A stretch of 64,000 nucleotides of DNA from Terriglobia bacterium. Lineage in GTDB: Bacteria > Acidobacteriota > Terriglobia > JAJPHL01. The position numbers and the translations under genes were made by a program. Numbering within the stretch: position 1 is the stretch's first letter; each line of letters begins with the position of its first letter. Below, one piece after another: positions 1 to 64,000 of the stretch. The DNA is taken from contig JAJPHL010000042.1 of NCBI GenBank assembly GCA_021325275.1, positions 124,001 to 188,000 on the forward strand, read 5' to 3'. Below the pieces are notes generated by a model. The model was given only the letters and a program-made list of their open reading frames with translations, searched no databases and was not told where the DNA came from.

Positions 1-753
1 GTTCCCATCTCGTGGTCCTTCGGACTCGGCGCGGCCGGCCAAACGTACTTGCTGAATCGCGACGGTCGCTGGTACGAGAGCCGCGTGAGCTTCTACAAAG
101 ATACCGACAGTCTCGATCTCACTGTCGGTGCGCGTCCCGAAGTTCCTTCCAGCCTGAATGAAGCGATCGGCCGCGAGTTGTCGAAGAAGGGCGCGGAAGA
201 ATGCTTCAATTGTCATGCCACGGGAGCGCTTCCCGGCGGCGTCTTGAACACCGACAAGCTTACCGCCGGTGTGCAATGCGCGCGCTGCCACGAGCAGACC
301 GAAGCGCATCTAGCAGGATTCGAAACGGCTTCAGTGGTGATTCCACCGAAGCTAGGCCGCATGTCCAGCGAGGAAACCGCGGATTTTTGCGGCCAGTGTC
401 ATCGCACTTGGGCCACCATCGCCATTCAAGGACCGCACAACATCACCAACGTCCGTTTCCAACCCTACCGCTTAGTCAACAGCCGCTGCTACGATGCCGC
501 GGACGCACGCATTCGCTGCACTACGTGTCACGATCCACACAACGATGCGCCGCGGGCCTTAGCCAGCTTCGACAAGCAGTGTCAGGCCTGCCATTCCGCT
601 ACCAAAGGCAAACCCGGCGCGAAGCTCTGCAAAGTTGGAAAATCGGAGTGCGCGAGTTGTCACATGCCCAAGGTCGAAATCAAAGAAGCCCACAACAAGT
701 TTACGGATCACTGGATTCGCATTGCTCGTGCCGGCGATCCGATTCCGCATTAG
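1..753 (+). CDS. Multihaem cytochrome c (5' end outside window)
   Basis: The frame is open from the first base, so the start lies upstream and about 250 C-terminal residues are seen. Six CxxCH haem-binding motifs begin at nt 202 (CFNCH), 277 (CARCH), 388 (CGQCH), 517 (CTTCH), 580 (CQACH) and 649 (CASCH), so at least six c-type haems are attached. The last motif runs on as CHMPK and is followed by HNKFTDHWIR, an ending I know from periplasmic multihaem cytochromes that are often fused to or encoded near TPR domains. An electron-transfer role outside the cytoplasmic membrane is inferred; redox partner unknown. The stop overlaps the end of the convergent gene by 3 nt. Confidence 0.9.
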   Translation, partial: VPISWSFGLGAAGQTYLLNRDGRWYESRVSFYKDTDSLDLTVGARPEVPSSLNEAIGRELSKKGAEECFNCHATGALPGGVLNTDKLTAGVQCARCHEQTEAHLAGFETASVVIPPKLGRMSSEETADFCGQCHRTWATIAIQGPHNITNVRFQPYRLVNSRCYDAADARIRCTTCHDPHNDAPRALASFDKQCQACHSATKGKPGAKLCKVGKSECASCHMPKVEIKEAHNKFTDHWIRIARAGDPIPH

Positions 754-1805
754 TCCAGCGTACGTTTCGATGAACTGTAGCGGTCCGCCAGTGTCGTAAA
801 CGCGGCCTTGGGTTCCCACATCATGTCGGGATATTGCCGGCCATGACGTCCCTCGAGCACCTTCACCACGCCGAAGCTGGCCATGTCAAAATCTTCGCGG
901 GGGTCGGCGCGGTGCGGCAGATCGTAGCGCGCGAAGGTGTTCACAAAAACCGAGTCCACGCCCTCAGTCTGGAAGACATCCAGCAACTCGCCGATGTAAC
1001 GAGCCTGTTCATCTTCGTTCCGCGTGAATTCGCCTTTTAGACGAACGGGCCGGGCCGCATCCCACTCGATGATGGAGTCGCTTCGGCCGCTGTCGCTCGC
1101 GCCGGTGTCGGCTGCGCCGTGGTGGGTGGTACACCCGAACTCGGTGACCGCCACCGGCTTTCCTTGTGCCTTGCCTTGTGCGACGAACGCCCGAATGTCG
1201 TCGCGGAATCGCGCGGCATTCGCCGCCGTACGATAGCAAGCATCGGTCGAGATAATGTCGAACCGTCCCCAATCCGTGCCTTCGAACGGAAGGGAGGCGT
1301 AGCTCAGTCTTCCGCCGAAACGCACGCGAACGATCTCGACCGCTTTCCCAAGGAATTCGTTCATGCGAGCACGCATCTCTGGGATTAAGGCGCGCAGTCG
1401 AAGCGGCTCCGCCAGTAGCGCCAACCTGTCTTCCAGGCGATCCCCGGGCAGAAAGCCCAAGGTACAAACGCTGACCTCCGAACCGGTGAGGAACACGACT
1501 TCCGCGCCGCGTTGGCGCAGGCGCTCGGCTCGCTCGGCGCAATCGGCAAGCAAGCTGAGCAGTTCCTCGATGGTCAATCCATTCGTAAACGGGCAGAACC
1601 AGACTTCCAGGCCCGCTTCGGCAGCGTATTTCGCGGCCAGCTCCAGGCGTTCCGGATATGCTCCGGTCACGCGCACAGCATTACAGCGCAAGTCGTCGTG
1701 GATAATGCGCATCTCTCGCCGCACGATTTCAGGATCGAATGGTTCGTGAGTGGTTGTCCCAGCGCTACGAAAGCCCGTGTCGTAAGTAATGCCTTTGCCA
1801 CGCAT
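750..1805 (-). CDS. TIM-barrel protein, glycosidase-like, function unknown
   Basis: A 351-residue protein without a signal peptide. It opens RGKGITYDTG and has alternating beta/alpha segments typical of a glycosidase-like TIM barrel; acidic residues in VVFLTGSEVSV and VAVTEFGCTT sit where retaining glycosidases place catalytic glutamates. I recall similar actinobacterial sequences carrying the automatic label 'abortive infection protein', a label with no clear basis. ATG at 1805 is preferred; an in-frame GTG at 1823 would add six residues. It is the last gene of the leftward GH31-GH5-TPR run, 34 nt after the TPR gene, so a role in saccharide metabolism is plausible but unproven. Confidence 0.6.
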   Translation of the reverse strand: MRGKGITYDTGFRSAGTTTHEPFDPEIVRREMRIIHDDLRCNAVRVTGAYPERLELAAKYAAEAGLEVWFCPFTNGLTIEELLSLLADCAERAERLRQRGAEVVFLTGSEVSVCTLGFLPGDRLEDRLALLAEPLRLRALIPEMRARMNEFLGKAVEIVRVRFGGRLSYASLPFEGTDWGRFDIISTDACYRTAANAARFRDDIRAFVAQGKAQGKPVAVTEFGCTTHHGAADTGASDSGRSDSIIEWDAARPVRLKGEFTRNEDEQARYIGELLDVFQTEGVDSVFVNTFARYDLPHRADPREDFDMASFGVVKVLEGRHGRQYPDMMWEPKAAFTTLADRYSSSKRTLD

Positions 1806-1839
1806 GAGATTCAGCCTCGTCACGCCATTCCGGACCGCG

Positions 1840-2946
1840 CTAGTGATCGTTCTTTAGCCGCAAAAACTCCGCGCGCTCGCGCGCGGCGTCCTGGCTGCGC
1901 CCGGCTTTGGCGTAGGCCGAAGCCAACTCGATCCGCGTGTCCGGACTCTCGGGGGCCAGCTTCTTAGCCATTTCCAGTTCGGCGATTCCTTCCTTCAGAT
2001 CTCCCGATGCGACCAGCAACCGGCCCAAAGCGTTGTGAGCTACAAACGACTCCGGCTCCAGCGACACCGCGTCGCGCGCATACGGCATGCCGGCGGCCGG
2101 ATCGCCGCGCTTCAAATACTCGTACGCGATTTGCAGCTTGGCTGGTGTGTGGTTCGGCGAAACCGTCAACTCGAGCTTCCATTGTTCCAGCGCCGCGTCC
2201 GGATCGCTGAGCAGGAGCAACTGTCCGAGCAGATTGTGCACCTCGGGTTGCCGGGGATTCTCCGCGATCAGCGTCTCCAACTCCTTGCGGGATTCGTTTT
2301 CGTGACGCAGTCCGCCTTCATGGATCGCGTGGCCCACGCGATAGACCAGCTCCTGCTGCCCGGCCGCTATTTCGGAGGGGAACAACGGCAAGCGCAAACC
2401 GGCCAAGCCCGTTCCCAAAATCGTGTCGCGGTCGTCGGCTCCCAGCACGGCAAGCTGCGAGAAGAGTTGCAGAGCATTCTGAAATTGCGCCGCTCGCGTT
2501 AAGAGCAATGCTGCGTGATAGCGTGTCACTTTCGCGAGCGGAGGCGCCTTGTCCAGGCCCATGCGCAAGGCGCGCTGCATGTCATCGAGAGACGGCCGGT
2601 ACTCCTTCAACTCAAATTCGCAGAGTCCGCGGAGCGCCCACGCTGGAGTATTATTCGGATCCAGCTTCACGACGTGCGTGAACGCGTCGCGCGCCGGGGC
2701 GAACGCATCGCGATCGTACTCCAACGTCCCCAGGTTCCACCAGCCCTCGGCCCAACTCGGTTTCAAGGCGACGCCGCGACGGTATAAGGTCACGGCTTCG
2801 TCGATGCGTCCGGCATCCCGCGCCGCCGCGGCCTGCCGCGCCAATTGTTGTGCACCCGCGTTTGGGCTCTCCTTGTTTTGATTCTGCGCCGATGGACAAA
2901 CGCCAAGTACCAGAATCAGACAAATCGGATTGACGAATTTTCCCAT
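1840..2946 (-). CDS. Exported tetratricopeptide-repeat protein
   Basis: A 368-residue protein with a short hydrophobic N-terminus (FVNPICLILVLGVCPSAQ) that looks like a signal peptide. The rest is TPR-type helix pairs: AEGWWNLGTLEYDRDAFAPA and following repeats near residues 60-140, and a second array after about 230 (VHNLLGQLLLLSDPDAALEQ, then AHNALGRLLVASGDLKEG, then ELASAYAKAGRSQDAA). No enzymatic domain is seen, so a scaffold or protein-binding role outside the cytoplasm is likely. Purines (AAAGGAAG) precede the ATG. It starts 20 nt after the GH5 gene and is probably co-transcribed with it. Confidence 0.8.
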   Translation of the reverse strand: MGKFVNPICLILVLGVCPSAQNQNKESPNAGAQQLARQAAAARDAGRIDEAVTLYRRGVALKPSWAEGWWNLGTLEYDRDAFAPARDAFTHVVKLDPNNTPAWALRGLCEFELKEYRPSLDDMQRALRMGLDKAPPLAKVTRYHAALLLTRAAQFQNALQLFSQLAVLGADDRDTILGTGLAGLRLPLFPSEIAAGQQELVYRVGHAIHEGGLRHENESRKELETLIAENPRQPEVHNLLGQLLLLSDPDAALEQWKLELTVSPNHTPAKLQIAYEYLKRGDPAAGMPYARDAVSLEPESFVAHNALGRLLVASGDLKEGIAELEMAKKLAPESPDTRIELASAYAKAGRSQDAARERAEFLRLKNDH

Positions 2947-2966
2947 GACGCGCCGCTTCCTTTAGT

Positions 2967-4685
2967 TTACTTAAACGTGATCGAAAGCGGGTTGGCGGTT
3001 CTTCCACCCACGGTCACTACCAGCGTCACGACGCCGGACCCGGCCAGCGAGGAAGGGAGTTCGGCATTGATTTGATCGAGACCTACATACTGTCCCTGCG
3101 GACCGGCATAAGCAACCGTAAGCGCCGACGTGGCGACTTGCAGCGTGGTGTTCATCGCGGACGCCGCATCGAATCCCGTTCCGTAAAGCAGCAGGAACAG
3201 TCGGTCGCCGCGGAAATCGATCGGCACGGCGACATACTGGCCGGAGCCATCGAGCTGTGCGACGTTTTCGTAGGTCTGCGTGCCGTCCGTCGCGATGCGC
3301 AACACCTGCGCCGCGGCGATACCTGCGCCGTTGCGATTTGCCGAGAACAGCGTGGGAGCCAGCACGTCAACTTCAAGCACGCCGCTTCCGACGGTAGTTC
3401 CTCCACTCGTGACCTGAACATCCACCCGGCCGGCGGCGACACCAGCGGGTACAACATAGTTCACTTGGCCCACCGATGCGAAAAGGATTTGTGCGAACGA
3501 AGAGACGCCCGATGAGTCAGTGAGCTTGACCTTTGTATCGGAGCCGGAGGTCAAGTTCGTTCCATAGCCGGCTGCCAACGTGTCCGGAGCTACCGAGTAG
3601 CCCCACGTCGCCGCCGCGGAAACCGAGGTGAACGCGCCTGGCGCCAAGTGCGCTTGCAGCACCGGTGTCTGCGCCCGGTCGATGGTGAAACTGTTAAGCG
3701 GCTGCACCGAAAGCGCGTACGTCCCCCACCATTCGCCGGCGGCCCAAAACGTTCCCGGAATGCCCGCAGTGTCTAGAGCCGCCAAAAAATTGTGGAGCAC
3801 CGTGTTCCAGCGAGCGTCGGTGTTAGGAGATCCATATTCGCCCAAGTAGCACGACACATTGTTGTTCTTGCACCAATTGAGAAACGGCGTCACTCGCGTC
3901 ACACCGACCATTGGCAGGTTGGGGTTGGCCGCGAGTTCCTGATCGTACGTGTGCGCGTAGCTGCCGCTGTTGTCGGAATCGAAATACTGATGCGCTTCGT
4001 ACATGTAGTTACCGGCGGGATCGTTGATCCAACCGTTCGAACCATGGACCAACACCCAACTGTACGCGCCGGACCAATTATCACCGGGCACCATGATCCG
4101 CTTGGTGTCGCCATTGGCGCGAATGGCGGACAATGCCGTTTGCGAAATGCTTTTCCAACTCGACGTGCCCATGTCGTGAGGCTCGTTCATCAAGTCGTAA
4201 GCGTAGACGGCCGGCTCGTTCTTGAACTCAGCCGAAAGACGGCTCCAAAAATCGGCGAAATCGCCCGCCGATACCTTCACGACGCCGGAATAAACGTTGT
4301 CAATCACGTATTCGTTGAGCGAGCCGTTTTCGTTGATCTTGTACCTGCCGTAGTTGTGCGGGTCGAGAACGATTTGGCAACCACTGGCCTTCGCCCAAGC
4401 GACGTCTTGCTTCAACGCGCTGAGATTGGTGGGATCCAGCGGGCCGCGCAAAACGGGCTGCAGCCGCTCCCAGCGAAATGGCAGCCGGATCAGCGACAAG
4501 CTGCGGCTAGCGAAATACTGAAATGTCGGAAGGCTGTTGTAGGTGTGACTCTGTCCAATCACACCCGGTATCGAGTTCTCTCCGAATTCCGCGCCGGAGA
4601 CGTTGACACCACGCAGATATTGCGCGTTTGCCCCTGCCGCCACAAGCAAAGCCACGAGCGCTCGAAGATGTGCTTTGTGTCTCAA
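2967..4685 (-). CDS. Secreted GH5 endoglucanase-like hydrolase with Solibacter C-terminal domain
   Basis: A 572-residue secreted protein. Residues 1-22 form a signal peptide ending GANAQ. Residues 23-345 match glycoside hydrolase family 5 (clan GH-A): RLPFRWERLQP, then YDLMNEPHD with acid/base E168, and GEYGSP with nucleophile E283. Residues 350-572 are a beta-rich domain (YGTNLTSGSD, QVNYVVPAG, LFLLLYGTGFD) of the type catalogued as TIGR03437 in Solibacter-type proteins, probably for cell-surface display or substrate binding. Beta-1,4-glucan or xyloglucan backbone cleavage is inferred from family and from the upstream GH31 gene. The start is TTG at 4685, inside a 16-bp tandem duplication that makes the true start uncertain. 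Confidence 0.87.
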   Translation of the reverse strand: MRHKAHLRALVALLVAAGANAQYLRGVNVSGAEFGENSIPGVIGQSHTYNSLPTFQYFASRSLSLIRLPFRWERLQPVLRGPLDPTNLSALKQDVAWAKASGCQIVLDPHNYGRYKINENGSLNEYVIDNVYSGVVKVSAGDFADFWSRLSAEFKNEPAVYAYDLMNEPHDMGTSSWKSISQTALSAIRANGDTKRIMVPGDNWSGAYSWVLVHGSNGWINDPAGNYMYEAHQYFDSDNSGSYAHTYDQELAANPNLPMVGVTRVTPFLNWCKNNNVSCYLGEYGSPNTDARWNTVLHNFLAALDTAGIPGTFWAAGEWWGTYALSVQPLNSFTIDRAQTPVLQAHLAPGAFTSVSAAATWGYSVAPDTLAAGYGTNLTSGSDTKVKLTDSSGVSSFAQILFASVGQVNYVVPAGVAAGRVDVQVTSGGTTVGSGVLEVDVLAPTLFSANRNGAGIAAAQVLRIATDGTQTYENVAQLDGSGQYVAVPIDFRGDRLFLLLYGTGFDAASAMNTTLQVATSALTVAYAGPQGQYVGLDQINAELPSSLAGSGVVTLVVTVGGRTANPLSITFK

Positions 4686-4706
4686 GGCTGTTGTGTCTCA
4701 AGGCTG
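4675..4706. repeat. 16-bp perfect tandem duplication over the GH5 start
   Basis: TTGTGTCTCAAGGCTG occurs twice in a row at 4675-4690 and 4691-4706. On the minus strand each copy holds a TTG followed by AGACACAA. Because 16 is not a multiple of three, the two TTG codons lie in different frames; only the one at 4685 opens into the GH5 coding frame. It may be a recent replication-slippage event affecting initiation. Confidence 0.9.
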
Positions 4707-4720
4707 TGCCATCTTGAAAT

Positions 4721-7132
4721 TCACCAGCTATACTGCGTGTATGTCTGAACGCGCGCGGTCCCTTGACCCGCCAGCGGATCTCCGGCCAGCGCGAACGCGC
4801 CATTCCGCCGCTCCACGCGCAGGGGACGCAACACATTGTCCCGCGGCAGGCACACCAGTCCATGCGCGCTCTGATTGGAGTCCGCGAACACTACCATATC
4901 GAGATTCGTCCAATCCATTTGTGCCGTGGACTGCGCTAGTTTCATGTGCGGAATCACAGCTCCCTCGCGGACCAGCATGACAACCGCAATCGCGCCGGCC
5001 GCGATCTTGTGCCAGCCGCCGCCGTAGACTCTGTGCGTCTGATAATCGATCCACTGGCCTGGCGGCAAGTAGACATCACGTGCCTGAATTCCTTTTTCCA
5101 TCAGGGGAGCCACCAGGATGTCGGAGCCAAACAGGTATTCGTCCTCCACCAGCCACGCGCCGGGATCATCTGGGTATTCGACGAACAGCGCTCGCAGCAT
5201 CGGCAGCCCGCGCTCGCTCGAGTCTTTTGCTTGCGCATAGACGTAAGGCATGAGTCGATACTTCATCTCCACGCCGCGGCGGAAGTCGTCCAGAAACGCG
5301 GGGCTGAATTCCCACGGTTCCTTGGGCGGCGTGCCGTGCGCGCGGCTGTGGGAAGTGAGCATCCCGAAGGGAAGCCATCGCCGGTACAACTCTTCCGGCG
5401 TTCGCGAAGTGAATCCCCCGATGTCGTGACTCCAGAACGTGAAGCCGCTGAGCCCGAACGAGAGTCCGCCGCGCAACGTCGCTGCCATCCCGGTGTCGAC
5501 GTTTCCCGAATCACCGCCCCAGTGCAGTGGATAGCGCTGGCTGCCGGCCCACGCGCTGCGCGCCCAGATGATGTTCTCGCCGGTCACTTGCTTGGTAATT
5601 TCCGCCACGGCTTGGTTGTAACGCAGGGGATAGAGATTGTGTTCGTAGAATCCTGTTCGTCCGTTGGAATAAATTCCGTTGACCGGTGCGGCTTCTCCGA
5701 AATCCACTTTGATCGCTCCCACGCCCATGCGCAATAGGCCGGCGATCTTCTCTTGATACCAGGAGAGTGTCGCAGGATTCGTGAAGTCCAGCACCGCATC
5801 CTCGTACGGAAGGTTGCCCTTCGCGTCTTTCACCGCCAGGCCTTTGGCCACGATCTCCGGAAACAGCGAGTTCTTTGGAACAAAGTAGGGAAGTTGCCAA
5901 AGCGATATGTGGAAACCGTCGCGTTTCAAATCCGCGATCATCTTGACGGGGTCTTCGAAACGCGTCTTGGAAAACTGATAGTCGCAGCGCCAATCGGTTT
6001 CGAACCAGCCGGTATCGATGTGGATCACGTCGCTGGGAATGCGATATTCCCGCAGCTTGGCGGCCACATCGCGCACTTCCTTTTCGGACTTGTAAGTGAT
6101 GCGGCTCATCCACAAACCAAACGACCAAAGCGGCGGCATCGGTGCACGACCCGTGAGCGCCGTGTATTCACCGAGAATCTCCTTGGGGTTTCCGAGAAAG
6201 ACGAACAGATCCAATTCATCGTCGCCGAGAAGCAGTTCGTTTGTTCCGCTGAAGGAAGCTCCGAAGTCGAAGGTGGCGGGAGCGGACGTATGTACAAACA
6301 TCCCGTATCCCCGGCTGCTCATGAAAAACGGGATCGGTTTGTACATTCGGCTGGTCTCGACGCCGTTGGCGTCGTTGGTCCACAGGACGATCTTCTGTCC
6401 GCGCTTATCCAAACGTGTGAACGATTCACCGGCGCCGAACAGTTTCTCACCGGGCGCCAGCGAAAAAACGGCTCCGACGCTGCGTGAATAATCCGTGGAG
6501 CGGCGGACAAAAGAAAACGGCAGCACCACATCGAGCGACGTCTGATTGTCGGCAGGATGATTGCTCTTGGTGAGCAGACGCCCTGTGGCATCGCGAAATT
6601 CGATATGCCAGGGATTCTCCAGAATCGTGAGCGACCCCGCCACGCTCGTGTAGCGATAACCGCCGGCGATGGGTTCCATTTTCCAACTGCTGTCCGATGG
6701 CGGTTCCCGCACGAGCATCGGTGAAACGGCGTCCTGCCGCGTGGGAGTGCCGGTCTGCATACGGATGCGGATGGCGCGCGGCGAGACAAACTGAACGGAA
6801 AAGGGAAGCGCCGGATCGACGGCGTATTCACCGCCGGGAAAAGTCGCGCCGGGGAAAGGTTGCAGTCCTTCCTTCATGTTGTCGAACGCGAGGCGCGACA
6901 CCAACTGATGCCGCCGCCAGTTCAAGATTCCCCGTCCTGTGGCAGGATCGAAACTCGTCAGGGTATTCGCGACAAAGTACGTGTTGGCGTAGTCGTGAAA
7001 ATCCGCGCTGATATCCACCGGATCGCTGAGCACTCCGCGAGGCTGGTTCGCGGAACCCTGGCTTTGCGCCATCGCGGCGCCGAGCGCCAGCATGACAGGA
7101 AAAACCATCATTGTTCGAAGGAATGATCCCAT
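4721..7132 (-). CDS. GH31 alpha-xylosidase/alpha-glucosidase, secreted
   Basis: An 803-residue protein. The start at 7132 gives MGSFLRTMMVFPVMLALGAA, a good signal peptide; a longer in-frame extension to 7351 overlaps the recombinase remnant and is not protein-like. The GH31 catalytic barrel is clear: nucleophile D477 in IKVDFGEAAP and acid/base D541 in HWGGDSGN, followed by RGGLSFGLSGFTFWSHDIGG. The KxDFGE form and this flanking sequence resemble the YicI alpha-xylosidase subgroup more than maltases (WxDMNE). It is the first gene of a leftward run with GH5, TPR and TIM-barrel genes, 35 nt from GH5, fitting removal of alpha-xylosyl side chains from xyloglucan oligosaccharides. Confidence 0.88.
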   Translation of the reverse strand: MGSFLRTMMVFPVMLALGAAMAQSQGSANQPRGVLSDPVDISADFHDYANTYFVANTLTSFDPATGRGILNWRRHQLVSRLAFDNMKEGLQPFPGATFPGGEYAVDPALPFSVQFVSPRAIRIRMQTGTPTRQDAVSPMLVREPPSDSSWKMEPIAGGYRYTSVAGSLTILENPWHIEFRDATGRLLTKSNHPADNQTSLDVVLPFSFVRRSTDYSRSVGAVFSLAPGEKLFGAGESFTRLDKRGQKIVLWTNDANGVETSRMYKPIPFFMSSRGYGMFVHTSAPATFDFGASFSGTNELLLGDDELDLFVFLGNPKEILGEYTALTGRAPMPPLWSFGLWMSRITYKSEKEVRDVAAKLREYRIPSDVIHIDTGWFETDWRCDYQFSKTRFEDPVKMIADLKRDGFHISLWQLPYFVPKNSLFPEIVAKGLAVKDAKGNLPYEDAVLDFTNPATLSWYQEKIAGLLRMGVGAIKVDFGEAAPVNGIYSNGRTGFYEHNLYPLRYNQAVAEITKQVTGENIIWARSAWAGSQRYPLHWGGDSGNVDTGMAATLRGGLSFGLSGFTFWSHDIGGFTSRTPEELYRRWLPFGMLTSHSRAHGTPPKEPWEFSPAFLDDFRRGVEMKYRLMPYVYAQAKDSSERGLPMLRALFVEYPDDPGAWLVEDEYLFGSDILVAPLMEKGIQARDVYLPPGQWIDYQTHRVYGGGWHKIAAGAIAVVMLVREGAVIPHMKLAQSTAQMDWTNLDMVVFADSNQSAHGLVCLPRDNVLRPLRVERRNGAFALAGDPLAGQGTARVQTYTQYSW

Positions 7133-7279
7133 TTGAGCTAACCCTGAGGCCGGGTTGGTCACCACTTTAACATCCCTGGCATCGACCAAAAAGTGCGAAG
7201 AAACCGCTCCGCGTACGACGGCGCGGTATAGCGGCTCGCAGCCGGGAAAGCAACTGACAAATCCTGGAATTACCCCTGG

Positions 7280-7568
7280 AGGAGAGGCGACGTGAAGGCG
7301 CTCTTGAAGGAAAAGGGTGTCATGACCCTGCCCAAAGACGCCGTGGTACACTCACTGAGACACACGCATTATGCGGATTGCGGGCCATTCCAGCGTCGTG
7401 GTGAGCCAGCGATACGTTCATCCGTCGCCGGAGTCCTTGGAGCGTGCTTTCGAGCGTTTGGAAGCGATGAACCGGCAGGTCGCAGGAAATGCACCGGAGC
7501 CGACGATTTTGCAGGGAGTCCCTACAAAGCTCCCTACACTTCCTGCGCCAGCGTCCGTAACTCAATGA
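7280..7568 (+). pseudogene. Truncated, internally deleted tyrosine recombinase (integrase)
   Basis: Two overlapping frames carry the C-terminal half of a phage-type integrase. The first ends in LPKDAVVHSLRHTHY, containing the conserved HxLRHT box. From 7371 another frame gives MRIAGHSSVVVSQRYVHP, containing the second catalytic His (GHSS) and tyrosine nucleophile (RYVHP), then PESLERAFERLEAMN. In intact relatives about 15 residues separate the two blocks; here they are missing and the frame is shifted. The N-terminal core-binding and first catalytic segments are absent. It ends 1 nt before a tRNA gene, the usual position of an integrase at its attachment site, so it is probably what remains of an excised or decayed element. 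Confidence 0.8.
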
Positions 7569-7569
7569 C

Positions 7570-7645
7570 GGGCCCTTAGCTCAGCGGTTAGAGCAGCGGA
7601 CTCATAATCCGTCGCGCGCTGGTTCAAATCCAGCAGGGCCCACCA
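7570..7645 (+). tRNA. tRNA-Ile2 (CAU anticodon, lysidine type), CCA encoded
   Basis: A full cloverleaf. The acceptor stem GGGCCCT pairs with AGGGCCC at 7635-7641, discriminator A7642 and CCA 7643-7645 follow. The anticodon arm reads GGACTCATAATCC with CAT as anticodon, and the T arm is CTGGTTCAAATCCAG. The body closely resembles E. coli ileX-type tRNA-Ile2 (start GGCCCCTTAGCTCAG, CTCATAATC loop) rather than tRNA-Met, so C34 is expected to be modified to lysidine by TilS and to read AUA. Confidence 0.93.
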
Positions 7646-7685
7646 ATTATTCCATCGTTCGCGATGATCTCGGCTGGAGGCGTCC

Positions 7686-8144
7686 ATGACCGCGTTGGAA
7701 GCGATGCAGCGTTATGTGCGAGGCGAGGCCGTGGATGGACCGATGACCCTCCCGCCGCCCGTCGCACGACTCGTTGGATTCGAACTCGTCAAGGTGGAAA
7801 CGCGGAGCGCCGTTTTTCGCTTAGAGGCCCGCCGTGATAAGCACGCGAATCCCATGGGCACGCTGCACGGCGGAATTCTTTGCGATATCGCCGATGCCGC
7901 TATGGGATTCGCTTGCGCAAGCATGCTCGAAGAAGGGGAATCCTTCACCACGCTCGAACTGAAGATCAATTTTCTGCGGCCGGTGAAAGAGGCGCGGCTC
8001 GAAGCGCGCGGCCACGTGGTGCATGCGGGAAAAACACTGGTCTATTTGGAATGCGAGGTCGTTACGGTGCCCGATGAAAAACTCGTGGCGAAATCGACCA
8101 GCACTTGCTTGATCCTTCGAGGCGACCAGGCTAAGGGCCGCTGA
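7686..8144 (+). CDS. PaaI-type hotdog-fold thioesterase
   Basis: A 152-residue protein of the single-domain hotdog fold. The signature HANPMGTLHGGILCDIADAA carries the HGG loop and active-site acidic residue of PaaI-like acyl-CoA thioesterases, and FTTLELKINFLRPV is the usual strand after the central helix. It probably hydrolyses acyl- or aryl-CoA in the cytoplasm; substrate unknown. It lies 40 nt after tRNA-Ile, and its stop overlaps the start of the next gene (TGATG at 8142-8146), so the two are translationally coupled. Confidence 0.85.
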   Translation: MTALEAMQRYVRGEAVDGPMTLPPPVARLVGFELVKVETRSAVFRLEARRDKHANPMGTLHGGILCDIADAAMGFACASMLEEGESFTTLELKINFLRPVKEARLEARGHVVHAGKTLVYLECEVVTVPDEKLVAKSTSTCLILRGDQAKGR

Positions 8145-9244
8145 TGCGAAGAGGCTTGCTTCCCCTGATTGTCGTGATCCAAGCGATGGTCTGGGCGACA
8201 CATGCCTTCATTTACGAAACTTGGACGTTCGCGCCGGAACATGGAGCGGGTTTCACTGTGAACATGGTGTTCGCCGTGTTGTCGGTGAGCTTCGTGGCGT
8301 CGTCGGTGCTGGCGTTTCGCTACACCAATCCACCCGTGCGCACGATGTACAAGATTTCCGCCGCGTGGATGGGCCTATTGAGCTTTTTCTTTTTCGCGGC
8401 GGCCGCGGCGTGGATTGTTTTCGGTATCGCGCGCGTCATTGGATTCGGCGTGAGCTTTCGCTCGATCGTCGAGCCGCTGTTCGTTCTCGCTGCGGCGCTC
8501 GGAGTCGCGGGACTCGTCAATGCCAACTGGACGCGGATTACGCGAACGATCATACACCTCGATAGTCTGCCGGAGATTTGGCGCGGACGCCGAGCGGCTG
8601 TGGTCAGCGATCTCCACCTGGGACACGTGCGGGGCCGCGGATTTCTCCAGCGTATCGTCGCGATGATCATGCGCGAGAAGCCCGACGTCATCTTCATCGT
8701 TGGCGATCTGTTCGACGGCACGGCCATCGACGCGCCGCGCGCCGCGGAACCATTGCGGCAACTCGCGGCCACAGGCGGGGTGTACTTCGTCGCGGGAAAT
8801 CACGAGCTGTTCCGCGAAGATTTAGGATTTGTCGATGCCGTCGCGCAGGCGGGCGTGCGAGTGCTGAGCGACGAGAAGGTTGAGGTCGACGGATTGCAGA
8901 TCGTCGGCGTATCGTATCGGACTGCGGTCCAGCGAAATCGCTTTGCCGCGGCGCTGCGCGACATCGCCATCGACCCGCGCCGCGCCAGCGTGCTGTTGAA
9001 TCACGCGCCCAACCATCCGGACGTCGCCGAGGCCGCTGGCGTGTCGCTGCAAGTTTCCGGACACACGCATCTCGGACAATTCGTCCCGTGGACGTGGTTT
9101 GCGCGGCGCGTCTACCGGCAATTCGTCTATGGTCTAAGCCGCACCGGCCGCCTGCAGGTCTTCACGTCGTGCGGCGCGGGGACCTGGGGACCCCCGCTGC
9201 GGCTGGGATCGAATCCCGAAATTGTCGTGATCGAGTTTCAGTGA
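8144..9244 (+). CDS. Membrane-anchored calcineurin-like metallophosphoesterase
   Basis: A 366-residue protein. The first ~130 residues hold about four hydrophobic segments. From ~150 the dinuclear-metal phosphoesterase motifs follow in order: VVSDLHLGH, VGDLFDG, VAGNHELF, a late HAPNHPD, and VSGHTHLGQ. This architecture (N-terminal membrane segments plus phosphoesterase domain) is shared with YkuE-like proteins, thought to act on lipid- or envelope-linked phosphoesters; the substrate here is unknown. Start overlaps the thioesterase stop. Confidence 0.85.
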   Translation: MRRGLLPLIVVIQAMVWATHAFIYETWTFAPEHGAGFTVNMVFAVLSVSFVASSVLAFRYTNPPVRTMYKISAAWMGLLSFFFFAAAAAWIVFGIARVIGFGVSFRSIVEPLFVLAAALGVAGLVNANWTRITRTIIHLDSLPEIWRGRRAAVVSDLHLGHVRGRGFLQRIVAMIMREKPDVIFIVGDLFDGTAIDAPRAAEPLRQLAATGGVYFVAGNHELFREDLGFVDAVAQAGVRVLSDEKVEVDGLQIVGVSYRTAVQRNRFAAALRDIAIDPRRASVLLNHAPNHPDVAEAAGVSLQVSGHTHLGQFVPWTWFARRVYRQFVYGLSRTGRLQVFTSCGAGTWGPPLRLGSNPEIVVIEFQ

Positions 9245-9248
9245 TCAG

Positions 9249-10262
9249 CTACTTGCCCTTCTCCAAATGACCACCGAATCCGAAGCGCATCGCCGAGAGC
9301 ACCTTGTCCTGATAGTCCGCTTCGCCGCGTGACGTGAAGCGTTGATACAACGCGGTCGAGAGCACCGGCACGGGCACGCCTTCGTCGATCGCCGCCTTGA
9401 TGGTCCAACGGCCTTCGCCGGAATCCGAGACGTGGCCGGAGAATTTTGGCAATTCCGGATCTTCCACCAGCGCCGCCGCGGTCAAGTCGAGCAGCCACGA
9501 CGCGATCACGCTGCCGCGCCGCCACACTTCCGCGACGTCGCGCAAGTTCAAATCGTATTGGTAGAGCTCGGGGCGCTGCAGCGGCGTAGTTTCGGCGTCG
9601 ACGGTGTCGCTCTTCTTGCCGACGTTCGCGGAATGCAGCACGCTCAAACCTTCCGCGTACGCCGCCATCATGCCGTACTCGATTCCGTTGTGGACCATCT
9701 TCACGAAATGTCCCGCGCCCGAAGGACCGCAGTGCAGATAACCGTGTTCCGCCGTCCCGCCGATTTTTTCGCGGCCCGCCGTGCGCGGAATCGTGCCGGC
9801 ACCGGGCGCTAACGTTTCGAAAATCGGGTTCAGCCGCTCGACCACTGGCGCTTCTCCGCCGATCATCATGCAGTAGCCGCGCTCCAAGCCCCACACGCCG
9901 CCGCTGGTGCCTACGTCGACGTAGTGAATTTGCTGCTTGGCGAGCTCCTTGGCGCGCCGCAGATCGTCGATGTAGTAGGAATTGCCGCCGTCGATGAGAA
10001 TGTCGCCGGCTTCCAGATGCGGCACGAGATCGGCGATGGTTTTGTCGACCACTCCCGCCGGCACCATCATCCAAATGGCGCGCGGCTTGGCGAGCTTGCG
10101 AGTGAAATCTTCCAGTGAGTTGCTGCCGGTGGCTTTTTCCTTCTCGAGATCGCCGACTGCCTTCTGCGACTGATCGAAAACCACGCACTGATGCCCGCCC
10201 TTCATCAAGCGCCGCACCATGTTGGCGCCCATTCGTCCTAGACCGATCATGCCAAGTTGCAT
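9249..10262 (-). CDS. gnd: 6-phosphogluconate dehydrogenase, decarboxylating (short type)
   Basis: A 337-residue enzyme expected to convert 6-phosphogluconate to ribulose-5-phosphate with NAD(P)+ in the oxidative pentose phosphate pathway. The N-terminus [19 protein letters not shown] is the Rossmann dinucleotide-binding loop; [20 protein letters not shown] is the substrate loop, and [20 protein letters not shown] contains the catalytic KxxHN. Its length fits the short Gnd type. The start at 10262 places a GGGGGAA Shine-Dalgarno-like stretch 7 nt upstream; longer readings run into repeat DNA. It converges with the phosphoesterase gene, 4 nt apart. Confidence 0.93.
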
Positions 10263-10307
10263 TTGGATTGTTCCCCCAAGTACACAGATTACCGAGAACC
10301 TGGAAAA

Positions 10308-10424
10308 GTTGCTGGTTGCTGGCGCTGGTTGCTGGAAAAACAGCGGAAAAAACAAAAAGCCGAGCCCCGTGGGACTCGGCTTGTGTTCTTGGGTTAACCG
10401 GCAACCAGCACCGCAACCAGCAAC
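10308..10424. repeat. Low-complexity inverted repeat (GTTGCTGG / CCAGCAAC words)
   Basis: 10308-10335 is a chain of GTTGCTGG-type words and 10398-10424 is its approximate reverse complement (GCAACCAGC words). The arms enclose the terminator at 10340-10382, making a nested hairpin. The CAACCAGC word recurs in the loop of the repeat at 12851-12952. Confidence 0.8.
10340..10382 (-). terminator. Rho-independent terminator of the Spy-like gene
   Basis: Stem AAGCCGAG (10357-10364) pairs with CTCGGCTT (10375-10382). On the minus strand the right side of the stem is followed by TTTTTGTTTTTTCC, a strong U tract. It sits between the leftward Spy-like gene and gnd, so gnd probably has its own promoter nearby. 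Confidence 0.8.
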
Positions 10425-10429
10425 GGTTC

Positions 10430-10837
10430 TTACGGCCGCTGACGATCCGGGCCGCCCGGTCCATGCTGGCGATGCTGCTCTTCGATCTGCGTGAGCCTTG
10501 CTTTTTGGTCCGAGGTCAGCACGTTTTCCATTTGGCCGCGCGCGTCTTGATGGATCTGCATGGACTGCGCGCGATATTCCTTCTGCGTCAGCGCCTGCTT
10601 GTCGAGTTCCTGTTGCTTCTCGTGCGCCGTCTTGGCGATCGCTTGGATCTGCGCCTTCTGATCAGCGGTCAGGTCCTTCATGATCTCCGAGGGAAGCATG
10701 CCGCCGCGGAAGCCACCGGGACCACCCGGACCACCGGGGCCGGGGTGCGGACGATCGGCGGGCGCCTGAGCCAGGGTCGCCATGGAGCAGAGAGCGAGCG
10801 ACAGAGCTAACGTAACGAGAATCCGAGTCTTGATCAT
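10430..10837 (-). CDS. Spy/CpxP-like small periplasmic protein
   Basis: A 135-residue protein with signal peptide ([20 protein letters not shown], cleavage near AQA). A Pro/Gly-rich linker is followed by an all-alpha, charged region with two LTxxQ-type motifs, LTADQKAQ and LTSDQKAR, the hallmark of the Spy/CpxP family of stress-linked periplasmic chaperones. ATG at 10837 has AGGAGGG about 13 nt upstream; a TTG at 10849 overlaps that site and is less likely. A single-gene unit ending in the terminator above. Confidence 0.75.
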
Positions 10838-10996
10838 TGTGGGGTTCAAACCCTCCTGCCCACTTTAAACACCGATTTGTAAAAAAGTTGCGATGGCGTA
10901 ACCGGCCCAAGATGCACCATTCGAACGGTGTTATTCTGTAGACGTTTCGCGACGTTTTTTCGAACCCCAGCCCGGCGCCCAATCATCTCTATATCT

Positions 10997-11698
10997 ATGC
11001 CTCCGCCGAGAGTTCTTGCCATTGGCGCCCACCCGGACGACGTGGAGTTTGGCTGCGCGGCCGTCTTGATCAACGAAATCCGCGCGGGCGCCGCCGTGAA
11101 GATTTGGGTGCTTTCACTCGGCGAAGCCGGCTCGAACGGCACGCCGGAAATCCGCGAGAAGGAATCGCGAAAGGCCGCTGCGCTGATCGGGGCGGAAGTG
11201 GGATTCGAAGATTTCGCCGGCGATTGTCATATCGAGTACACGCCGGCTAACGCCATTCGCGTCGCTCGGGAAATACGCTCGTTTCGCCCGGACATCGTGC
11301 TCGCGCCGCATATCAGCGAAGACCAGCATCCGGATCACGCGCACGTCGGCAAACTCGCTCGTGACGCATCCAGACTGGCCCGCTATGGCGGCCTGGCCGA
11401 TCTCGCGGTGCAAACGCCGCACACCATCCAGAGCCTCTACTACTATTCGGTGACCCGCGAATTTGGCGCGCGCCCCGACCTGATTGTCGATATCTCGAGT
11501 GCTCGCGAGTTGTGGGAGCAAGCCATGCTGTGTCATGCCAGCCAAGCGGCGTCGCGCAACTATGTGGAGATGCGCCTGGCAGCCACGCGAAGCCTGGGCG
11601 CGCAAGCGGGCGTCGAGTACGCCATGGGTTTGTACATGAACGATCCCGTGCTGCTCGATCGCATTTCGCAATTGCCGGGCGGCGCGCGGCACTTCTAA
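10997..11698 (+). CDS. bshB1: N-acetyl-glucosaminyl-malate deacetylase, bacillithiol biosynthesis
   Basis: A 233-residue PIG-L/LmbE-type zinc deacetylase. VLAIGAHPDDVEFGC carries the first metal ligands (H12, D15) and SEDQHPDHAHVG the third. In bacillithiol synthesis it removes acetate from GlcNAc-malate to give GlcN-malate. The assignment as BshB1, not a generic PIG-L, rests on length, the MYMNDPV-type C-terminus (LYMNDPVLLDRIS) and bshA starting 6 nt after it. ATG 10997 is chosen because family members begin just before VLAIGAHPDD. bshC, the cysteine ligase, is not in the window. Confidence 0.9.
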   Translation: MPPPRVLAIGAHPDDVEFGCAAVLINEIRAGAAVKIWVLSLGEAGSNGTPEIREKESRKAAALIGAEVGFEDFAGDCHIEYTPANAIRVAREIRSFRPDIVLAPHISEDQHPDHAHVGKLARDASRLARYGGLADLAVQTPHTIQSLYYYSVTREFGARPDLIVDISSARELWEQAMLCHASQAASRNYVEMRLAATRSLGAQAGVEYAMGLYMNDPVLLDRISQLPGGARHF

Positions 11699-11704
11699 CA
11701 AAAT

Positions 11705-12847
11705 ATGAAGCGACACCTGAAAGTCGGCATCGCGTGCTATCCCTCCTTCGGCGGCAGCGGGATTGTCGCGACGAATCTCGGCACCGAGTTGGCGAAACTC
11801 GGCCATCAGGCGCACTTCTTCGCGTACCAACGGCCGTTTCGTCTCGACCTCGACCAGAAAAACATTTTTTTCCATCACGTCCCGGTCTACGAGTACGACC
11901 TTTTCAAGTATCCCGACTACACTCTGCCGCTGGCCGTGAAAATGTGCCGGGTTCACGAGGAATTCGGACTCGATATCCTGCATGTGCACTACGCCGTGCC
12001 GCACGCCACGGCCGCGGTCATCGCGCTGGACATGTTGCGCGTCAACGGCATCACGCCGCCGTGCGTGGTCACCACCTTGCACGGCACCGACATTACGCTG
12101 GTCGGCCGCGATCCGGCGTTGCTGCCGGTGGTCCGTTATTCCATGGAGCGCTCGGGCGGCATGACGGCCGTATCGCGATATTTGAAGGAGGAAACGGAGC
12201 GCATCTTTCAGCCGTCGCGGCCGGTGGAAGTGCTCTACAACTTTTACACGCCGAGCCCGACGAGCCGCGGGCGCGCGGAAGTCCGCCGGGAGCTGCGGCT
12301 CTCCGACGACGACGTCTTGGCGATCCACGCCTCGAACTTGCGGCCCGTGAAACGCATTCCCGATCTCTTGCACATGACGGCGCAGGTGAAGTCGCGGCGC
12401 TTCAAGCTGCTGATTCTCTCCGGCAACGACTTTGCGCCTTTCGAGCCGCTCGTTCGTAAGCTCGGAATCGAGAAGCGCGTGATCGTGAAGGAAAAAGTGC
12501 TCGACATCGACGCGTACCTGAACGCGTCGGACATGGGAATTTATCCTTCCGAGGACGAAACGTTCGGCATGGGGATTTTAGAAAGCATGTCGCACGGCAT
12601 GCCGGTCATCGCAAGCCGCGTGGGCGGCGTGCCGGAAGTGCTGGAGGACGAAAAGTCGGGCATTCTTTGTACCATGGGAGATGTGGCCGCGTTCGTTGCG
12701 GCGGCGGATCGCTTGATCGAAGACGCGGGATTGCGCGCATCGATGGGCCGGCAGGCGAAGCTGCGCGCGCGCGGGAAATTTTCGGCGTCGACCGGCGTGT
12801 GCGAGTACGTGCGGTATTACCGGCGGATCATGGGTGAATGCAGGTAA
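11705..12847 (+). CDS. bshA: N-acetyl-glucosaminyl L-malate synthase (GT4), bacillithiol biosynthesis
   Basis: A 380-residue GT-B glycosyltransferase of family GT4. The N-terminus KVGIACYPSFGGSGIVATNL is nearly diagnostic for BshA; DILHVHYAVPHA and TTLHGTDITLVGRDP follow, and the nucleotide-sugar site is EDETFGMGILESM (EX7E). It is expected to join UDP-GlcNAc to L-malate as the first step of bacillithiol synthesis. It lies in tandem with bshB1, and its last codons enter the low-complexity repeat at 12851. Confidence 0.93.
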   Translation: MKRHLKVGIACYPSFGGSGIVATNLGTELAKLGHQAHFFAYQRPFRLDLDQKNIFFHHVPVYEYDLFKYPDYTLPLAVKMCRVHEEFGLDILHVHYAVPHATAAVIALDMLRVNGITPPCVVTTLHGTDITLVGRDPALLPVVRYSMERSGGMTAVSRYLKEETERIFQPSRPVEVLYNFYTPSPTSRGRAEVRRELRLSDDDVLAIHASNLRPVKRIPDLLHMTAQVKSRRFKLLILSGNDFAPFEPLVRKLGIEKRVIVKEKVLDIDAYLNASDMGIYPSEDETFGMGILESMSHGMPVIASRVGGVPEVLEDEKSGILCTMGDVAAFVAAADRLIEDAGLRASMGRQAKLRARGKFSASTGVCEYVRYYRRIMGECR

Positions 12848-12850
12848 TCA

Positions 12851-12952
12851 CCACAAAGACACAAAGAACACAAAGAAATGCAAAACCAGCAACCAGCACC
12901 AACAACCAGCAACCGGATCTTGGTCTTTTTTGTGTCCTTTGTGTCTTTGTGG
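12851..12952. repeat. Inverted repeat of CACAAAGA words overlapping a signal peptide
   Basis: 12851-12877 (CCACAAAGACACAAAG and on) pairs with 12926-12952 (ending CTTTGTGTCTTTGTGG) with two mismatches over 27 nt. The loop holds CAACCAGC-type words also seen near 10308-10424. The ATG of the PIG-L gene (12878) lies in the loop and the right arm encodes the hydrophobic core of its signal peptide. Confidence 0.88.
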
Positions 12953-15520
12953 TTCAACCCTTCCCAGGCCCAGCTCCGTGGTTCTCAAGAGTTAGATCAA
13001 GTCCTGCATCGCTTGCCCATCACCGGATCGCTCTTACACACGGGCGCGCATCCCGACGACGAGCACTCCACAATGCTCGCGTATCTGGCGCGCGGGCGCC
13101 ACATTCGCACCGCGTATCTTTCGGCCACGCGCGGCGATGGCGGACAGAATCTTCTCGGCACCGAACAGGGCGAAGCGCTCGGGCTTCTACGCACGCAGGA
13201 ATTGCTCGACGCGCGGCGTCTCGACGGCGCGGATCAGTTTTTCACGCGAGCCTTCGACTTCGGATTCTCGAAAACGCCCGAGGAAACTTTCGCCAAGTGG
13301 GGGCACGACGAAATTCTCTCGGACTACGTCCGCATCATCCGCCAGTATCGCCCCGACGTGGTGGTCTCGCGCTTCGCCGGAACCGCCGCCGACGGCCATG
13401 GGCATCATTGGGCGTCGGGCATTCTTACGCCGGAAGCGATCCACGCGGCGGCCGATCCCAAGCGATTCCCCGAGCAGATCGCCGAGGGTTTGAGCGCGTG
13501 GCAAGTGAAAAAGTTTTATCTCACGATCAATCGCTTCGGCCCAAACGCCAACGATCCGTTCCCGGCGGGCGCGATCTCGATCGACGTAGGCGCGTACGAT
13601 CCGGTGCTCGGCGAGTCGTACAGTCAGATCGGCGCGGAGGGGCGCACATTCCATCGCAGCCAGGGGATGGCGGGATTCGGCGCGGGCGTGGGGCCGTCGC
13701 CGCAGGGATTTTTGCTGAAAGAAACGTTGGTTACTAAGACGGACGCGCCCGACAAAGATTTTTTCGACGGCATCGACATCTCGCTCGACCGATACAAATT
13801 ACTCGGCGCTTCGGCCGCCGATGTGGACGCGCTGAAGGACGCCGTCGCGAAGGCGCTTGCTGATTACCGGCCTGAGTCGCCGGAGAACATTGCGGACCCG
13901 CTAACGCGCGGCTATGAATTGCTCCGCAAGATGCGCGACGGTGCGAATGCGGACCTCGCTTTTGAGCTCGACATCAAGGAGTCGCAATTTAAGGAAGCCT
14001 TATCGCTGGCGTATGGAGCGCTGATCGAAGCCGTCTGCGATCGCGGCGAAATCATCCCCGGGCAAAGCGTTCGGGTGACGGTGCGCGTGTGGAATCGAGT
14101 GCATGCGTGGCTAGATGTACCGGTGATCGGGCTGACCCTGCCCGAAGGGTGGAAGATGGAGACGGACGAGTTCAAGACCGCTCATCTTTTCTACAACCAA
14201 AGCGCGCAGCGCAGTTTTACGGTCATGCCGTCGAGCGACGCGAAGCCGTCCCAACCTTATTGGTTGGTCTTGCCGCGGCAGGGAGATCGCTTTGCGGTCG
14301 AGAATTACGCGATGATCGGACGCCCGGAGTCGCCGGCGTTGATGACGGCGAATGTATCGTTTTTCGCGTTCCGCGCCGAAGAGCCGCCGCGATCGCGATC
14401 GTGCGCCGATTGCTTTGCCGGATCGGCGATTCCATTTTCCCGCTCGACGCCCGTGATCGCGCACCAACTCGACCCCATTTACGGTCAGCGCGACGTGCGC
14501 GTGAACGTAGTTCCTGCTGTCGCGGCGTGGACCGATCCCGCCACCGAGATTTTCGCGCCGGGTACGGAGCACGAGATCGGCGTGCGCGTGCGCAACAACA
14601 CTTCGGCATCAGCGTCGGGACAGATTTCGTTGAATGTGCCACAGGGATGGTCCGTCACGCCCGCCGCGCAAACGTTCTCGGTCGAGAAAACGGGACAAGA
14701 AGCGTCGTACACATTTAAAGTTCGGACCAGCGATAAAGCCAAGCCGGGCGGGGCGACCGTCGCCACGCCGTACGACACGGGATATCAAATCATCAACTAT
14801 CCGCACATTGTTCCGCAGTATTGGTTCCATCCCGCGCGGACGATCCTGCAACCGGTCGACGTGCAGATGGCCGCGAATCGCCGCGTCGGTTACATCATGG
14901 GCGCGGGTGACGAAGTTCCGGAAGCCCTGCGGCAATTGGGCGTCGATCTCACGATGCTGGCGCCCGCGGATCTCGCGTCGGGCGATTTGTCGCGCTTCGA
15001 CGTGATTGTCGCGGGCATTCGCACTTACACGGTGCGTCCCGATCTCGCGGCGACGAACCAGCGCCTGCTCGACTACGTGAAGAACGGCGGCGTTTACGTG
15101 GTGCAGTATCAGGGCGCGTTTACGTCAGGCGGTCAGCCGATCACGTTCGGTCCCTATCCGATGGAATTCGGACGGCCCTTGATGCGCGTGACGGTGGAAG
15201 ACGCCCCGGTGGACATTTTGATGCCGGACCACGCGCTGTTCAACACGCCGAACAAAATCACCGCGGCCGATTTCGCGGGATGGGTGCAGGAGCTCGCCTT
15301 GAATCTTCCGGGCACGTGGGACGATCACTACACGCCCCTGCTCGAATCTCACGATCCCGGCGAGCCGCCGCAGCGCGGCGGAATGCTCGCCGCCGCGTAC
15401 GGCAAGGGACTGTACCTCTACACGTCGTACGCATGGTTCCGTCAACTGCCCGCCGGCGTGCCCGGAGCGTATCGCTTGTGGGCGAACATTCTCAGTTGGA
15501 AACCGTCAAACCTCCAATGA
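12878..15520 (+). CDS. Large secreted PIG-L (LmbE-like) deacetylase
   Basis: An 880-residue protein. The signal peptide core ILVFFVSFVSLWF is followed by NPSQAQ. Residues ~50-300 are a PIG-L zinc deacetylase domain: TGAHPDDEHSTM with metal ligands, and TAADGHGHHWASG. The remainder is beta-rich, including NEW3-like stretches (TEHEIGVRVRNNTSASASGQ) and a C-terminal domain after ~650 (VGYIMGAGDEVPEALRQLGV, RFDVIVAGIRTYTV) resembling the glutamine-amidotransferase-like fold common in large acidobacterial PIG-L proteins. Likely an extracytoplasmic deacetylase of N-acetylated glycans; substrate unknown. It follows bshA after 30 nt and is co-directional. Confidence 0.82.
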   Translation: MQNQQPAPTTSNRILVFFVSFVSLWFNPSQAQLRGSQELDQVLHRLPITGSLLHTGAHPDDEHSTMLAYLARGRHIRTAYLSATRGDGGQNLLGTEQGEALGLLRTQELLDARRLDGADQFFTRAFDFGFSKTPEETFAKWGHDEILSDYVRIIRQYRPDVVVSRFAGTAADGHGHHWASGILTPEAIHAAADPKRFPEQIAEGLSAWQVKKFYLTINRFGPNANDPFPAGAISIDVGAYDPVLGESYSQIGAEGRTFHRSQGMAGFGAGVGPSPQGFLLKETLVTKTDAPDKDFFDGIDISLDRYKLLGASAADVDALKDAVAKALADYRPESPENIADPLTRGYELLRKMRDGANADLAFELDIKESQFKEALSLAYGALIEAVCDRGEIIPGQSVRVTVRVWNRVHAWLDVPVIGLTLPEGWKMETDEFKTAHLFYNQSAQRSFTVMPSSDAKPSQPYWLVLPRQGDRFAVENYAMIGRPESPALMTANVSFFAFRAEEPPRSRSCADCFAGSAIPFSRSTPVIAHQLDPIYGQRDVRVNVVPAVAAWTDPATEIFAPGTEHEIGVRVRNNTSASASGQISLNVPQGWSVTPAAQTFSVEKTGQEASYTFKVRTSDKAKPGGATVATPYDTGYQIINYPHIVPQYWFHPARTILQPVDVQMAANRRVGYIMGAGDEVPEALRQLGVDLTMLAPADLASGDLSRFDVIVAGIRTYTVRPDLAATNQRLLDYVKNGGVYVVQYQGAFTSGGQPITFGPYPMEFGRPLMRVTVEDAPVDILMPDHALFNTPNKITAADFAGWVQELALNLPGTWDDHYTPLLESHDPGEPPQRGGMLAAAYGKGLYLYTSYAWFRQLPAGVPGAYRLWANILSWKPSNLQ

Positions 15521-16128
15521 GGATCCTCATGGCACTGATGCTTGTCCTGCTGCTCTCTCCGCCATGGGGATCCGGCCAACTTCCTCAGCCCACATTCAAG
15601 AAAGAGTGGACCTTCCGCACGAAAATGTCGAAGACCGAAGTCATCATCGGCGTGGTTCGGCCGCCTAACGATGAAAAAGCATTAGGGATGAGTTTGTATT
15701 CACCAAAGGCGTCTGAATTCGATCTTACGTTGGCCGAAGAAGCCGGTTTTGTCGATAAGGTCCTGCGCGAGTTGCCATCGGTTGGCGCTGACCCTCGTGC
15801 CCTGAGCTACATCGTGACCGACATCCACCAGCAAGATGTGATGGTTAATTTGGCGCTGGCCGCCGCGCGCTCCCCGAGATCGAAGACGCGCATCGGCTGG
15901 GCCACCGCTCTGCTGAACGAGTCCCATGCGTTCGATCCGCTGAACGCTGTGTTGAAACCTTATGGCCTGCATATTGGAACGATTGGCGGTGTGGAAGAGT
16001 TCATTGTTGAAAAATTGATAGATTCACCGATTGCCAACAACGAAAGGGTGGCTCGGCTCGATAAGAACATGCGGACGCTGACGGTAGCGAATTTCGTGAT
16101 CGTGATCGAGAAAGCTGACAAAAACTAG
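15517..16128 (+). CDS. Secreted protein of unknown function
   Basis: A 203-residue protein with a clear signal peptide (MRILMALMLVLLLSPPWGS). No family is recognised. The mature part is mixed alpha/beta with VIIGVVRPPNDEKALGMSLY, then DIHQQDVMVNLALAAARSP and HIGTIGGVEEFIVEKLI. Its ATG overlaps the stop of the PIG-L gene (ATGA at 15517-15520), so it is translationally coupled to it and may assist it. Confidence 0.65.
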   Translation: MRILMALMLVLLLSPPWGSGQLPQPTFKKEWTFRTKMSKTEVIIGVVRPPNDEKALGMSLYSPKASEFDLTLAEEAGFVDKVLRELPSVGADPRALSYIVTDIHQQDVMVNLALAAARSPRSKTRIGWATALLNESHAFDPLNAVLKPYGLHIGTIGGVEEFIVEKLIDSPIANNERVARLDKNMRTLTVANFVIVIEKADKN

Positions 16129-16141
16129 TTGCGAACTCTCC

Positions 16142-16798
16142 TCACAACAACGCCGCGACGCCGGGATGACCTTTTGCTACCGCCATGTCGCGCGCCGTTT
16201 CCTGCGCATCGTTGATCGCCGAGGGATCGGCGCCGTGCGCGAGGAGCAACCGCACCATGTCTTCGAGTCCTTGCGCGGCTGCTTGATGCAACGGCGTCCA
16301 GTTGCCGTGCTGGCGGACGTTGGGGTCCGCGCCGCGCGCGAGCAGCTTCGCGATGATTCCCGTCTGACGGCTCGACGCCGCCGCGTGCATCGCCGTGACC
16401 TTCATGGGATTCGCGGCCGGTTGATTTACGTCCGCGCCGTTTTCCAAGAGCAGATCCACGATATCGGGATGCGAGAAAAACGCTGCGAGTCCCAGCAAGT
16501 TGAATCCATCTGGCGCCAGGCGATTCACCACGCTGCGATCGGCCTCGACGGCCTGGCGCACCACGTCGATCTTGCCCACCGCCGCCGCTTCGTACACGGT
16601 GAGTTGCGGCTCCAGTCCCAAAAGCATTTGCAGAATGTTGTCGCGCCCGCGATATTTCGCCTGCATCACCGCCGATTCGCCTTGCGCGTTGCGCGCGTTG
16701 GCCAATGCGGGGTTGGCGATCAGCATGTCGGCGACTTTGTCGGCCTCGCCGTTCTTTACCGCGTCGATAAATATGTCGAATGTGTCCTCAGGAGACAT
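16142..16798 (-). CDS. Ankyrin-repeat protein
   Basis: A 218-residue protein made mostly of ankyrin repeats. Clear units are GFNLLGLAAFFSHPDIVDLL, TAMHAAASSRQTGIIAKLL and TPLHQAAAQGLEDMVRLLL, each followed by an NGADVN- or RGADPN-type turn. The first part (FDIFIDAVKNGEADKVADML) is a degenerate repeat. No signal peptide or enzymatic domain; probably a cytoplasmic protein-binding module. ATG 16798 is chosen because upstream sequence in frame belongs to the neighbouring acyl-CoA dehydrogenase read in another frame. Confidence 0.85.
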   Translation of the reverse strand: MSPEDTFDIFIDAVKNGEADKVADMLIANPALANARNAQGESAVMQAKYRGRDNILQMLLGLEPQLTVYEAAAVGKIDVVRQAVEADRSVVNRLAPDGFNLLGLAAFFSHPDIVDLLLENGADVNQPAANPMKVTAMHAAASSRQTGIIAKLLARGADPNVRQHGNWTPLHQAAAQGLEDMVRLLLAHGADPSAINDAQETARDMAVAKGHPGVAALL

Positions 16799-16817
16799 AG
16801 AGGTAATTATGCACGCA

Positions 16818-18443
16818 TTATGACGAAATCGCCCCGCGTACGATGATGTCGTATTCCTTGCTGAGCGGGTGTGACGGACGCGTTTGCAACCTGGCGGCGA
16901 TAGCCTGCAGTCGCGGCGCGACATCGTTGCGCGGCGTCGCCGCCGCGGCTGCCTGCAAGCGCGCGACGAGGTATCCGCGCCACAACGCGTCGCAATAACG
17001 CTTCGCGACAATCGGCTGATCGAGCACCGGCGCCTTCTCGATATTGTCCATCGCGTTGACGATCGCGGAGGCGTCGCCGCCGAGTGCCGCGATGCGCGCG
17101 CCAATCGCACGATGCGCGTGATCTTTTACAATCGCACGTAAGGCCTCGAGGTATTGGATGTTGGTACTTCCTTCCCAAACTGGCAGCACCTGCGCGTCGC
17201 GAAAGAATCGCGCCGTCACCGAATCCTCGATGTATCCGTTGCCGCCGATCAGTTCGATCGCCTCCGACGCCGCGCGCACCGCGAGTCGCGCGGTTTGCAA
17301 TTTCAAGAGCGGTGTCATCAGCCGTAAACAGGCGCGCGCCTCGTCATCGGCAGCCACAAAATCTCGCGCGACAGAAAACAGCGCTTCAAGTCCTGCTTCC
17401 AGTTCCGCGAACAATCCGCAGAGCGTTTCTTGCACCAATGCGTAACGGTCCGCGGGATTCCCAAACGTCCGGCGTTGACGCAGATACTCGGCTGCTTCCC
17501 ACAACACGCGACGCGCCAACCCCAGCGACGCCGCGGCGTTGTGCATGCGGCACACGTTGATCATGCTGGTCATAGTGTGGAAGCCGCGATCCACGGGGCC
17601 GATCGCATACCCGAGCGCGTCGCGAAAGCTCACTTCACCGGTGGGAATGGAGCGCGTGCCGAGCTTGTTCTTGAGCCGCTTGATGCGCATTGTGCTTGTC
17701 GAACGCGGAACGAGAAAGAGTCCCAGGCCGCGTGTGCCCTCGCTTTCGGCCCCTGCGACGCGCGCCATCACCATCATGACTTCGGCGCCAACGTTCGAGC
17801 AAAACCACTTTTCTCCTGTGATTCTCCACGCGTCGCCGTCCGCGCGTGCTTGGGTGCGATTGGCGCCGACATCCGATCCGCCTTCGCGCTCGGTGAGGAA
17901 CATCGCGCCTTGCGCCCACGTTTTTTCGTCGCTGGATGTGAGTCTCGGCAAGTAGCGGTCGCGTAGTTCGGCGCTGGCGTGATGCTCGATGAGGTGCGCC
18001 GCCGCGTCGGTCATCGCGATGGGGCAGTACACCCCTTGCTCGGCTTGCGCGAAGAGATAGCACATCGCGAATTTCGCTTGCCACAAGTGCTCACGCAACG
18101 CGCCGCGATTCGCGGCTTCATAGAATCGCCCCACAATCCCACGTCCAAACGACAACCGCTCGATTTCATCGTGCGCCGGATGATAGACCACGCGATCCAC
18201 GCGCTCGCCGCGAGCGTCGTAGCGCTCCAGCACGGGCGGATGCGCGTCCGCCACGAACGCCAGATCGTTGATGCGCCCGGCAGAGAGCTCGCCCATTTCG
18301 GAAAGCCACGGCTCGCTCGCTTCGCGCGCAGGTGAACACATGTGGCGGTCGAGAAGCGCGCGTAAGGCCGCATCCTCTATATAGCGGTTCTTTGCAACGA
18401 CGCTTGGGATCGGATTTTCTTCGGGGTTTTCAACGGCCGCCAT
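16818..18443 (-). CDS. AidB-like acyl-CoA dehydrogenase
   Basis: A 541-residue flavoprotein. Acyl-CoA dehydrogenase signatures are MFLTEREGGSDVGANRT (FAD/substrate loop), WRITGEKWFCSN, and the C-terminal LIGGNGYIEDSVTARFFRDA with LPVWEGSTNIQ. The N-terminal extension (HMCSPAREASEP, YHPAHDEIERLSF), the MTDAAAHLIE motif and the length match the AidB/IBR3 subgroup, which in E. coli is part of the adaptive response to alkylating agents. Whether it acts on acyl-CoA or in DNA-damage protection cannot be told. Only 20 nt separate its start from the divergent esterase start; AT-rich TATATAGCG and TATCGTATATCC stretches lie around that junction. Confidence 0.86.
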   Translation of the reverse strand: MAAVENPEENPIPSVVAKNRYIEDAALRALLDRHMCSPAREASEPWLSEMGELSAGRINDLAFVADAHPPVLERYDARGERVDRVVYHPAHDEIERLSFGRGIVGRFYEAANRGALREHLWQAKFAMCYLFAQAEQGVYCPIAMTDAAAHLIEHHASAELRDRYLPRLTSSDEKTWAQGAMFLTEREGGSDVGANRTQARADGDAWRITGEKWFCSNVGAEVMMVMARVAGAESEGTRGLGLFLVPRSTSTMRIKRLKNKLGTRSIPTGEVSFRDALGYAIGPVDRGFHTMTSMINVCRMHNAAASLGLARRVLWEAAEYLRQRRTFGNPADRYALVQETLCGLFAELEAGLEALFSVARDFVAADDEARACLRLMTPLLKLQTARLAVRAASEAIELIGGNGYIEDSVTARFFRDAQVLPVWEGSTNIQYLEALRAIVKDHAHRAIGARIAALGGDASAIVNAMDNIEKAPVLDQPIVAKRYCDALWRGYLVARLQAAAAATPRNDVAPRLQAIAARLQTRPSHPLSKEYDIIVRGAISS

Positions 18444-18463
18444 ATGGATATACGATACACCTC

Positions 18464-20023
18464 ATGAAATCAGTTACGCGTCGCAACATTCTCTTGGGAC
18501 TCCTCTTGACCTCGCTGGCGATTCCAGCGGCTTTCGCACAAACCATCACGCTGCCGGCGCCGGACGCCGCGCGCCTGCTGGCGTTGAACGTCAACTACAC
18601 GACTGCGAAAAACAACGCGTTGCCGTCGATGACGGATCAGCAGAAGGCCGAGATCGACAAACTCGAAGCCGCTGCGCGCGCCGCCGCCGGCGCCGGGAAA
18701 TACGGCGAGGCGATGAAGAACGTGCATCACGCGCAAGCCGTCGTGGCGGGTCGCGCGTGGTCGCCGCTGCGCCAGTTGAATTCCTCGCTCGTGGCCAAGC
18801 TCTCGACCGCGTTGCCCGAGCCGGGACAGTCGGTGGTGTTGAAAGTCGGCCAGTGGTACGAGCCCGATGAAAAAGTCACGGGCAAGTTGACGGCATTCGT
18901 CGCGGTGATTCGCGGCGGAGGCATCGGCGGCCGTGTCGGCTCGGGCGCATCCAACGAACCGACCGTGCTGAAGACGGAAGAAATTGAATCGGGCGATTGG
19001 TTGATGAAGCCGGCGACATTCACGGTGACCGTGCCTAATCTTCCCGACGGTACCTACTCGCTCGGTGTGATGCTGCGTCCCGCGACACCGGGTTCGGACG
19101 ACGCCGAAGTTCGCGCCGGCGCGAACATGCGCATCGTTCGCGGCGCGAAAGCCAAGGTCGACGCACTACGCGCGCGTGTCGCCGCGATGAAAGACGCCGA
19201 CCCTTCGGCCGCGTATCGCGTGACACTCTACGACTCGGTGGTTGCGGGCGACATCACCCTGAGCCGCGGCACCGATTTGATGGCGGAGATCGCCGAGGCC
19301 AATGCGATTCTCGACGAGCAAGCCAAACACACCGATCCTTGGGCGGCGCGCCGGGGCGACATGCGCAAGGCATATCTTTCGAAGGCGGACAACACGCTGC
19401 AGCCTTATCGCTTATTTCTTCCCGCGAAGTACGACGGAACCAAGGCGTATCCGTTAGTGATTGCGCTGCATGGCATGGGTGGCGACGAGAACAGCATGTT
19501 CGAGGGGTACACCGAGGGAACCGGCGGACCGAACGTGGTGAAGAAAGAAGCGGAGGCGCGCGGGTACATCGTGGCGTGCCCGAAGGGTCGCGGAACTGCC
19601 GACATGTATTTGGGCCAAGCGGAGCAGGACGTAACGGACGTGCTCGCGGAAGTGCGCCGCGTCTACAAAATCGATCCGCAGAGGATTTATCTCACCGGCC
19701 ACTCGATGGGCGGATACGGAACGTGGTCGTACTCGCAAGCGCATCCCACGATCTTCGCGGCGCTCGCGCCGATTTCGGGTGGCGGCAATACCGCCGCGAT
19801 GACGAAGATCGCGTCGATTCCGCAATTCGTGACGCACGGCGACAATGACAAGACCGTGCCTGTGGAGCGCTCGCGGGAAATGGTGGCAGCGGCGAAGGCC
19901 GCGCACACCGAAATCGTGTACGACGAAGTTCCCGGCGGAAGCCACGTAAGCATCGCGGTGCCGGCGTTCCCGAAAATCTTCGCGTTCTTCGATGCGCATG
20001 TGAAACCGAAGGGCGCGGAATAG
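18464..20023 (+). CDS. Secreted alpha/beta-hydrolase esterase/peptidase
   Basis: A 519-residue protein. The N-terminus MKSVTRRNILLGLLLTSLAI with following AFAQ is a signal peptide with a Tat-like RR. The first ~290 residues are alpha/beta sequence with no clear family. The C-terminal ~220 residues are an alpha/beta hydrolase: VIALHGMGGDENSMF (oxyanion region), LTGHSMGGYGTW (nucleophile Ser), THGDNDKTVPVE (Asp) and GGSHVSI (His). This is the pattern of feruloyl-esterase/PHB-depolymerase-like and prolyl-oligopeptidase-like secreted hydrolases. It probably cleaves esters of plant or microbial polymers outside the cytoplasm. Confidence 0.82.
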   Translation: MKSVTRRNILLGLLLTSLAIPAAFAQTITLPAPDAARLLALNVNYTTAKNNALPSMTDQQKAEIDKLEAAARAAAGAGKYGEAMKNVHHAQAVVAGRAWSPLRQLNSSLVAKLSTALPEPGQSVVLKVGQWYEPDEKVTGKLTAFVAVIRGGGIGGRVGSGASNEPTVLKTEEIESGDWLMKPATFTVTVPNLPDGTYSLGVMLRPATPGSDDAEVRAGANMRIVRGAKAKVDALRARVAAMKDADPSAAYRVTLYDSVVAGDITLSRGTDLMAEIAEANAILDEQAKHTDPWAARRGDMRKAYLSKADNTLQPYRLFLPAKYDGTKAYPLVIALHGMGGDENSMFEGYTEGTGGPNVVKKEAEARGYIVACPKGRGTADMYLGQAEQDVTDVLAEVRRVYKIDPQRIYLTGHSMGGYGTWSYSQAHPTIFAALAPISGGGNTAAMTKIASIPQFVTHGDNDKTVPVERSREMVAAAKAAHTEIVYDEVPGGSHVSIAVPAFPKIFAFFDAHVKPKGAE

Positions 20024-20106
20024 CAACAGCAGTTCCGAGGCCGAGTTCCGAGGCCCGAGTCAAAACCTTCCGACGCCCGATCCGTGCAGTCTGGGTAATC
20101 TGTGGA

Positions 20107-22497
20107 CTAGCTTTTGTGCGATCTGGGGGCCGGCGGCGTGGCCGTGAGCGGGTTCTCCGGCCACTGATGCTTGGGATATCGGCGGCTCAACTCGCGGCGA
20201 ACTTCGGGATAGAGCCGCGCCCAGAATCCCGCGAGGTCGGCGGTGGTTTGCAGCGGACGCTGGCTGGGCGCGAGCAGCTTCACGACTACGGGAACCTGGC
20301 CGCGGGCAACTCGCGGCGTTTCGCGCTGTCCAAAAAAATCCTGCAAGCGCGATTCGATCCACGGCGGCTGGCCTGATGGGTAATGCACGGTTACGCTGCG
20401 TCCGCCGGGCAAGCGGATTTTCTCCGGCGCGACTTCTTCAAGGAGCCGGCGATCTTTTTCCGAGAGGCATCGCGAAAGCGCCGCGAGTAATCCTCCGTCG
20501 CGTGCCGCTGCCGTGAGTTCCGCGAAACTGCGCAGGCCTTGGCATAAATCTTCCAGCGCCGCGCGAACATCCCCGTCGCCGAGGCGCGGAATATTCGAAT
20601 GCGAGGCCGCGAAGGCCACGCGGTCGAGATAACGCTCGATCGCCTCGGCGTCGTCGAATCGCGCGAATCCTGTTTCCCAAGCTTGCGTGGCAAGCAACGC
20701 GGCGGCTGCGGACGGATCGGCGGTGCCGGAGCGACTCTCCTCAATCGCCAAACCGTCATAGAGCAGCGCGCTCCGCGCTTCGACCCGTTCACCTGTGCGA
20801 TTCCACTCGACGGTGTTCGATTCCGTTACGCGATCAGGAAACAAGTCGATCAGCCATTCGGGTTGGATGGCGCTGGCCAGGCGCACCAGGGGCAGCGCGC
20901 GTTCGCGGCGTTCCTCGATGTCGACCGCGACAAGCCATTCGTGCTTCGTTTCGACCAGCACGCTCTCCCGCGCCAATTCGGCAGCGCCTGAAGCCAGTAA
21001 CAGCTCGCGGCCCGCACGCCGGCGCGCCACGCGATCGGGGAACGCCGCGAGAATCGCTTGGAGCAGCTTGTCTTCCGAGGCTTTTTTCCTACGCGGAAGG
21101 TTTCTGCGAATCTGCGACAAGGCCATTCGCGCGCGCGGCGAGATCTCGCCGTCGAGCATGGCGAGCAAATCAGATGGTCCGGCGTGATGTTGGCCTATGA
21201 GGCGATCGCCGGCGCTCAAGAGCGCTGCCATCGCCGCGCCGTCTTCGCCTGCTTCAATCAACATCCGCGCAAGCCGTGGATGCAAAGGATAGCGCGCCAT
21301 TTCGCGCCAGTGTTTTTCGCCGAGGCGCGCGAGTAACTCCTCCGCGGTGTCGACCGCCGATTGCGGCGGCGCCTCGAACCAATCGATGTCGGCGAACTTG
21401 AGTCCCGCGCCCACGCGCAGATCGAGCGCCGCTTGCGACAACTCGCGCCGTTCGATCTCCGGTGTCTCGTGCGCCGCGCGGCGATGAAAGTCTTCCGCGG
21501 TGTACAAGCGAATCGCGCGGCCCGGCCCGGTGCGCCCCGCGCGCCCCGCGCGCTGCACCGCCGACGCTTGGCTGATCCGCGACACCGTCAGCGACGGCAG
21601 GCCGGTCCATGGCGAATCGGCGGCGATGCGCGCGAGTCCGCTATCGATGACGGCGGTCACGCCGTCGATGGTCACCGAACTTTCGGCGACGTTGGTGGAC
21701 AGGATCAGCTTTCGTTGCTCGCTCGGCGCCACCGCGCGATCCTGCTCGGCGGGCGAAAGATCGCCGTGCAACGGGAGGGTGACGAAGCCGGCGCGTTCGG
21801 CAATCGTCGCGCACGCGCGCGCCGCGCGGCGGATTTCCGCTGCGCCGGGAAGAAACACCAACACGTGGCCCTCGCGTTGATCTTGTAACCGGGCCAAGGC
21901 GGCGGGCACTTGTTCTTCGGCGGGTTTTTCCGAATACGGCGAGTACTCGATTTCCACGGGAAACAATCGCCCCGCCGATTCGACAATCGCGGCGTCACCC
22001 AAATATTTCGCGACCGGCGCGGCGTCGAGCGTGGCCGACATCACGGCGAGCCTTAGATCCTTCCGCGCACCACGCTGCAAACGGCGCAGCAGCGCCAATG
22101 CGAGATCGCTTTCCAGGTGCCGCTCGTGAAACTCGTCGAGGACCACCGCGCCGATGCCCCGCAATTGCGGATCGCTCACCAATCGCCGCGTCAAAACACC
22201 TTCGGTCATGAAGCGCAATCGCGTGCGTGGCGACGACACATCCTCGAAGCGCACTTGATAGCCGACGGTTTCGCCGGCGCGCTCGCCCATTTCCTCCGCG
22301 ACTCGCCGGGCCGCGAGGCGCGCGGCCAAGCGCCGCGGCTCCAGCACAAGAATCTCGCCTTTCACAACGTGCAGCAGCGCGGCCGGCACGCGCGTCGTCT
22401 TGCCCGATCCCGGCGGTGACACGATCACGACATTGCGTCCGGCCCTGACATGCTCGGACACAATCGGTAGACTCTCGTCGATGGGAAGCGGTATCAA
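20107..22497 (-). CDS. hrpB: ATP-dependent helicase HrpB (DEAH-type)
   Basis: A 796-residue superfamily-2 helicase. Motif I is PPGSGKTTRVPAALL, motif II VVLDEFHERHLESD (DEFH), motif III MSATLDAAP, and motif VI RAGRAGRTGPGRAIRLY. The C-terminal region (PLHPRLARMLIEAGEDGAA, LPGGRSVTVHYPSGQPPWIE and KHQWPENPLTATPP) is the HrpB-specific domain. Length is close to E. coli HrpB. The precise cellular role of HrpB is poorly defined. The start read here is TTG at 22497, just beside an inverted repeat, so the first residues are uncertain. Confidence 0.92.
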   Translation of the reverse strand: MIPLPIDESLPIVSEHVRAGRNVVIVSPPGSGKTTRVPAALLHVVKGEILVLEPRRLAARLAARRVAEEMGERAGETVGYQVRFEDVSSPRTRLRFMTEGVLTRRLVSDPQLRGIGAVVLDEFHERHLESDLALALLRRLQRGARKDLRLAVMSATLDAAPVAKYLGDAAIVESAGRLFPVEIEYSPYSEKPAEEQVPAALARLQDQREGHVLVFLPGAAEIRRAARACATIAERAGFVTLPLHGDLSPAEQDRAVAPSEQRKLILSTNVAESSVTIDGVTAVIDSGLARIAADSPWTGLPSLTVSRISQASAVQRAGRAGRTGPGRAIRLYTAEDFHRRAAHETPEIERRELSQAALDLRVGAGLKFADIDWFEAPPQSAVDTAEELLARLGEKHWREMARYPLHPRLARMLIEAGEDGAAMAALLSAGDRLIGQHHAGPSDLLAMLDGEISPRARMALSQIRRNLPRRKKASEDKLLQAILAAFPDRVARRRAGRELLLASGAAELARESVLVETKHEWLVAVDIEERRERALPLVRLASAIQPEWLIDLFPDRVTESNTVEWNRTGERVEARSALLYDGLAIEESRSGTADPSAAAALLATQAWETGFARFDDAEAIERYLDRVAFAASHSNIPRLGDGDVRAALEDLCQGLRSFAELTAAARDGGLLAALSRCLSEKDRRLLEEVAPEKIRLPGGRSVTVHYPSGQPPWIESRLQDFFGQRETPRVARGQVPVVVKLLAPSQRPLQTTADLAGFWARLYPEVRRELSRRYPKHQWPENPLTATPPAPRSHKS

Positions 22498-22517
22498 ACA
22501 GGAAGAATTCTAACAGC

Positions 22518-22625
22518 ATGGACAGCATGCCCAGGATCAACGGCAACGGGCCTGCCCATCCTGTCGATGCTGTCCATACCGTTCCATTCCGTGTTTTTCC
22601 GTGTTTTGTTTCCGTGCTTTCCGTG
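22518..22625. repeat. Inverted repeat plus TTCCGTG array upstream of phoR
   Basis: ATGGACAGCAT (22518-22528) is perfectly repeated in inverse as ATGCTGTCCAT (22567-22577), with a further imperfect inner stem (CCAGGAT/ATCCTG). It is followed by four TTCCGTG words at 22587, 22597, 22610 and 22619 separated by T-rich spacers. The block fills the 164-nt divergent gap between hrpB and phoR. Confidence 0.85.
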
Positions 22626-22661
22626 TTCCCATGCGCCGGAATGGTACGATGATGGTGAAAA

Positions 22662-23996
22662 ATGCGCGGACGAATCTTCACCATGTTTGTAATCGTCGCG
22701 ATGTTGCTGGCGATCCTATCGCACTGGCTCTCCGCGTTGTGGCTGGGAACGGCGGGCGTGATACTCGCACTCGGCGGATCGTGGCTCGTCTCCGCGCCGC
22801 TCGTGGGGCGCCTGGGCCGTTTGCGTCAATACTCGCAGGCGCTGGCGCGCGCCGACTCCGCCGAATCGATTCCCGAAGAAGTGCCGGATTTCGGCGAAGA
22901 CGAGATCGGCGACCTCGCGCACTCGCTGCGCGACATCGCGCCGGGATTGCGCAAACTCGCCGAACGCCTGAGCGTGGAACTGAACCTGCGCGAAGCGATT
23001 TTGGGCGGCATGATCGAAGGCGTGCTGGTGGTCGACCGCGACATGCGCGTGACTTTCTGCAATACGGCGTTCGGGCGATCCATCGACGCGCCGGCGGTCG
23101 CGCGCCAGGGCACGCCGGTGGCGAACGTGGTGCGTTATCCGGAAATCATCGGCCTGCTGCGCGAAGTGCTCGACTCGCCGCCGCAAACCACGCGCCGCAA
23201 ACAAGTGTCGGGCGCGCGCGGGCGATCGTTTGAATTGGAAGCGGTGCTGCTCGACGCCAATTCCGGCGCCATGGTGCTGTTGCGCGATATCACCGAGATC
23301 GAGCGCCTGGAGCGCGTGCGCAAAGATTTCGTCGCCAACGTGTCGCACGAGTTGCGCACCCCGCTTACGGCGATCCGCGGCGCGGCGGAAACGCTGCTCG
23401 ACCGCGATTTCGACGACGAAGCGCGCCGCCGCCGGTTCGTGGAGATGATTTCCACGAATGCGATTCGCTTGACCAACATCACCTCGGACCTTTTGGCGTT
23501 ATCGTCGCTCGAATCCGGCAAAGCGTTGCCGCAACTCGCGCCGGTGCCGTTGGCGGAATGCATGGGCGCGGCGATCGCCACGGTGGAGCCGGAAGCAGCC
23601 ATGCGCGGCGTGGAACTTTCTTGCGGCGACATTCCCTCCGGCTTGCGCGTGATGGGTTTTCGCGATCGCCTGGATCAAGTGCTGATCAACTTGCTGCACA
23701 ATGCCGTGAAATTCAATAAGCCGAGTGGATCGGTGCGCGTCAGCATCGAACAAATGAATGGCCGCGTTCGCATCGCCGTCGCCGACACCGGCATCGGCAT
23801 TCCCTCGGAAGATTTGCCGCGCGTGTTCGAGCGCTTCTATCGCGTCGACAAGGCGCGGTCTCGAGAAGTCGGCGGCACGGGCTTGGGACTTTCCATCGTG
23901 AAGCACGCGCTCGAGCAGATGCACGCCGAGATCAATGTGGAAAGTTCGCTGGGCCGCGGTTCAACCTTCACCATCGATATCCCAGCGGCGCAGTAA
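22662..23996 (+). CDS. phoR: PhoR-type sensor histidine kinase
   Basis: A 444-residue kinase. Residues 1-50 form two membrane segments with almost no periplasmic loop, typical of PhoR. A HAMP-like linker (residues ~50-100) is followed by a PAS domain (~110-210: ILGGMIEGVLVVDRDMRVTF), HisKA with phospho-acceptor His in NVSHELRTPLTAIRG, and HATPase_c with N box INLLHNAVKFN, G1 ADTGIGIPSED and G2 GGTGLGLSIVKHAL. The location just before the porin-pstS block supports phosphate sensing. No phoB response regulator is adjacent; it must be elsewhere. Confidence 0.85.
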   Translation: MRGRIFTMFVIVAMLLAILSHWLSALWLGTAGVILALGGSWLVSAPLVGRLGRLRQYSQALARADSAESIPEEVPDFGEDEIGDLAHSLRDIAPGLRKLAERLSVELNLREAILGGMIEGVLVVDRDMRVTFCNTAFGRSIDAPAVARQGTPVANVVRYPEIIGLLREVLDSPPQTTRRKQVSGARGRSFELEAVLLDANSGAMVLLRDITEIERLERVRKDFVANVSHELRTPLTAIRGAAETLLDRDFDDEARRRRFVEMISTNAIRLTNITSDLLALSSLESGKALPQLAPVPLAECMGAAIATVEPEAAMRGVELSCGDIPSGLRVMGFRDRLDQVLINLLHNAVKFNKPSGSVRVSIEQMNGRVRIAVADTGIGIPSEDLPRVFERFYRVDKARSREVGGTGLGLSIVKHALEQMHAEINVESSLGRGSTFTIDIPAAQ

Positions 23997-24021
23997 GGCC
24001 CAGGGCAAAGGTTATAGCGCA

Positions 24022-24054
24022 CCTAATCAGACCTTAATCGCCCCTTAACACTCG
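24022..24054 (+). promoter_or_regulatory. Candidate Pho box: three 11-bp direct repeats
   Basis: Three consecutive 11-bp units are read: CCTAATCAGAC, CTTAATCGCCC and CTTAACACTCG (24022-24054). The 6-nt core C(C/T)TAA(T/C) recurs exactly every 11 bp, the periodicity of PhoB direct repeats in known Pho boxes. A -10-like TATCCT lies at 24060-24065, the spacing expected if the box replaces a -35 element. The porin start is at 24113. Confidence 0.6.
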
Positions 24055-24112
24055 GACGATATCCTCACTGCGATATTCGAGGCCCAATTTCTCCACAGGA
24101 GTCCAGGATCAG

Positions 24113-25882
24113 ATGAACAAGATGCTTCATTGCGTGTTGTCGTTGACTCTTCTTGCGGGTCCGCTGTTGGCGGATGATGCCGCGAGCGCCGCAGCCACTA
24201 CACAAGAGTCGGAAATGGCCAAAATGAAGGCGCAACTGGCCGAGCAGCAGCGGCAGATTGAGAAACTCACCAAGATTCTGGAATCGATGATGGGAACGGC
24301 TGCCGCGCCTCCCGCAGCGCCCGGCGCGCCTGCCGTGACTCCGAGTTCGACGCTCGGTTCCTTGTTCCCGTCGACTGGATCGCTGGCGTCAACCGCACCG
24401 ATGGTCCCGCCTCCGCCGATGAACACTCTGCCGGCAGCGGCCACGTCCGCTCCCTTGAACGCCCCGCGCGCCGCGCAAGCCGGCGGTGGCTCGGGCAATC
24501 CTTGCGAATCCGCCTATGACGTGAACGCGCCGTATCTGCGCATCGGCAGCGCCTGCGTCACGCCGGTCGGGTTCATGGATATGACGTCGGTGTGGCGCGA
24601 TAAAACCGCCGCATCGGGCATCGGATCGAATTTCGGCAGCGTTCCCTACAACAATGCCGCGCTCGGCAACTTGTCCGAGTTCCACTTCAGCCCGCAGAAC
24701 TCGCGCATCGGTTTCCGCGTGGACGGCATGTGGAACGGCGCGCACTTCATCGGCTACAACGAATTCGACTTCCTGGGCACCAACCCCAGCACCAACCTCA
24801 CCGTGACCAACGGCGCGTTCATGCCGCGCCTGCGTTTGTTCTGGCTGGATGTTCGCAAGGGCAATTGGGAAGTGATGGGCGGACAGAGCTGGTCGATGCT
24901 GACGCCGAACCGTAGCGGCATCTCGCCGCTGCCCGGCGACATCTTCTACTCGCAAACCATCGACGTGAATTACATGGCGGGCTTGACCTGGACGCGCCAA
25001 CCCGGCATCCGCGTCGTTTATCACACCAACGACAACAAGGTCGCGATCGGTTTCGCGGCGGAGAATCCGGATCAGTATGTCGGCGGCTCCGGCGGCGCCG
25101 GTTCCATCGCCTTGCCGGCGGCGTTGTCCATCGCCGGCGCGGGCGGCGGCTCGACGATCCAGTTCGATAATGCCAACAACATCGGCACGGCCAACCCGGC
25201 CCTGGCGGCTCCGAACCTGTTGCCGGATTTGATCCTGAAACTCGCGTTCGATCCCAATAATCGCTTCCACTTTGAAGTGGCAGGCATCGCGCGCACGTTC
25301 CAGGATTTCAATCCCAACACGACGGGCTTGGGCGCGCAGCAGCACTTCAAGACGGAAGGCGCGGGATTGCAGTTCGGGTTCAACGCGGCGTTGACGCCGA
25401 ATTTCCGCTTCATCACCACGAACTACCTCAGCGATGGCGGCGGCCGCTATCTGTTCGGTCAGGCGCCCGACTTGGTTGTCCACTCCGATGGCTCGATCAG
25501 CGGCATTCACGCCGATGGCACGGTCGACGGTTTCGAGTACAAGGCCACCAAGAACCTCCTGTTGTACGCTTATTATGGCGGCATCTACATCGGTCGCCAG
25601 GCGTTGCTCGATGCCAACGGCACCACGAAGATTGGCTACGGATATACGGGATCGGCCAACAGCCAGAACCGCGCGGTGCAGGAAGTCACTTTCGGATTCA
25701 ACCAGACGCTGTGGTCGAGTCCCAAGTACGGCGCCGTGAACTTCATGGGCCAGTACATGTATCTGGACCGCTCTCCCTGGTTCGTGGCCGTCGGCGCACC
25801 GAAGGCCGCTCACGACAACACGATCTACTTCAACCTGCGCTACTCGTTGCCGGGCACCGGCGCGCAGGCGATCAAGTACTAA
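24113..25882 (+). CDS. Outer-membrane porin, probably phosphate-induced
   Basis: A 589-residue outer-membrane protein: signal peptide (residues 1-20, ending LLAD), a coiled coil at ~33-60 (EMAKMKAQLAEQQRQIEKL) as in trimeric porins, an Ala/Pro-rich linker to ~125, then a beta-barrel of alternating aromatic/polar strands ending in TIYFNLRYSLPG. This resembles DcaP-like or O/P-type porins. No substrate can be read directly; placement after a candidate Pho box and 31 nt before pstS suggests uptake of phosphate or phosphorylated compounds. Confidence 0.78.
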   Translation: MNKMLHCVLSLTLLAGPLLADDAASAAATTQESEMAKMKAQLAEQQRQIEKLTKILESMMGTAAAPPAAPGAPAVTPSSTLGSLFPSTGSLASTAPMVPPPPMNTLPAAATSAPLNAPRAAQAGGGSGNPCESAYDVNAPYLRIGSACVTPVGFMDMTSVWRDKTAASGIGSNFGSVPYNNAALGNLSEFHFSPQNSRIGFRVDGMWNGAHFIGYNEFDFLGTNPSTNLTVTNGAFMPRLRLFWLDVRKGNWEVMGGQSWSMLTPNRSGISPLPGDIFYSQTIDVNYMAGLTWTRQPGIRVVYHTNDNKVAIGFAAENPDQYVGGSGGAGSIALPAALSIAGAGGGSTIQFDNANNIGTANPALAAPNLLPDLILKLAFDPNNRFHFEVAGIARTFQDFNPNTTGLGAQQHFKTEGAGLQFGFNAALTPNFRFITTNYLSDGGGRYLFGQAPDLVVHSDGSISGIHADGTVDGFEYKATKNLLLYAYYGGIYIGRQALLDANGTTKIGYGYTGSANSQNRAVQEVTFGFNQTLWSSPKYGAVNFMGQYMYLDRSPWFVAVGAPKAAHDNTIYFNLRYSLPGTGAQAIKY

Positions 25883-25913
25883 CGGGGCCTAAATCCACGG
25901 AGGCAAGAAAGAC

Positions 25914-26999
25914 ATGAAGAAGATTCAATGGGGCTGGTTGAAATCAAGCATGCTGGCGGTGGCGCTGCTGGCCTTTGCGGCAGCGTCATCCGCGCAGTTG
26001 ACGGTGACCGGCGCGGGCGCGTCGTTCCCGTATCCGATGTATTCGAAGTGGTTCGATGAGTATCACAAGGCCCATCCCGATACGCAGATCAACTATCAAT
26101 CGATCGGCTCGGGCGGCGGCATCAAGAACATCACCGACGGTACCGTAGACTTCGGCGCCAGCGACATGCCGATGACCGACAAACAACTGGCCGAGTACAG
26201 GACGGCGCAGAACCAAGGCATCCAGCATTTCCCCACCGTATTGGGCGCGGCGGTGCCGCTGTACAACGTGCCGGGAGTTTCGGGCGACCTGAATTTCTCG
26301 GGCCCCGTGCTGGCCGACATTTTCTTGGGCAAAATTACCAAGTGGAACGATGCGGCGATCGTCAAGGAAAACCCCGGCGTGAAATTGCCGGCCACCGAGA
26401 TTGTCGTGGTGCATCGCTCCGACCCGAGTGGAACTACTTTTATGTGGACCGACTTTCTCTCGAAGGTCAGCCCGGAGTGGAAGAGCAAGGTGGGCGCGAA
26501 CACGGCGGTGAATTGGCCCGTCGGACTCGGCGGCAAGGGGTCGGAAGGCGTCACCGGCACGGTGAAGCAGACCGCCAACTCCCTCGGCTACGTGGAGCTT
26601 CTCTACGCCAAGCAAAACAAACTGGCCTACGGCAAGGTGAAGAACAGCTCCGGCAAGTTCATCAAGGCGGAAGTGGACTCGGTGAGCGCGGCCGCCGCGG
26701 GCGTGGAAGTGCCCGCGGATTTCCGCGTCTCGATCACCGATCCCAAGGGCGACAAGGCGTATCCGGTTTCCAGCTTCACCTGGCTGCTGGTGCCCGAGAA
26801 GATCAAGGATCCGGCGAAGGACAAAGCGGTCCACGATTTCCTGGTTTGGATGATCGGACCGGGACAAACGCTGACCGCTGCCCTTGATTACGCGCCGCTG
26901 CCCAAGTCCGTGGTCGATATGGAGAAGAAAGCACTTGGCTTGGCGGCCGATGCTCCGGTGAAGTCGCCGGCCAAGGCGGCACCGAAAAAGGGCAAGTAG
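25914..26999 (+). CDS. pstS: Phosphate-binding periplasmic protein PstS
   Basis: A 361-residue substrate-binding protein of the high-affinity Pst transporter. A signal peptide (~1-27, ending SSAQ) is followed by LTVTGAGASFPYPMYSKWFD, the characteristic PstS start with phosphate-binding residues; IGSGGGIKNI, DFGASDMPMTD and VVHRSDPSGTTFMWTDF are the remaining binding-site segments. GGAGG at 25899-25903 lies 10 nt before ATG. The C-terminus is an Ala/Lys/Pro tail (SPAKAAPKKGK). A stable hairpin follows the stop. Confidence 0.95.
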   Translation: MKKIQWGWLKSSMLAVALLAFAAASSAQLTVTGAGASFPYPMYSKWFDEYHKAHPDTQINYQSIGSGGGIKNITDGTVDFGASDMPMTDKQLAEYRTAQNQGIQHFPTVLGAAVPLYNVPGVSGDLNFSGPVLADIFLGKITKWNDAAIVKENPGVKLPATEIVVVHRSDPSGTTFMWTDFLSKVSPEWKSKVGANTAVNWPVGLGGKGSEGVTGTVKQTANSLGYVELLYAKQNKLAYGKVKNSSGKFIKAEVDSVSAAAAGVEVPADFRVSITDPKGDKAYPVSSFTWLLVPEKIKDPAKDKAVHDFLVWMIGPGQTLTAALDYAPLPKSVVDMEKKALGLAADAPVKSPAKAAPKKGK

Positions 27000-27011
27000 A
27001 AAAACTTTGAC

Positions 27012-27038
27012 GAACGATCGTGCCCGGCGCGATCGTTC
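27012..27038 (+). terminator. Stem-loop after pstS (terminator or mRNA-stabilising hairpin)
   Basis: GAACGATCG (27012-27020) and CGATCGTTC (27030-27038) form a perfect 9-bp stem with a 9-nt loop, followed by CTGCCTTTTG. The T tract is weak, so partial termination or protection of the upstream mRNA is likely. It would allow much higher PstS than DUF47/Pit levels from one transcript. Confidence 0.55.
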
Positions 27039-27089
27039 CTGCCTTTTGACCACGTCGAGAGGATCAAGCTGAGGTAGGATGGTTGCCTC

Positions 27090-27701
27090 ATGCGTTTGAT
27101 CCCGCGGGAAGAGCGTTTCTTTGAATTGTTCGTGGACCTGGCCGCGGTGATCCAGTCGGCGTCGCGAGCCTTGCTGGAAATGCTCGACAAGATGGACGAC
27201 CTGGACGCGCGCGCCACGAACATCCGCGACCTGGAACATCGCGGCGACAATCTCACGCACGACATCAAGACGCGCCTTAACAAAACCTTCATCACGCCGT
27301 TTGACCGTGAGGATATTCACGCGCTCTCCTCGCACATGGACGACGTGCTCGACAACATCGAAGTGGCCGCCAACAAAATCGTGCTCTACAAAATCGTCAC
27401 GCGCTCGCCGCGAGCCGTCGAACTGGGACAAATCATCGTCCGCTGCGCGGACCGCATGCACACCGCCGTCGGCGAACTGGAAAAAGGCGATCACGTGGTG
27501 GAACATTGCATCGAACTAAACCGTTTGGAAAACGACGGCGACCGCGTCAGCCGGTCGGCGATCGCCGAACTGTTCGAGACCGAGAGCGATCCCATCGCCC
27601 TGATCAAGTGGAAGGAACTGTTGGAAGTTTTGGAAGGCGCCATCGATCGTTGCGAAGATGTCGCCAACACCTTGGAAACCGTGGTTATCAAGAACGCCTG
27701 A
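27090..27701 (+). CDS. DUF47 / PhoU-like Pit accessory protein
   Basis: A 203-residue all-alpha protein of the DUF47 (TIGR00153, PhoU-related) family. The start LIPREERFFELFVDLAAVI is typical; ExxxD-type metal-binding motifs occur in DLEHRGDNLTHDIKTRLN and in HCIELNRLENDGDRVSRS. Such proteins are usually encoded directly before Pit phosphate permeases and are thought to control them. Here pit follows within 8 nt. Confidence 0.9.
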   Translation: MRLIPREERFFELFVDLAAVIQSASRALLEMLDKMDDLDARATNIRDLEHRGDNLTHDIKTRLNKTFITPFDREDIHALSSHMDDVLDNIEVAANKIVLYKIVTRSPRAVELGQIIVRCADRMHTAVGELEKGDHVVEHCIELNRLENDGDRVSRSAIAELFETESDPIALIKWKELLEVLEGAIDRCEDVANTLETVVIKNA

Positions 27702-27708
27702 CGCGACC

Positions 27709-28713
27709 GTGGACCACACACTTCTATTTGTCGGAACGATCGTTGCCACGGCGCTCATATTCGACTTTATCAACGGATTTCACGATGCCGCCAATTCCAT
27801 CGCCACGGTGGTGTCCACGCGAGTGCTCTCGCCGCGCTTCGCGGTGATCTGGGCGGCGTTCTTCAACTTTATCGCCGCGTTTTTCTTCGGCACGGCCGTC
27901 GCCAAGACGATCGGCAGCGGCATGATTCACATCGAAATGGTCACGCAAAGCGTGATCCTGTGCGGACTCGGCGGCGCGATCGCTTGGAACCTGATCACCT
28001 GGTGGCTGGGCCTGCCGACCAGTTCGTCCCACGCGCTGATCGGAGGTTACGCGGGCGCGGCGGTGGCGCACGCCGGCCCGGACGTTGTGATTGTATCGGG
28101 CTGGTATAAGACGATCGCCTACATTTTTCTCTCACCGCTCATCGGCATGGCATTGGGGCTCCTTCTCATGGTCGCGGTGAGTTGGATTTTTCGCCGGCAG
28201 ACTCCGCAACGCGTCGACAAATGGTTTCGCCGGTTGCAACTGCTCTCGGCCGCGGCGTTCAGCTTCGCGCACGGCACCAACGACGCGCAGAAAACCATGG
28301 GCATCATCGCCGGTGCGCTGTACAAAGCGCATTATCTCGACAGTTTTCGGATTCCCTGGGCGGTGATTCTCGCCGCGCACGCGGCCATCGGATTCGGTAC
28401 GCTCTCCGGCGGATGGCGAATCGTGAAGACGATGGGACAGCGCATCACCAAGCTGCGCCCCGTCGGCGGATTCTGCGCGGAAACCGCCGGCGCGATCACG
28501 ATCATCGGCGTCACGCTGTTCGGGATTCCCGTTTCCACGACGCACACCATCACCGGCGCGATCGTCGGCGTGGGATCGACGCAGCGGCTCAGCGCGGTGC
28601 GCTGGGGCGTGGCCACGCAAATCATCTGGGCATGGATTTTGACCATTCCCGCGTCGGCGGCGATCGCGTGGGTCGCGTTCCAGTTGATCGAAATGGGTTG
28701 GCCGAGCGCTTAG
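27709..28713 (+). CDS. pit: Low-affinity inorganic phosphate transporter (Pit family)
   Basis: A 334-residue permease with about ten hydrophobic segments. The PiT family duplicated signature is present twice: DFINGFHDAANSIATVVSTR near the N-terminus and SFAHGTNDAQKTMGIIAGAL in the second half; GLPTSSSHALIGGYAG and GIPVSTTHTITGAIVG are the paired pore motifs. It is expected to import metal-phosphate driven by the proton gradient. The start is taken as GTG 27709; an ATG at 27658 would overlap the DUF47 gene by 44 nt. Confidence 0.92.
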   Translation: MDHTLLFVGTIVATALIFDFINGFHDAANSIATVVSTRVLSPRFAVIWAAFFNFIAAFFFGTAVAKTIGSGMIHIEMVTQSVILCGLGGAIAWNLITWWLGLPTSSSHALIGGYAGAAVAHAGPDVVIVSGWYKTIAYIFLSPLIGMALGLLLMVAVSWIFRRQTPQRVDKWFRRLQLLSAAAFSFAHGTNDAQKTMGIIAGALYKAHYLDSFRIPWAVILAAHAAIGFGTLSGGWRIVKTMGQRITKLRPVGGFCAETAGAITIIGVTLFGIPVSTTHTITGAIVGVGSTQRLSAVRWGVATQIIWAWILTIPASAAIAWVAFQLIEMGWPSA

Positions 28714-28730
28714 CGTTTGCCGCGACGCAT

Positions 28731-28752
28731 CTTAACGCGGCTTTAACTTTTC
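28731..28752 (+). promoter_or_regulatory. Candidate Pho box: two 11-bp direct repeats before pstC
   Basis: CTTAACGCGGC and TTTAACTTTTC lie head to tail, with the TTAAC core repeated at 11-bp spacing. The core matches the repeats at 24022-24054. The box lies in the 69-nt gap between pit and pstC, so pstCAB-phoU could have its own phosphate-starvation promoter. Confidence 0.55.
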
Positions 28753-28782
28753 GTGCGCGGCGCCAATGATACGCTGGCGTCG

Positions 28783-29739
28783 ATGGCGACTTCGCAAGCG
28801 GTGGTTCGACCGGCCAATCGCTTCTTCCGCAGAGTGCGGGAAGGTAACGAAATCGCCTATACGATTACGGTCATTTGCGCGGCGAGCATCCTGCTTGTTA
28901 CCGTTCTGCTGGTCTTTCAACTTTGGAATAATTCCGGCATCGCTCGCCACAAGTTTGGCTGGAGTTTCATCGGAAGCCAGACTTGGGATCCTGTGAATGA
29001 AGATTTCGGCGCACTGCCGTTGGCATTCGGCACGCTCGTCTCGTCGGCGTTGGCGCTGCTGATCGCGGTACCGTCGGGATTGATGGCGGCGATCTTTCTG
29101 GCCGAACTCGCGCCGCCCAAAGCCTCCGACGTCCTCACGTTCCTCATCGAATTGTTGGCCGCCGTTCCCAGCGTGATCTACGGATTGCTGGGCATCTTCC
29201 TACTGGTTCCGATACTGAAGGACCACGTTGTGCCGGTGTTGAAATCGACGCTCGGTTGGTTGCCGATTTTTTCGGGACCGTTCTACGGCTACAGCATGCT
29301 GGCGGCCGGACTTGTCCTGGCGATCATGATCATTCCGTTTATCGTCAGCGTGTCGCGCGAAGTGTTGCTGGCGGTTCCGGTCGAGCAGCGCGAGGCGGCG
29401 CTCGGTTTGGGCGCCACGCGTTGGGAAGCCACCTGGCAAATCGTGATTCCCTACGCCAGTCGCGGAATCTACGGATCGATTTTCTTGGCACTGGCGCGCG
29501 CTCTCGGTGAAACCATGGCGGTGACCATGGTGATCGGGAACAATCCGAAGATCGCCATGTCGCTTTTGGCGCCGGGCTATTCGATTGCCGCAGTGATCGC
29601 CAACGAGTTCTCGGAAGCCTCGAGCGCGATGCATGCGGCGTCACTGACAGAGCTGGGTTTGGTGTTGTTCGCGATCACCGTGATCATCAACGGCGCCGCG
29701 CGCCTTATGATGCTCACCACCGCGGAGCATGCGAAGTGA
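28783..29739 (+). CDS. pstC: Phosphate ABC transporter permease PstC
   Basis: A 318-residue inner-membrane permease. Six membrane segments are visible, with the ABC permease EAA-like loop EQREAALGLGATRWEATWQI and the PstC motif AVPSVIYGLLGIF. It forms the channel with PstA for phosphate delivered by PstS. ATG 28783 is preferred over GTG 28753, which overlaps the end of the Pho-box region. Its stop overlaps the pstA start (GTGA). Confidence 0.94.
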   Translation: MATSQAVVRPANRFFRRVREGNEIAYTITVICAASILLVTVLLVFQLWNNSGIARHKFGWSFIGSQTWDPVNEDFGALPLAFGTLVSSALALLIAVPSGLMAAIFLAELAPPKASDVLTFLIELLAAVPSVIYGLLGIFLLVPILKDHVVPVLKSTLGWLPIFSGPFYGYSMLAAGLVLAIMIIPFIVSVSREVLLAVPVEQREAALGLGATRWEATWQIVIPYASRGIYGSIFLALARALGETMAVTMVIGNNPKIAMSLLAPGYSIAAVIANEFSEASSAMHAASLTELGLVLFAITVIINGAARLMMLTTAEHAK

Positions 29740-30587
29740 CGAACACGCTGTCCTTCCGCCGCCGCGCCGTGAACAACGTCATGCTCTCGCTGACGGCCGT
29801 GTTCACGGTCCTGGTGGTGGGCTCGTTGTTCGTGATCCTGGGATATTTGGCCTACAACGGCTGGCATTTCTTGAACTGGGATTTCTTCACGAAGTTGCCT
29901 ACGCCGGTGGGAGAGCCCGGCGGCGGGATGGCCAACGCGATTGTCGGCTCGGCAAAAATGCTGCTGGTGGCCACCATGATCGGCGTGCCGTTCGGTTTTT
30001 TGGGCGGCGTTTATCTTTCCGAATTCGGCGGCGAGCACGGCTTGTTTCCGTTTCTGGTCCGCTACACCACGGACTTGCTGAACGGCGTGCCTTCCATCGT
30101 GATCGGCATTTTTGCGTGGACCGTTCTGGTGCGGCCGCGCCATCATTACTCGGCATGGGCCGGCGGAATTGCGCTCGGCATCATGATGGTGCCCATCGCG
30201 CTGCGATCCACCGAGGAATTTCTGCAAGGCGTGCCGAACTCCATGCGCGAAGGCGCCATGGCGTTAGGCGCGAGCAAGGCGTGGACGATCTTCACGGTCG
30301 TGATTCCCGCGGCGATGAAGGGAATCATCTCCGGCATGATGCTCGACTTGGCGCGCGTGGCCGGTGAAACGGCACCCTTGTTGTTCACCGCGCTCAGCAG
30401 CCGTTATTGGAGTAAAGGCTGGGACGAGCCGACCGCTTCGCTGCCGGTGATGATCTTCAACTACGCCGTGTCGCCTTACGACGACTGGCACCAGCAGGCG
30501 TGGGCCGCCGGTTTTGTCCTCTTGGCGTTGGTGCTTCTCGTGAATATAATCGCTCGCGGAGTGCTTTCCCGGGCGACTTACAAGTAG
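29736..30587 (+). CDS. pstA: Phosphate ABC transporter permease PstA
   Basis: A 283-residue inner-membrane permease, the partner of PstC. It has six hydrophobic segments, [14 protein letters not shown] (the PstA counterpart of the PstC pore motif) and the coupling loop [20 protein letters not shown] that contacts PstB. The start is GTG at 29736, overlapping the pstC stop by 4 nt. pstB starts 6 nt after its stop. Confidence 0.94.
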
Positions 30588-30592
30588 GTGTT

Positions 30593-31423
30593 ATGAATGA
30601 AGTCGACGGAACGGCCGTACGTATGGTACAGGACCCCACGCAAACGATTCCCGCCGAGGCGACCAAGCCGGAGATGAAGGTGCAGCTCCGCACCGAAGGG
30701 GTCAATTTCTACTATGGAAAATACCAAGCCCTGCACGGCATCGACCTGGATGTTTATCGCCACAAGATCACCGCGCTGATCGGTCCCTCGGGCTGCGGCA
30801 AATCCACGTTCCTGCGGACGCTCAACCGCATTTGCGAGACGATCAGCCATACACGCGTGGAAGGCAAAATCCTGTTGGACGGCGAAGACGTGATGGAGCT
30901 TGACGTGACGAGCTTGCGCCGCCGCGTCGGCATGGTCTTCCAGCGGCCGAATCCGTTTCCGAAATCGATTTTCGACAACGTCGCCTATGGCGCGCGCATC
31001 AATGGATTGCACCGCCAGAAGCGCATTCGCGACATCGTGGAAGAAAGCTTGGTGCGCGCCGCGCTCTTCGAGGAAGTAAAGGACAAATTGCAGCAATCGG
31101 CCCTGGCGCTTTCCGGCGGCCAGCAACAGCGCTTGTGCATTGCGCGCGCTCTTGCCGTCAATCCCGAAGTGCTGCTGCTCGACGAGCCGTGCTCGGCGCT
31201 CGATCCCATCGCGACAGCAAAGATCGAAGAACTGCTGTTTGTCCTGAAAGATACCTGTACCATGGTGATGGTGACGCACAACATGCAGCAAGCCGCGCGC
31301 ACCGCCGAATACACCGGATTCTTCCTGCTGGGACGGTTGATCGAGTTCGATAAGACCGACACGATCTTCCGCAATCCCTCCAAGAAAGAAACGGAAGATT
31401 ACATCACCGGACGCTTCGGGTAA
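30593..31423 (+). CDS. pstB: Phosphate ABC transporter ATP-binding protein PstB
   Basis: A 276-residue ATPase. Walker A is GPSGCGKST, the Q loop [10 protein letters not shown] is PstB-type, the ABC signature is LSGGQQQRL, Walker [13 protein letters not shown], and the H loop [27 protein letters not shown] before Walker A is the usual PstB A-loop region. It powers the PstCA channel. A GTAGGTG purine tract lies just before ATG 30593. Confidence 0.96.
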
Positions 31424-31431
31424 GGAGATTT

Positions 31432-32103
31432 ATGCGGCATTTCAGTGTGGAACTGGAGGAACTGAACCAGTCGCTTCTGCAAATGGGCGGCTTGGTGGAG
31501 CAGTCCATCCGGCGCGCCGTGCAGTCGGTGGTGGAGCGCGAAAAAGAAGTTGCCAAGCAGGTGATGCGCGACGAAGAGCGCGTCAACCAGATGCAACTGG
31601 AAATCGACGCGTCCACAACGCGCCTGCTGGCGCTGAATCAGCCGGTAGCGCGCGATTTACGCCGCCTCACGGCGATCCTGAAGATCAACACCGACCTCGA
31701 GCGCATGGGCGATCTCGCAGTGAACGTGGCGGAGCGCGCGATCTCGCTGGCGAATCGGCCGAGGCTGAAGGCGATGGTGGACATCCCCAAGATGGCGTCA
31801 CTCACCGAAAGCATGCTGCTGCGGAGTCTCGACGCTTTTGTGAAAGGCGACGCCGATCTCGCCACTTCTGTGCTGACTTCCGACAACGAGGTGGACGCGC
31901 TGCGCGACGCCGTGTACGACGAAATGGTCGCGCTGATGCAGCGCGAACCGATGGCCGTTCCCGGCGCGGTGGACTTGATGTTTGTGGCGCGCAATCTCGA
32001 AAGGATCGCCGACCATTCCACGAATATCGCGGAAGACGTGATTTTCCTGGTGAAAGGCGAAGACGTTCGCCATCATCATTCCCATTCGGTGCCGCTCGCG
32101 TAG
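31432..32103 (+). CDS. phoU: Phosphate signalling regulator PhoU
   Basis: A 223-residue all-alpha protein with two PhoU repeats. Each repeat has a metal-cluster ExxxD motif: LRRLTAILKINTDLERMGDL in the first half and LMFVARNLERIADHSTNIAE in the second. In other bacteria PhoU couples Pst transport to PhoR and represses the Pho response when phosphate is ample. It lies 8 nt after pstB with a GGAGAT ribosome-binding site and closes the operon; a long inverted repeat follows. Confidence 0.95.
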   Translation: MRHFSVELEELNQSLLQMGGLVEQSIRRAVQSVVEREKEVAKQVMRDEERVNQMQLEIDASTTRLLALNQPVARDLRRLTAILKINTDLERMGDLAVNVAERAISLANRPRLKAMVDIPKMASLTESMLLRSLDAFVKGDADLATSVLTSDNEVDALRDAVYDEMVALMQREPMAVPGAVDLMFVARNLERIADHSTNIAEDVIFLVKGEDVRHHHSHSVPLA

Positions 32104-32117
32104 TCCACGGATTCAAA

Positions 32118-32224
32118 AACAATCCACAGATTACACAGATTGCAAAGATTAAGGACTGAGGATTCGGTCAATGCTAGCGTTGGCGCAACCTAATCTGTGA
32201 AATCTGTGTAATCTGTGGATTGTT
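32118..32224. repeat. 24-bp perfect inverted repeat of CACAGATTA words
   Basis: The arm 32118-32141 (centred on AATCCACAGATTACACAGAT) is perfectly complementary to 32201-32224 (AATCTGTGTAATCTGTGGAT and flanks), with a further imperfect inner stem. It lies at the convergent ends of phoU and the CoA-transferase gene and could act as a bidirectional terminator. The right arm encodes the last residues of the CoA transferase. Confidence 0.92.
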
Positions 32225-33230
32225 CTTTCCGAGGTTTGATCTGTGGATGACGGCTGAATCTCGGCGCCGGCGCCGGTTGTACCACGCCGTCAACTTCCAC
32301 GAAAGTTTGGCGCGCCACATTGTGCGGATGCCGCGGCGCTTCGTCAAGATCGAGCACCGGAGCCACGCAGGCGTCCGTTCCTTCCAACAGCGCACACCAT
32401 TCGTCGCGCGTTTTTTGGCGGAAGATTTCGGCGAACTGCTTCTTTTTCTCCGGCCAACTCGCTGGGCTGTCTGCGAGGCCGATCTTTTCCAAGAGCAGCG
32501 CATAGAACTGCGGCTCGATCGCGCCCACAGCGAGGAATTTTCCGTCGGCGCACGCGTAGGTGTCGTAGAACGGCGCCGCGCCGTCGAGCAAGTTGGACGC
32601 GCGTTCGTTCTTCCACGCGCCGGCCGCGCGCATACCGTAAATGATCGCCATCAGCAGCGACGCGCCGTCGGTCATCGCGGCGTCGACCACTTGGCCCTTG
32701 CCGGATCGCTGCGCTTCAATGACGCCCGCGAGGATTCCCACGGCCAGCAGCATTCCACCGCCGCCGAAATCGCCAACCAGATTGAGCGGCGGTGCGGGCG
32801 GGACGTCCTTGCGCCCCATGGCATGCAAGGCGCCCGAGAGCGCGATGTAGTTAATGTCATGACCGGCCGTGTCCGCGAGCGGGCCCGCCTGGCCCCAGCC
32901 CGTCATGCGGCCGTAGACTAACTTCGGATTGCGGGCGAGACACTCGTTGGGCCCGAGTTGCAATCGCTCCATCACGCCGGGCCGGAATCCTTCAATGAGC
33001 GCATCGGCTTTTTCGATCAACCGCATGGCGCGCGCGACGTCCGCGGGATTCTTCAGGTCGAGTGCGATGCAAGGTCGCGAGCGATGCAAGACATCGCCGT
33101 GATTGCGTGCCGCGCCGGGCCGATCGATGCGAATCACTTGTGCGCCCAAATCGGCCAACACCATTGCGCAAAACGGGGCGGGTCCAATGCCGGTGAACTC
33201 AACGATGCGGATGCCTTCCAGTGGTCCCAT
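32190..33230 (-). CDS. CaiB/BaiF family CoA transferase (AMACR-like)
   Basis: A 346-residue type III CoA-transferase-fold protein. [36 protein letters not shown] and the [20 protein letters not shown] stretch are typical; [20 protein letters not shown] with the [11 protein letters not shown] segment is closest to alpha-methylacyl-CoA racemases, which epimerise 2-methylacyl-CoA for beta-oxidation. Start ATG 33230 is at the conserved MGPLEG; another ATG at 33242 is possible. The final residues [11 protein letters not shown] are translated from the repeat at 32201-32224 and are not part of the fold. Divergent from the peptidase gene by 32 nt. Confidence 0.88.
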
Positions 33231-33262
33231 GTGTACGCCCATTATGGCGTATAGTTCGATGC

Positions 33263-34408
33263 ATGCGCTCACTCTTGCTGCTGGTTTTGGCGGTGGTGTC
33301 TTGGGAAGGCGGCTGGCAGTCCGATGACGGCTCGCGTCCCCGCGCGCGCGACCTGGGAATTGCGCCGGGCGTTTTTCCTGCGGGCGCGCGCAACGCCATC
33401 ACCGACGTGCGCGGCGTGCGCGTGGGTCACGCGACGATCGTCGAGGGAACGAACGTACACACGGGTGTCACAGCGATTCTGCCGCATGGCGGCAATTTGT
33501 TTCAGGAAAAAGTGACGGGCGCGGTCTTTGTCGGCAACGCGTTCGGCAAACTCGCGGGATCGACGCAAGTGCGCGAACTCGGCACGATCGAAACGCCGAT
33601 CGTGTTGACAAATACGTTGAGCGTCGGCACGGCGGCGGAGTCGGTGGTCGCGTGGACGCTGGAACAGCCGGGCAACGAGCGCGTGCAATCCGTGAACGCC
33701 TTGGTCGGTGAGACGAACGACGGCGGACTAAACGACATTCGTGGACTACATGTGAAGCGCGAGCACGTATACGAGGCGATCCGCCGCGCCAAGTCGGAAG
33801 AGGGCGCGGGCGCGGTGGAAGAAGGATCGGTGGGCGCGGGCGCCGGGACGATGTGTTTCGGATGGAAAGGAGGAATCGGAACGTCGTCACGCGTCTTGCC
33901 GCAGCGCTACGGCGGATACACGCTCGGCGTGTTGGTGCAAACGAATTTTGGCGGCGTCCTGACGATGGACGGCGTGCCGGTTGGCAAAGAACTGGGCCGC
34001 TACGCATTTTCTCCGCGCGGCGATGCAGGCTCCGGAGACGGATCGTGCATGATCGTAGTCGCCACCGACGCTCCGCTCGACGCGCGCGACTTGGGCCGCC
34101 TGGCTGCACGGGCCGTCTTTGGATTGGCGCGCACGGGCTCGAGTTTTTCGAATGGCTCGGGCGAGTTCGCGATCGCCTTCACGACGTCGCCGGAACTGCG
34201 GGCAAAATTCGGCGAAACCGCGCCGCGTACCCGGTCGATCTTGCCGGCGGAAGCAACGTCGCCGCTGTTTGAAGCAGCCCTCGAGGCGACGGAAGAAGCG
34301 GTCTACAACTCGCTCTTGAAAGCGACAACGGTGAAAGGCAAGAGCGCCACCGCCGAAGCGATCCCGGTGGATCGCGTGAAGGAAATCCTCAAGAAGTACG
34401 GGCGTTGA
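33263..34408 (+). CDS. Secreted DmpA/BapA-type aminopeptidase (P1/S58 family)
   Basis: A 381-residue Ntn-type, self-processing peptidase with a signal peptide ([17 protein letters not shown]). Family motifs: [20 protein letters not shown] at the mature N-terminus, [29 protein letters not shown] and [17 protein letters not shown], where the G-S bond is expected to be cleaved to expose the nucleophilic Ser of the beta subunit. Known relatives release N-terminal D-amino acids, L-amino acids or beta-amino acids; the specificity here cannot be read. ATG 33263 is the only start that gives a proper signal peptide. Confidence 0.9.
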
Positions 34409-34779
34409 TCGCCCGTGCTATTCTGACACTGGAGGCCGATCTTGAAGACGACGCAGCCCCGCCGCTCCCGAAAACTCTCAGTGTCCCAACGCTGGCGTCA
34501 GCATCCTTTGTACGGGGAAATCAAATGATGAGCTGATTAAGGAACAAGGAGTGAAGCCATTGGATCGGAAAACCTTCGAAGGCGGCTTTCCGCCCGAAGA
34601 GGACATCGACGCCTTCCTCGACTTAATCTACAAGAGCCGACGAACGCCGCGTGGTTGAGCCTCTTCTCATCGGCACGCGCTATTGTCAAATAATCGCCGC
34701 CACTTTGAGCACATTCCCGGACTCACGCTGATCAGCGAAGCACCACGCTAGCTCGACTCCTGCGATAGAATAAAGCTTC
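34409..34779. other. 371-nt gap with remnants only
   Basis: No intact gene is seen. The first half has three broken frames; one of them holds the antitoxin-like piece described at 34551-34658. The last ~100 nt before mqnA contain no clear promoter that I can defend. The mosaic of short frames suggests a decayed small module. Confidence 0.5.
34551..34658 (+). pseudogene. Possible antitoxin-like remnant
   Basis: From GTG 34551 a 35-residue frame reads VKPLDRKTFEGGFPPEEDID and then AFLDLIYKSRRTPRG. The frame stays open upstream with GKSNDELIKEQG but without a start codon. This word order (NDEL-x-EQGVKP, then an acidic EEDIDAFL segment and a basic end) is like small antitoxins found before PIN or RelE toxins. 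No toxin follows. It could be a relic or chance coding-like sequence. Confidence 0.3.
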
Positions 34780-35607
34780 ATGGTTCGGGTCTCCGCAATT
34801 TCCTTTTTGAACACCGTTCCTCTGATGCGCGGCTTTGAACGCGACGTCGAGACACCCGCGCGCAACATGGAAGTGTGGTTCACCGAGCCCTCCGAGTGCG
34901 CCGACCAGCTACGTTGCGGCGTCGCCGACGTTGGATTGATTCCGGCCATCGAGTATCAGCGCATTCCGGGACTCTCGGTCGTCGGCGATTGCGCCATCGC
35001 GACCAAAGGCGCGGTACGCAGCATTCTGCTGCTCACGCGCAAGCCGCTGGCGGAGATTCGCACGGTTGCCGCCGACACCGCGTCGCGCACGTCCGTCGCG
35101 CTCACGCAAATTTTGTTTCAGCGGCGCTTCGGCAATGCGGACGTTCGTATGGTTCCGCACCCGCCGTCGCCCGCCGCGATGCTCGCGAAGTGCGACGCCG
35201 CGCTGGTCATCGGCGATCCCGCATTGCACTACGCGAAAGCGCCGATCGCGGGAGTCACGGCGCTCGATTTGGGAGCCGAGTGGGTCGCGCTCACGGGCAA
35301 GCCGTTTGTCTTCGCGTTTTGGGCGGCGCGACGCGAATTCGCCACGCCAGAACTCGCCGCCACGCTGAATTCCTGGCGCGATCGCGGGCTCGCGGAAATC
35401 AACGAAATTATTCCGTACGAAGCGAAACGCCGCTATCTTTCGGAAGAAACGGTCCGCGCATACCTCACCGAGAACATCCATTTCACACTGGACTCCGATT
35501 GCATCGAGGGATTACGTTTGTATTATCGCTGGGCCGGCGAATTGGGCTTGGCGCCGCTCGGGCGCGATCTCGAGATTGTCCGCGCCGGAGAGCTGGCAGC
35601 AAAATGA
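34780..35607 (+). CDS. mqnA: Chorismate dehydratase, futalosine menaquinone pathway
   Basis: A 275-residue protein of the MqnA/MqnD periplasmic-binding-like fold. It opens VRVSAISFLNTVPLMRGFE, the MqnA signature (SxxNxxPL), followed by EPSECADQLRCGVADVGLIP and the Ser/Thr-rich loop SRTSVALTQILF. It is expected to dehydrate chorismate to 3-enolpyruvylbenzoate, entering the futalosine route to menaquinone. The next gene is the pathway enzyme MqnC, overlapping by 4 nt. Confidence 0.93.
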   Translation: MVRVSAISFLNTVPLMRGFERDVETPARNMEVWFTEPSECADQLRCGVADVGLIPAIEYQRIPGLSVVGDCAIATKGAVRSILLLTRKPLAEIRTVAADTASRTSVALTQILFQRRFGNADVRMVPHPPSPAAMLAKCDAALVIGDPALHYAKAPIAGVTALDLGAEWVALTGKPFVFAFWAARREFATPELAATLNSWRDRGLAEINEIIPYEAKRRYLSEETVRAYLTENIHFTLDSDCIEGLRLYYRWAGELGLAPLGRDLEIVRAGELAAK

Positions 35608-36638
35608 TTACCAACCAACAAGCGATGGACATGTTTGCCTCGACCGACCTGCAAGGGCTCGGGCTGGCCGCCGACGCGGTGCGCCAGAGGCTGCATCCCG
35701 AAGGCATCGTCACATATCAAATCGATCGCAACATCAACTACACGAATTTCTGCACGGAATACTGCACGTTCTGCAATTTCTACAAGCCGATGAAGTCGGC
35801 CGACGGCTACATTCTCTCGAAGGAAACGATTTTCGCAAAAATCCAAGAGACGTTCGACCTCGGCGGCACCGGCGTGTTGATGCAGGGCGGTCTCAACTCC
35901 GACCTGAAGATCGAATGGTACGAGGATCTGCTCAGTTCCATCAAGAATCGCTTTCCGGCGATTCATTTGCACTGTTTCTCGGCGCCGGAAATCGGATGTA
36001 TCGCCGAAGTCAGCGGACTCTCGATTCGCGAAACCATCATCCGGCTGCGCGCCTCGGGTCTCGACTCCATTCCCGGCGGCGGCGCGGAAATTCTCGACGA
36101 CGAAGTGCGTTTCCGCATCAGCCGGTTGAAGTGCACCACCGAAGATTGGCTCACCATGCATCGCACCGCGCACGAATTGGGCATGCGTACCACCGCTACG
36201 ATGATGTTCGGATGCGGCGAGCGCCTCGAGCATCGCGTGCGCCATTTCGAGCGCATTCGCCAGTTGCAGGAAGAAACCGGCGGTTTCACCGCCTTCATTC
36301 CGTGGATGTTCCAGCGCGAAGGGACATCGTTGGGGCGGTTCATCAAGCAGGAAGCCACGGCGGTCGATTACTTGAAGACGCTGGCGATTTCGCGCATTTA
36401 CCTCGATAATTTCGAGAACGTGCAAGCGAGTTGGCTCACCCCCGGCATCCAGTTGGGACAAGTGGCCCTGCGCTTCGGCGGCAACGATCTCGGCAGTATT
36501 CTGATCGAGGAAAATGTGGTGTCCACCGCGGGTTGTACGAACAAGACGAACGAAGAAGAATTGCGCGGGGCGATTCGTGACGCCGGTTTCCGTCCCGTGA
36601 AGCGCGATACTCTTTATCGCGCGATGTATATCCAATAA
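35604..36638 (+). CDS. mqnC: Cyclic dehypoxanthine futalosine synthase (radical SAM)
   Basis: A 344-residue radical SAM enzyme. INYTNFCTEYCTFCNFYKP holds the CxxxCxxC iron-sulphur cluster motif, followed by GGTGVLMQGGLNSDLKIEWY; SGLDSIPGGGAEILDDEVR is the MqnC/MqnE region, and FIPWMFQREGTSLG favours MqnC. It cyclises dehypoxanthine futalosine in menaquinone synthesis. Start ATG 35604 overlaps the mqnA stop (ATGA). mqnE, mqnD and mqnB are not in the window. Confidence 0.93.
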   Translation: MITNQQAMDMFASTDLQGLGLAADAVRQRLHPEGIVTYQIDRNINYTNFCTEYCTFCNFYKPMKSADGYILSKETIFAKIQETFDLGGTGVLMQGGLNSDLKIEWYEDLLSSIKNRFPAIHLHCFSAPEIGCIAEVSGLSIRETIIRLRASGLDSIPGGGAEILDDEVRFRISRLKCTTEDWLTMHRTAHELGMRTTATMMFGCGERLEHRVRHFERIRQLQEETGGFTAFIPWMFQREGTSLGRFIKQEATAVDYLKTLAISRIYLDNFENVQASWLTPGIQLGQVALRFGGNDLGSILIEENVVSTAGCTNKTNEEELRGAIRDAGFRPVKRDTLYRAMYIQ

Positions 36639-36639
36639 A

Positions 36640-37254
36640 ATGACGCCGCTTGTTACGCTGATCGCCATGGCCGCGGCCTTGCTCGCGCCACAAGACTCAG
36701 GCGGGTGGAAAGCCAAACGTCTCGCAATTGTTTTGCAGCATTCCGGCGCGCAGCGCGCCACCGGCGCCGGCTGGATTTCGATGATCACGCGGATACTTGC
36801 GATGCGTCCTGAAAAATCGGAAGCCGCGATCATCGGCTTCGATCGCGATTTCGAACAGCTCGACAATGCGCGCTTCAAACGCCGCGCCGTCGTGCTGCAA
36901 ACCTTTTCCAGCGACGCTGACGAACTCGCCGGAGCGGTGCGCGACATCGTATTTCATGGACCGTCGCCGGTTTGGGACGCTTTGATGATCGCGCTCGGCG
37001 ATGGCAAGCCCGATGCCACACCCGAGCGCATCCTGCTTTTCTCGAACGGCATGGATAACGCGAGCACCACCACGTTCGACGCGCTCGATGCGGCCGTGCA
37101 CAAAGCAAACGTGCCGGTGGTCTGCGTGTACATTCCCAACGATCCGCCACAGGGCGGCGATGCGCGCCTGAAAAAACTTGCCAAGGCGTCTGGCGGCAAA
37201 TTCATCGACACTCGCCAGCCCGGCGCCTGGGAGCAACTCACGGGGTCGCTGTAG
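36640..37254 (+). CDS. Degenerate VWFA-like protein, exported
   Basis: A 204-residue protein starting 2 nt after the mqnC stop. A short hydrophobic N-terminus (MTPLVTLIAMAAALLAPQDS) may be a signal peptide. The rest follows a von Willebrand A pattern: RLAIVLQHSGAQRATG at the first strand, PVWDALMIALGD, RILLFSNGMDNASTTTFDA and VPVVCVYIP, then LAKASGGKFID. It recalls the acidobacterial VWFA-related family (TIGR03436). The metal site is broken: the expected DxSxS reads QHSGA. Its stop overlaps the next start (TAGTG). Confidence 0.6.
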   Translation: MTPLVTLIAMAAALLAPQDSGGWKAKRLAIVLQHSGAQRATGAGWISMITRILAMRPEKSEAAIIGFDRDFEQLDNARFKRRAVVLQTFSSDADELAGAVRDIVFHGPSPVWDALMIALGDGKPDATPERILLFSNGMDNASTTTFDALDAAVHKANVPVVCVYIPNDPPQGGDARLKKLAKASGGKFIDTRQPGAWEQLTGSL

Positions 37255-38195
37255 TGTCGTTTGATCCCGGGCGTATTCGCGAGCGTTTGCTTGAAGCGGT
37301 TGCGGGCGAGAGCATTCCGGGTGCGGTGGTTGCCGTCACTAACGCGCAATCGACGCTGTGGGAAGAAGCGTTCGGCGCGCAAAACACCACCGACATTTTT
37401 TACATCGCATCGTCCACCAAGCCGCTGGCTGCCACGGCCATTTTTCTGCTCGCAGAACGCGGCGATCTCGAATTGGACACCCACCTGCGGCAGCTTCTCT
37501 CGCATAGCGCCGGAATCTTCGGCAACGATACGAAAGATCCCATCGAGCGCGAACTGTTGCGCAACGCCGGGCGATCACTCGCCGAGGCCGCCGCGGGAAT
37601 CTCCGCGCGTCCGTTGATCTATCCGCCGGGCGAGCGCGCGGTGTACTCCGACGCCGGCATGATGCTCGCGGGGCGCGCCGCGGAAGTGGCGTGCGGGCGC
37701 GGGTTCGGCGCGTTGATGCGCGAGGTCCTGCTTGATCCGCTCGGAATGTCCGACACTTTTTATTTCAATGACGGCTCCGCGGCGCCAAGGTTGGCCGTGT
37801 CGTACCAGCGAACGCAGGCGAAACTTCAGCCTGCCGTCTTGCAACATCGCTTGAAGCACGATGGGCTCGTCCGCGTGGGCAGCGGTTTATTCTCCACCGC
37901 CGCCGATCTCGCAAAATTCCTGCGCTTTCACCTGAACAACCGCGATCGCCTGGCCGAAATGCATCGCGACCAAACCAACGGCCACTGGCACATCGATCCC
38001 ATGGGCGGATCGAACGCCGGCTACGGTCTCGGCTGGCAACTCGATGGCGGCTGTTTCTTCCACGCCGGCGCATTTGGCTCGTTGATCTGGGCGAATCCGG
38101 CTTTGCAACTTGGAGTCGTACTGCTCGCGCAACTGCCGATCATGCAGGTCTATTCTTTCTGGAGACAACTCTTGAAGGAAGTTGCGGTAGGCTAA
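37254..38195 (+). CDS. Class C beta-lactamase-like serine hydrolase
   Basis: A 313-residue protein of the penicillin-binding/serine beta-lactamase (AmpC-like) fold with no signal peptide. The SxxK motif is in IASSTKPLAA, the Y-x-(S/N) motif in AVYSDAGMML, and HAGAF near residue 280 replaces the K/H-x-G box. A conserved LLSHSAGIFG follows the SxxK helix by ~40 residues. The cytoplasmic location suggests an esterase or D-amino-acid peptidase rather than antibiotic resistance. The start is GTG 37254, overlapping the previous stop. Confidence 0.83.
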   Translation: MSFDPGRIRERLLEAVAGESIPGAVVAVTNAQSTLWEEAFGAQNTTDIFYIASSTKPLAATAIFLLAERGDLELDTHLRQLLSHSAGIFGNDTKDPIERELLRNAGRSLAEAAAGISARPLIYPPGERAVYSDAGMMLAGRAAEVACGRGFGALMREVLLDPLGMSDTFYFNDGSAAPRLAVSYQRTQAKLQPAVLQHRLKHDGLVRVGSGLFSTAADLAKFLRFHLNNRDRLAEMHRDQTNGHWHIDPMGGSNAGYGLGWQLDGGCFFHAGAFGSLIWANPALQLGVVLLAQLPIMQVYSFWRQLLKEVAVG

Positions 38196-38211
38196 ACTAG
38201 GAGAGATTGCT

Positions 38212-38463
38212 ATGAAGCGAGAATTCACGCTCGACTCTGAAGCTTGCGCCGTCCTCGACAGTCTAGCCGAACAGTTTCCCGGTGGCGCGGATGCCATTGT
38301 TAATCAGGCACTCCACATGTTCAACATGGAGAAACGCTTGGATGAAATCGAAGCAGACCCCGAATTTCAGGCACTGATGGACGCATCGGAACGAGACATC
38401 CGCGAGGGCCGGACTGTCGCGCATGAGGACGTAGAAGAGTTCCTCAGGAAGCACCGGAAGTAA
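38212..38463 (+). CDS. Antitoxin-like protein of a type II toxin-antitoxin pair
   Basis: An 83-residue protein: a short beta-strand (REFTLDSEACAVLD), a helix with GGADAIVNQALHMF, resembling a ribbon-helix-helix DNA-binding region, then an acidic helical tail (EKRLDEIEADPEFQALMDAS) ending VEEFLRKHRK. This layout fits antitoxins that bind their operator by the N-terminus and wrap the toxin with the C-terminus. GGAGAG precedes ATG 38212. The downstream frame begins 6 nt after its stop and encodes a ParE/RelE-like toxin in two frames. Confidence 0.65.
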   Translation: MKREFTLDSEACAVLDSLAEQFPGGADAIVNQALHMFNMEKRLDEIEADPEFQALMDASERDIREGRTVAHEDVEEFLRKHRK

Positions 38464-38469
38464 TCGCCC

Positions 38470-38723
38470 TTGAGAGCCAAGATTTCGTGGCCTATCGCGG
38501 TTCTCGCCGCGTTGCTGACCGAACTGCGCCCCGCCGACCAAGAGGCAATTCTCAAAAGAGTAGCATGCAGTCTTTTCCCGAAATGTACCCTCGTCGAGAG
38601 AAGGGCCGCTTTGCCGGTTGCCGCTCGTTTTCCGAGGGCAACTGGACAATCTATTACCGTTACGTTTCTCGCGTGGTTTTTGTCGGGGCCATCTGGCCCG
38701 CCCGGATTCCTCTGCCACGCTGA
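38470..38723 (+). pseudogene. ParE/RelE-like toxin split by a -1 frame change
   Basis: Frame one, from TTG 38470, gives LRAKISWPIAVLAALL and TELRPADQEAILKRVACSLF. Frame two continues the family sequence as PEMYPRREKGRFAGCRSF and SEGNWTIYYRYVSRVVFVGA with IWPARIP, the toxin's beta-sheet core. Joining them needs a -1 shift in CTTTTCCCG (38572-38580); one extra T there would restore SLFPEMYP. The zero-frame reading at that spot is T TTC CCG, the layout of a -1 slippery heptamer. A 1-nt loss is the simpler view. If made, it would be an mRNA interferase or gyrase poison paired with the antitoxin at 38212. Confidence 0.65.
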
Positions 38724-38743
38724 GAAGTGTTACATTCGTCTGG

Positions 38744-39604
38744 ATGCCCAAAGCGATCGACATGCATGTCCACCTCCCGACCTCCAGTTGGCTCGATGTC
38801 GCGATTCAACCGTATCGCGTGCCCGCTGAAAAATTCTTTCGCGCCACCGTGCCCACGCGCGAGATGGAGGAAGTGGCGCGACTCTATGAGGAGCTCGATA
38901 TCCTCGGCGTGCTCCTCGCTTGGGACGCCGAAACGGCCACCGGACTCGCGCCGCTCACCAACGACGAAGTCGCTTCGATTGTGCGCCGCTATCCGAAGCA
39001 GTTCATCGGATTCGCCAGCGTCGATCCGTGGAAAGGCAAGAAGGCGATCATCGAGATGGAGCGCGCTGTTAAAGCGCTTGGGCTGAAGGGCGCGAAATTC
39101 CATCCCGGCATCCAGGCCTTTTACCCGCACGACGTGCATTTTTATCCTTTGTATGAGAAGATCTCTGAATTGGGCGTGCCAGCTTTGTTTCACACCGGCA
39201 CCAGCGGGCTCGGAGCGGGGATGCCCGGGGGCATGGGGATCAAATTGGACCACACGCGTCCAATTTGGCTCGATCATGTCGCCGCCGATTTTCCGAAGTT
39301 GACGATCATCGGCGCGCATCCAGCGTGGCCGTGGCACGAAGAGATGTTGGCCATTATCCAGCACAAGTCCAACGTATTCATGGACCTCTCTGGATGGTCG
39401 CCGAAGTATCTGCCCAAGGTGATCGTCGACGAGGCACGGGGGCGTCTCAGCGACAAAATGCTGTTCGGAAGCGATTATCCTTTCATAACGCCACAAAGGT
39501 GGTTGGCCGACTTCGAGGCGGTCACCGCAGCGGCTGGATTCTCGCCGGAAACAAAGGTAAAGATTCTTTACGACAACGCTGCGGGTATCCTTCGGCTGGT
39601 TTAG
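38744..39604 (+). CDS. Amidohydrolase family 2 (metal-dependent hydrolase/decarboxylase)
   Basis: A 286-residue TIM-barrel protein of the Amidohydro_2 family. Metal and active-site motifs are AIDMHVHLP near the N-terminus, KGAKFHPGIQAF, VPALFHTGTSG, TIIGAHPAWPWHEE and MLFGSDYPF near the C-terminus. Relatives include aminocarboxymuconate-semialdehyde decarboxylase-type enzymes; the reaction is not readable. ATG 38744 is chosen because it begins directly before the first HxH strand. Confidence 0.85.
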   Translation: MPKAIDMHVHLPTSSWLDVAIQPYRVPAEKFFRATVPTREMEEVARLYEELDILGVLLAWDAETATGLAPLTNDEVASIVRRYPKQFIGFASVDPWKGKKAIIEMERAVKALGLKGAKFHPGIQAFYPHDVHFYPLYEKISELGVPALFHTGTSGLGAGMPGGMGIKLDHTRPIWLDHVAADFPKLTIIGAHPAWPWHEEMLAIIQHKSNVFMDLSGWSPKYLPKVIVDEARGRLSDKMLFGSDYPFITPQRWLADFEAVTAAAGFSPETKVKILYDNAAGILRLV

Positions 39605-39729
39605 ACTGTATCTTTGGTATAGGAACTAAGTAGGCTAGTGGTACCGACGGGGCGTAGAGGGTTCTGCTTAGCGAGGCGAGCCAAACTTCTCGGCGGTTTA
39701 CGCGCGATTTTTTTGGAGGAAGTATTTTC

Positions 39730-41103
39730 ATGAGTGTTCCTGCGCAAGAATCCAAACATCAGCTTGGCCAATCATCAAAAGGCAGCGGCTGGATTTCCTG
39801 GATCATCGTGCTGGCTTTGCTCGGCGCCGGCGGTTGGTATTACAAAAAGACGTTCATGGACCAGCAAGCGTCCGCCAACACCGCCTCCGGCAAGAACAAA
39901 GGGAAAAAGGGCATCGGCGCGGTTCCCGTAGTTCTGGCCGGGGTGACGCGCGGCGATATGCCGGTGTACCTGCGCGGTCTGGGATCGGTGCTGGCGCTCA
40001 ATACCGTCACGGTCCACAGCCGCGTCGATGGTCAACTGATGACCGTCGGATTCAAGGAAGGGCAATTCGTGCGCGAAGGCGATTTGCTCGCGCAAATCGA
40101 TCCGCGGCCGTTTGAAGTGATGCTGGAACAAGCCGAAGGCCAACTGGCGCACGACAAAGCCGCCCTCGCCGACCTGCAACTGAATTACGAGCGCTTTAAA
40201 TCGCTCTACAAAGACGGCGTCATCGCCAAGCAGCAAGTCGACACACAGCTCTCGCAAGTGGGAACGCTCGAAGGATCGATCAAGAGCGATCAGGCGCAGA
40301 TCGACAACGCCAAGCTGCAATTGACGTACTCGAAGATTCATTCGCCGATCAACGGCCGCATTGGATTGCGCCTCGTCGATCCCGGCAACATCGTGCACGC
40401 TTCCGATACGCAGGGCATGCTGGTGATCACGCAGATGCAGCCGATCGCCGTGACGTTCAACCTGCCGCAAGAGAGCCTGCCGCAGGTCTACAAGAAACTG
40501 CGCGCCGGCGAAGAACTGCCGGTGGAAGCGTTCGATTCCACCAGCACCAGCAAAATTGCCAGCGGAAAATTGCTCACCATCGACAATGAGATCGATCCGA
40601 CGACGGGAACGTACAAACTGAAGGCGCAGTTTCCCAACGAAGATCACGCCTTGTTCCCGAATCAATTCGTGAACGTTCGCATGCGGGTGGACACCGAGCG
40701 CGGACTTTCGCTCGCGCCCGCGGCGGCGATCCAGCGCGGACCGCAAGGCAATTACGTTTTCCTCGCCGAGGACAATAAGGCCAAGGTGCGGCCTGTCACC
40801 GTGGCCATCACCGAGGGAGAAACGGTCGGAGTGAAAGACGGGTTGAACGTCGGCGACATGGTGGTGATCGACGGCATCGACAAACTCGATGACGGTTCGG
40901 CGATCAACACTGGAGGCGGCGGTGGAAAACGCGGCGGAAAGGGCAAGAACAAAGAAGCAGCCGACGATAACGCCGCGCCCGCGGGCGGCAGTGCAGGTAG
41001 CGGCAAAGACGCCGCCGGGTCGAAAGACACGCCGGCTCCGGCGAAAGCGGGCGGCAAGGGCGGCAGCGGTTCCAAGCGTCACGGAGGCTCGCGCGCCGAA
41101 TGA
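39730..41103 (+). CDS. RND efflux periplasmic adaptor (MdtA/AcrA-like)
   Basis: A 457-residue membrane-fusion protein. A membrane segment ([20 protein letters not shown]) is followed by the lipoyl half-motifs [20 protein letters not shown] and [19 protein letters not shown], a coiled-coil hairpin (~125-190), [14 protein letters not shown] and a beta-barrel. The last ~65 residues are a Gly/Lys/Ala tail not expected in MdtA. TTTGGAGGAAG precedes ATG 39730. First gene of a three-gene operon with two RND pumps. Confidence 0.92.
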
Positions 41104-44100
41104 GTCCGTCTCGGCCATTTATTCTGCGGCCGGTTGCCACCAGCCTGCTGATGGCGGGCATTTTGCTCGCCGGCTTTGTCGCGTACCGGCAACTGCCGGT
41201 GTCCGCGTTGCCGCAGGTGGACTATCCCACCATTCAGGTGCTCACGTTTTACCCCGGCGCCAGTCCCGACGTGATGGTGTCTTCTATCACCGCGCCGCTG
41301 GAGCGCCAGTTCGGACAAATCCCCGGATTGAATCAGATGATGTCGACGAGCTCCTACGGAAGCTCGATCGTCACGCTGCAGTTTTCGCTTGAACTGAATA
41401 TCGACGTCGCGGAGCAGCAAGTGCAAGCCGCGATCAACGCGGCGGCGCAACTTTTGCCGCGCGACTTGCCGAATCCGCCGGTCTACAACAAGGTGAATCC
41501 CGCGGACGCGCCGATTCTCACGCTCGCGCTTACGTCGGACACGCTGCAGCTCTCGAAAGTGGAGGATTTGGCCGACACGACGCTGGCGCAAAAAATCTCG
41601 CAGCTTCGCGGCGTCGGTTTGGTGAGCATTTCCGGCGGCCAGCGCCCCGCCGTTCGCGTGCAGGCGAATCCCATGTCGCTAGCGTCTTACGGAATGACGC
41701 TCGAGGATCTACGGACCGCGCTCGGGCAGGCCAACGTCGATCAAGCCAAGGGGAATTTCGATGGCAAGTTGCAGGCCTTCACCATCGGCGCGAACGATCA
41801 GCTTTTGTCGAGCGAAGGCTACGCCAAGTTGATCGTGGCGTATCGCAACGGCGCACCGGTGCGGCTGGTCGATGTCGCCAAAGTGATCGACGGTGCGCAG
41901 GACACCAAGCAAGCCGCGTGGTCGGCGGTCGCGGATGCGAGCGGCAAGACCGAACTCAAGCCGAGCGTGATTCTCAACATCCAGCGCCAGCCGGGCGCGA
42001 ACATCATTGAAGTGGTCGATCGCGTGAAGAATTTGCTGGCCACGCGCACCAGTATCCCGCCCACGGTTTCGATCACGCCGCTCACCGATCGCACGCTGAC
42101 CATCCGCGCGTCGGTGGCAGACGTGCAGTTTGAATTGATGCTCACCGTCGCGCTCGTGGTGATGGTGATTTTCCTGTTCCTGCGCAGTTTCGCCGCCACA
42201 ATCATTCCGAGTATCGCCGTGCCGCTCTCCATCGTTGGGACATTTGGCGTGATGTACTTGCTCGGCTACAGTTTGAACAATCTCTCGCTGATGGCGTTGA
42301 CGATTTCGACAGGTTTTGTGGTCGACGACGCCATCGTGATGATTGAAAACATTTCGCGCTACATCGAAATGGGCGATACGCCGCTGGAAGCCGCGCTGAA
42401 GGGCTCCGAGCAAATCGGGTTCACCATCGTTTCGCTGACCGTTTCGCTGATCGCCGTGCTGATCCCGCTGTTGTTCATGGCCGACATCGTCGGCCGGCTC
42501 TTCCGCGAATTCGCCGTGACGCTGGCCGTCACAATCCTGATGTCGGCGGTGGTATCGCTGACGCTGACGCCGATGATGTGCTCGCGCCTGCTACGTCACG
42601 AGCGTCCCGAGGATCAAGGTGCGTTGTATCGCCTCTCGGAGCGTGCGTTCGAGGCGGTGATCGCGTTTTACGGACGCACGCTGCAAGTGGTGCTGCGATT
42701 CCGCGCGCTCACGCTACTCGTGACGGTGGGTACCCTCGTCGCCACGATCTATCTTTACGTCATCGTGCCGAAAGGATTTTTCCCGGTGCAGGATACCGGC
42801 GTGATTCTAGGCATTTCCGAAGCGCCGCAATCGTCCTCCTTCGATTCGATGGCGCGGAATCAGCAGGAGCTCGCCAAGATCATCATGCAGGACCCGGCGG
42901 TCTCGAGCTTGTCGTCGTTCATCGGCATCGACGGCACGAATACTACGATGAACAGCGGCCGGATTCAGATCAACTTAAAGTCGATTGAGGAGCGCGGCGT
43001 TTGGTCCGATGAAGTGATCCGGCGGTTGCAGCCGAAACTCGCCGGCGTGCAGGGAATCACGTTGTTCATGCAGCCGGTGCAGGATCTCACCGTGGAAGAT
43101 CGCGTGAGCCGCACGCAATTTCAGTTCAGTTTGGAAGACTCGAGCCAAGCCGAGCTCGACCAGTGGACCCCGAAATTCCTGGAAGCGTTGCAAGGCTTGC
43201 CGCAGTTGCGCGACGTGGCCACCGATCAGCTCAACTTAGGCTTGCGCTCGCATTTGGTGATCGATCGCGACACGGCGTCGCGGTTGGGAATTCTGCCCTC
43301 CGACATCGACAACGCACTGGAAGATTCGTTCGCGCAACGCCAAGTGTCCACGATGTACACGCAGTTGAATCAGTACAAAGTGGTGCTCGAAGTCGATCCC
43401 AAGTTCCAGAAGAATCCCTCGTCGTTGGGCGACATTTACTTGCGTACCGCATCGGGCGGTCAAGTGCCGCTTGCGGCGCTTACGCATCTCGAAACCGGGA
43501 ACATGCCGTTGGCGCTCAATCACCAGGGGCAATTTCCGGTGGTGACGGCCTCATTCAATCTCGCGCCGGGCACGTCGCTCGGTGATGCCGTCGACGCCAT
43601 CAATCGCACGCGCGATCAACTGAACATGCCACCGAGCGTGCAGCAGGCCTATCAAGGCACGGCGCAAGCGTTCCTGAACTCGCTGGCCAGCGAGCCGTTA
43701 TTGATTCTCGCCGCCCTCGTGACGGTGTACATCGTGCTGGGTGTTTTGTACGAAAGCTACATTCATCCGATCACGATTTTGTCCACGCTGCCGTCGGCGG
43801 GCGTGGGCGCGATCGTGGCGTTGCAACTTTGCAAGACGGAATTCAGCGTGATCGCACTGATCGGCATCATTCTATTGATTGGTATCGTGAAGAAGAACGC
43901 CATCATGATGATCGACTTCGCGCTGGAGGCCGAGCGCGAGCACGGCAAGACGCCGCTCGATGCGATTTATGAAGCGTGCCTGTTGCGTTTCCGTCCCATC
44001 ATGATGACCACGATGGCCGCGCTGCTCGGTGGATTGCCGCTGGCCTTGGGCGCGGGCACGGGTTCCGAATTGCGGCGTCCGTTGGGCATCACGATTGTCG

Positions 44101-44234
44101 GTGGATTGATTTTGAGCCAGATCTTGACGCTGTACACGACGCCGGTGGTTTATTTGGCGTTCGATTGGGTCGCCCGGCGCATGGGTTTGAGCACCGCGCC
44201 TGTGGGTGAGCCGTTGGAATCGACCGGGGATTAA
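41100..44234 (+). CDS. RND efflux permease 1 (MdtB-like)
   Basis: A 1044-residue inner-membrane pump of the HAE1 RND family. The N-terminus [20 protein letters not shown], the [20 protein letters not shown] loop, [20 protein letters not shown] with the proton-relay Asp pair in TM4, and the repeat-end [20 protein letters not shown] are all standard. It uses proton flow to expel drugs or detergents with the adaptor. It is one of two adjacent RND subunits, as in MdtBC heterotrimers. Start overlaps the adaptor stop (ATGA). Confidence 0.94.
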
Positions 44235-44235
44235 A

Positions 44236-47200
44236 ATGAATATCTCCTCCAACATCTCGGCGCCGTTTATTCGCCGCCCTGTCGCGACATCGCTGTTGAC
44301 CGCGGCAATCTTACTGGCCGGCGCGCTCGCGTTTCGCTTCCTTCCCGTCGCGCCGCTGCCGCAAGTGGAATTTCCCACGGTTTCGGTTAACGCCGGCTTA
44401 CCCGGTGCGAGTCCCGAAACGATGGCATCGGCTGTTGCGACGCCGCTGGAACGTCAGTTCGGCCGCATTTCCGGCGTTACGGAAATGACATCGTCGAGCC
44501 AGCTCGGTTCGACGAGCATCACGCTGCAATTCGATTTGAACCGCAACGTGGACGCGGCTGCGCGCGACGTGCAGGCAGCGATCAACGCCGCCGCCGGACA
44601 ACTTCCTGCTGATTTGCCGAGCGTTCCCACGTGGCGCAAGCAGAATCCTTCGGACTCGCCGATCATGATTCTGGCGCTGACCTCCACCACGATTCCGCTT
44701 CCCAAGGTCTACGACGCCGCCGATTCAATTCTGGCGCAGAAACTTTCCCAGATCGACGGCATGGGACAAGTGGGACGCTGGGGCGGAGCGCAACCGGCGG
44801 TGCGTGTACAAGCGAATCCCACGGCGCTGAATAAATACGGCATCAGCTTGGAAAAAGTGCGCAGCGTGTTGAACACGGCCAATGCCATCGGTCCCAAGGG
44901 ATCGTTCGCCGACGCTCGCAATACTTACTACATCACCGACACCGATCAGATTTTCAAGGCTGCCGACTACCAGAAGCTGCTGGTGGGTTATCGCAACGGC
45001 GCGCCGGTGCGCCTGAGCGACGTCGCGTTGGTCACCGATTCCCAACAGGACCGCCGCAACGACGGCATCGCCTCTCGCCGCGAGGACGATGGCTCGACAT
45101 CGGGCGGCCCCGCGGTTTCGCTGGTGCTTTTTAAGCAGCCCAACGCCAACATCATCGACACGGTCGATCAGGTCTACAAGGAATGGGATAGCCTGCAGGC
45201 ATCGATTCCGCCGGCGATGAAAATGCAAGTGGTGCTCGACCGCACCACGACGATCCGTGCATCGATCTCCGACGTGGAGAAAAGCCTGGTGATCTCGGTG
45301 CTGCTCGTGGTGCTGGTGGTTTTCGTTTTCCTGCGCAGCGGATGGGCCACCATGATTCCCAGCGTCGCCGTGCCGCTATCGCTGGTGGGCACGTTCGGCG
45401 TGATGTACCTGCTCGGCTACAGTCTGGACAACTTGTCGCTGATGGCGCTGACGATTTCCACCGGATTCGTCGTCGACGACGCCATCGTTGTGATCGAGAA
45501 CGTCACGCGTTATTTGGAAATGGGCATGAAGCCGCTGGAAGCCGCGTTCAAGGGCGCCAGCGAGATCGGATTCACCGTAATCTCCATGTCCACGTCGCTG
45601 GTGGCCGTGTTCATCCCGATTCTCGCGATGGGTGGCATCATCGGCCGCTTGTTCCGCGAGTTTGCGGTGACGCTTTCGACGGCGATCGCCGTGTCGCTGT
45701 TGGTCTCGCTTACCACCACGCCGATGATGTGCGCCAAATTCCTGAAGCACGAGGATGGCAAACACGGCTTCTTCTATCGGCTCTCGGAAAAAGGCTTCAA
45801 TCTTTTGCACGATGGCTACGCGTTTTGCTTGCGCTGGGTGCTGGGCCACCAGCCGCAAGTGTTGTTCATCACGATTCTCACGGTGTGCCTGAACGTCGCG
45901 CTGTTTGTGAAAACGCCCAAGGGATTTTTCCCGCAGCAGGACACCGGCCGTTTGAACGGCTCGATCACCGCGGATCAAGACACATCGTTCTCGGCCATGG
46001 ATGCGAAGATGCGCCAGTTCGCGGCCATTGTCCAGGACGATCCGGCGGTGGATTCTCTGAACGCGTCGACGGGCGGCGGTGGCGGCGGTGGCGGCAGCGC
46101 GATCAACACCGCGCGCATGTTCGTTCAGTTGAAGGACCTCGAAGTCCGCAAGATCGACGCCGACGGTGTGATGGCTCGCCTGCGCGGGAAACTCTCGAAG
46201 ATTCCCGGCGCGGTCCTGGTGTTGCAAGCGGTGCAGGACGTACGCGTGGGTGGTCGCGGCTCCAGCGCGCAGTATCAATACACGCTGCAATCGGAACACA
46301 TCGAGGACCTCACCAAGTACGCGCCGCAGATGCTCGAAAGACTTCAGCACCTGAGTTTGATCACCGACGTGACCAGCGATCAGCAGACGCACGGACTGCA
46401 AAGCATGCTGAAAGTCGATCGCGACGCGGCGTCGCGCATGGGCGTGTCGATGACCGCCATCGACAACACGCTGAACGACGCGTTTGGACAGCGTCAGGTA
46501 TCGAACCTCTACATGTCCCTGAATCAATATCACGTGGTGATGGAAGTTTCGCCCGAGTACCTCTCGAACCCCGACGCGTTGAAGAGCATTTACGTGCCGG
46601 CGTCGAACGGCACGATGATTCCGCTCAGCGCGTTCTCGCACTATGAGAACAGCTACTCGGCGTTGTCGGTGAATCACCAGGGCCAAGTTCCTTCCATCAC
46701 GATTTCCTTCAACTTGTCGAAGGGTGTGGCGCTCGGCGATGCCACCGATGCCATCGACGCGATCGCGGCGGAAGTGGGAATGCCGTCCAGCATTCGCGCC
46801 GGTTACCAGGGAACGGCTGCGGCGTTCCAGGATTCGCTGGCCTCCCAGCCGATCCTGATTATTACCGCGCTGACCACCGTGTACATCGTGCTCGGCGTTT
46901 TGTACGAAAGCTACATTCACCCGATCACGATTCTTTCCACGCTGCCTTCGGCGGGTGTGGGCGCGCTCTTGGCGATCCAGTTTTTCAAAACGGACTTGAA
47001 CGTGATCGCGCTGATCGGCATCCTCCTGCTGATCGGAATCGTGAAGAAAAACGCCATCCTGATGATCGACTTCGCGATCGGCGCGCAACGCGTCGGTGGT
47101 ATGTCGGCGCTCGAAGCGATCCACAAAGCCTGCTTGCTGCGTTTCCGTCCCATCATGATGACCACGCTGGCCGCGCTATTCGGCGCGTTGCCGTTAGCGC

Positions 47201-47391
47201 TGGGCACTGGCACGGGATCGGAACTGCGGCGCCCCTTGGGAATCACGATTGTCGGCGGATTGATCTTGAGTCAAGCGCTCACACTGTTTACGACGCCGGT
47301 GGTCTACCTCTACATGGACCGCCTCTCGGCGTGGTTCGCGCGCTATCGCCGCCGCGCCGTGTCGCCGGTGGTCGCCGAGCCGGCGCATTAG
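44236..47391 (+). CDS. RND efflux permease 2 (MdtC-like)
   Basis: A 1051-residue HAE1 RND pump, paralogous to the preceding gene along its length. It starts MNISSNISAPFIRRPVATSL, has [20 protein letters not shown] in TM4 and [20 protein letters not shown] in the second half. A poly-Gly loop (TGGGGGGGGSAIN, residues ~615-630) lies in the periplasmic porter domain and is absent from its partner. It starts 1 nt after the previous stop, supporting co-assembly. It ends 8 nt before the convergent protease gene. Confidence 0.94.
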   Translation: MNISSNISAPFIRRPVATSLLTAAILLAGALAFRFLPVAPLPQVEFPTVSVNAGLPGASPETMASAVATPLERQFGRISGVTEMTSSSQLGSTSITLQFDLNRNVDAAARDVQAAINAAAGQLPADLPSVPTWRKQNPSDSPIMILALTSTTIPLPKVYDAADSILAQKLSQIDGMGQVGRWGGAQPAVRVQANPTALNKYGISLEKVRSVLNTANAIGPKGSFADARNTYYITDTDQIFKAADYQKLLVGYRNGAPVRLSDVALVTDSQQDRRNDGIASRREDDGSTSGGPAVSLVLFKQPNANIIDTVDQVYKEWDSLQASIPPAMKMQVVLDRTTTIRASISDVEKSLVISVLLVVLVVFVFLRSGWATMIPSVAVPLSLVGTFGVMYLLGYSLDNLSLMALTISTGFVVDDAIVVIENVTRYLEMGMKPLEAAFKGASEIGFTVISMSTSLVAVFIPILAMGGIIGRLFREFAVTLSTAIAVSLLVSLTTTPMMCAKFLKHEDGKHGFFYRLSEKGFNLLHDGYAFCLRWVLGHQPQVLFITILTVCLNVALFVKTPKGFFPQQDTGRLNGSITADQDTSFSAMDAKMRQFAAIVQDDPAVDSLNASTGGGGGGGGSAINTARMFVQLKDLEVRKIDADGVMARLRGKLSKIPGAVLVLQAVQDVRVGGRGSSAQYQYTLQSEHIEDLTKYAPQMLERLQHLSLITDVTSDQQTHGLQSMLKVDRDAASRMGVSMTAIDNTLNDAFGQRQVSNLYMSLNQYHVVMEVSPEYLSNPDALKSIYVPASNGTMIPLSAFSHYENSYSALSVNHQGQVPSITISFNLSKGVALGDATDAIDAIAAEVGMPSSIRAGYQGTAAAFQDSLASQPILIITALTTVYIVLGVLYESYIHPITILSTLPSAGVGALLAIQFFKTDLNVIALIGILLLIGIVKKNAILMIDFAIGAQRVGGMSALEAIHKACLLRFRPIMMTTLAALFGALPLALGTGTGSELRRPLGITIVGGLILSQALTLFTTPVVYLYMDRLSAWFARYRRRAVSPVVAEPAH

Positions 47392-47399
47392 CCGGCGCC

Positions 47400-48359
47400 T
47401 TATTGTTTGAACTTGACCTGGTTCTCGCGCAGGAAATCTATCAAAGAGTCCAACGTGCTTGCGTAGCCCAAACCTGCTTGATCGTGCTCGCCGCGGGCCT
47501 GGACGACACCGATTACTTTGCCGTCCGGCGTGAACAAGGGGCCGCCACTGTTGCCGAGCCACGGACTCTTATCGATGATCTGTTCTTGAGCATACCGAAC
47601 GGCCAAAGCCGCGCGAGCCGTAACGGGTCGCGCGGAATCCAGCGGGAATCCAATGAAACCGAGCATCGAACCGTCTGCCGGCTCAGAGGTGGCAAATGTC
47701 ACAGGGCGGATCTTGGACTTCACGACCCGATCGGCGAAAGGATTGGTTTTGGTTCGACAAAGCGCCAAATCGCGAGCCGCATCCGCCGTGCACGTGCGGA
47801 TTTCGAACCGCCGCATGTTCATGTCGGCGGCTCCTTCGCCCCAGCTTCTTCCGGGAACGTACACCGCGCAGCCCTGAATCTTCCTGATACCTTGCAGGAC
47901 ATGGGCCGCCGTCACGAACGTTCCGTCCTGATCCACGAAGAATCCCGTTCCGGCAATGGCGCGGCCCTTCGTAACTTCATCGGACCAGGGGCGGCACGAG
48001 ATTGGGATCACCGACATTCGCACATTGTTGGCCGCGCCGACAAACGCGTCGGACTGCGGCCGGCTCGTACGCAGTACCGTGGTCAAAGTGACGGCATTCA
48101 GCAAACACAAGATGCCAAGAAGGCAAGCGGTGAGGATATGGAAGCGCGACGGTTCTGGCGATGGTCGATGGATCCAGCCGGAATGGCTGGTGGCGGAAAG
48201 GTTCCGGTCAAGCGAAGAGACAAACTCGACACGCGCGCTCCACACATGGCGTGTGGGGTCCGTCAGGATCGATGCTGAGTCCGGTACGTCATACGCTGCT
48301 CTTTGGAATGCACTGGCCCTCCCATGTGAGCGGCTTACTTCGGGCTCAGCGTAGCACAC
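47400..48359 (-). CDS. Membrane-anchored trypsin-like serine protease
   Basis: A 319-residue protein. The first ~72 residues are polar and unrecognised; a single membrane segment (FHILTACLLGILCLLNAVTL) follows at ~73-92, and the rest is a chymotrypsin-fold protease with the full triad: His in GTFVTAAHVLQ, Asp in DAARDLALCRT and Ser in SPWLGNSGGPLF. No PDZ domain is seen, unlike HtrA/DegP. The protease domain is probably outside the cytoplasm, though the opposite orientation cannot be excluded. Last gene of the leftward accessory cassette, 48 nt after the upstream gene. The start codon is uncertain. Confidence 0.82.
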   Translation of the reverse strand: MCYAEPEVSRSHGRASAFQRAAYDVPDSASILTDPTRHVWSARVEFVSSLDRNLSATSHSGWIHRPSPEPSRFHILTACLLGILCLLNAVTLTTVLRTSRPQSDAFVGAANNVRMSVIPISCRPWSDEVTKGRAIAGTGFFVDQDGTFVTAAHVLQGIRKIQGCAVYVPGRSWGEGAADMNMRRFEIRTCTADAARDLALCRTKTNPFADRVVKSKIRPVTFATSEPADGSMLGFIGFPLDSARPVTARAALAVRYAQEQIIDKSPWLGNSGGPLFTPDGKVIGVVQARGEHDQAGLGYASTLDSLIDFLRENQVKFKQ

Positions 48360-48407
48360 ACCAGCCGTGGAATCAACCGGCTTGCGTTACAGTTGGAATC
48401 GGAACTT

Positions 48408-49598
48408 TTAGCGCATCCGGCGCCGGGGCGGTGCGTGGTGCTCGAACTCGCGATTTTCCCTCAGCAGGCGCGCCAACTCGGGCCACGTTCGTTGATCGTA
48501 CCCCGATCGATCTTGCTGCCAGGAGCGGACGAGTGCCACAGCGTCATCCTCACGACCGTTTTCCGGTGCGTGTTTTCCGGATTCCTCCAGGGCCGTCTGC
48601 CAGCCCACCGTTCGCAGATAACGCAACTCGTAGGAATCTTCACCCTTGCGCAGGTACTTCAGACTGGAATCCTTGCGGGCGTCGTCGTGAAGTTTTTTCA
48701 GGACCACCGTCAAGGCCGGCGCATCAAGGGGATGACGCCAGTGTTCGATCACAAGATCTTTGGCCGCCGCTCGGTTCTGCTTCGTGGCATCTTGCTGGAA
48801 TCGGCGCTTAATCACATTGGGAACCTGCGACGCCACGCGTTCATGTTTTTCCTCGACGACATTCCATGCCTGTTGAAGGGGCATTTTATCGGCGGCGTTC
48901 AGCAATTCAGAGAAGAAGACACGGCGTTTCCTGACGGAAAGTTCCGCGGCTTCAAAAGATTGCTTATACTCAAAGGCCTTTACCCTGATTTCAACGCCCC
49001 GTGGCGTCGGCGGCAATGGTCCGGGTTCCTGCTCTCGCTCTCGCGTTTCGCGCACCTGAACTTGATACCCATTCCGCGGCGCCACCAACGGCCACAACCG
49101 GCAATCCATGACCTTGGCGCAGGGACTGGCGAGCGTGGCGACGAACCAAAACATTTGGTACGAGCGCACATTGGCGGCGGGATCGCAACCCAGAGCCACC
49201 AGCCCGGTCTCGGGTGCGGTGTTTTTTGGCATGCGCACCAACTTCGCGTAGGCGGCTTCGAATGGGCAGTCTTCGACCGAGTAGGGACGGGCTCCGTGCG
49301 CTAGTTTTGAAAATGAATCGTAACCGGCGCCGTCGCCGAGAGCTTCGCCGGTGAGCCGCTTGAACAGCGATAGGCCCACACGGTTAGCGCCACGGAAATA
49401 ACAACCGGGAAATTCGAGCTCAACCAGCGGGTCTGGGTTCGCGAAAAACAGGACGCTATCCACCGATGTCGCCTCCGATCGCCAGCCTAGGAGTGCGAAG
49501 TGGGCCAGTCCTAATAGTACCACTAAACAGTTCCATCTGCTTATCCGCGACTCAAGTTGGTTAACTTCATCGCACGCTGTCCGGATCTGTCCATCCAA
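48408..49598 (-). CDS. Unknown cassette protein B (paralogue of protein A)
   Basis: A 396-residue protein of no family I recognise. A hydrophobic stretch (WNCLVVLLGLAHFALLGW, ~22-39) may anchor it. It is a full-length paralogue of the gene at 50864-51955; shared landmarks are GC-x3-GANR (FPGCYFRGANRVG), a DCPFEAAYA block, MFWF, DCRLWPLVA, QAWN, HPLDAPAL and SYELRYLRTVGW. The last ~40 residues (DDAVALVRSWQQDRSGYDQR, then TWPELARLLRENRE) resemble the small antitoxin-like proteins that precede PIN toxins. No PIN gene lies directly after this copy; the protease gene does. Confidence 0.7.
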   Translation of the reverse strand: MDGQIRTACDEVNQLESRISRWNCLVVLLGLAHFALLGWRSEATSVDSVLFFANPDPLVELEFPGCYFRGANRVGLSLFKRLTGEALGDGAGYDSFSKLAHGARPYSVEDCPFEAAYAKLVRMPKNTAPETGLVALGCDPAANVRSYQMFWFVATLASPCAKVMDCRLWPLVAPRNGYQVQVRETREREQEPGPLPPTPRGVEIRVKAFEYKQSFEAAELSVRKRRVFFSELLNAADKMPLQQAWNVVEEKHERVASQVPNVIKRRFQQDATKQNRAAAKDLVIEHWRHPLDAPALTVVLKKLHDDARKDSSLKYLRKGEDSYELRYLRTVGWQTALEESGKHAPENGREDDAVALVRSWQQDRSGYDQRTWPELARLLRENREFEHHAPPRRRMR

Positions 49599-49773
49599 TG
49601 GGACGCTGCGGCAGGCCTCGAGGTGGCAGGTTTGTGACCAGATCCCGAATGTATATGCGAAAAAAGGGGTTACTGGTTCAATCGAACCTGTTCGGCTAGG
49701 AGACTAACGCTCAATGTGGGCGGATTAGTTACCGGATTCCGTGATCGTTGGCCACCTGGCGAGTGGAATTTGG

Positions 49774-49795
49774 CGCCGATTGTTCCAAATCGGCG
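49774..49795 (-). terminator. Hairpin after the PIN gene
   Basis: CGCCGATT (49774-49781) pairs with AATCGGCG (49788-49795) around a 6-nt loop, starting 6 nt past the stop of the leftward PIN gene. No run of T follows on the minus strand, so termination would be incomplete and the downstream cassette genes could still be read. Confidence 0.45.
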
Positions 49796-49800
49796 GGCCG

Positions 49801-50871
49801 TCAGCGGCCTGCCTTGTTGACGTAGCGCCGGCTGCGGACGACGAGTTTTTGGGTCTTCACGCGCTCGATGATTTGTTGGCACTCCGAGACCATCGCGTCG
49901 GCCATGGATGGTTTTTTTCGTTTCGTTCGTCTCGTTCGTTTGAGGAACACGCGCTCGATCCTCGCCAATGACCCTGCCTCGTAGCCGGCCTCCACGCCCT
50001 CCGGAGCGATGAGGAAGGTCTTGGCGGCGATGTCGAATTTTTCCGCCGCTTGAGCGATCAACTTCCTCATCAAGGGTCGCTGGGCCTTATAACCGTTGTC
50101 GAGGATGATCAACAGGTCCAGTTTCTCGACGGCGGAAGGATCGACGCAAGGTTCTTTCCCCGTGGCCCAAGCTGTTTCGCTCAGATGGTCGAACGTGCAC
50201 TCCCTGTTGATCGTGGAGCAGAGAGCGCTGACAACATTTCCGAATCTCGACTCAAGCGCCGGCGCGATGACGCCGACGCAGAGCGGCTCTGCAGCGACAA
50301 CTTCCGGCTTGAACCGGACCATGTCGTTGTGGCAAGTCTCATCATCCAGCTCCATCTCCTTCGATCGTCTAGGCCGCTGTGAGCGCGGCATGATGTTGTG
50401 CCACAAGTGCGCTCTCCCAAAGCGGGATAGGTGCCGGAGGTCGTCGGTCGCAACAATGCCGTCCAGACTCTCCGCCTGCGCCGCCAGGATGAGATCGATT
50501 TCCAACGCCGGATCCGGCTTCGATTGGCGACCGATTCGCCGCTCCATCGCCCAAAACTGCGCTGCCCTTCGCAAGACTTCCGGTGTCAACGGGAGACGAT
50601 GGATATTGCCGGCCTGGCAAAACTCGTCGAGACGCTCCAGCGATTTTTTTCGGTCTTCCTCTTTAATCTTGTCTACCCGTTTCTGGAAACGGTTAATTTC
50701 GATGAGATTGATGGCTCGGCGCAGCTCGAACTCGATGATCTCCGGAACCACGAACTCGGCTCCGCGTTCTTGAAGAAACGCGAACCAGTCCGCGATTTCC
50801 CGGCTCTGGTCCTCTTCCGGATGCACGAGTTTGCCGAGCGGTCCGCTATCCAAAAGGATCGCTTCAGCCAT
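49801..50871 (-). CDS. PIN-domain nuclease fused to an unknown C-terminal domain
   Basis: A 356-residue protein. Residues 1-160 form a PIN domain: strand one ILLDSGPLGKL (D8), VVPEIIEFELRRAI (acidic residues 44-49), LEIDLILAAQAES (D126) and IVATDDLRHLSRF (D143/D144), together the acidic RNase site. Typical solo PIN toxins end near HLWHNI; here ~190 more residues follow, including LLIILDNGYKAQRPLMRKLI and KTFLIAPEGVEAGYEAGSLA and a very basic KRTRRTKRKKP segment. I do not recognise that half. ATG 50871 overlaps the stop of the upstream gene by 8 nt, as in toxin-antitoxin operons. Confidence 0.72.
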   Translation of the reverse strand: MAEAILLDSGPLGKLVHPEEDQSREIADWFAFLQERGAEFVVPEIIEFELRRAINLIEINRFQKRVDKIKEEDRKKSLERLDEFCQAGNIHRLPLTPEVLRRAAQFWAMERRIGRQSKPDPALEIDLILAAQAESLDGIVATDDLRHLSRFGRAHLWHNIMPRSQRPRRSKEMELDDETCHNDMVRFKPEVVAAEPLCVGVIAPALESRFGNVVSALCSTINRECTFDHLSETAWATGKEPCVDPSAVEKLDLLIILDNGYKAQRPLMRKLIAQAAEKFDIAAKTFLIAPEGVEAGYEAGSLARIERVFLKRTRRTKRKKPSMADAMVSECQQIIERVKTQKLVVRSRRYVNKAGR

Positions 50872-51955
50872 CTTGCCGGCTCCCGAGGAAGGAGCGATTC
50901 TCCGCCAGGATCCGAGCCAACTCCGGCCACGTCCGCCGATCATACCCGGATTTGTCCGCTTGCCAGGACCGCACCAGCGCCACCGCATCGTTCTTGCTCG
51001 CCCCATTCTTTGGCGCGGCCGCCACGTTGCGCCGCGGCAGCTTCCCCATGGCTGGCGCCCACTCGTAATTGCGCAAATACCGAAGCTCAAAACCGTTGGC
51101 AGCAGGCGAGACGTACCGCAGCTTGGGACTTTCCGCCACACGGTTCAGGATCTTCGGCATGAGATGCACCAGCGCGGCTGCATCCAAGGCGTGCTCCCAA
51201 AGGTGTGTCAGTTCCTTCTTCGCCTTCCGAATACTGGCCGAAGTCGATTTCTTCGTGCACACATCCACCACCGCCTTGGGCGCGCGCTCGGCGATCTTGG
51301 GAAACTTGGCCGCCCCCTCGTCCCAGGCCTGGTCCAATCTCGCTCCCTTCTCCAGTTCGGCCAGCACGTGAAAATAAAAGTGCTTCGGTTTGTCCACTTC
51401 GAGTTTGGATCGCCTCACCGGCTCCCTGAAACTCAGCGCCGGGATGTTCACCGTAACGCTCGAAGGCGTGCGCGCCAGAAGACGAAAGCCGTCGGCGCTG
51501 GACTTGCTGTCGACGATGAAGGCCGCGACAGGCGCCCCAGCCAGCAACGGAAGGAGCCGATAGTCGATGCCGCGTACTTGGTTCCGCGCTGCCGCGTCCG
51601 GCGCCGGCGAAGCTTGAAACCAGAAAAGCCGATAGCGCCGGGACGGCGACTGCGCATGCCGGTCGGCATGCCCGTCAACGGCTGCGATGCCAGGCACCAT
51701 TGTCTTCTTTTTATTCTTGGTCTTTTCCGCTTCGATCGTGGCGTAGGTTTGCTCGAACGGGCAGTGATCCAACAAGTAGGCGTGCGGCGCATTCACAACA
51801 TCGCAGAAGATCCTGCCTTCTTGCAGCCCATTTCTGGTGATCTTTTTGAGCAACTTGCCGGCAATTCGATTCGCACCGACAATTACGCACCCGCTCATGT
51901 CCATGCGGACCATCGGATCGAGAGCAAAATCAGTATAAGCGTCAGGGAAGGTCAT
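50864..51955 (-). CDS. Unknown cassette protein A with antitoxin-like C-terminal tail
   Basis: A 363-residue, apparently soluble protein without a recognised family. Landmarks: SGCVIVGANRIAG, LLDHCPFEQTYATI, RRYRLFWFQ, GIDYRLLPLLAGAPVAAFIV, QAWDEGAAKFPKIAE, EHALDAAALVHLMPKIL and GFELRYLRNYEWAPAM; the same blocks in the same order occur in the gene at 48408-49598. The last ~40 residues (NDAVALVRSWQADKSGYDRR, then TWPELARILAENRS) look like a PIN-partner antitoxin, and the PIN gene starts inside its last codons. It may therefore both perform the unknown main function and neutralise the PIN protein. First gene of the leftward cassette. Confidence 0.72.
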   Translation of the reverse strand: MTFPDAYTDFALDPMVRMDMSGCVIVGANRIAGKLLKKITRNGLQEGRIFCDVVNAPHAYLLDHCPFEQTYATIEAEKTKNKKKTMVPGIAAVDGHADRHAQSPSRRYRLFWFQASPAPDAAARNQVRGIDYRLLPLLAGAPVAAFIVDSKSSADGFRLLARTPSSVTVNIPALSFREPVRRSKLEVDKPKHFYFHVLAELEKGARLDQAWDEGAAKFPKIAERAPKAVVDVCTKKSTSASIRKAKKELTHLWEHALDAAALVHLMPKILNRVAESPKLRYVSPAANGFELRYLRNYEWAPAMGKLPRRNVAAAPKNGASKNDAVALVRSWQADKSGYDRRTWPELARILAENRSFLGSRQDG

Positions 51956-52426
51956 CCTACCTCCGCGAGTGATTTGAGAGGGGAAAGAAAACAGGAAAAC
52001 TTCACGCGCAAACTTTCTATGTTTGATCGCGAGAACTTGATGAATATTACGGATTGCCTTACTGGAATATCTCGAACGTTGTAGAGAAACTCAGTATACC
52101 ACAGCGCTGGCGCCGGAATCATCGACAGGCTGGCAAGCCTGCCGCGCTCAGCGGCGGCGCAAAGACTCCGTTCAAGTCGGACACAGATCGCCAATAAGGT
52201 GTCCCAGGGGTTGTGTGAGAATCGGCATTTATAATGAGCTAGATAAGGAAGCCATGTCAAGCGGGAATATCGTTTTTTTTCGGACCCAAGACCATGCGCC
52301 GGCGCGGCCGTGCGTTCGGCCCGACCAAACCAGGCGCTCCGCGCGCGGCGCGGAGCGCGCCCTATAACTCAAACTCACTATTGGTTGTGCCGCACAACAG
52401 AAAGCAGATCAGCTAATATAAAGAGC
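51956..52426. other. 471-nt gap upstream of the accessory cassette
   Basis: No coding region is supportable. On the minus strand a perfect -10-like TATACT lies at 52093-52098, ~140 nt before the cassette's first gene, without a convincing -35. An AT-rich tract (51960-52080) contrasts with the GC-rich surroundings. A short palindromic GGCTGGCAAGCCTGCC-like stretch lies near 52127-52142 and a GC-rich hairpin at 52334-52358. The segment ends at tRNA-Ser. Confidence 0.5.
52334..52358. repeat. GC-rich perfect hairpin before tRNA-Ser
   Basis: GCGCTCCGCG (52334-52343) and CGCGGAGCGC (52349-52358) form a 10-bp stem with a 5-nt loop (CGCGG). No T tract follows on either strand. It could be a transcription barrier or an element-derived palindrome at the edge of the accessory region. 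Confidence 0.75.
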
Positions 52427-52516
52427 GGAGGAATGGCCGAGCGGTTTATGGCAGCGGTCTTGAAAACCGCAGGTGTCGAAAGGCACCCGGGGGTTCGAAT
52501 CCCTCTTCCTCCGCCA
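52427..52516 (+). tRNA. tRNA-Ser (UGA anticodon), CCA encoded
   Basis: A class II tRNA of 90 nt. Acceptor GGAGGAA pairs with TTCCTCC (52506-52512), G73 and CCA follow. The anticodon arm is GCGGT-CTTGAAA-ACCGC with TGA at 52461-52463, and the long variable arm (GGTGTCGAAAGGCACC) is typical of serine tRNAs; the T arm is GGGTTCGAATCCC. Confidence 0.95.
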
Positions 52517-52755
52517 ATTTGTCTTTTTGATCGGCGCGGGTGTTTCGGCGGCAACCGGTCGGGAAAGGCGGCACTTTTCCGGCTCCCGTCTTATCGGCAC
52601 TTGGCAAGCAAACGCGAGGTCGATGCCGAACCGCAGTGCTCGCTTTTCTCCGGCGGGCGCGATCATCGCGATAATGTCTGGTTTCCACCACGGAACGGTA
52701 TGCTAAGATTGCGCGCGATGCGGCTCCGTTGAGCGGAGCCTGGAAGGGGCTTCGC

Positions 52756-55700
52756 TTGCGCACTCTTGGGCTTACTATCGCTCCTCTCTTGCTGTTGGCG
52801 TCTCCCTTTCTGTCCGGCCAGGTGCAGTTTACTGTGGGCAGTTCGGCGCGGCAGGTGCGCGTCGAAGGCCTCACCGAGAACGTGGGCAATGTGATCATAA
52901 CGGCGCACACCGCCGGAACGCTCCGAGCCGGTTCCACCATCACGATCACATATAACACGAGCGTCACCGGCGCCATTGGCCCCAAGGCTGTCCTCGGCGT
53001 TATGGGGAATACGCTCTGTTTCGCGCCGTGTGGGAACGCCGGTGTAACGGCCTCCGGCACCCAACTCACACTCAGTTTCCCTGCCGACCTCCAGTTCGGA
53101 GTGAATGACTATTTAACCGTTTCGGAAGTCCGGTTGGACGTCAACCACTTGGGAGTGGCCGTCCCAACGGTCACTGCCACGCTGGCCGCCACTTCCCCCT
53201 CGACGATTTTTCCGATTACGTTTTCCAACAACAACATCGTGGTTGCGAACATTGTAGACCCGTCGCTGACCCTGAGCTTCGTTCCGGCCACCGCCGCGAT
53301 CACTACGTGCCAGGTTGCGACGCAATCGTTCTCGGTTGTCGTGAAGGAACGCGCTTCGGCCAGCCTGACCACCCTTTCGGACGAAAACAAGCTCACACCT
53401 GACTTTCCGGTGACCAACGGGACCGCGATCGTGGTCGATATCAGCGACGTCCCGGCGGGCTTGGCGGTAACTCCCGGCACGCCGGTCTATTCCGGAGTAA
53501 ATCGGTTGACCGTGCCTGCGGCGCAGACCTCCTCCAGTCAGTTTGCGGCGTTGACCTTTGTGTATACGGTGACGGCCGACGATACGACTACGGCGGAAAC
53601 CTATACGCTGCCTTTTACGCTCGGCCTGCCAGCCGGTACGTCGGGGACCTCCATCGGGGCGATCGGAACGGCCGTGAACGTGGCGGCAACGGCGGTCGTT
53701 GGACCCCAACAAAGCTCCAACGTGGCCGTCGCGTTCAATTCCAACACCGAGCCCTCCCCAACGCCCGTGGCGACGGTCATGGACTGCCCGACTTCGATAT
53801 CGGTACAACCGACTTCCTTGACCTTCTCAGCCGCCCAAGGCCAAACGGCCCCGGCTCAAACGCTGGCGGTTACCACTTCCGCAGCCTGGACGGCCACCGC
53901 CACAACTTCCCTCGGCGGCAACTGGCTTTCGATCACTCCGCAAACCGGAACGGGCTCGGCCAACCTGACCGTTACCGCGGCGACCGGAACGCTGGCGGCG
54001 GGAACCTACAGCGCGTCGATCAAAGTTGCCGCGAATGGTGGCGCGAATCCCTTCCAATTGATCCCGGTCACCTTTACGGTGACCGCATCTCCTCAGGCGG
54101 TTGTGGTCACGCCGTCCTCCCTGACCTTCACGACTACGGCGGGCCAGAGCGCCGCGACTCAGCAACTCACGTTTTCGCTAGCGTCGGGCGTCTCGTTTAA
54201 CCTCGGTTGGACATCCACCGTCAGCAGCACCGGCAATTGGCTCTCCCTTAGTCCGACGAGCGGGAGCGTCGCCAGCACCACCGTAACGGCATCCACGGCG
54301 AGTTTGCCTGCCGGGACTTATAGCGGTTCGATTGTGCTTAACTTTTCCGGCGCGGCGACGTCTTCGCTGACCGTGCCGGTAACCTTGACCGTCAATGCCC
54401 CTACGCCCACGGCGGTGGTCACGCCGTCCTCATTGATCTTCACGACAACGGCCGGCCAGAGCCCCGCGACGCAGCAGCTCGCGTTGTCGCTCGCGTCGGG
54501 CTCCGCTTTCAACCTGGCATGGACGTCCACGGTCACCAGCACCGGCGGCACTTGGCTTTCCATCAGTCCCGCATCCGGCACCGGTGCGGCGATCGTCGCG
54601 ACGGCCGCCGCGGCGAGTTTGCCCGCAGGTACCTATAGCGGTTCGATCGTGATTCATTTCACAGTCGCCGCAACATCGCTTACCGTCCCGGTTACGCTGA
54701 CGGTGAACGCGGTCTCTACCGCGTTTACAGCCAAGCCGTCTTCTTTGACCTTTACGACGACGGCTGGCCAGAGCCTTGCGAATCAACAACTCACGTTGTC
54801 GCTGAATTCAGGCGCCGCGTTTAACGTTCCATGGGCGGCCGTCGCCAGCAGCACCGGCAACTGGCTTTCCGTCAATCCGTCGTCTGGAAGCGGCTCGACG
54901 ATTACCGTGATGGCCGCCACCTCCAGCCTGGCCACCGGTTCCTTTAGCGGATCGATCACGATCACAACTACCGATTCCCAACTGAACTCGGTCACCGTGC
55001 CTGTGACGTTGACGGTAACGGCGGCGCCGATCGCCGCTTCTCCCACGCCGCTTCGGCTTGCGGCGACCGCCGCCAATCCGGGGCCCACGGAAATCGTCAA
55101 CGTCACTGTGGGTTCATCGACGGCCACGTGGACCGCCATGACGCAGACGACCACCGGGGGCAACTGGTTGTCGATCAGTCAGACTTCTGGAACCGGCAAC
55201 CAGCCGATTACGGTGAGCGGCAACGCGGTCTCTCTGTCGGCGGGAATTTACGGCGGATCGATCGTGTTTACACGTACCGATGGAACGGGGACCGCCACCG
55301 TGCCCGTGACGCTGGTCATGGGGATTCAAACGGCGGGCGCCGATCAGACGCTGAAGTATCCGCTGGTTTCAACGGGCACCTGCTCCTCGAGCTTCTTTAT
55401 CGCCACGGCGCAGCCGGTGACGCAGCAAGATGAAGGCGTCCTGGCCTTGGTGGTCTCGATTAACCAGGGGTTGCTGGTGGGCGGCTTCAACTTGGGCGGG
55501 GGATTTGCGGCCAACGGTGGATCTCCTGGTTTCGGACAATTCAAGATGCCCACCAATCTCCCGCCGGCGTCGGTGAATATTCAGTTGAACGCGCAAAACA
55601 TCGTCGGCGAAACCGGGGCTTTGAACCTGGTGATGGCCGTGAACCAGGTGACGGCGACTGGCACGGCGTTGATCCAAACCACTAACGGGCCTCCGCCATT

Positions 55701-56007
55701 GAATCTGGTGACTCCGCTGCTGATGCCGGGCAATTTCTATACGGTAACGGTGACCAGCGCCTTCGGGTCTGCGCGAGGCAAATTTCAATTGCAGTTGATC
55801 TCGCCGAACAGCGGTTTTGAAGGCGGCGTGGTCGCGGGCGGCGTAGCCATTCAGGGTGTGACCGACTACGGTGGATTCTGCCTGCCCTCGAGTCAGGTCG
55901 TGAGCGTACAAGTGCAGGAGAAAACAACTTTCGGCGCCACGGGTGCGGGAAATCTGACGATCGGAATGCAGGATAGCTCCGGCAAGGAGTATCCGAACCA
56001 ACCGTAA
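52756..56007 (+). CDS. Secreted protein with tandem BACON-like repeats
   Basis: A ~1083-residue secreted protein. The start is uncertain: TTG 52756 has GGAAGGGG 6 nt upstream and gives RTLGLTIAPLLLLASPFLSG as signal peptide; TTG 52729 is an alternative. Residues up to ~340 are beta-rich with no clear family. Five ~95-residue BACON-type units follow, each with PSSLTFTTTAGQ-, TGNWLSLSPTSG- and LPAGTYSGSI-like blocks. The last ~230 residues are another beta domain (GNFYTVTVTSAFGSARGKFQ). BACON domains are linked to carbohydrate or surface-glycan binding; an adhesin-like role outside the cell is inferred. Confidence 0.75.
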   Translation: MRTLGLTIAPLLLLASPFLSGQVQFTVGSSARQVRVEGLTENVGNVIITAHTAGTLRAGSTITITYNTSVTGAIGPKAVLGVMGNTLCFAPCGNAGVTASGTQLTLSFPADLQFGVNDYLTVSEVRLDVNHLGVAVPTVTATLAATSPSTIFPITFSNNNIVVANIVDPSLTLSFVPATAAITTCQVATQSFSVVVKERASASLTTLSDENKLTPDFPVTNGTAIVVDISDVPAGLAVTPGTPVYSGVNRLTVPAAQTSSSQFAALTFVYTVTADDTTTAETYTLPFTLGLPAGTSGTSIGAIGTAVNVAATAVVGPQQSSNVAVAFNSNTEPSPTPVATVMDCPTSISVQPTSLTFSAAQGQTAPAQTLAVTTSAAWTATATTSLGGNWLSITPQTGTGSANLTVTAATGTLAAGTYSASIKVAANGGANPFQLIPVTFTVTASPQAVVVTPSSLTFTTTAGQSAATQQLTFSLASGVSFNLGWTSTVSSTGNWLSLSPTSGSVASTTVTASTASLPAGTYSGSIVLNFSGAATSSLTVPVTLTVNAPTPTAVVTPSSLIFTTTAGQSPATQQLALSLASGSAFNLAWTSTVTSTGGTWLSISPASGTGAAIVATAAAASLPAGTYSGSIVIHFTVAATSLTVPVTLTVNAVSTAFTAKPSSLTFTTTAGQSLANQQLTLSLNSGAAFNVPWAAVASSTGNWLSVNPSSGSGSTITVMAATSSLATGSFSGSITITTTDSQLNSVTVPVTLTVTAAPIAASPTPLRLAATAANPGPTEIVNVTVGSSTATWTAMTQTTTGGNWLSISQTSGTGNQPITVSGNAVSLSAGIYGGSIVFTRTDGTGTATVPVTLVMGIQTAGADQTLKYPLVSTGTCSSSFFIATAQPVTQQDEGVLALVVSINQGLLVGGFNLGGGFAANGGSPGFGQFKMPTNLPPASVNIQLNAQNIVGETGALNLVMAVNQVTATGTALIQTTNGPPPLNLVTPLLMPGNFYTVTVTSAFGSARGKFQLQLISPNSGFEGGVVAGGVAIQGVTDYGGFCLPSSQVVSVQVQEKTTFGATGAGNLTIGMQDSSGKEYPNQP
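54103..55017 (+). repeat. Three near-identical coding repeats of ~300 nt
   Basis: Units starting near 54110, 54420 and 54735 share long stretches at the DNA level, for example around ACGGC(G/C)GGCCAGAGC and GGTACCTATAGCGGTTCGAT-type sequence. They encode BACON units 2-4. The outer units (from 53800 and 55020) are more diverged. The similarity suggests recent duplication or gene conversion within the gene. Confidence 0.7.
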
Positions 56008-56109
56008 GATTGCGAGGTGTGGAAGGCGGCCCAATTGCCGGTTCAGTTGTACGTTAAGGTCTAACCGGACAAGTGACCGAGGCCATCCCGCCGACCCAAA
56101 CCCACTGCT

Positions 56110-58572
56110 TTATTGTTCCCGCAGGACTGTCAACGGGTCAACATGCGCCGCGCGACGCGCCGGGATCACGCACGCCGCCAGCGACACCGCCGACAACACG
56201 GCGACCACGCTTGTCAACACCGCGGGATCGAAAGGCGTGACGCCGTAAATCTCGCGGGCTACCGCGTTTCGCGTCAACGCCGCACCCACGGCGCCCAAGA
56301 GCAATCCCAGGCCGAGCAGCGCTACTCCTTCGCTCGCCACCAGTTTCACGATTCCTCCCGGCGTGCAGCCCAGCGCCGAGCGAATCCCGATTTCCCGCGA
56401 CCGCTGCGTCACTAAGTACGCTAGCACGCCGTAAATTCCAATCGCCGCCAGGAACAACGCGACTCCGGCGAAGCCGAACGCCAGCGTCATCGCGGCGCGC
56501 CGCGGCGCCAGCGACAAATCGGTGCGCTCGGACATCGTGTGAATGTCGTACAACGCGACGCTGGGAGCGGCTTGGCTCATGGCCGCCCGTAAATCGCGGG
56601 CCAACGTGCCGGTGTCACCCGACGTTTTCACCGTGAGACAAAACCCGCGCTCCACCGATTGCGCGAAAGGAAAGTAGTACGCGCCTACGCCGCCCGATGC
56701 GCTCAAATCCTCCAAACGCGCCGTGCGCACCACGCCGACAATCGTGCGGAAGTCGGTGTGCTCGTCGATCTTGAGAAGATTGTTGATATCACTCGGATGA
56801 AAAAGCCGGCGGCCGATGGGGTTACTGTTGCCATAGAAATGACGCGCCAGGTTTTCGTCGATAATCACCACGTTCTGGGCGTTCGCGCGGTCGTGTTCAT
56901 TGAAATCGCGGCCTTGCACGATGTTCATGCCGATGGCCTGGAAATATCCGGGCGTGGCCATGATTTGCAGAGGAGAAATCAGCGACTCGCCCGGCTGCAT
57001 CACGTATCCTTCGGCCAGGATCACGCTATCGCTGTGATCGCCGTCGAGCGGAACCTTGCTGGCGATCCCCGCGGCCGTGACGCCGGGAATCGCGCGGGCG
57101 GCGGCGAGCGCGCGATCGGCGAAGGCGCGCACGTCGTCGTCGGTTTTGTAGCTGGCGGCGGGAGCATTGGTCATCGCCGTGAGTACGCCGTGCGGATCGA
57201 AGCCGGCGTCGAGATGGATCAGCCGTTGGAAACTGGCGAGCAGAAGTCCCGCGCCGGCGAGCAGCACGAACGCCAAACCTACTTGCGCGACAACCAGACT
57301 CTGCCGGATGCGCCGCGCGCGGCGTCCGCCGGTTCCGGTGCGGCTTTCCTCACGCAGCATCTCGCTTAGCTTTCCGCGCACGGTTCCCAGCGCCGGAATC
57401 AAGCCGAGCACGAGACCCGTGAATAACGCGGCGGCGAGCGTCGCGACCAACACCGCGGAATCGATGCGAATTTCGCCGGAGCGGGGAAGTTGCTCCAGGC
57501 CGTTTCTAGAGAGGAGTTTCAGGATTCCCGCACCGATGGCTGCGCCCAACACGCCGCCGGCCAACGCCAGCGCAACGTTTTCCACGATCAGTTGACGTGT
57601 CAATCGCGCGGGACCTGCGCCCAACGCGAGGCGTGTCGCGAATTCCTTGCGGCGCAGTGCGCTTCTCGCCAGCGCGAGATTCGCCACGTTCAGCGCGCCG
57701 ATCAGCAGCACGAACAGCGCGCCGCCCCACAGCAGATACAGCACACTCTTCACGCCTTCCACCATGTTGTCTTGCAGCAGCGTGACCGAAGTGTAAAAAC
57801 CCGCGTTCGCGAGGATTTCCTTCCACTGCGGAAAGCGCGCGTTATTCGCTTCGGTGAGCGCCTGCATTTGCGCGCGCGCCTGATCGAGCGTGGCACCCGG
57901 TTTCAGGCGGCCGATGTGCGTAAAGTTGTTGCTGTGACGCGACTGTTTGATTTCCGCCGTCATGGCCAGCGGCATCCACATCCGTACTTTGGGATCAACG
58001 AAGGAAAATCCCGCGGGCATGACGCCGACGATCGCGAACGGTTTGCCGCTGAGGCGTAATTCTTTTCCGAGCGCCGCCGTGGGATCGCCGAAGAGTTGCC
58101 GCGCGAATCCGTCGCTCAGGATCAGCTCTTGTTCCGCGCCGATCTCGCCTTCGGCGTCGGTAAACGCGCGGCCGTACGCGGGCGTCACGCGCAGCAGGCG
58201 GAACCACGACGGCGTCACGGTCATGCCCTGCACGCGTTCCGGCACACCGTTGATTTCGATCGTGCGGCCGGCGTTCGAGAACATCGCTTGTTCCTCGAAG
58301 ACGTGCATGTCGCGCAGGCGATCGTAGTAATCCGCGCCGCTGCTCTCGGTGCCTTTTTGCAATCCCGCCTTCGGATATTGATTCGCCATCAGCACGATGC
58401 GGTTCGACTCCGCCACGGGCAGCGGTTTCATCAGCGCGGAATAGACCACGGCGAACGTCGCCGTGTTGGCGGCGATACACACGGCCAACGTGAGAATGAC
58501 GGTGATGGTGAAGCCGGAATCCTTACCGAGCGAGCGCAGACTGAATCGCAGATCGCGGAGAAGTTCGTCCAT
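56110..58572 (-). CDS. ADOP-type orphan ABC permease (MacB/FtsX-like)
   Basis: An 820-residue permease. MDELLRDLRFSLRSLGKDSG with the following TITVILTLAVCIAANTATFA is the classic N-terminus of the acidobacterial duplicated orphan permeases (TIGR03434). Two MacB periplasmic-core plus FtsX modules are present: the first ends with VLYLLWGGALFVLLIGALNV and the C-terminal module with LAYLVTQRSREIGIRSALGC. There is no ATP-binding domain and no ABC ATPase neighbour. ATG 58572 is fixed by homology; the frame is open to 58935 but that part is not protein-like. Its substrate is unknown; the family is hugely expanded in Acidobacteria. Confidence 0.9.
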   Translation of the reverse strand: MDELLRDLRFSLRSLGKDSGFTITVILTLAVCIAANTATFAVVYSALMKPLPVAESNRIVLMANQYPKAGLQKGTESSGADYYDRLRDMHVFEEQAMFSNAGRTIEINGVPERVQGMTVTPSWFRLLRVTPAYGRAFTDAEGEIGAEQELILSDGFARQLFGDPTAALGKELRLSGKPFAIVGVMPAGFSFVDPKVRMWMPLAMTAEIKQSRHSNNFTHIGRLKPGATLDQARAQMQALTEANNARFPQWKEILANAGFYTSVTLLQDNMVEGVKSVLYLLWGGALFVLLIGALNVANLALARSALRRKEFATRLALGAGPARLTRQLIVENVALALAGGVLGAAIGAGILKLLSRNGLEQLPRSGEIRIDSAVLVATLAAALFTGLVLGLIPALGTVRGKLSEMLREESRTGTGGRRARRIRQSLVVAQVGLAFVLLAGAGLLLASFQRLIHLDAGFDPHGVLTAMTNAPAASYKTDDDVRAFADRALAAARAIPGVTAAGIASKVPLDGDHSDSVILAEGYVMQPGESLISPLQIMATPGYFQAIGMNIVQGRDFNEHDRANAQNVVIIDENLARHFYGNSNPIGRRLFHPSDINNLLKIDEHTDFRTIVGVVRTARLEDLSASGGVGAYYFPFAQSVERGFCLTVKTSGDTGTLARDLRAAMSQAAPSVALYDIHTMSERTDLSLAPRRAAMTLAFGFAGVALFLAAIGIYGVLAYLVTQRSREIGIRSALGCTPGGIVKLVASEGVALLGLGLLLGAVGAALTRNAVAREIYGVTPFDPAVLTSVVAVLSAVSLAACVIPARRAAHVDPLTVLREQ

Positions 58573-58889
58573 GCATCTTGATACGGCGTGGACCGCGCGA
58601 AGTTCCCGAAAAGACGGCTTGTCTTTACGCGAGTCTAACAAATCGCGGTGCGTCTCACCGTATAGCATTGGTGTGATGGCCGGACATTCGGTGCTCGTGG
58701 TGGACGACGTGCGATTCACGCGCGTCACGCCGCTATCGAAGTTCGACGCCAACACGGTGGCGGTGTCGATCGCGGGACTGACGGACGCGCCTAGCGTCGC
58801 GGCGTTGGCCGCCGCACCCGAAAACGGAGTGTTTTGTTTGAAACAATTTAGTTGGATTTTGTTCCGCCGCCATGCTAGCTTTATGAAGT
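58573..58889. other. 317-nt divergent promoter region
   Basis: It lies between the leftward ADOP gene and the rightward nuclease-like gene. An AT-rich patch contains the near-palindrome TTGTTT-G-AAACAA (58834-58846), a possible operator. An open frame from ATG 58676 to 59011 has no family features and runs across the next gene's start, so it is not called. The hairpin at 58864-58899 is listed separately. Confidence 0.5.
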
Positions 58890-58899
58890 ATGGCGGCGG
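58864..58899 (+). promoter_or_regulatory. Hairpin enclosing the start codon of the nuclease-like gene
   Basis: CCGCCGCCAT (58864-58873) is perfectly complementary to ATGGCGGCGG (58890-58899), with a 16-nt loop. The right arm begins with the ATG at 58890, so the start codon would be locked in a GC-rich stem of the mRNA, with any ribosome-binding site in the loop. This could limit translation, if the start is correct. Confidence 0.5.
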
Positions 58900-59276
58900 T
58901 TGGCACGATTCTTCCCGTTTCCGCGCAGCGTCCACCGGTTGTCTTCGCGCACCCCAGCGAGGCCATGTTCGCGCGCCTCATGGACTTTCATGGAATCCAT
59001 TGGGAATATGAGCCGCGCACGTTCGCCGTCGAGTGGGACGGCGCGGGAAACGTCCGCGAAGGTTTTACGCCGGACTTTTACTTGCACGAGCTAGATCTCT
59101 ACGTCGAACTGACCATGATGAAGCAGTCGTTGATTCGCCGCAAGAATCGCAAGCTACGTTTGATGCGCGAACTGTATCCGGAAGTGAGCGTCCGCGTCTT
59201 GTACCAGAAAGATCTGGAGGATCTGCAATTCAAGCTGAGTTCAGATGCTCCGGCCCTGCATGGATTGCCATCCTGA
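58890..59276 (+). CDS. Nuclease-like protein encoded with hpt
   Basis: A 128-residue protein. The core VVFAHPSEAMFARLMDFHGI, then HWEYEPRTFAVEW, GFTPDFYLHELDLYVELTMM and KQSLIRRKNRKLRLMRELYP, has the E ... PDF ... ExT/K order of PD-(D/E)XK-type nuclease folds. I recall equivalent sequences in actinobacteria and Chloroflexi encoded before, or fused near, hypoxanthine phosphoribosyltransferases, so the pairing seems conserved. No activity is known to me. It overlaps the hpt start by 32 nt. An internal ATG at the MFARLMDF segment is an alternative start. Confidence 0.6.
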   Translation: MAAVGTILPVSAQRPPVVFAHPSEAMFARLMDFHGIHWEYEPRTFAVEWDGAGNVREGFTPDFYLHELDLYVELTMMKQSLIRRKNRKLRLMRELYPEVSVRVLYQKDLEDLQFKLSSDAPALHGLPS

Positions 59277-59817
59277 TCTCGAGCGCGTTCTCTTCACCGA
59301 AGAGGAAATCCGCGCCAAAGTCGCGGAGGTCGCCGCGCAAATCTCCAGCGACTACGCGGGACGCGAGCCGATCCTCGTGGGCGTGCTGAAAGGCTCGGTG
59401 GTTTTTCTCTCCGACCTCGCCCGGCAACTCGAAATTCCCGCGCAACTCGATTTTCTTTCCATCACGCCGTTCGTTCCCTCCGCGGACCCCGGAGTTGTCC
59501 GCATCATCAAAGACCTCGATCATTCGATCGAGGACCGCGACGTGCTGCTCGTGGAAGACATCGTCGACACTGGTTTGACGCTGCGTTATCTCCTGCGCGC
59601 GCTCGGCGCTCGACGTCCGCGCAGCCTGCACGTTTGCGCGCTGCTCGACCGTGCGTCGCGGCGTTTGGCCGATGTTCCCATCCGCTATCGATGTTTTGAA
59701 ATCCCCGATCGGTTTCTCGTCGGCTATGGACTCGACTATCAGCAGCTCTATCGCAATCTGCCGTACGTTGGAGTTATGAAGCAGGGCGTCGTGAAGAGTG
59801 GTATATTTCGCGGTTAG
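59245..59817 (+). CDS. hpt: Hypoxanthine phosphoribosyltransferase
   Basis: A 190-residue purine-salvage enzyme joining hypoxanthine or guanine to PRPP. The PRPP-binding signature is DVLLVEDIVDTGLTLRYLL; PILVGVLKGSVVFLSDLARQ is the conserved N-terminal loop and FLVGYGLDYQQLYRNLPYVG the C-terminal base-binding region. ATG 59245 overlaps the preceding gene; an ATG at 59260 would shorten it by five residues. The SpoIIE-type phosphatase gene starts 2 nt after its stop. Confidence 0.95.
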   Translation: MLRPCMDCHPDLERVLFTEEEIRAKVAEVAAQISSDYAGREPILVGVLKGSVVFLSDLARQLEIPAQLDFLSITPFVPSADPGVVRIIKDLDHSIEDRDVLLVEDIVDTGLTLRYLLRALGARRPRSLHVCALLDRASRRLADVPIRYRCFEIPDRFLVGYGLDYQQLYRNLPYVGVMKQGVVKSGIFRG

Positions 59818-59819
59818 TA

Positions 59820-62402
59820 ATGCCGCGCCGTCTTCCATACGTCCTTCTGTCGCTCCTGCTCGCCATTGCGGCCGAGGTGGAGATTCCCAACGCCGTTCAG
59901 GTTTGGAAAGAGGTCATCCGCCCGGAAACCGTGGTGCGTGCACCGCTCGTGATCGGCTCGTTCAGCGATCGCGTGACCTCGGTGGGCGTGGACGCATCGG
60001 CCGTCGGCGTGAAGAAAGGCGACCGCATTCTCGAAATCAACGGCGCCCGGTACATGGGTAGCGCGACCTACGGACGAGCGATGGCGCGCGCGAACGTCGG
60101 CGACATTCTGGCACTGCGCGTCGCATCCGAAAGCGATCCGGCCGGACGGATCGTCAACATTCGGCTGAGCGCCGCGCCTGCCAATCCGTGGTCGGCGCGC
60201 GCCGTGAACATCGGAATTGCATTCATCCGTCCGGTGTTCTGTTTGTTGCTGGGATTTGCCGTCGCGTTCGTCCGTCCACGCGATCCTGTGGCCTGGATCC
60301 TGCTGGGAATGATGATTGGCTTTGCGTGCCTGGCGCCGGGCGATGCCTCCCGTTATCCCGACGGCGCGCGGCAAATTGGATTCATCTTCTTTTCTGTCGG
60401 CGTGGTCCTCTGGCCGGTATTCATGATGTTGTTCGGCATTCATTTTCCAGAGCGCTCGGACGTGGATCGTCAAATGCCCTGGCTGAAGTGGCTGATCATC
60501 GCGCCGCTCGCCGCGTTAGCCGTGCTGGAAAGTGCCGGAGACATTTACGAAAGCGAAAACTTTCGCGCGGCCATCGGCCTGGCCCGATTTCTCAACAGCA
60601 TTCAGGTGATGCAGGCTATCACCGCGATGACCGGTGTCGGTTCATTTTTCACTCTGCTTTCGATCAAGCGCGCCGTTACGAAGTCGCCGGACGCCAAACG
60701 CCGCTTGCACCTGTTGCTGACCGGCGCGCAAGTCGCGTTGACACCGATCGGCGTGCTGTTCTGCTTTCAGGCGTTCGGACATATTCCGTTCTCGCAGATG
60801 CCGCCGTGGATTGTGATTCCCGCGGTGCTGCTGATCATCGTTTTCCCCGCGACGCTGGCCTACACGATCGTCGTGCATCGCGCGCTCGACGTGCGCGTGG
60901 TGGTGCGGCAAGGGTTGCAATACGCGTTGGCGCGCGGCGGCGTGCGCGTGCTGCAAGCCGCGATCGGCGCGGGCGTGCTTTTCTTTGCCGTGAGCTTAGC
61001 CGACAATCCGGAAGTCTCGCGTCCCGCGAAGTTGGCTTATATCTCGCTGGGGGTGGTCATTGTCGTCCGCATTCGCAGCGGCGCGGACGTTTTGCGCCGC
61101 TGGCTCGATCGCCGTTTCTTCCGCGAAGCCGTGAACACGGAAAGAGTCTTGGGTGAGTTGAACGAAAAAGTCCGCAGCATGGTCGAAACCGGACCGTTGC
61201 TCAAAGTCGTGTCGCAAACGCTTTCGGATTCACTGCACGTGAAGCGTGTCGTCGTGCTGCTCGATGAATCGCATGAATTCTCGCCCGCCTACTCCGTGGG
61301 TTTCGACGCGCCGCCGTCCGTGCCAATCCAAGAAGCCGGCGCCGTCGCGCAACGGATCACCGAAAGCGGTCCGGCGCAAGTTTACTTGGACGATCCCAGT
61401 ACGTGGGTGCATCAAGAATCGGATCGCGCGGCGCTGCGATCGCTCGACACGCAGCTTTTGTTGCCGCTGGTGGTGCGCGGCCAGTTGCTCGGCATCGTCA
61501 GCCTTGGACCGAAACAAAGTGAAGAGCCGTATTCCACCAGCGACCTGCAAATGCTCCAGTCGGTGGCGGCGCAAACGGGGCTGGCGCTCGCCAACGCGCG
61601 CCTCACCGCCGCCGTCGCCGCGGAAACGGCGCAACGCGAACGTTTGAATCGCGAAGTGGAGATTGCGCGCGAAGTGCAAGAGCGATTGTTTCCGCAAAAC
61701 GCGCCGGTTACTCCAGGGCTCGACTACTGCGGCCATTGCCGCCCGGCGCTCGGCGTGGGCGGCGATTATTACGATTTCGTCGCGCTGCCTGGCGGAGCCT
61801 TGGGAATTGCCATCGGCGACGTATCGGGCAAGGGAATCGCGGCGGCGCTGCTGATGGCCAGCTTACAAGCGTCGCTGCGCGGGCAGACCTTGCGCGACGC
61901 GAGCGATCCGGCGTTCAACGCCTCGGGGGATCTCGCGACGATCATGCGGCGCGTGAACAAATTGGTTTACGAGGCGTCGTCGTCAAATCGTTATGCCACA
62001 TTTTTCTACGCGCAATACAATCCGGTTTCCAGGCGGCTGTCCTATGTCAACGCCGGACACAATCCGCCGGTGGTTCTGCGTGGCGGCGAGGCGATCCGCT
62101 TGGAAGACGGCGGCGCGGTGGTGGGTTTGCTGCCCGATTTTCCCTATGGCGAAGGATCGGTGGATCTTCAGTCGGGCGACCTATTCGTCGGGTTTACCGA
62201 CGGCATCAGCGAATCGATGAATCCCGAGGACGAAGAGTGGGGCGAGGGTGCGATGATTGACGCGGCCCGCCAGTGCGGGGGACGGAGCGCGCGCGAAACG
62301 CTCGACTATTTAATGAATGCCGCCGATGCGTTCGCGCGCGGCGCCAAGCAGCACGACGACATGACGTTGGTGGTTGCTAGAGTCTTGAGTGCTGAGTCCT
62401 GA
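59820..62402 (+). CDS. PDZ - membrane - GAF - PP2C (RsbU/SpoIIE-like) phosphatase
   Basis: An 860-residue membrane regulator. Domain order: signal/TM (PYVLLSLLLAIAAE), a PDZ-like domain at ~45-115 (VGVKKGDRILEINGARYMGS), seven or so TM segments at ~125-390, a GAF domain at ~430-585 (SMVETGPLLKVVSQTLSDSL), then PP2C/SpoIIE at ~610-855 with EVQERLFPQNAPV, LGVGGDYYDFVAL, IAIGDVSGKGIAAALLMASL and VGFTDGISESM metal-site motifs. Such phosphatases control anti-anti-sigma factors in stress signalling; no rsb partner genes are nearby. The final residues (VLSAES) come from an intergenic repeat word. It begins 2 nt after hpt. Confidence 0.87.
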   Translation: MPRRLPYVLLSLLLAIAAEVEIPNAVQVWKEVIRPETVVRAPLVIGSFSDRVTSVGVDASAVGVKKGDRILEINGARYMGSATYGRAMARANVGDILALRVASESDPAGRIVNIRLSAAPANPWSARAVNIGIAFIRPVFCLLLGFAVAFVRPRDPVAWILLGMMIGFACLAPGDASRYPDGARQIGFIFFSVGVVLWPVFMMLFGIHFPERSDVDRQMPWLKWLIIAPLAALAVLESAGDIYESENFRAAIGLARFLNSIQVMQAITAMTGVGSFFTLLSIKRAVTKSPDAKRRLHLLLTGAQVALTPIGVLFCFQAFGHIPFSQMPPWIVIPAVLLIIVFPATLAYTIVVHRALDVRVVVRQGLQYALARGGVRVLQAAIGAGVLFFAVSLADNPEVSRPAKLAYISLGVVIVVRIRSGADVLRRWLDRRFFREAVNTERVLGELNEKVRSMVETGPLLKVVSQTLSDSLHVKRVVVLLDESHEFSPAYSVGFDAPPSVPIQEAGAVAQRITESGPAQVYLDDPSTWVHQESDRAALRSLDTQLLLPLVVRGQLLGIVSLGPKQSEEPYSTSDLQMLQSVAAQTGLALANARLTAAVAAETAQRERLNREVEIAREVQERLFPQNAPVTPGLDYCGHCRPALGVGGDYYDFVALPGGALGIAIGDVSGKGIAAALLMASLQASLRGQTLRDASDPAFNASGDLATIMRRVNKLVYEASSSNRYATFFYAQYNPVSRRLSYVNAGHNPPVVLRGGEAIRLEDGGAVVGLLPDFPYGEGSVDLQSGDLFVGFTDGISESMNPEDEEWGEGAMIDAARQCGGRSARETLDYLMNAADAFARGAKQHDDMTLVVARVLSAES

Positions 62403-62459
62403 GTGCTGAGTCCTGAGTGAAAAGAGAATCCGCACCCAAGACTCAGCACTCAGTACTTC
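62388..62459. repeat. Tandem AGTGCTGAGTCCTG words with inverted partner
   Basis: AGTGCTGAGTCCTG is repeated at 62388-62401 and 62402-62415; CAAGACTCAGCACTCAG (62438-62454) is the inverse partner. The hairpin joins the ends of the convergent PP2C and OsmC genes and includes the stop codon of the former, so it may act as a bidirectional terminator. Confidence 0.85.
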
Positions 62460-62463
62460 GCCG

Positions 62464-62991
62464 TTAGACGGCTTCGAACTCCGTTTTCACGGGCGTTCCG
62501 CGCATCACAGTTTGCGTCACCGGCGACCCGTCGATCGCCAGCTTCCACAATTCCCGCAGCGTTTTCTCGTCGGCGTCCGCCTTCACGAATAACTTGGCGG
62601 TGATCCCGCGATATCCGGGATTCGCTTCCGGCGCGTGGCCGGCCCACTTCAAGATGTTGTCGAAGTAGCCTTCCATCGCGATTTCGAGATCGTGTACTTT
62701 CACGCCGCGCTGCGTGGCGTTGAGCACGAAGCCCACGGTCAAGCAGCTTCCAATGGCGCTCAGCAACTGCTCATGCGCGCTGGCCGCGGTGTCGGTGGCG
62801 TCGAGATCGCCCGGCTCGTCCATTTCCACGGCGTGTTTGCGCATGTACGCCTTGGCGCGGAATCCGCTCTGCCATACGACGCGCGATTTCCATGGGCCGG
62901 TGACGGCCTGGAAAACTTCCGGCTGCTTCATCGAATCGAGAATCTCCCGCAGTTTCGCGGGATGCAATCCATTGAGAGTGTCTTCCGCCAT
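62464..62991 (-). CDS. OsmC family peroxide-reductase-like protein
   Basis: A 175-residue OsmC/Ohr-fold protein. HEQLLSAIGSCLTVGFVLNA carries the first redox-active Cys (GSC) of the family; the second conserved Cys seen in Ohr/OsmC is not evident in the later helix, so thiol-peroxidase chemistry is uncertain. RGVKVHDLEIAMEGYFDN and PVTQTVMRGTPVKTEF are typical family segments. Its ATG (62991) abuts the stop of the upstream methyltransferase, indicating an operon. Confidence 0.83.
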   Translation of the reverse strand: MAEDTLNGLHPAKLREILDSMKQPEVFQAVTGPWKSRVVWQSGFRAKAYMRKHAVEMDEPGDLDATDTAASAHEQLLSAIGSCLTVGFVLNATQRGVKVHDLEIAMEGYFDNILKWAGHAPEANPGYRGITAKLFVKADADEKTLRELWKLAIDGSPVTQTVMRGTPVKTEFEAV

Positions 62992-64000
62992 TTACTTGTA
63001 CTCCTTCCGCAGGATTTCGGCTGCTTGCGCGATCGTGTGCATCTTCTTGGTGGCGATTTCGTGATTGTTGACGTTGCGCTCGGCGAACGTGCCGAAACCG
63101 CAATCGGGATTCAGGAACACTTTCTCCGGCGGGAAGTATTTCAGCGCGGCTTTCACCTGCTGCACGATCAACTCCGGCGGTTCGATCGTGTCGGTGCGCG
63201 GATTCACCACGCCGAGACCGATTTCCTTTTGTTCCGCATATTCCTTGAACACTTCCATCTCGCCGGCGCGCGGCGTGGCGTATTCGAGCACGAGTTGATG
63301 GATGTTCATCTGCATCAAGTACGGCAGCATCGGGCCGTAGTTGCCCTTCATCAGCACTTCTTCCTTGCGGGACCAATTTCCGCGACAGATATGCACGCCG
63401 AAGCGCACGCCCGTGAAACCTTCGGTGACCTCATTCATCCATTTCACCGCGAGTTTCATTTCTTCGGTGGGATCCTTGCGCGACGGCAGCGCGGCGCACA
63501 TGAACGTCTCGGAGCTTTCCTCGCCGTAGACCACTTGCGTAAGGATTGGCTCGTCGAACTGGATGAATTCGCAGCCGCGGTCCTTGAGTCCCTGAACCTC
63601 TTTGCGCAGAATCTTGATCACGTCGGCCGCGAGGTCCGTCGGTGAGTCGTAAACCTTGTCGGAAAGGCCTTCGAACCAGCTCGATCGCGTCAACATGTAC
63701 GGGCCGGGCAGGGGAACCTTTACTTGGTGTTTGGTGTTCTTCTTTACGAACTCGAGCTCGTCAAGCGAGAGGCCGTTTTTTTCGCCCAGGCGTCCGATGA
63801 CGATCGGGCTGCGAATTGCGAACGCCGGAACGTCGAGGCCGCGCAGCACTTCCTCGAAGCGCGCACGGTCTTTCACGTGATCGAAGAGCTCGGACACTTT
63901 CATCAACCTCATGCCGGCCAGTTTGTCCACCACGTAGGAGTAAAAATTGTCGCGGCGCTGTTCGCCGTCGGAAAGAATATCGACGCCCGCGGATTCCTGC
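62992..64000 (-). CDS. MetE C-terminal-like cobalamin-independent methyltransferase (5' end outside)
   Basis: At least 336 residues; the frame stays open to 64000 (SDGEQRRDNFYSYVVDKLAG in the upstream part), so the start is beyond the window. The sequence matches the C-terminal, catalytic barrel of cobalamin-independent methionine synthase: VPLPGPYMLTRSSW, CEFIQFDEPILTQVVYGEE, GVHICRGNWSRKEEVLMKGN (His and Cys zinc ligands), and KVFLNPDCGFGTFAER with the last zinc Cys. Stand-alone core-type MetE proteins can use methyl donors other than triglutamyl-folate. A GTG at 63933 is not the real start. Confidence 0.87.
   Translation of the reverse strand, partial: QESAGVDILSDGEQRRDNFYSYVVDKLAGMRLMKVSELFDHVKDRARFEEVLRGLDVPAFAIRSPIVIGRLGEKNGLSLDELEFVKKNTKHQVKVPLPGPYMLTRSSWFEGLSDKVYDSPTDLAADVIKILRKEVQGLKDRGCEFIQFDEPILTQVVYGEESSETFMCAALPSRKDPTEEMKLAVKWMNEVTEGFTGVRFGVHICRGNWSRKEEVLMKGNYGPMLPYLMQMNIHQLVLEYATPRAGEMEVFKEYAEQKEIGLGVVNPRTDTIEPPELIVQQVKAALKYFPPEKVFLNPDCGFGTFAERNVNNHEIATKKMHTIAQAAEILRKEYK

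Follow-up and report, generated by a model that had tools for sequence, protein, structure and literature searches.

A predicted VapC-type toxin–antitoxin locus with a large orphan antitoxin module in two copies in a Terriglobia genome

The window analyzed here is a 64,000-nucleotide stretch (contig JAJPHL010000042.1, positions 124,001 to 188,000) of the 6.9 Mb genome of a Terriglobia bacterium (GCA_021325275.1). ORF analysis confirmed four ORFs at 47400–51955, all on the minus strand, as listed in a preliminary description of this DNA. Gene A (50864–51955, minus strand), with a GGAGG ribosome site ahead of its ATG, encodes a 363-aa antitoxin-tailed protein. It is followed by a gene for a 356-aa PIN-domain protein, by gene B (48408–49463, minus strand; 351 aa), a paralogue of A that ends in the same kind of tail (35% identity overall), and by a gene for a trypsin-like protease (47400–48359, minus strand). 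The stop of A and the start of the PIN gene overlap by the 8 nt described earlier (50864–50871, minus strand, junction GATGGCTGAA). The spacing of the remaining genes required revision. The most likely start of gene B is GTG 49463, not TTG 49598: this GTG has a GGAGG motif in front of it and aligns with the start of A, and the 45-codon extension up to TTG 49598 lacks coding-type GC3 (0.56). The gap between the PIN gene and B is thus ~337 nt instead of 202 nt. The 48-nt gap given between B and the protease gene is not secure, as the protease start is uncertain (GTG 48359 has no good ribosome site, and the coding signal ahead of the membrane segment is weak).

The cassette is flanked by tRNA-Ser (52427–52516) on the A side and by an RND efflux pump gene pair (41100–47391) on the protease side, in agreement with the preliminary description, which had regarded this placement as typical of an island. 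Sequence signs of a genomic island are absent: GC content across the cassette is flat (0.56–0.61), no direct repeat of the tRNA-Ser end was seen, and no integrase was seen when the long ORFs in the window's right half were inspected, so the island reading is not supported. In relatives, the best RND matches had no tRNA nearby, and these relatives are too distant to reveal an empty site. The two RND genes are adjacent and alike (72% DNA identity over the compared part) and form a single operon with a membrane-fusion protein; more such pairs occur elsewhere in the genome. Beyond the tRNA, positions 52729–56007 encode a long exported-type protein with repeated immunoglobulin-like segments (BACON-type by eye), and a 125-nt DNA stretch is repeated within its gene, at 54064 and 54376. 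Promoter and terminator scans gave nothing beyond chance; the signals that exceeded chance were the conservation between A and B, the Pfam matches and the tail score relative to shuffles.

The PIN assignment made for the second gene is borne out. Residues 1–161 (50389–50871, minus strand) form a VapC-type nuclease domain (PF01850, E 8e-8) in which the acids D8, E49 and D126 are invariant in eight family members and an acid is present at the fourth position (D143/D144). The AlphaFold2 (AF2) model of this part has pLDDT values mostly of 75–93, and Foldseek matched it to VapC of the Shigella VapBC complex (E 1.2e-5, target TM 0.79). The closest PIN homologues are 142–164 aa long and continue at most 18 residues past the PIN fold. 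The window protein continues for ~195 aa (residues 162–356; 49801–50388, minus strand) with coding-like GC3 (0.73). This C-terminal extension is an orphan: it was absent from all PIN homologues examined and had no matches among families, plasmids, phages or viral contigs.

The C-terminal tail of A (~40 residues, 323–363; 50867–50989, minus strand, starting DAVALVRSWQADKSGYDRRTWPELARILAENR) is homologous to small antitoxins encoded upstream of PIN genes, as at loci L003, L010, L011, L014, L015, L052 and others. A profile built solely from antitoxins without the SGYD motif gave 15.5 bits for A and 13.6 bits for B, values that none of the scored shuffles reached (457 and 494, best 7.8). The tail of A is collinear with the small antitoxins to the last residue; as in L003, ENR is followed by nine residues before the stop. 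The 19 aligned relatives have an aromatic residue near the C-terminus, usually in K-L-F-P or R-F-D-D; A has Q in its place and B lacks the residue, a loss that could weaken binding by the tail. The tail of B (48411–48545, minus strand, starting DAVALVRSWQQDRSGYDQRTWPELARLLRENR) is identical to that of A at 28/36 positions (78%), compared with 91/299 (30%) for the remainder of the two proteins (Fisher p 1e-7). The tails are thus under stronger constraint, as would be expected if both were held to one toxin surface; a recent exchange between A and B is a conceivable alternative source of the identity. The lost aromatic, together with the occurrence of the locus in a single genome, would also fit a decaying or inert VapBC pair whose antitoxin became fused to a captured foreign protein and whose toxin is no longer used. 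We consider such decay quite unlikely, because A, the PIN domain, its extension and B all retain long open frames with coding-type GC3, the PIN acids are kept, and the tail is strongly conserved between A and B.

The tail recurs with PIN genes well beyond this genome. Leaving the cassette aside, we counted 22 distinct PIN loci that are intact (19 plus three on cyanobacterial plasmids); at 21 of them the upstream gene ends in a recognizable tail, and the one at L054 is too diverged to call. These tail/PIN loci span at least four phyla (Acidobacteriota, Planctomycetota, Chloroflexota and Cyanobacteriota). The 8-nt overlap between antitoxin and PIN gene seen in the window is also present in six independent relatives, and most other pairs overlap by 4 nt. 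Loci with the 8-nt overlap are L003/L012, L006/L016, L010, L011, L014, L015 and L052, and record titles place L012 (= L003) in Terriglobia, L011 in Anaerolineae, L014 in Phycisphaera, L015 in Chloroflexota and L010 in Planctomyces. The combination of a nuclease-fold toxin with an antitoxin-like tail, suggested in the preliminary description, therefore stands: relatives of the tail are standalone antitoxins adjoining PIN genes. This antitoxin family has no Pfam or NCBIfam model. Its tail lies at the C-terminus of RHH-like, DUF433, coiled-coil or DUF5678-like antitoxins. At L045 it follows a DUF433 domain (E 1.6e-8) in a gene that overlaps the PIN gene, and at L042 it follows a weak RHH Pfam match, an arrangement seen by eye also at L088. 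In some relatives the tail stands nearly alone, with no DNA-binding domain at L009, L018 and L020. Since it occurs on such varied N-termini or nearly alone, the tail is most likely the part that binds the toxin, with an exchangeable N-terminal partner.

Several relatives show further variation. The antitoxin upstream of PIN at L011 (3611–4120) has three tandem tail copies, of which only the last keeps SGYD...WP. At L046 (1944–3419, minus strand), in another genome of the same phylum, the ORF directly upstream of the PIN gene closes with the tail and may be as long as 491 aa, its start being uncertain; it contains a stretch resembling DUF5678 and matches AbiGii weakly (PADLOC, E 1.4e-4). The window genome itself carries a second, ordinary pair (L009, 1513–2153, minus strand; contig C49, about 77663–78300), in which a 63-aa tail-only antitoxin overlaps a 150-aa PIN gene by 4 nt. 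The antitoxin/PIN pairs on cyanobacterial plasmids (L087, 1145–1947; L088, 1220–1953; L089, 1073–1968) are annotated as a hypothetical protein followed by a PIN, nuclease or hypothetical protein, and the genes at L089 do not overlap. At L006 (= L016; 1555–1852) the tail antitoxin is intact and the following PIN frame stops at 55 codons, which suggests a decayed toxin with a surviving antitoxin.

Residues 1–315 of A (51011–51955, minus strand) form an N-terminal module whose sole other copy is in B. The module is assigned to no family in Pfam, NCBIfam, PADLOC or PHROG, and over its full length gene A matched no Pfam, NCBIfam or PHROG family over cut-off. Relatives of A and B were sought in 200 relatives together with 396 genomes from the same phylum (two sets with some overlap), in 343 genomes of the phylum of L010 (a record titled Planctomyces sp.), in 84,980 species genomes (by pattern), and in viral contigs, plasmids and phages; in all of these collections only tails turned up, and no module homologue was found beyond the locus. 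Neither A nor B had a Pfam or NCBIfam match to a DNA-binding domain; such an N-terminal domain (RHH, AbrB, Phd or HTH) is usual in type II antitoxins without defining them. The AF2 model of A (mean pLDDT 40) is confident only at about residues 188–275, a predicted helical bundle, and because the model is poor, its best Foldseek match in the PDB (E 0.6) is meaningless. Three candidate identities were set aside. A Cas8e match at residues 191–262 of A was sub-threshold (15.3 bits against a cut-off of 70) and not shared by B, and a ribosomal L22-like match of B was likewise sub-threshold. A PAS domain at the N-terminus of A and B, prompted by eye (GANRIAGKLL and three strands), was dropped as unproven: an hhalign comparison with 23 PAS domains from the same genome returned a probability of 0.9%, with 4 of 200 column shuffles equally good, and model-global alignment gave no signal. 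With a module that has no homologue and a poor model, a sensing role is only a guess.

The presence of a large module conserved in two copies could also mean that the tail is a tether, A and B recruiting the PIN nuclease to an RNA or partner that either the N-terminal module or the PIN C-terminal extension recognizes. Such a targeted complex would account for an extension missing from ordinary relatives and for the constraint on the tail in both copies. We nevertheless regard it as unlikely, since most relatives bear the tail on small antitoxins that leave little room for targeting.

The fourth gene encodes a protease of the expected type (PF13365, E 4e-16; MarP family, 3.6e-13), with a triad H153/D197/S271 and one membrane segment at about residues 73–97, as judged from motif positions and a hydrophobic stretch. 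The preliminary description placed it in a four-gene unit in which the anchored protease would remove A or B and free the PIN protein as an RNase. The genes do share one strand and are closely spaced, trypsin peptidases lie beside nucleases in other conflict systems (PMC7159879), and a Zn-protease/Xre/PIN system has been predicted (PMC2701414). The nearest homologues of the protease among 240 relatives (L084 and L085, 35–36% identical), however, have export-type N-terminal segments, one of which resembles a lipoprotein signal, and four cysteines are common to them and the window protease. The catalytic domain is therefore inferred to be periplasmic and would be out of contact with A and B in the cytoplasm. 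The closest homologues (L084–L086) lie in unrelated neighborhoods with no A, B or tail beside them, and no like protease was found near other tail/PIN loci within fetched flanks of 1.5–4 kb. A proteolytic trigger thus appears very unlikely, and the protease is probably an exported neighbor outside the toxin–antitoxin unit. Recurrence of gene neighbors, which had been proposed as a check on the whole cassette, was applied to the tail: it recurs with PIN and does so without the protease.

We hypothesize that A and PIN form a VapC-type type II toxin–antitoxin pair in which the tail of A blocks PIN, the orphan module regulates this hold and B acts on that PIN as a further antitoxin. From sequence and predicted structure we assign this reading a probability of roughly 70%. 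A and PIN would be co-translated from one operon, and the C-terminal tail of A would bind the PIN domain and keep its nuclease site or groove blocked. The ~315-residue module would then set how firmly the tail holds the toxin, probably by sensing a signal, an intracellular partner or the state of the operon. B would most likely bind this PIN too, serving as a backup antitoxin or as one with different tuning, and the C-terminal extension of the toxin would be an add-on. In this scheme the domains, the gene overlap, the homology of the tail to PIN antitoxins, the retained PIN acids and the tighter constraint on the tail are observed, and we infer the binding, neutralization, toxicity and sensing steps as well as the partner of B. 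A more elaborate version, which we put forward tentatively as rather improbable, is a two-input switch in which A and B are rivals for one VapC-type nuclease: diverged sensor copies would read different signals through one type of tail, and the extra domain of the toxin would be a third control point. If true, such a switch would be a signal-gated toxin–antitoxin family whose sensor belongs to none of the known families.

The arrangement of A and PIN resembles VapBC systems (Shigella flexneri VapBC, 3tnd; FitAB, 2h1c) in its PIN toxin with invariant acids and a predicted fold matching VapC, in its directly upstream, overlapping antitoxin gene, and in the C-terminal tail of the antitoxin as the putative toxin-binding part. 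In the solved VapBC complexes treated in PMC3384007, antitoxins wrap around VapC. Among the marks of a VapC-type system, the catalytic acids and the overlapping upstream antitoxin are thus present here, and the toxin-binding tail is identified by homology. Unlike in VapBC, the antitoxin A is 363 aa long and carries an orphan N-terminal module with no recognizable DNA-binding domain, and the cassette adds a second antitoxin paralogue (B) and a 195-aa toxin extension. The closest relatives form an unnamed PIN/antitoxin subfamily (L003, L010, L011, L014, L015, L018, L020, L042–L046, L052, L053 and L087–L089) with the tail L-x-x-W...(SGYD or EQxET)...L...E-x-x-R. They share the tail, the order of the genes, in most cases the type of overlap, and the PIN subfamily (about 33–44% identity to the window PIN). 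Their antitoxins, by contrast, are mostly 45–150 aa and their PINs 142–164 aa, and a very large N-terminus, of a different kind, is found only in L046. The tail of this uncatalogued family is thereby indicated as a portable module on very different N-termini, and its motif together with the fixed overlap offers a way to find such antitoxins, which the examined records label as hypothetical proteins.

DUF433 (COG2442) is a predicted PIN antitoxin family, and its fusions to winged HTH domains show that N-terminal additions occur (PMC2701414). L045, with DUF433, then the same tail and an overlap with PIN, links these systems to the tail family, whereas A and B lack DUF433. Systems with a protease gene beside a nuclease gene, namely Zn-protease(COG2856)/Xre/PIN (PMC2701414) and the trypsin–nuclease conflict systems, differ from the window in that its protease is probably exported and shows no recurrent linkage. 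It is also a Trypsin_2, MarP/HtrA-like serine protease, in contrast to the Zn-protease, and no HTH occurs in the set. The components of the trypsin-linked ternary systems (PMC7159879), VMAP, vWA, MoxR, Trypco and EAD, are absent from all four proteins, as is Xre; Pfam carries at least one of these ternary-system families (PF19953). The earlier statement that nothing like this set was known accordingly holds for the exact gene set and fails for its PIN/antitoxin core, which is of a known kind. Should the orphan domain prove to be a sensor, the locus would make it possible to test how toxin–antitoxin pairs tie to specific signals, a disputed matter for type II systems. Compared with the systems described so far, the core of the locus is a known VapC-type toxin–antitoxin system, and what is new is the 315-aa module of the antitoxin, present twice, together with the extension of the toxin.
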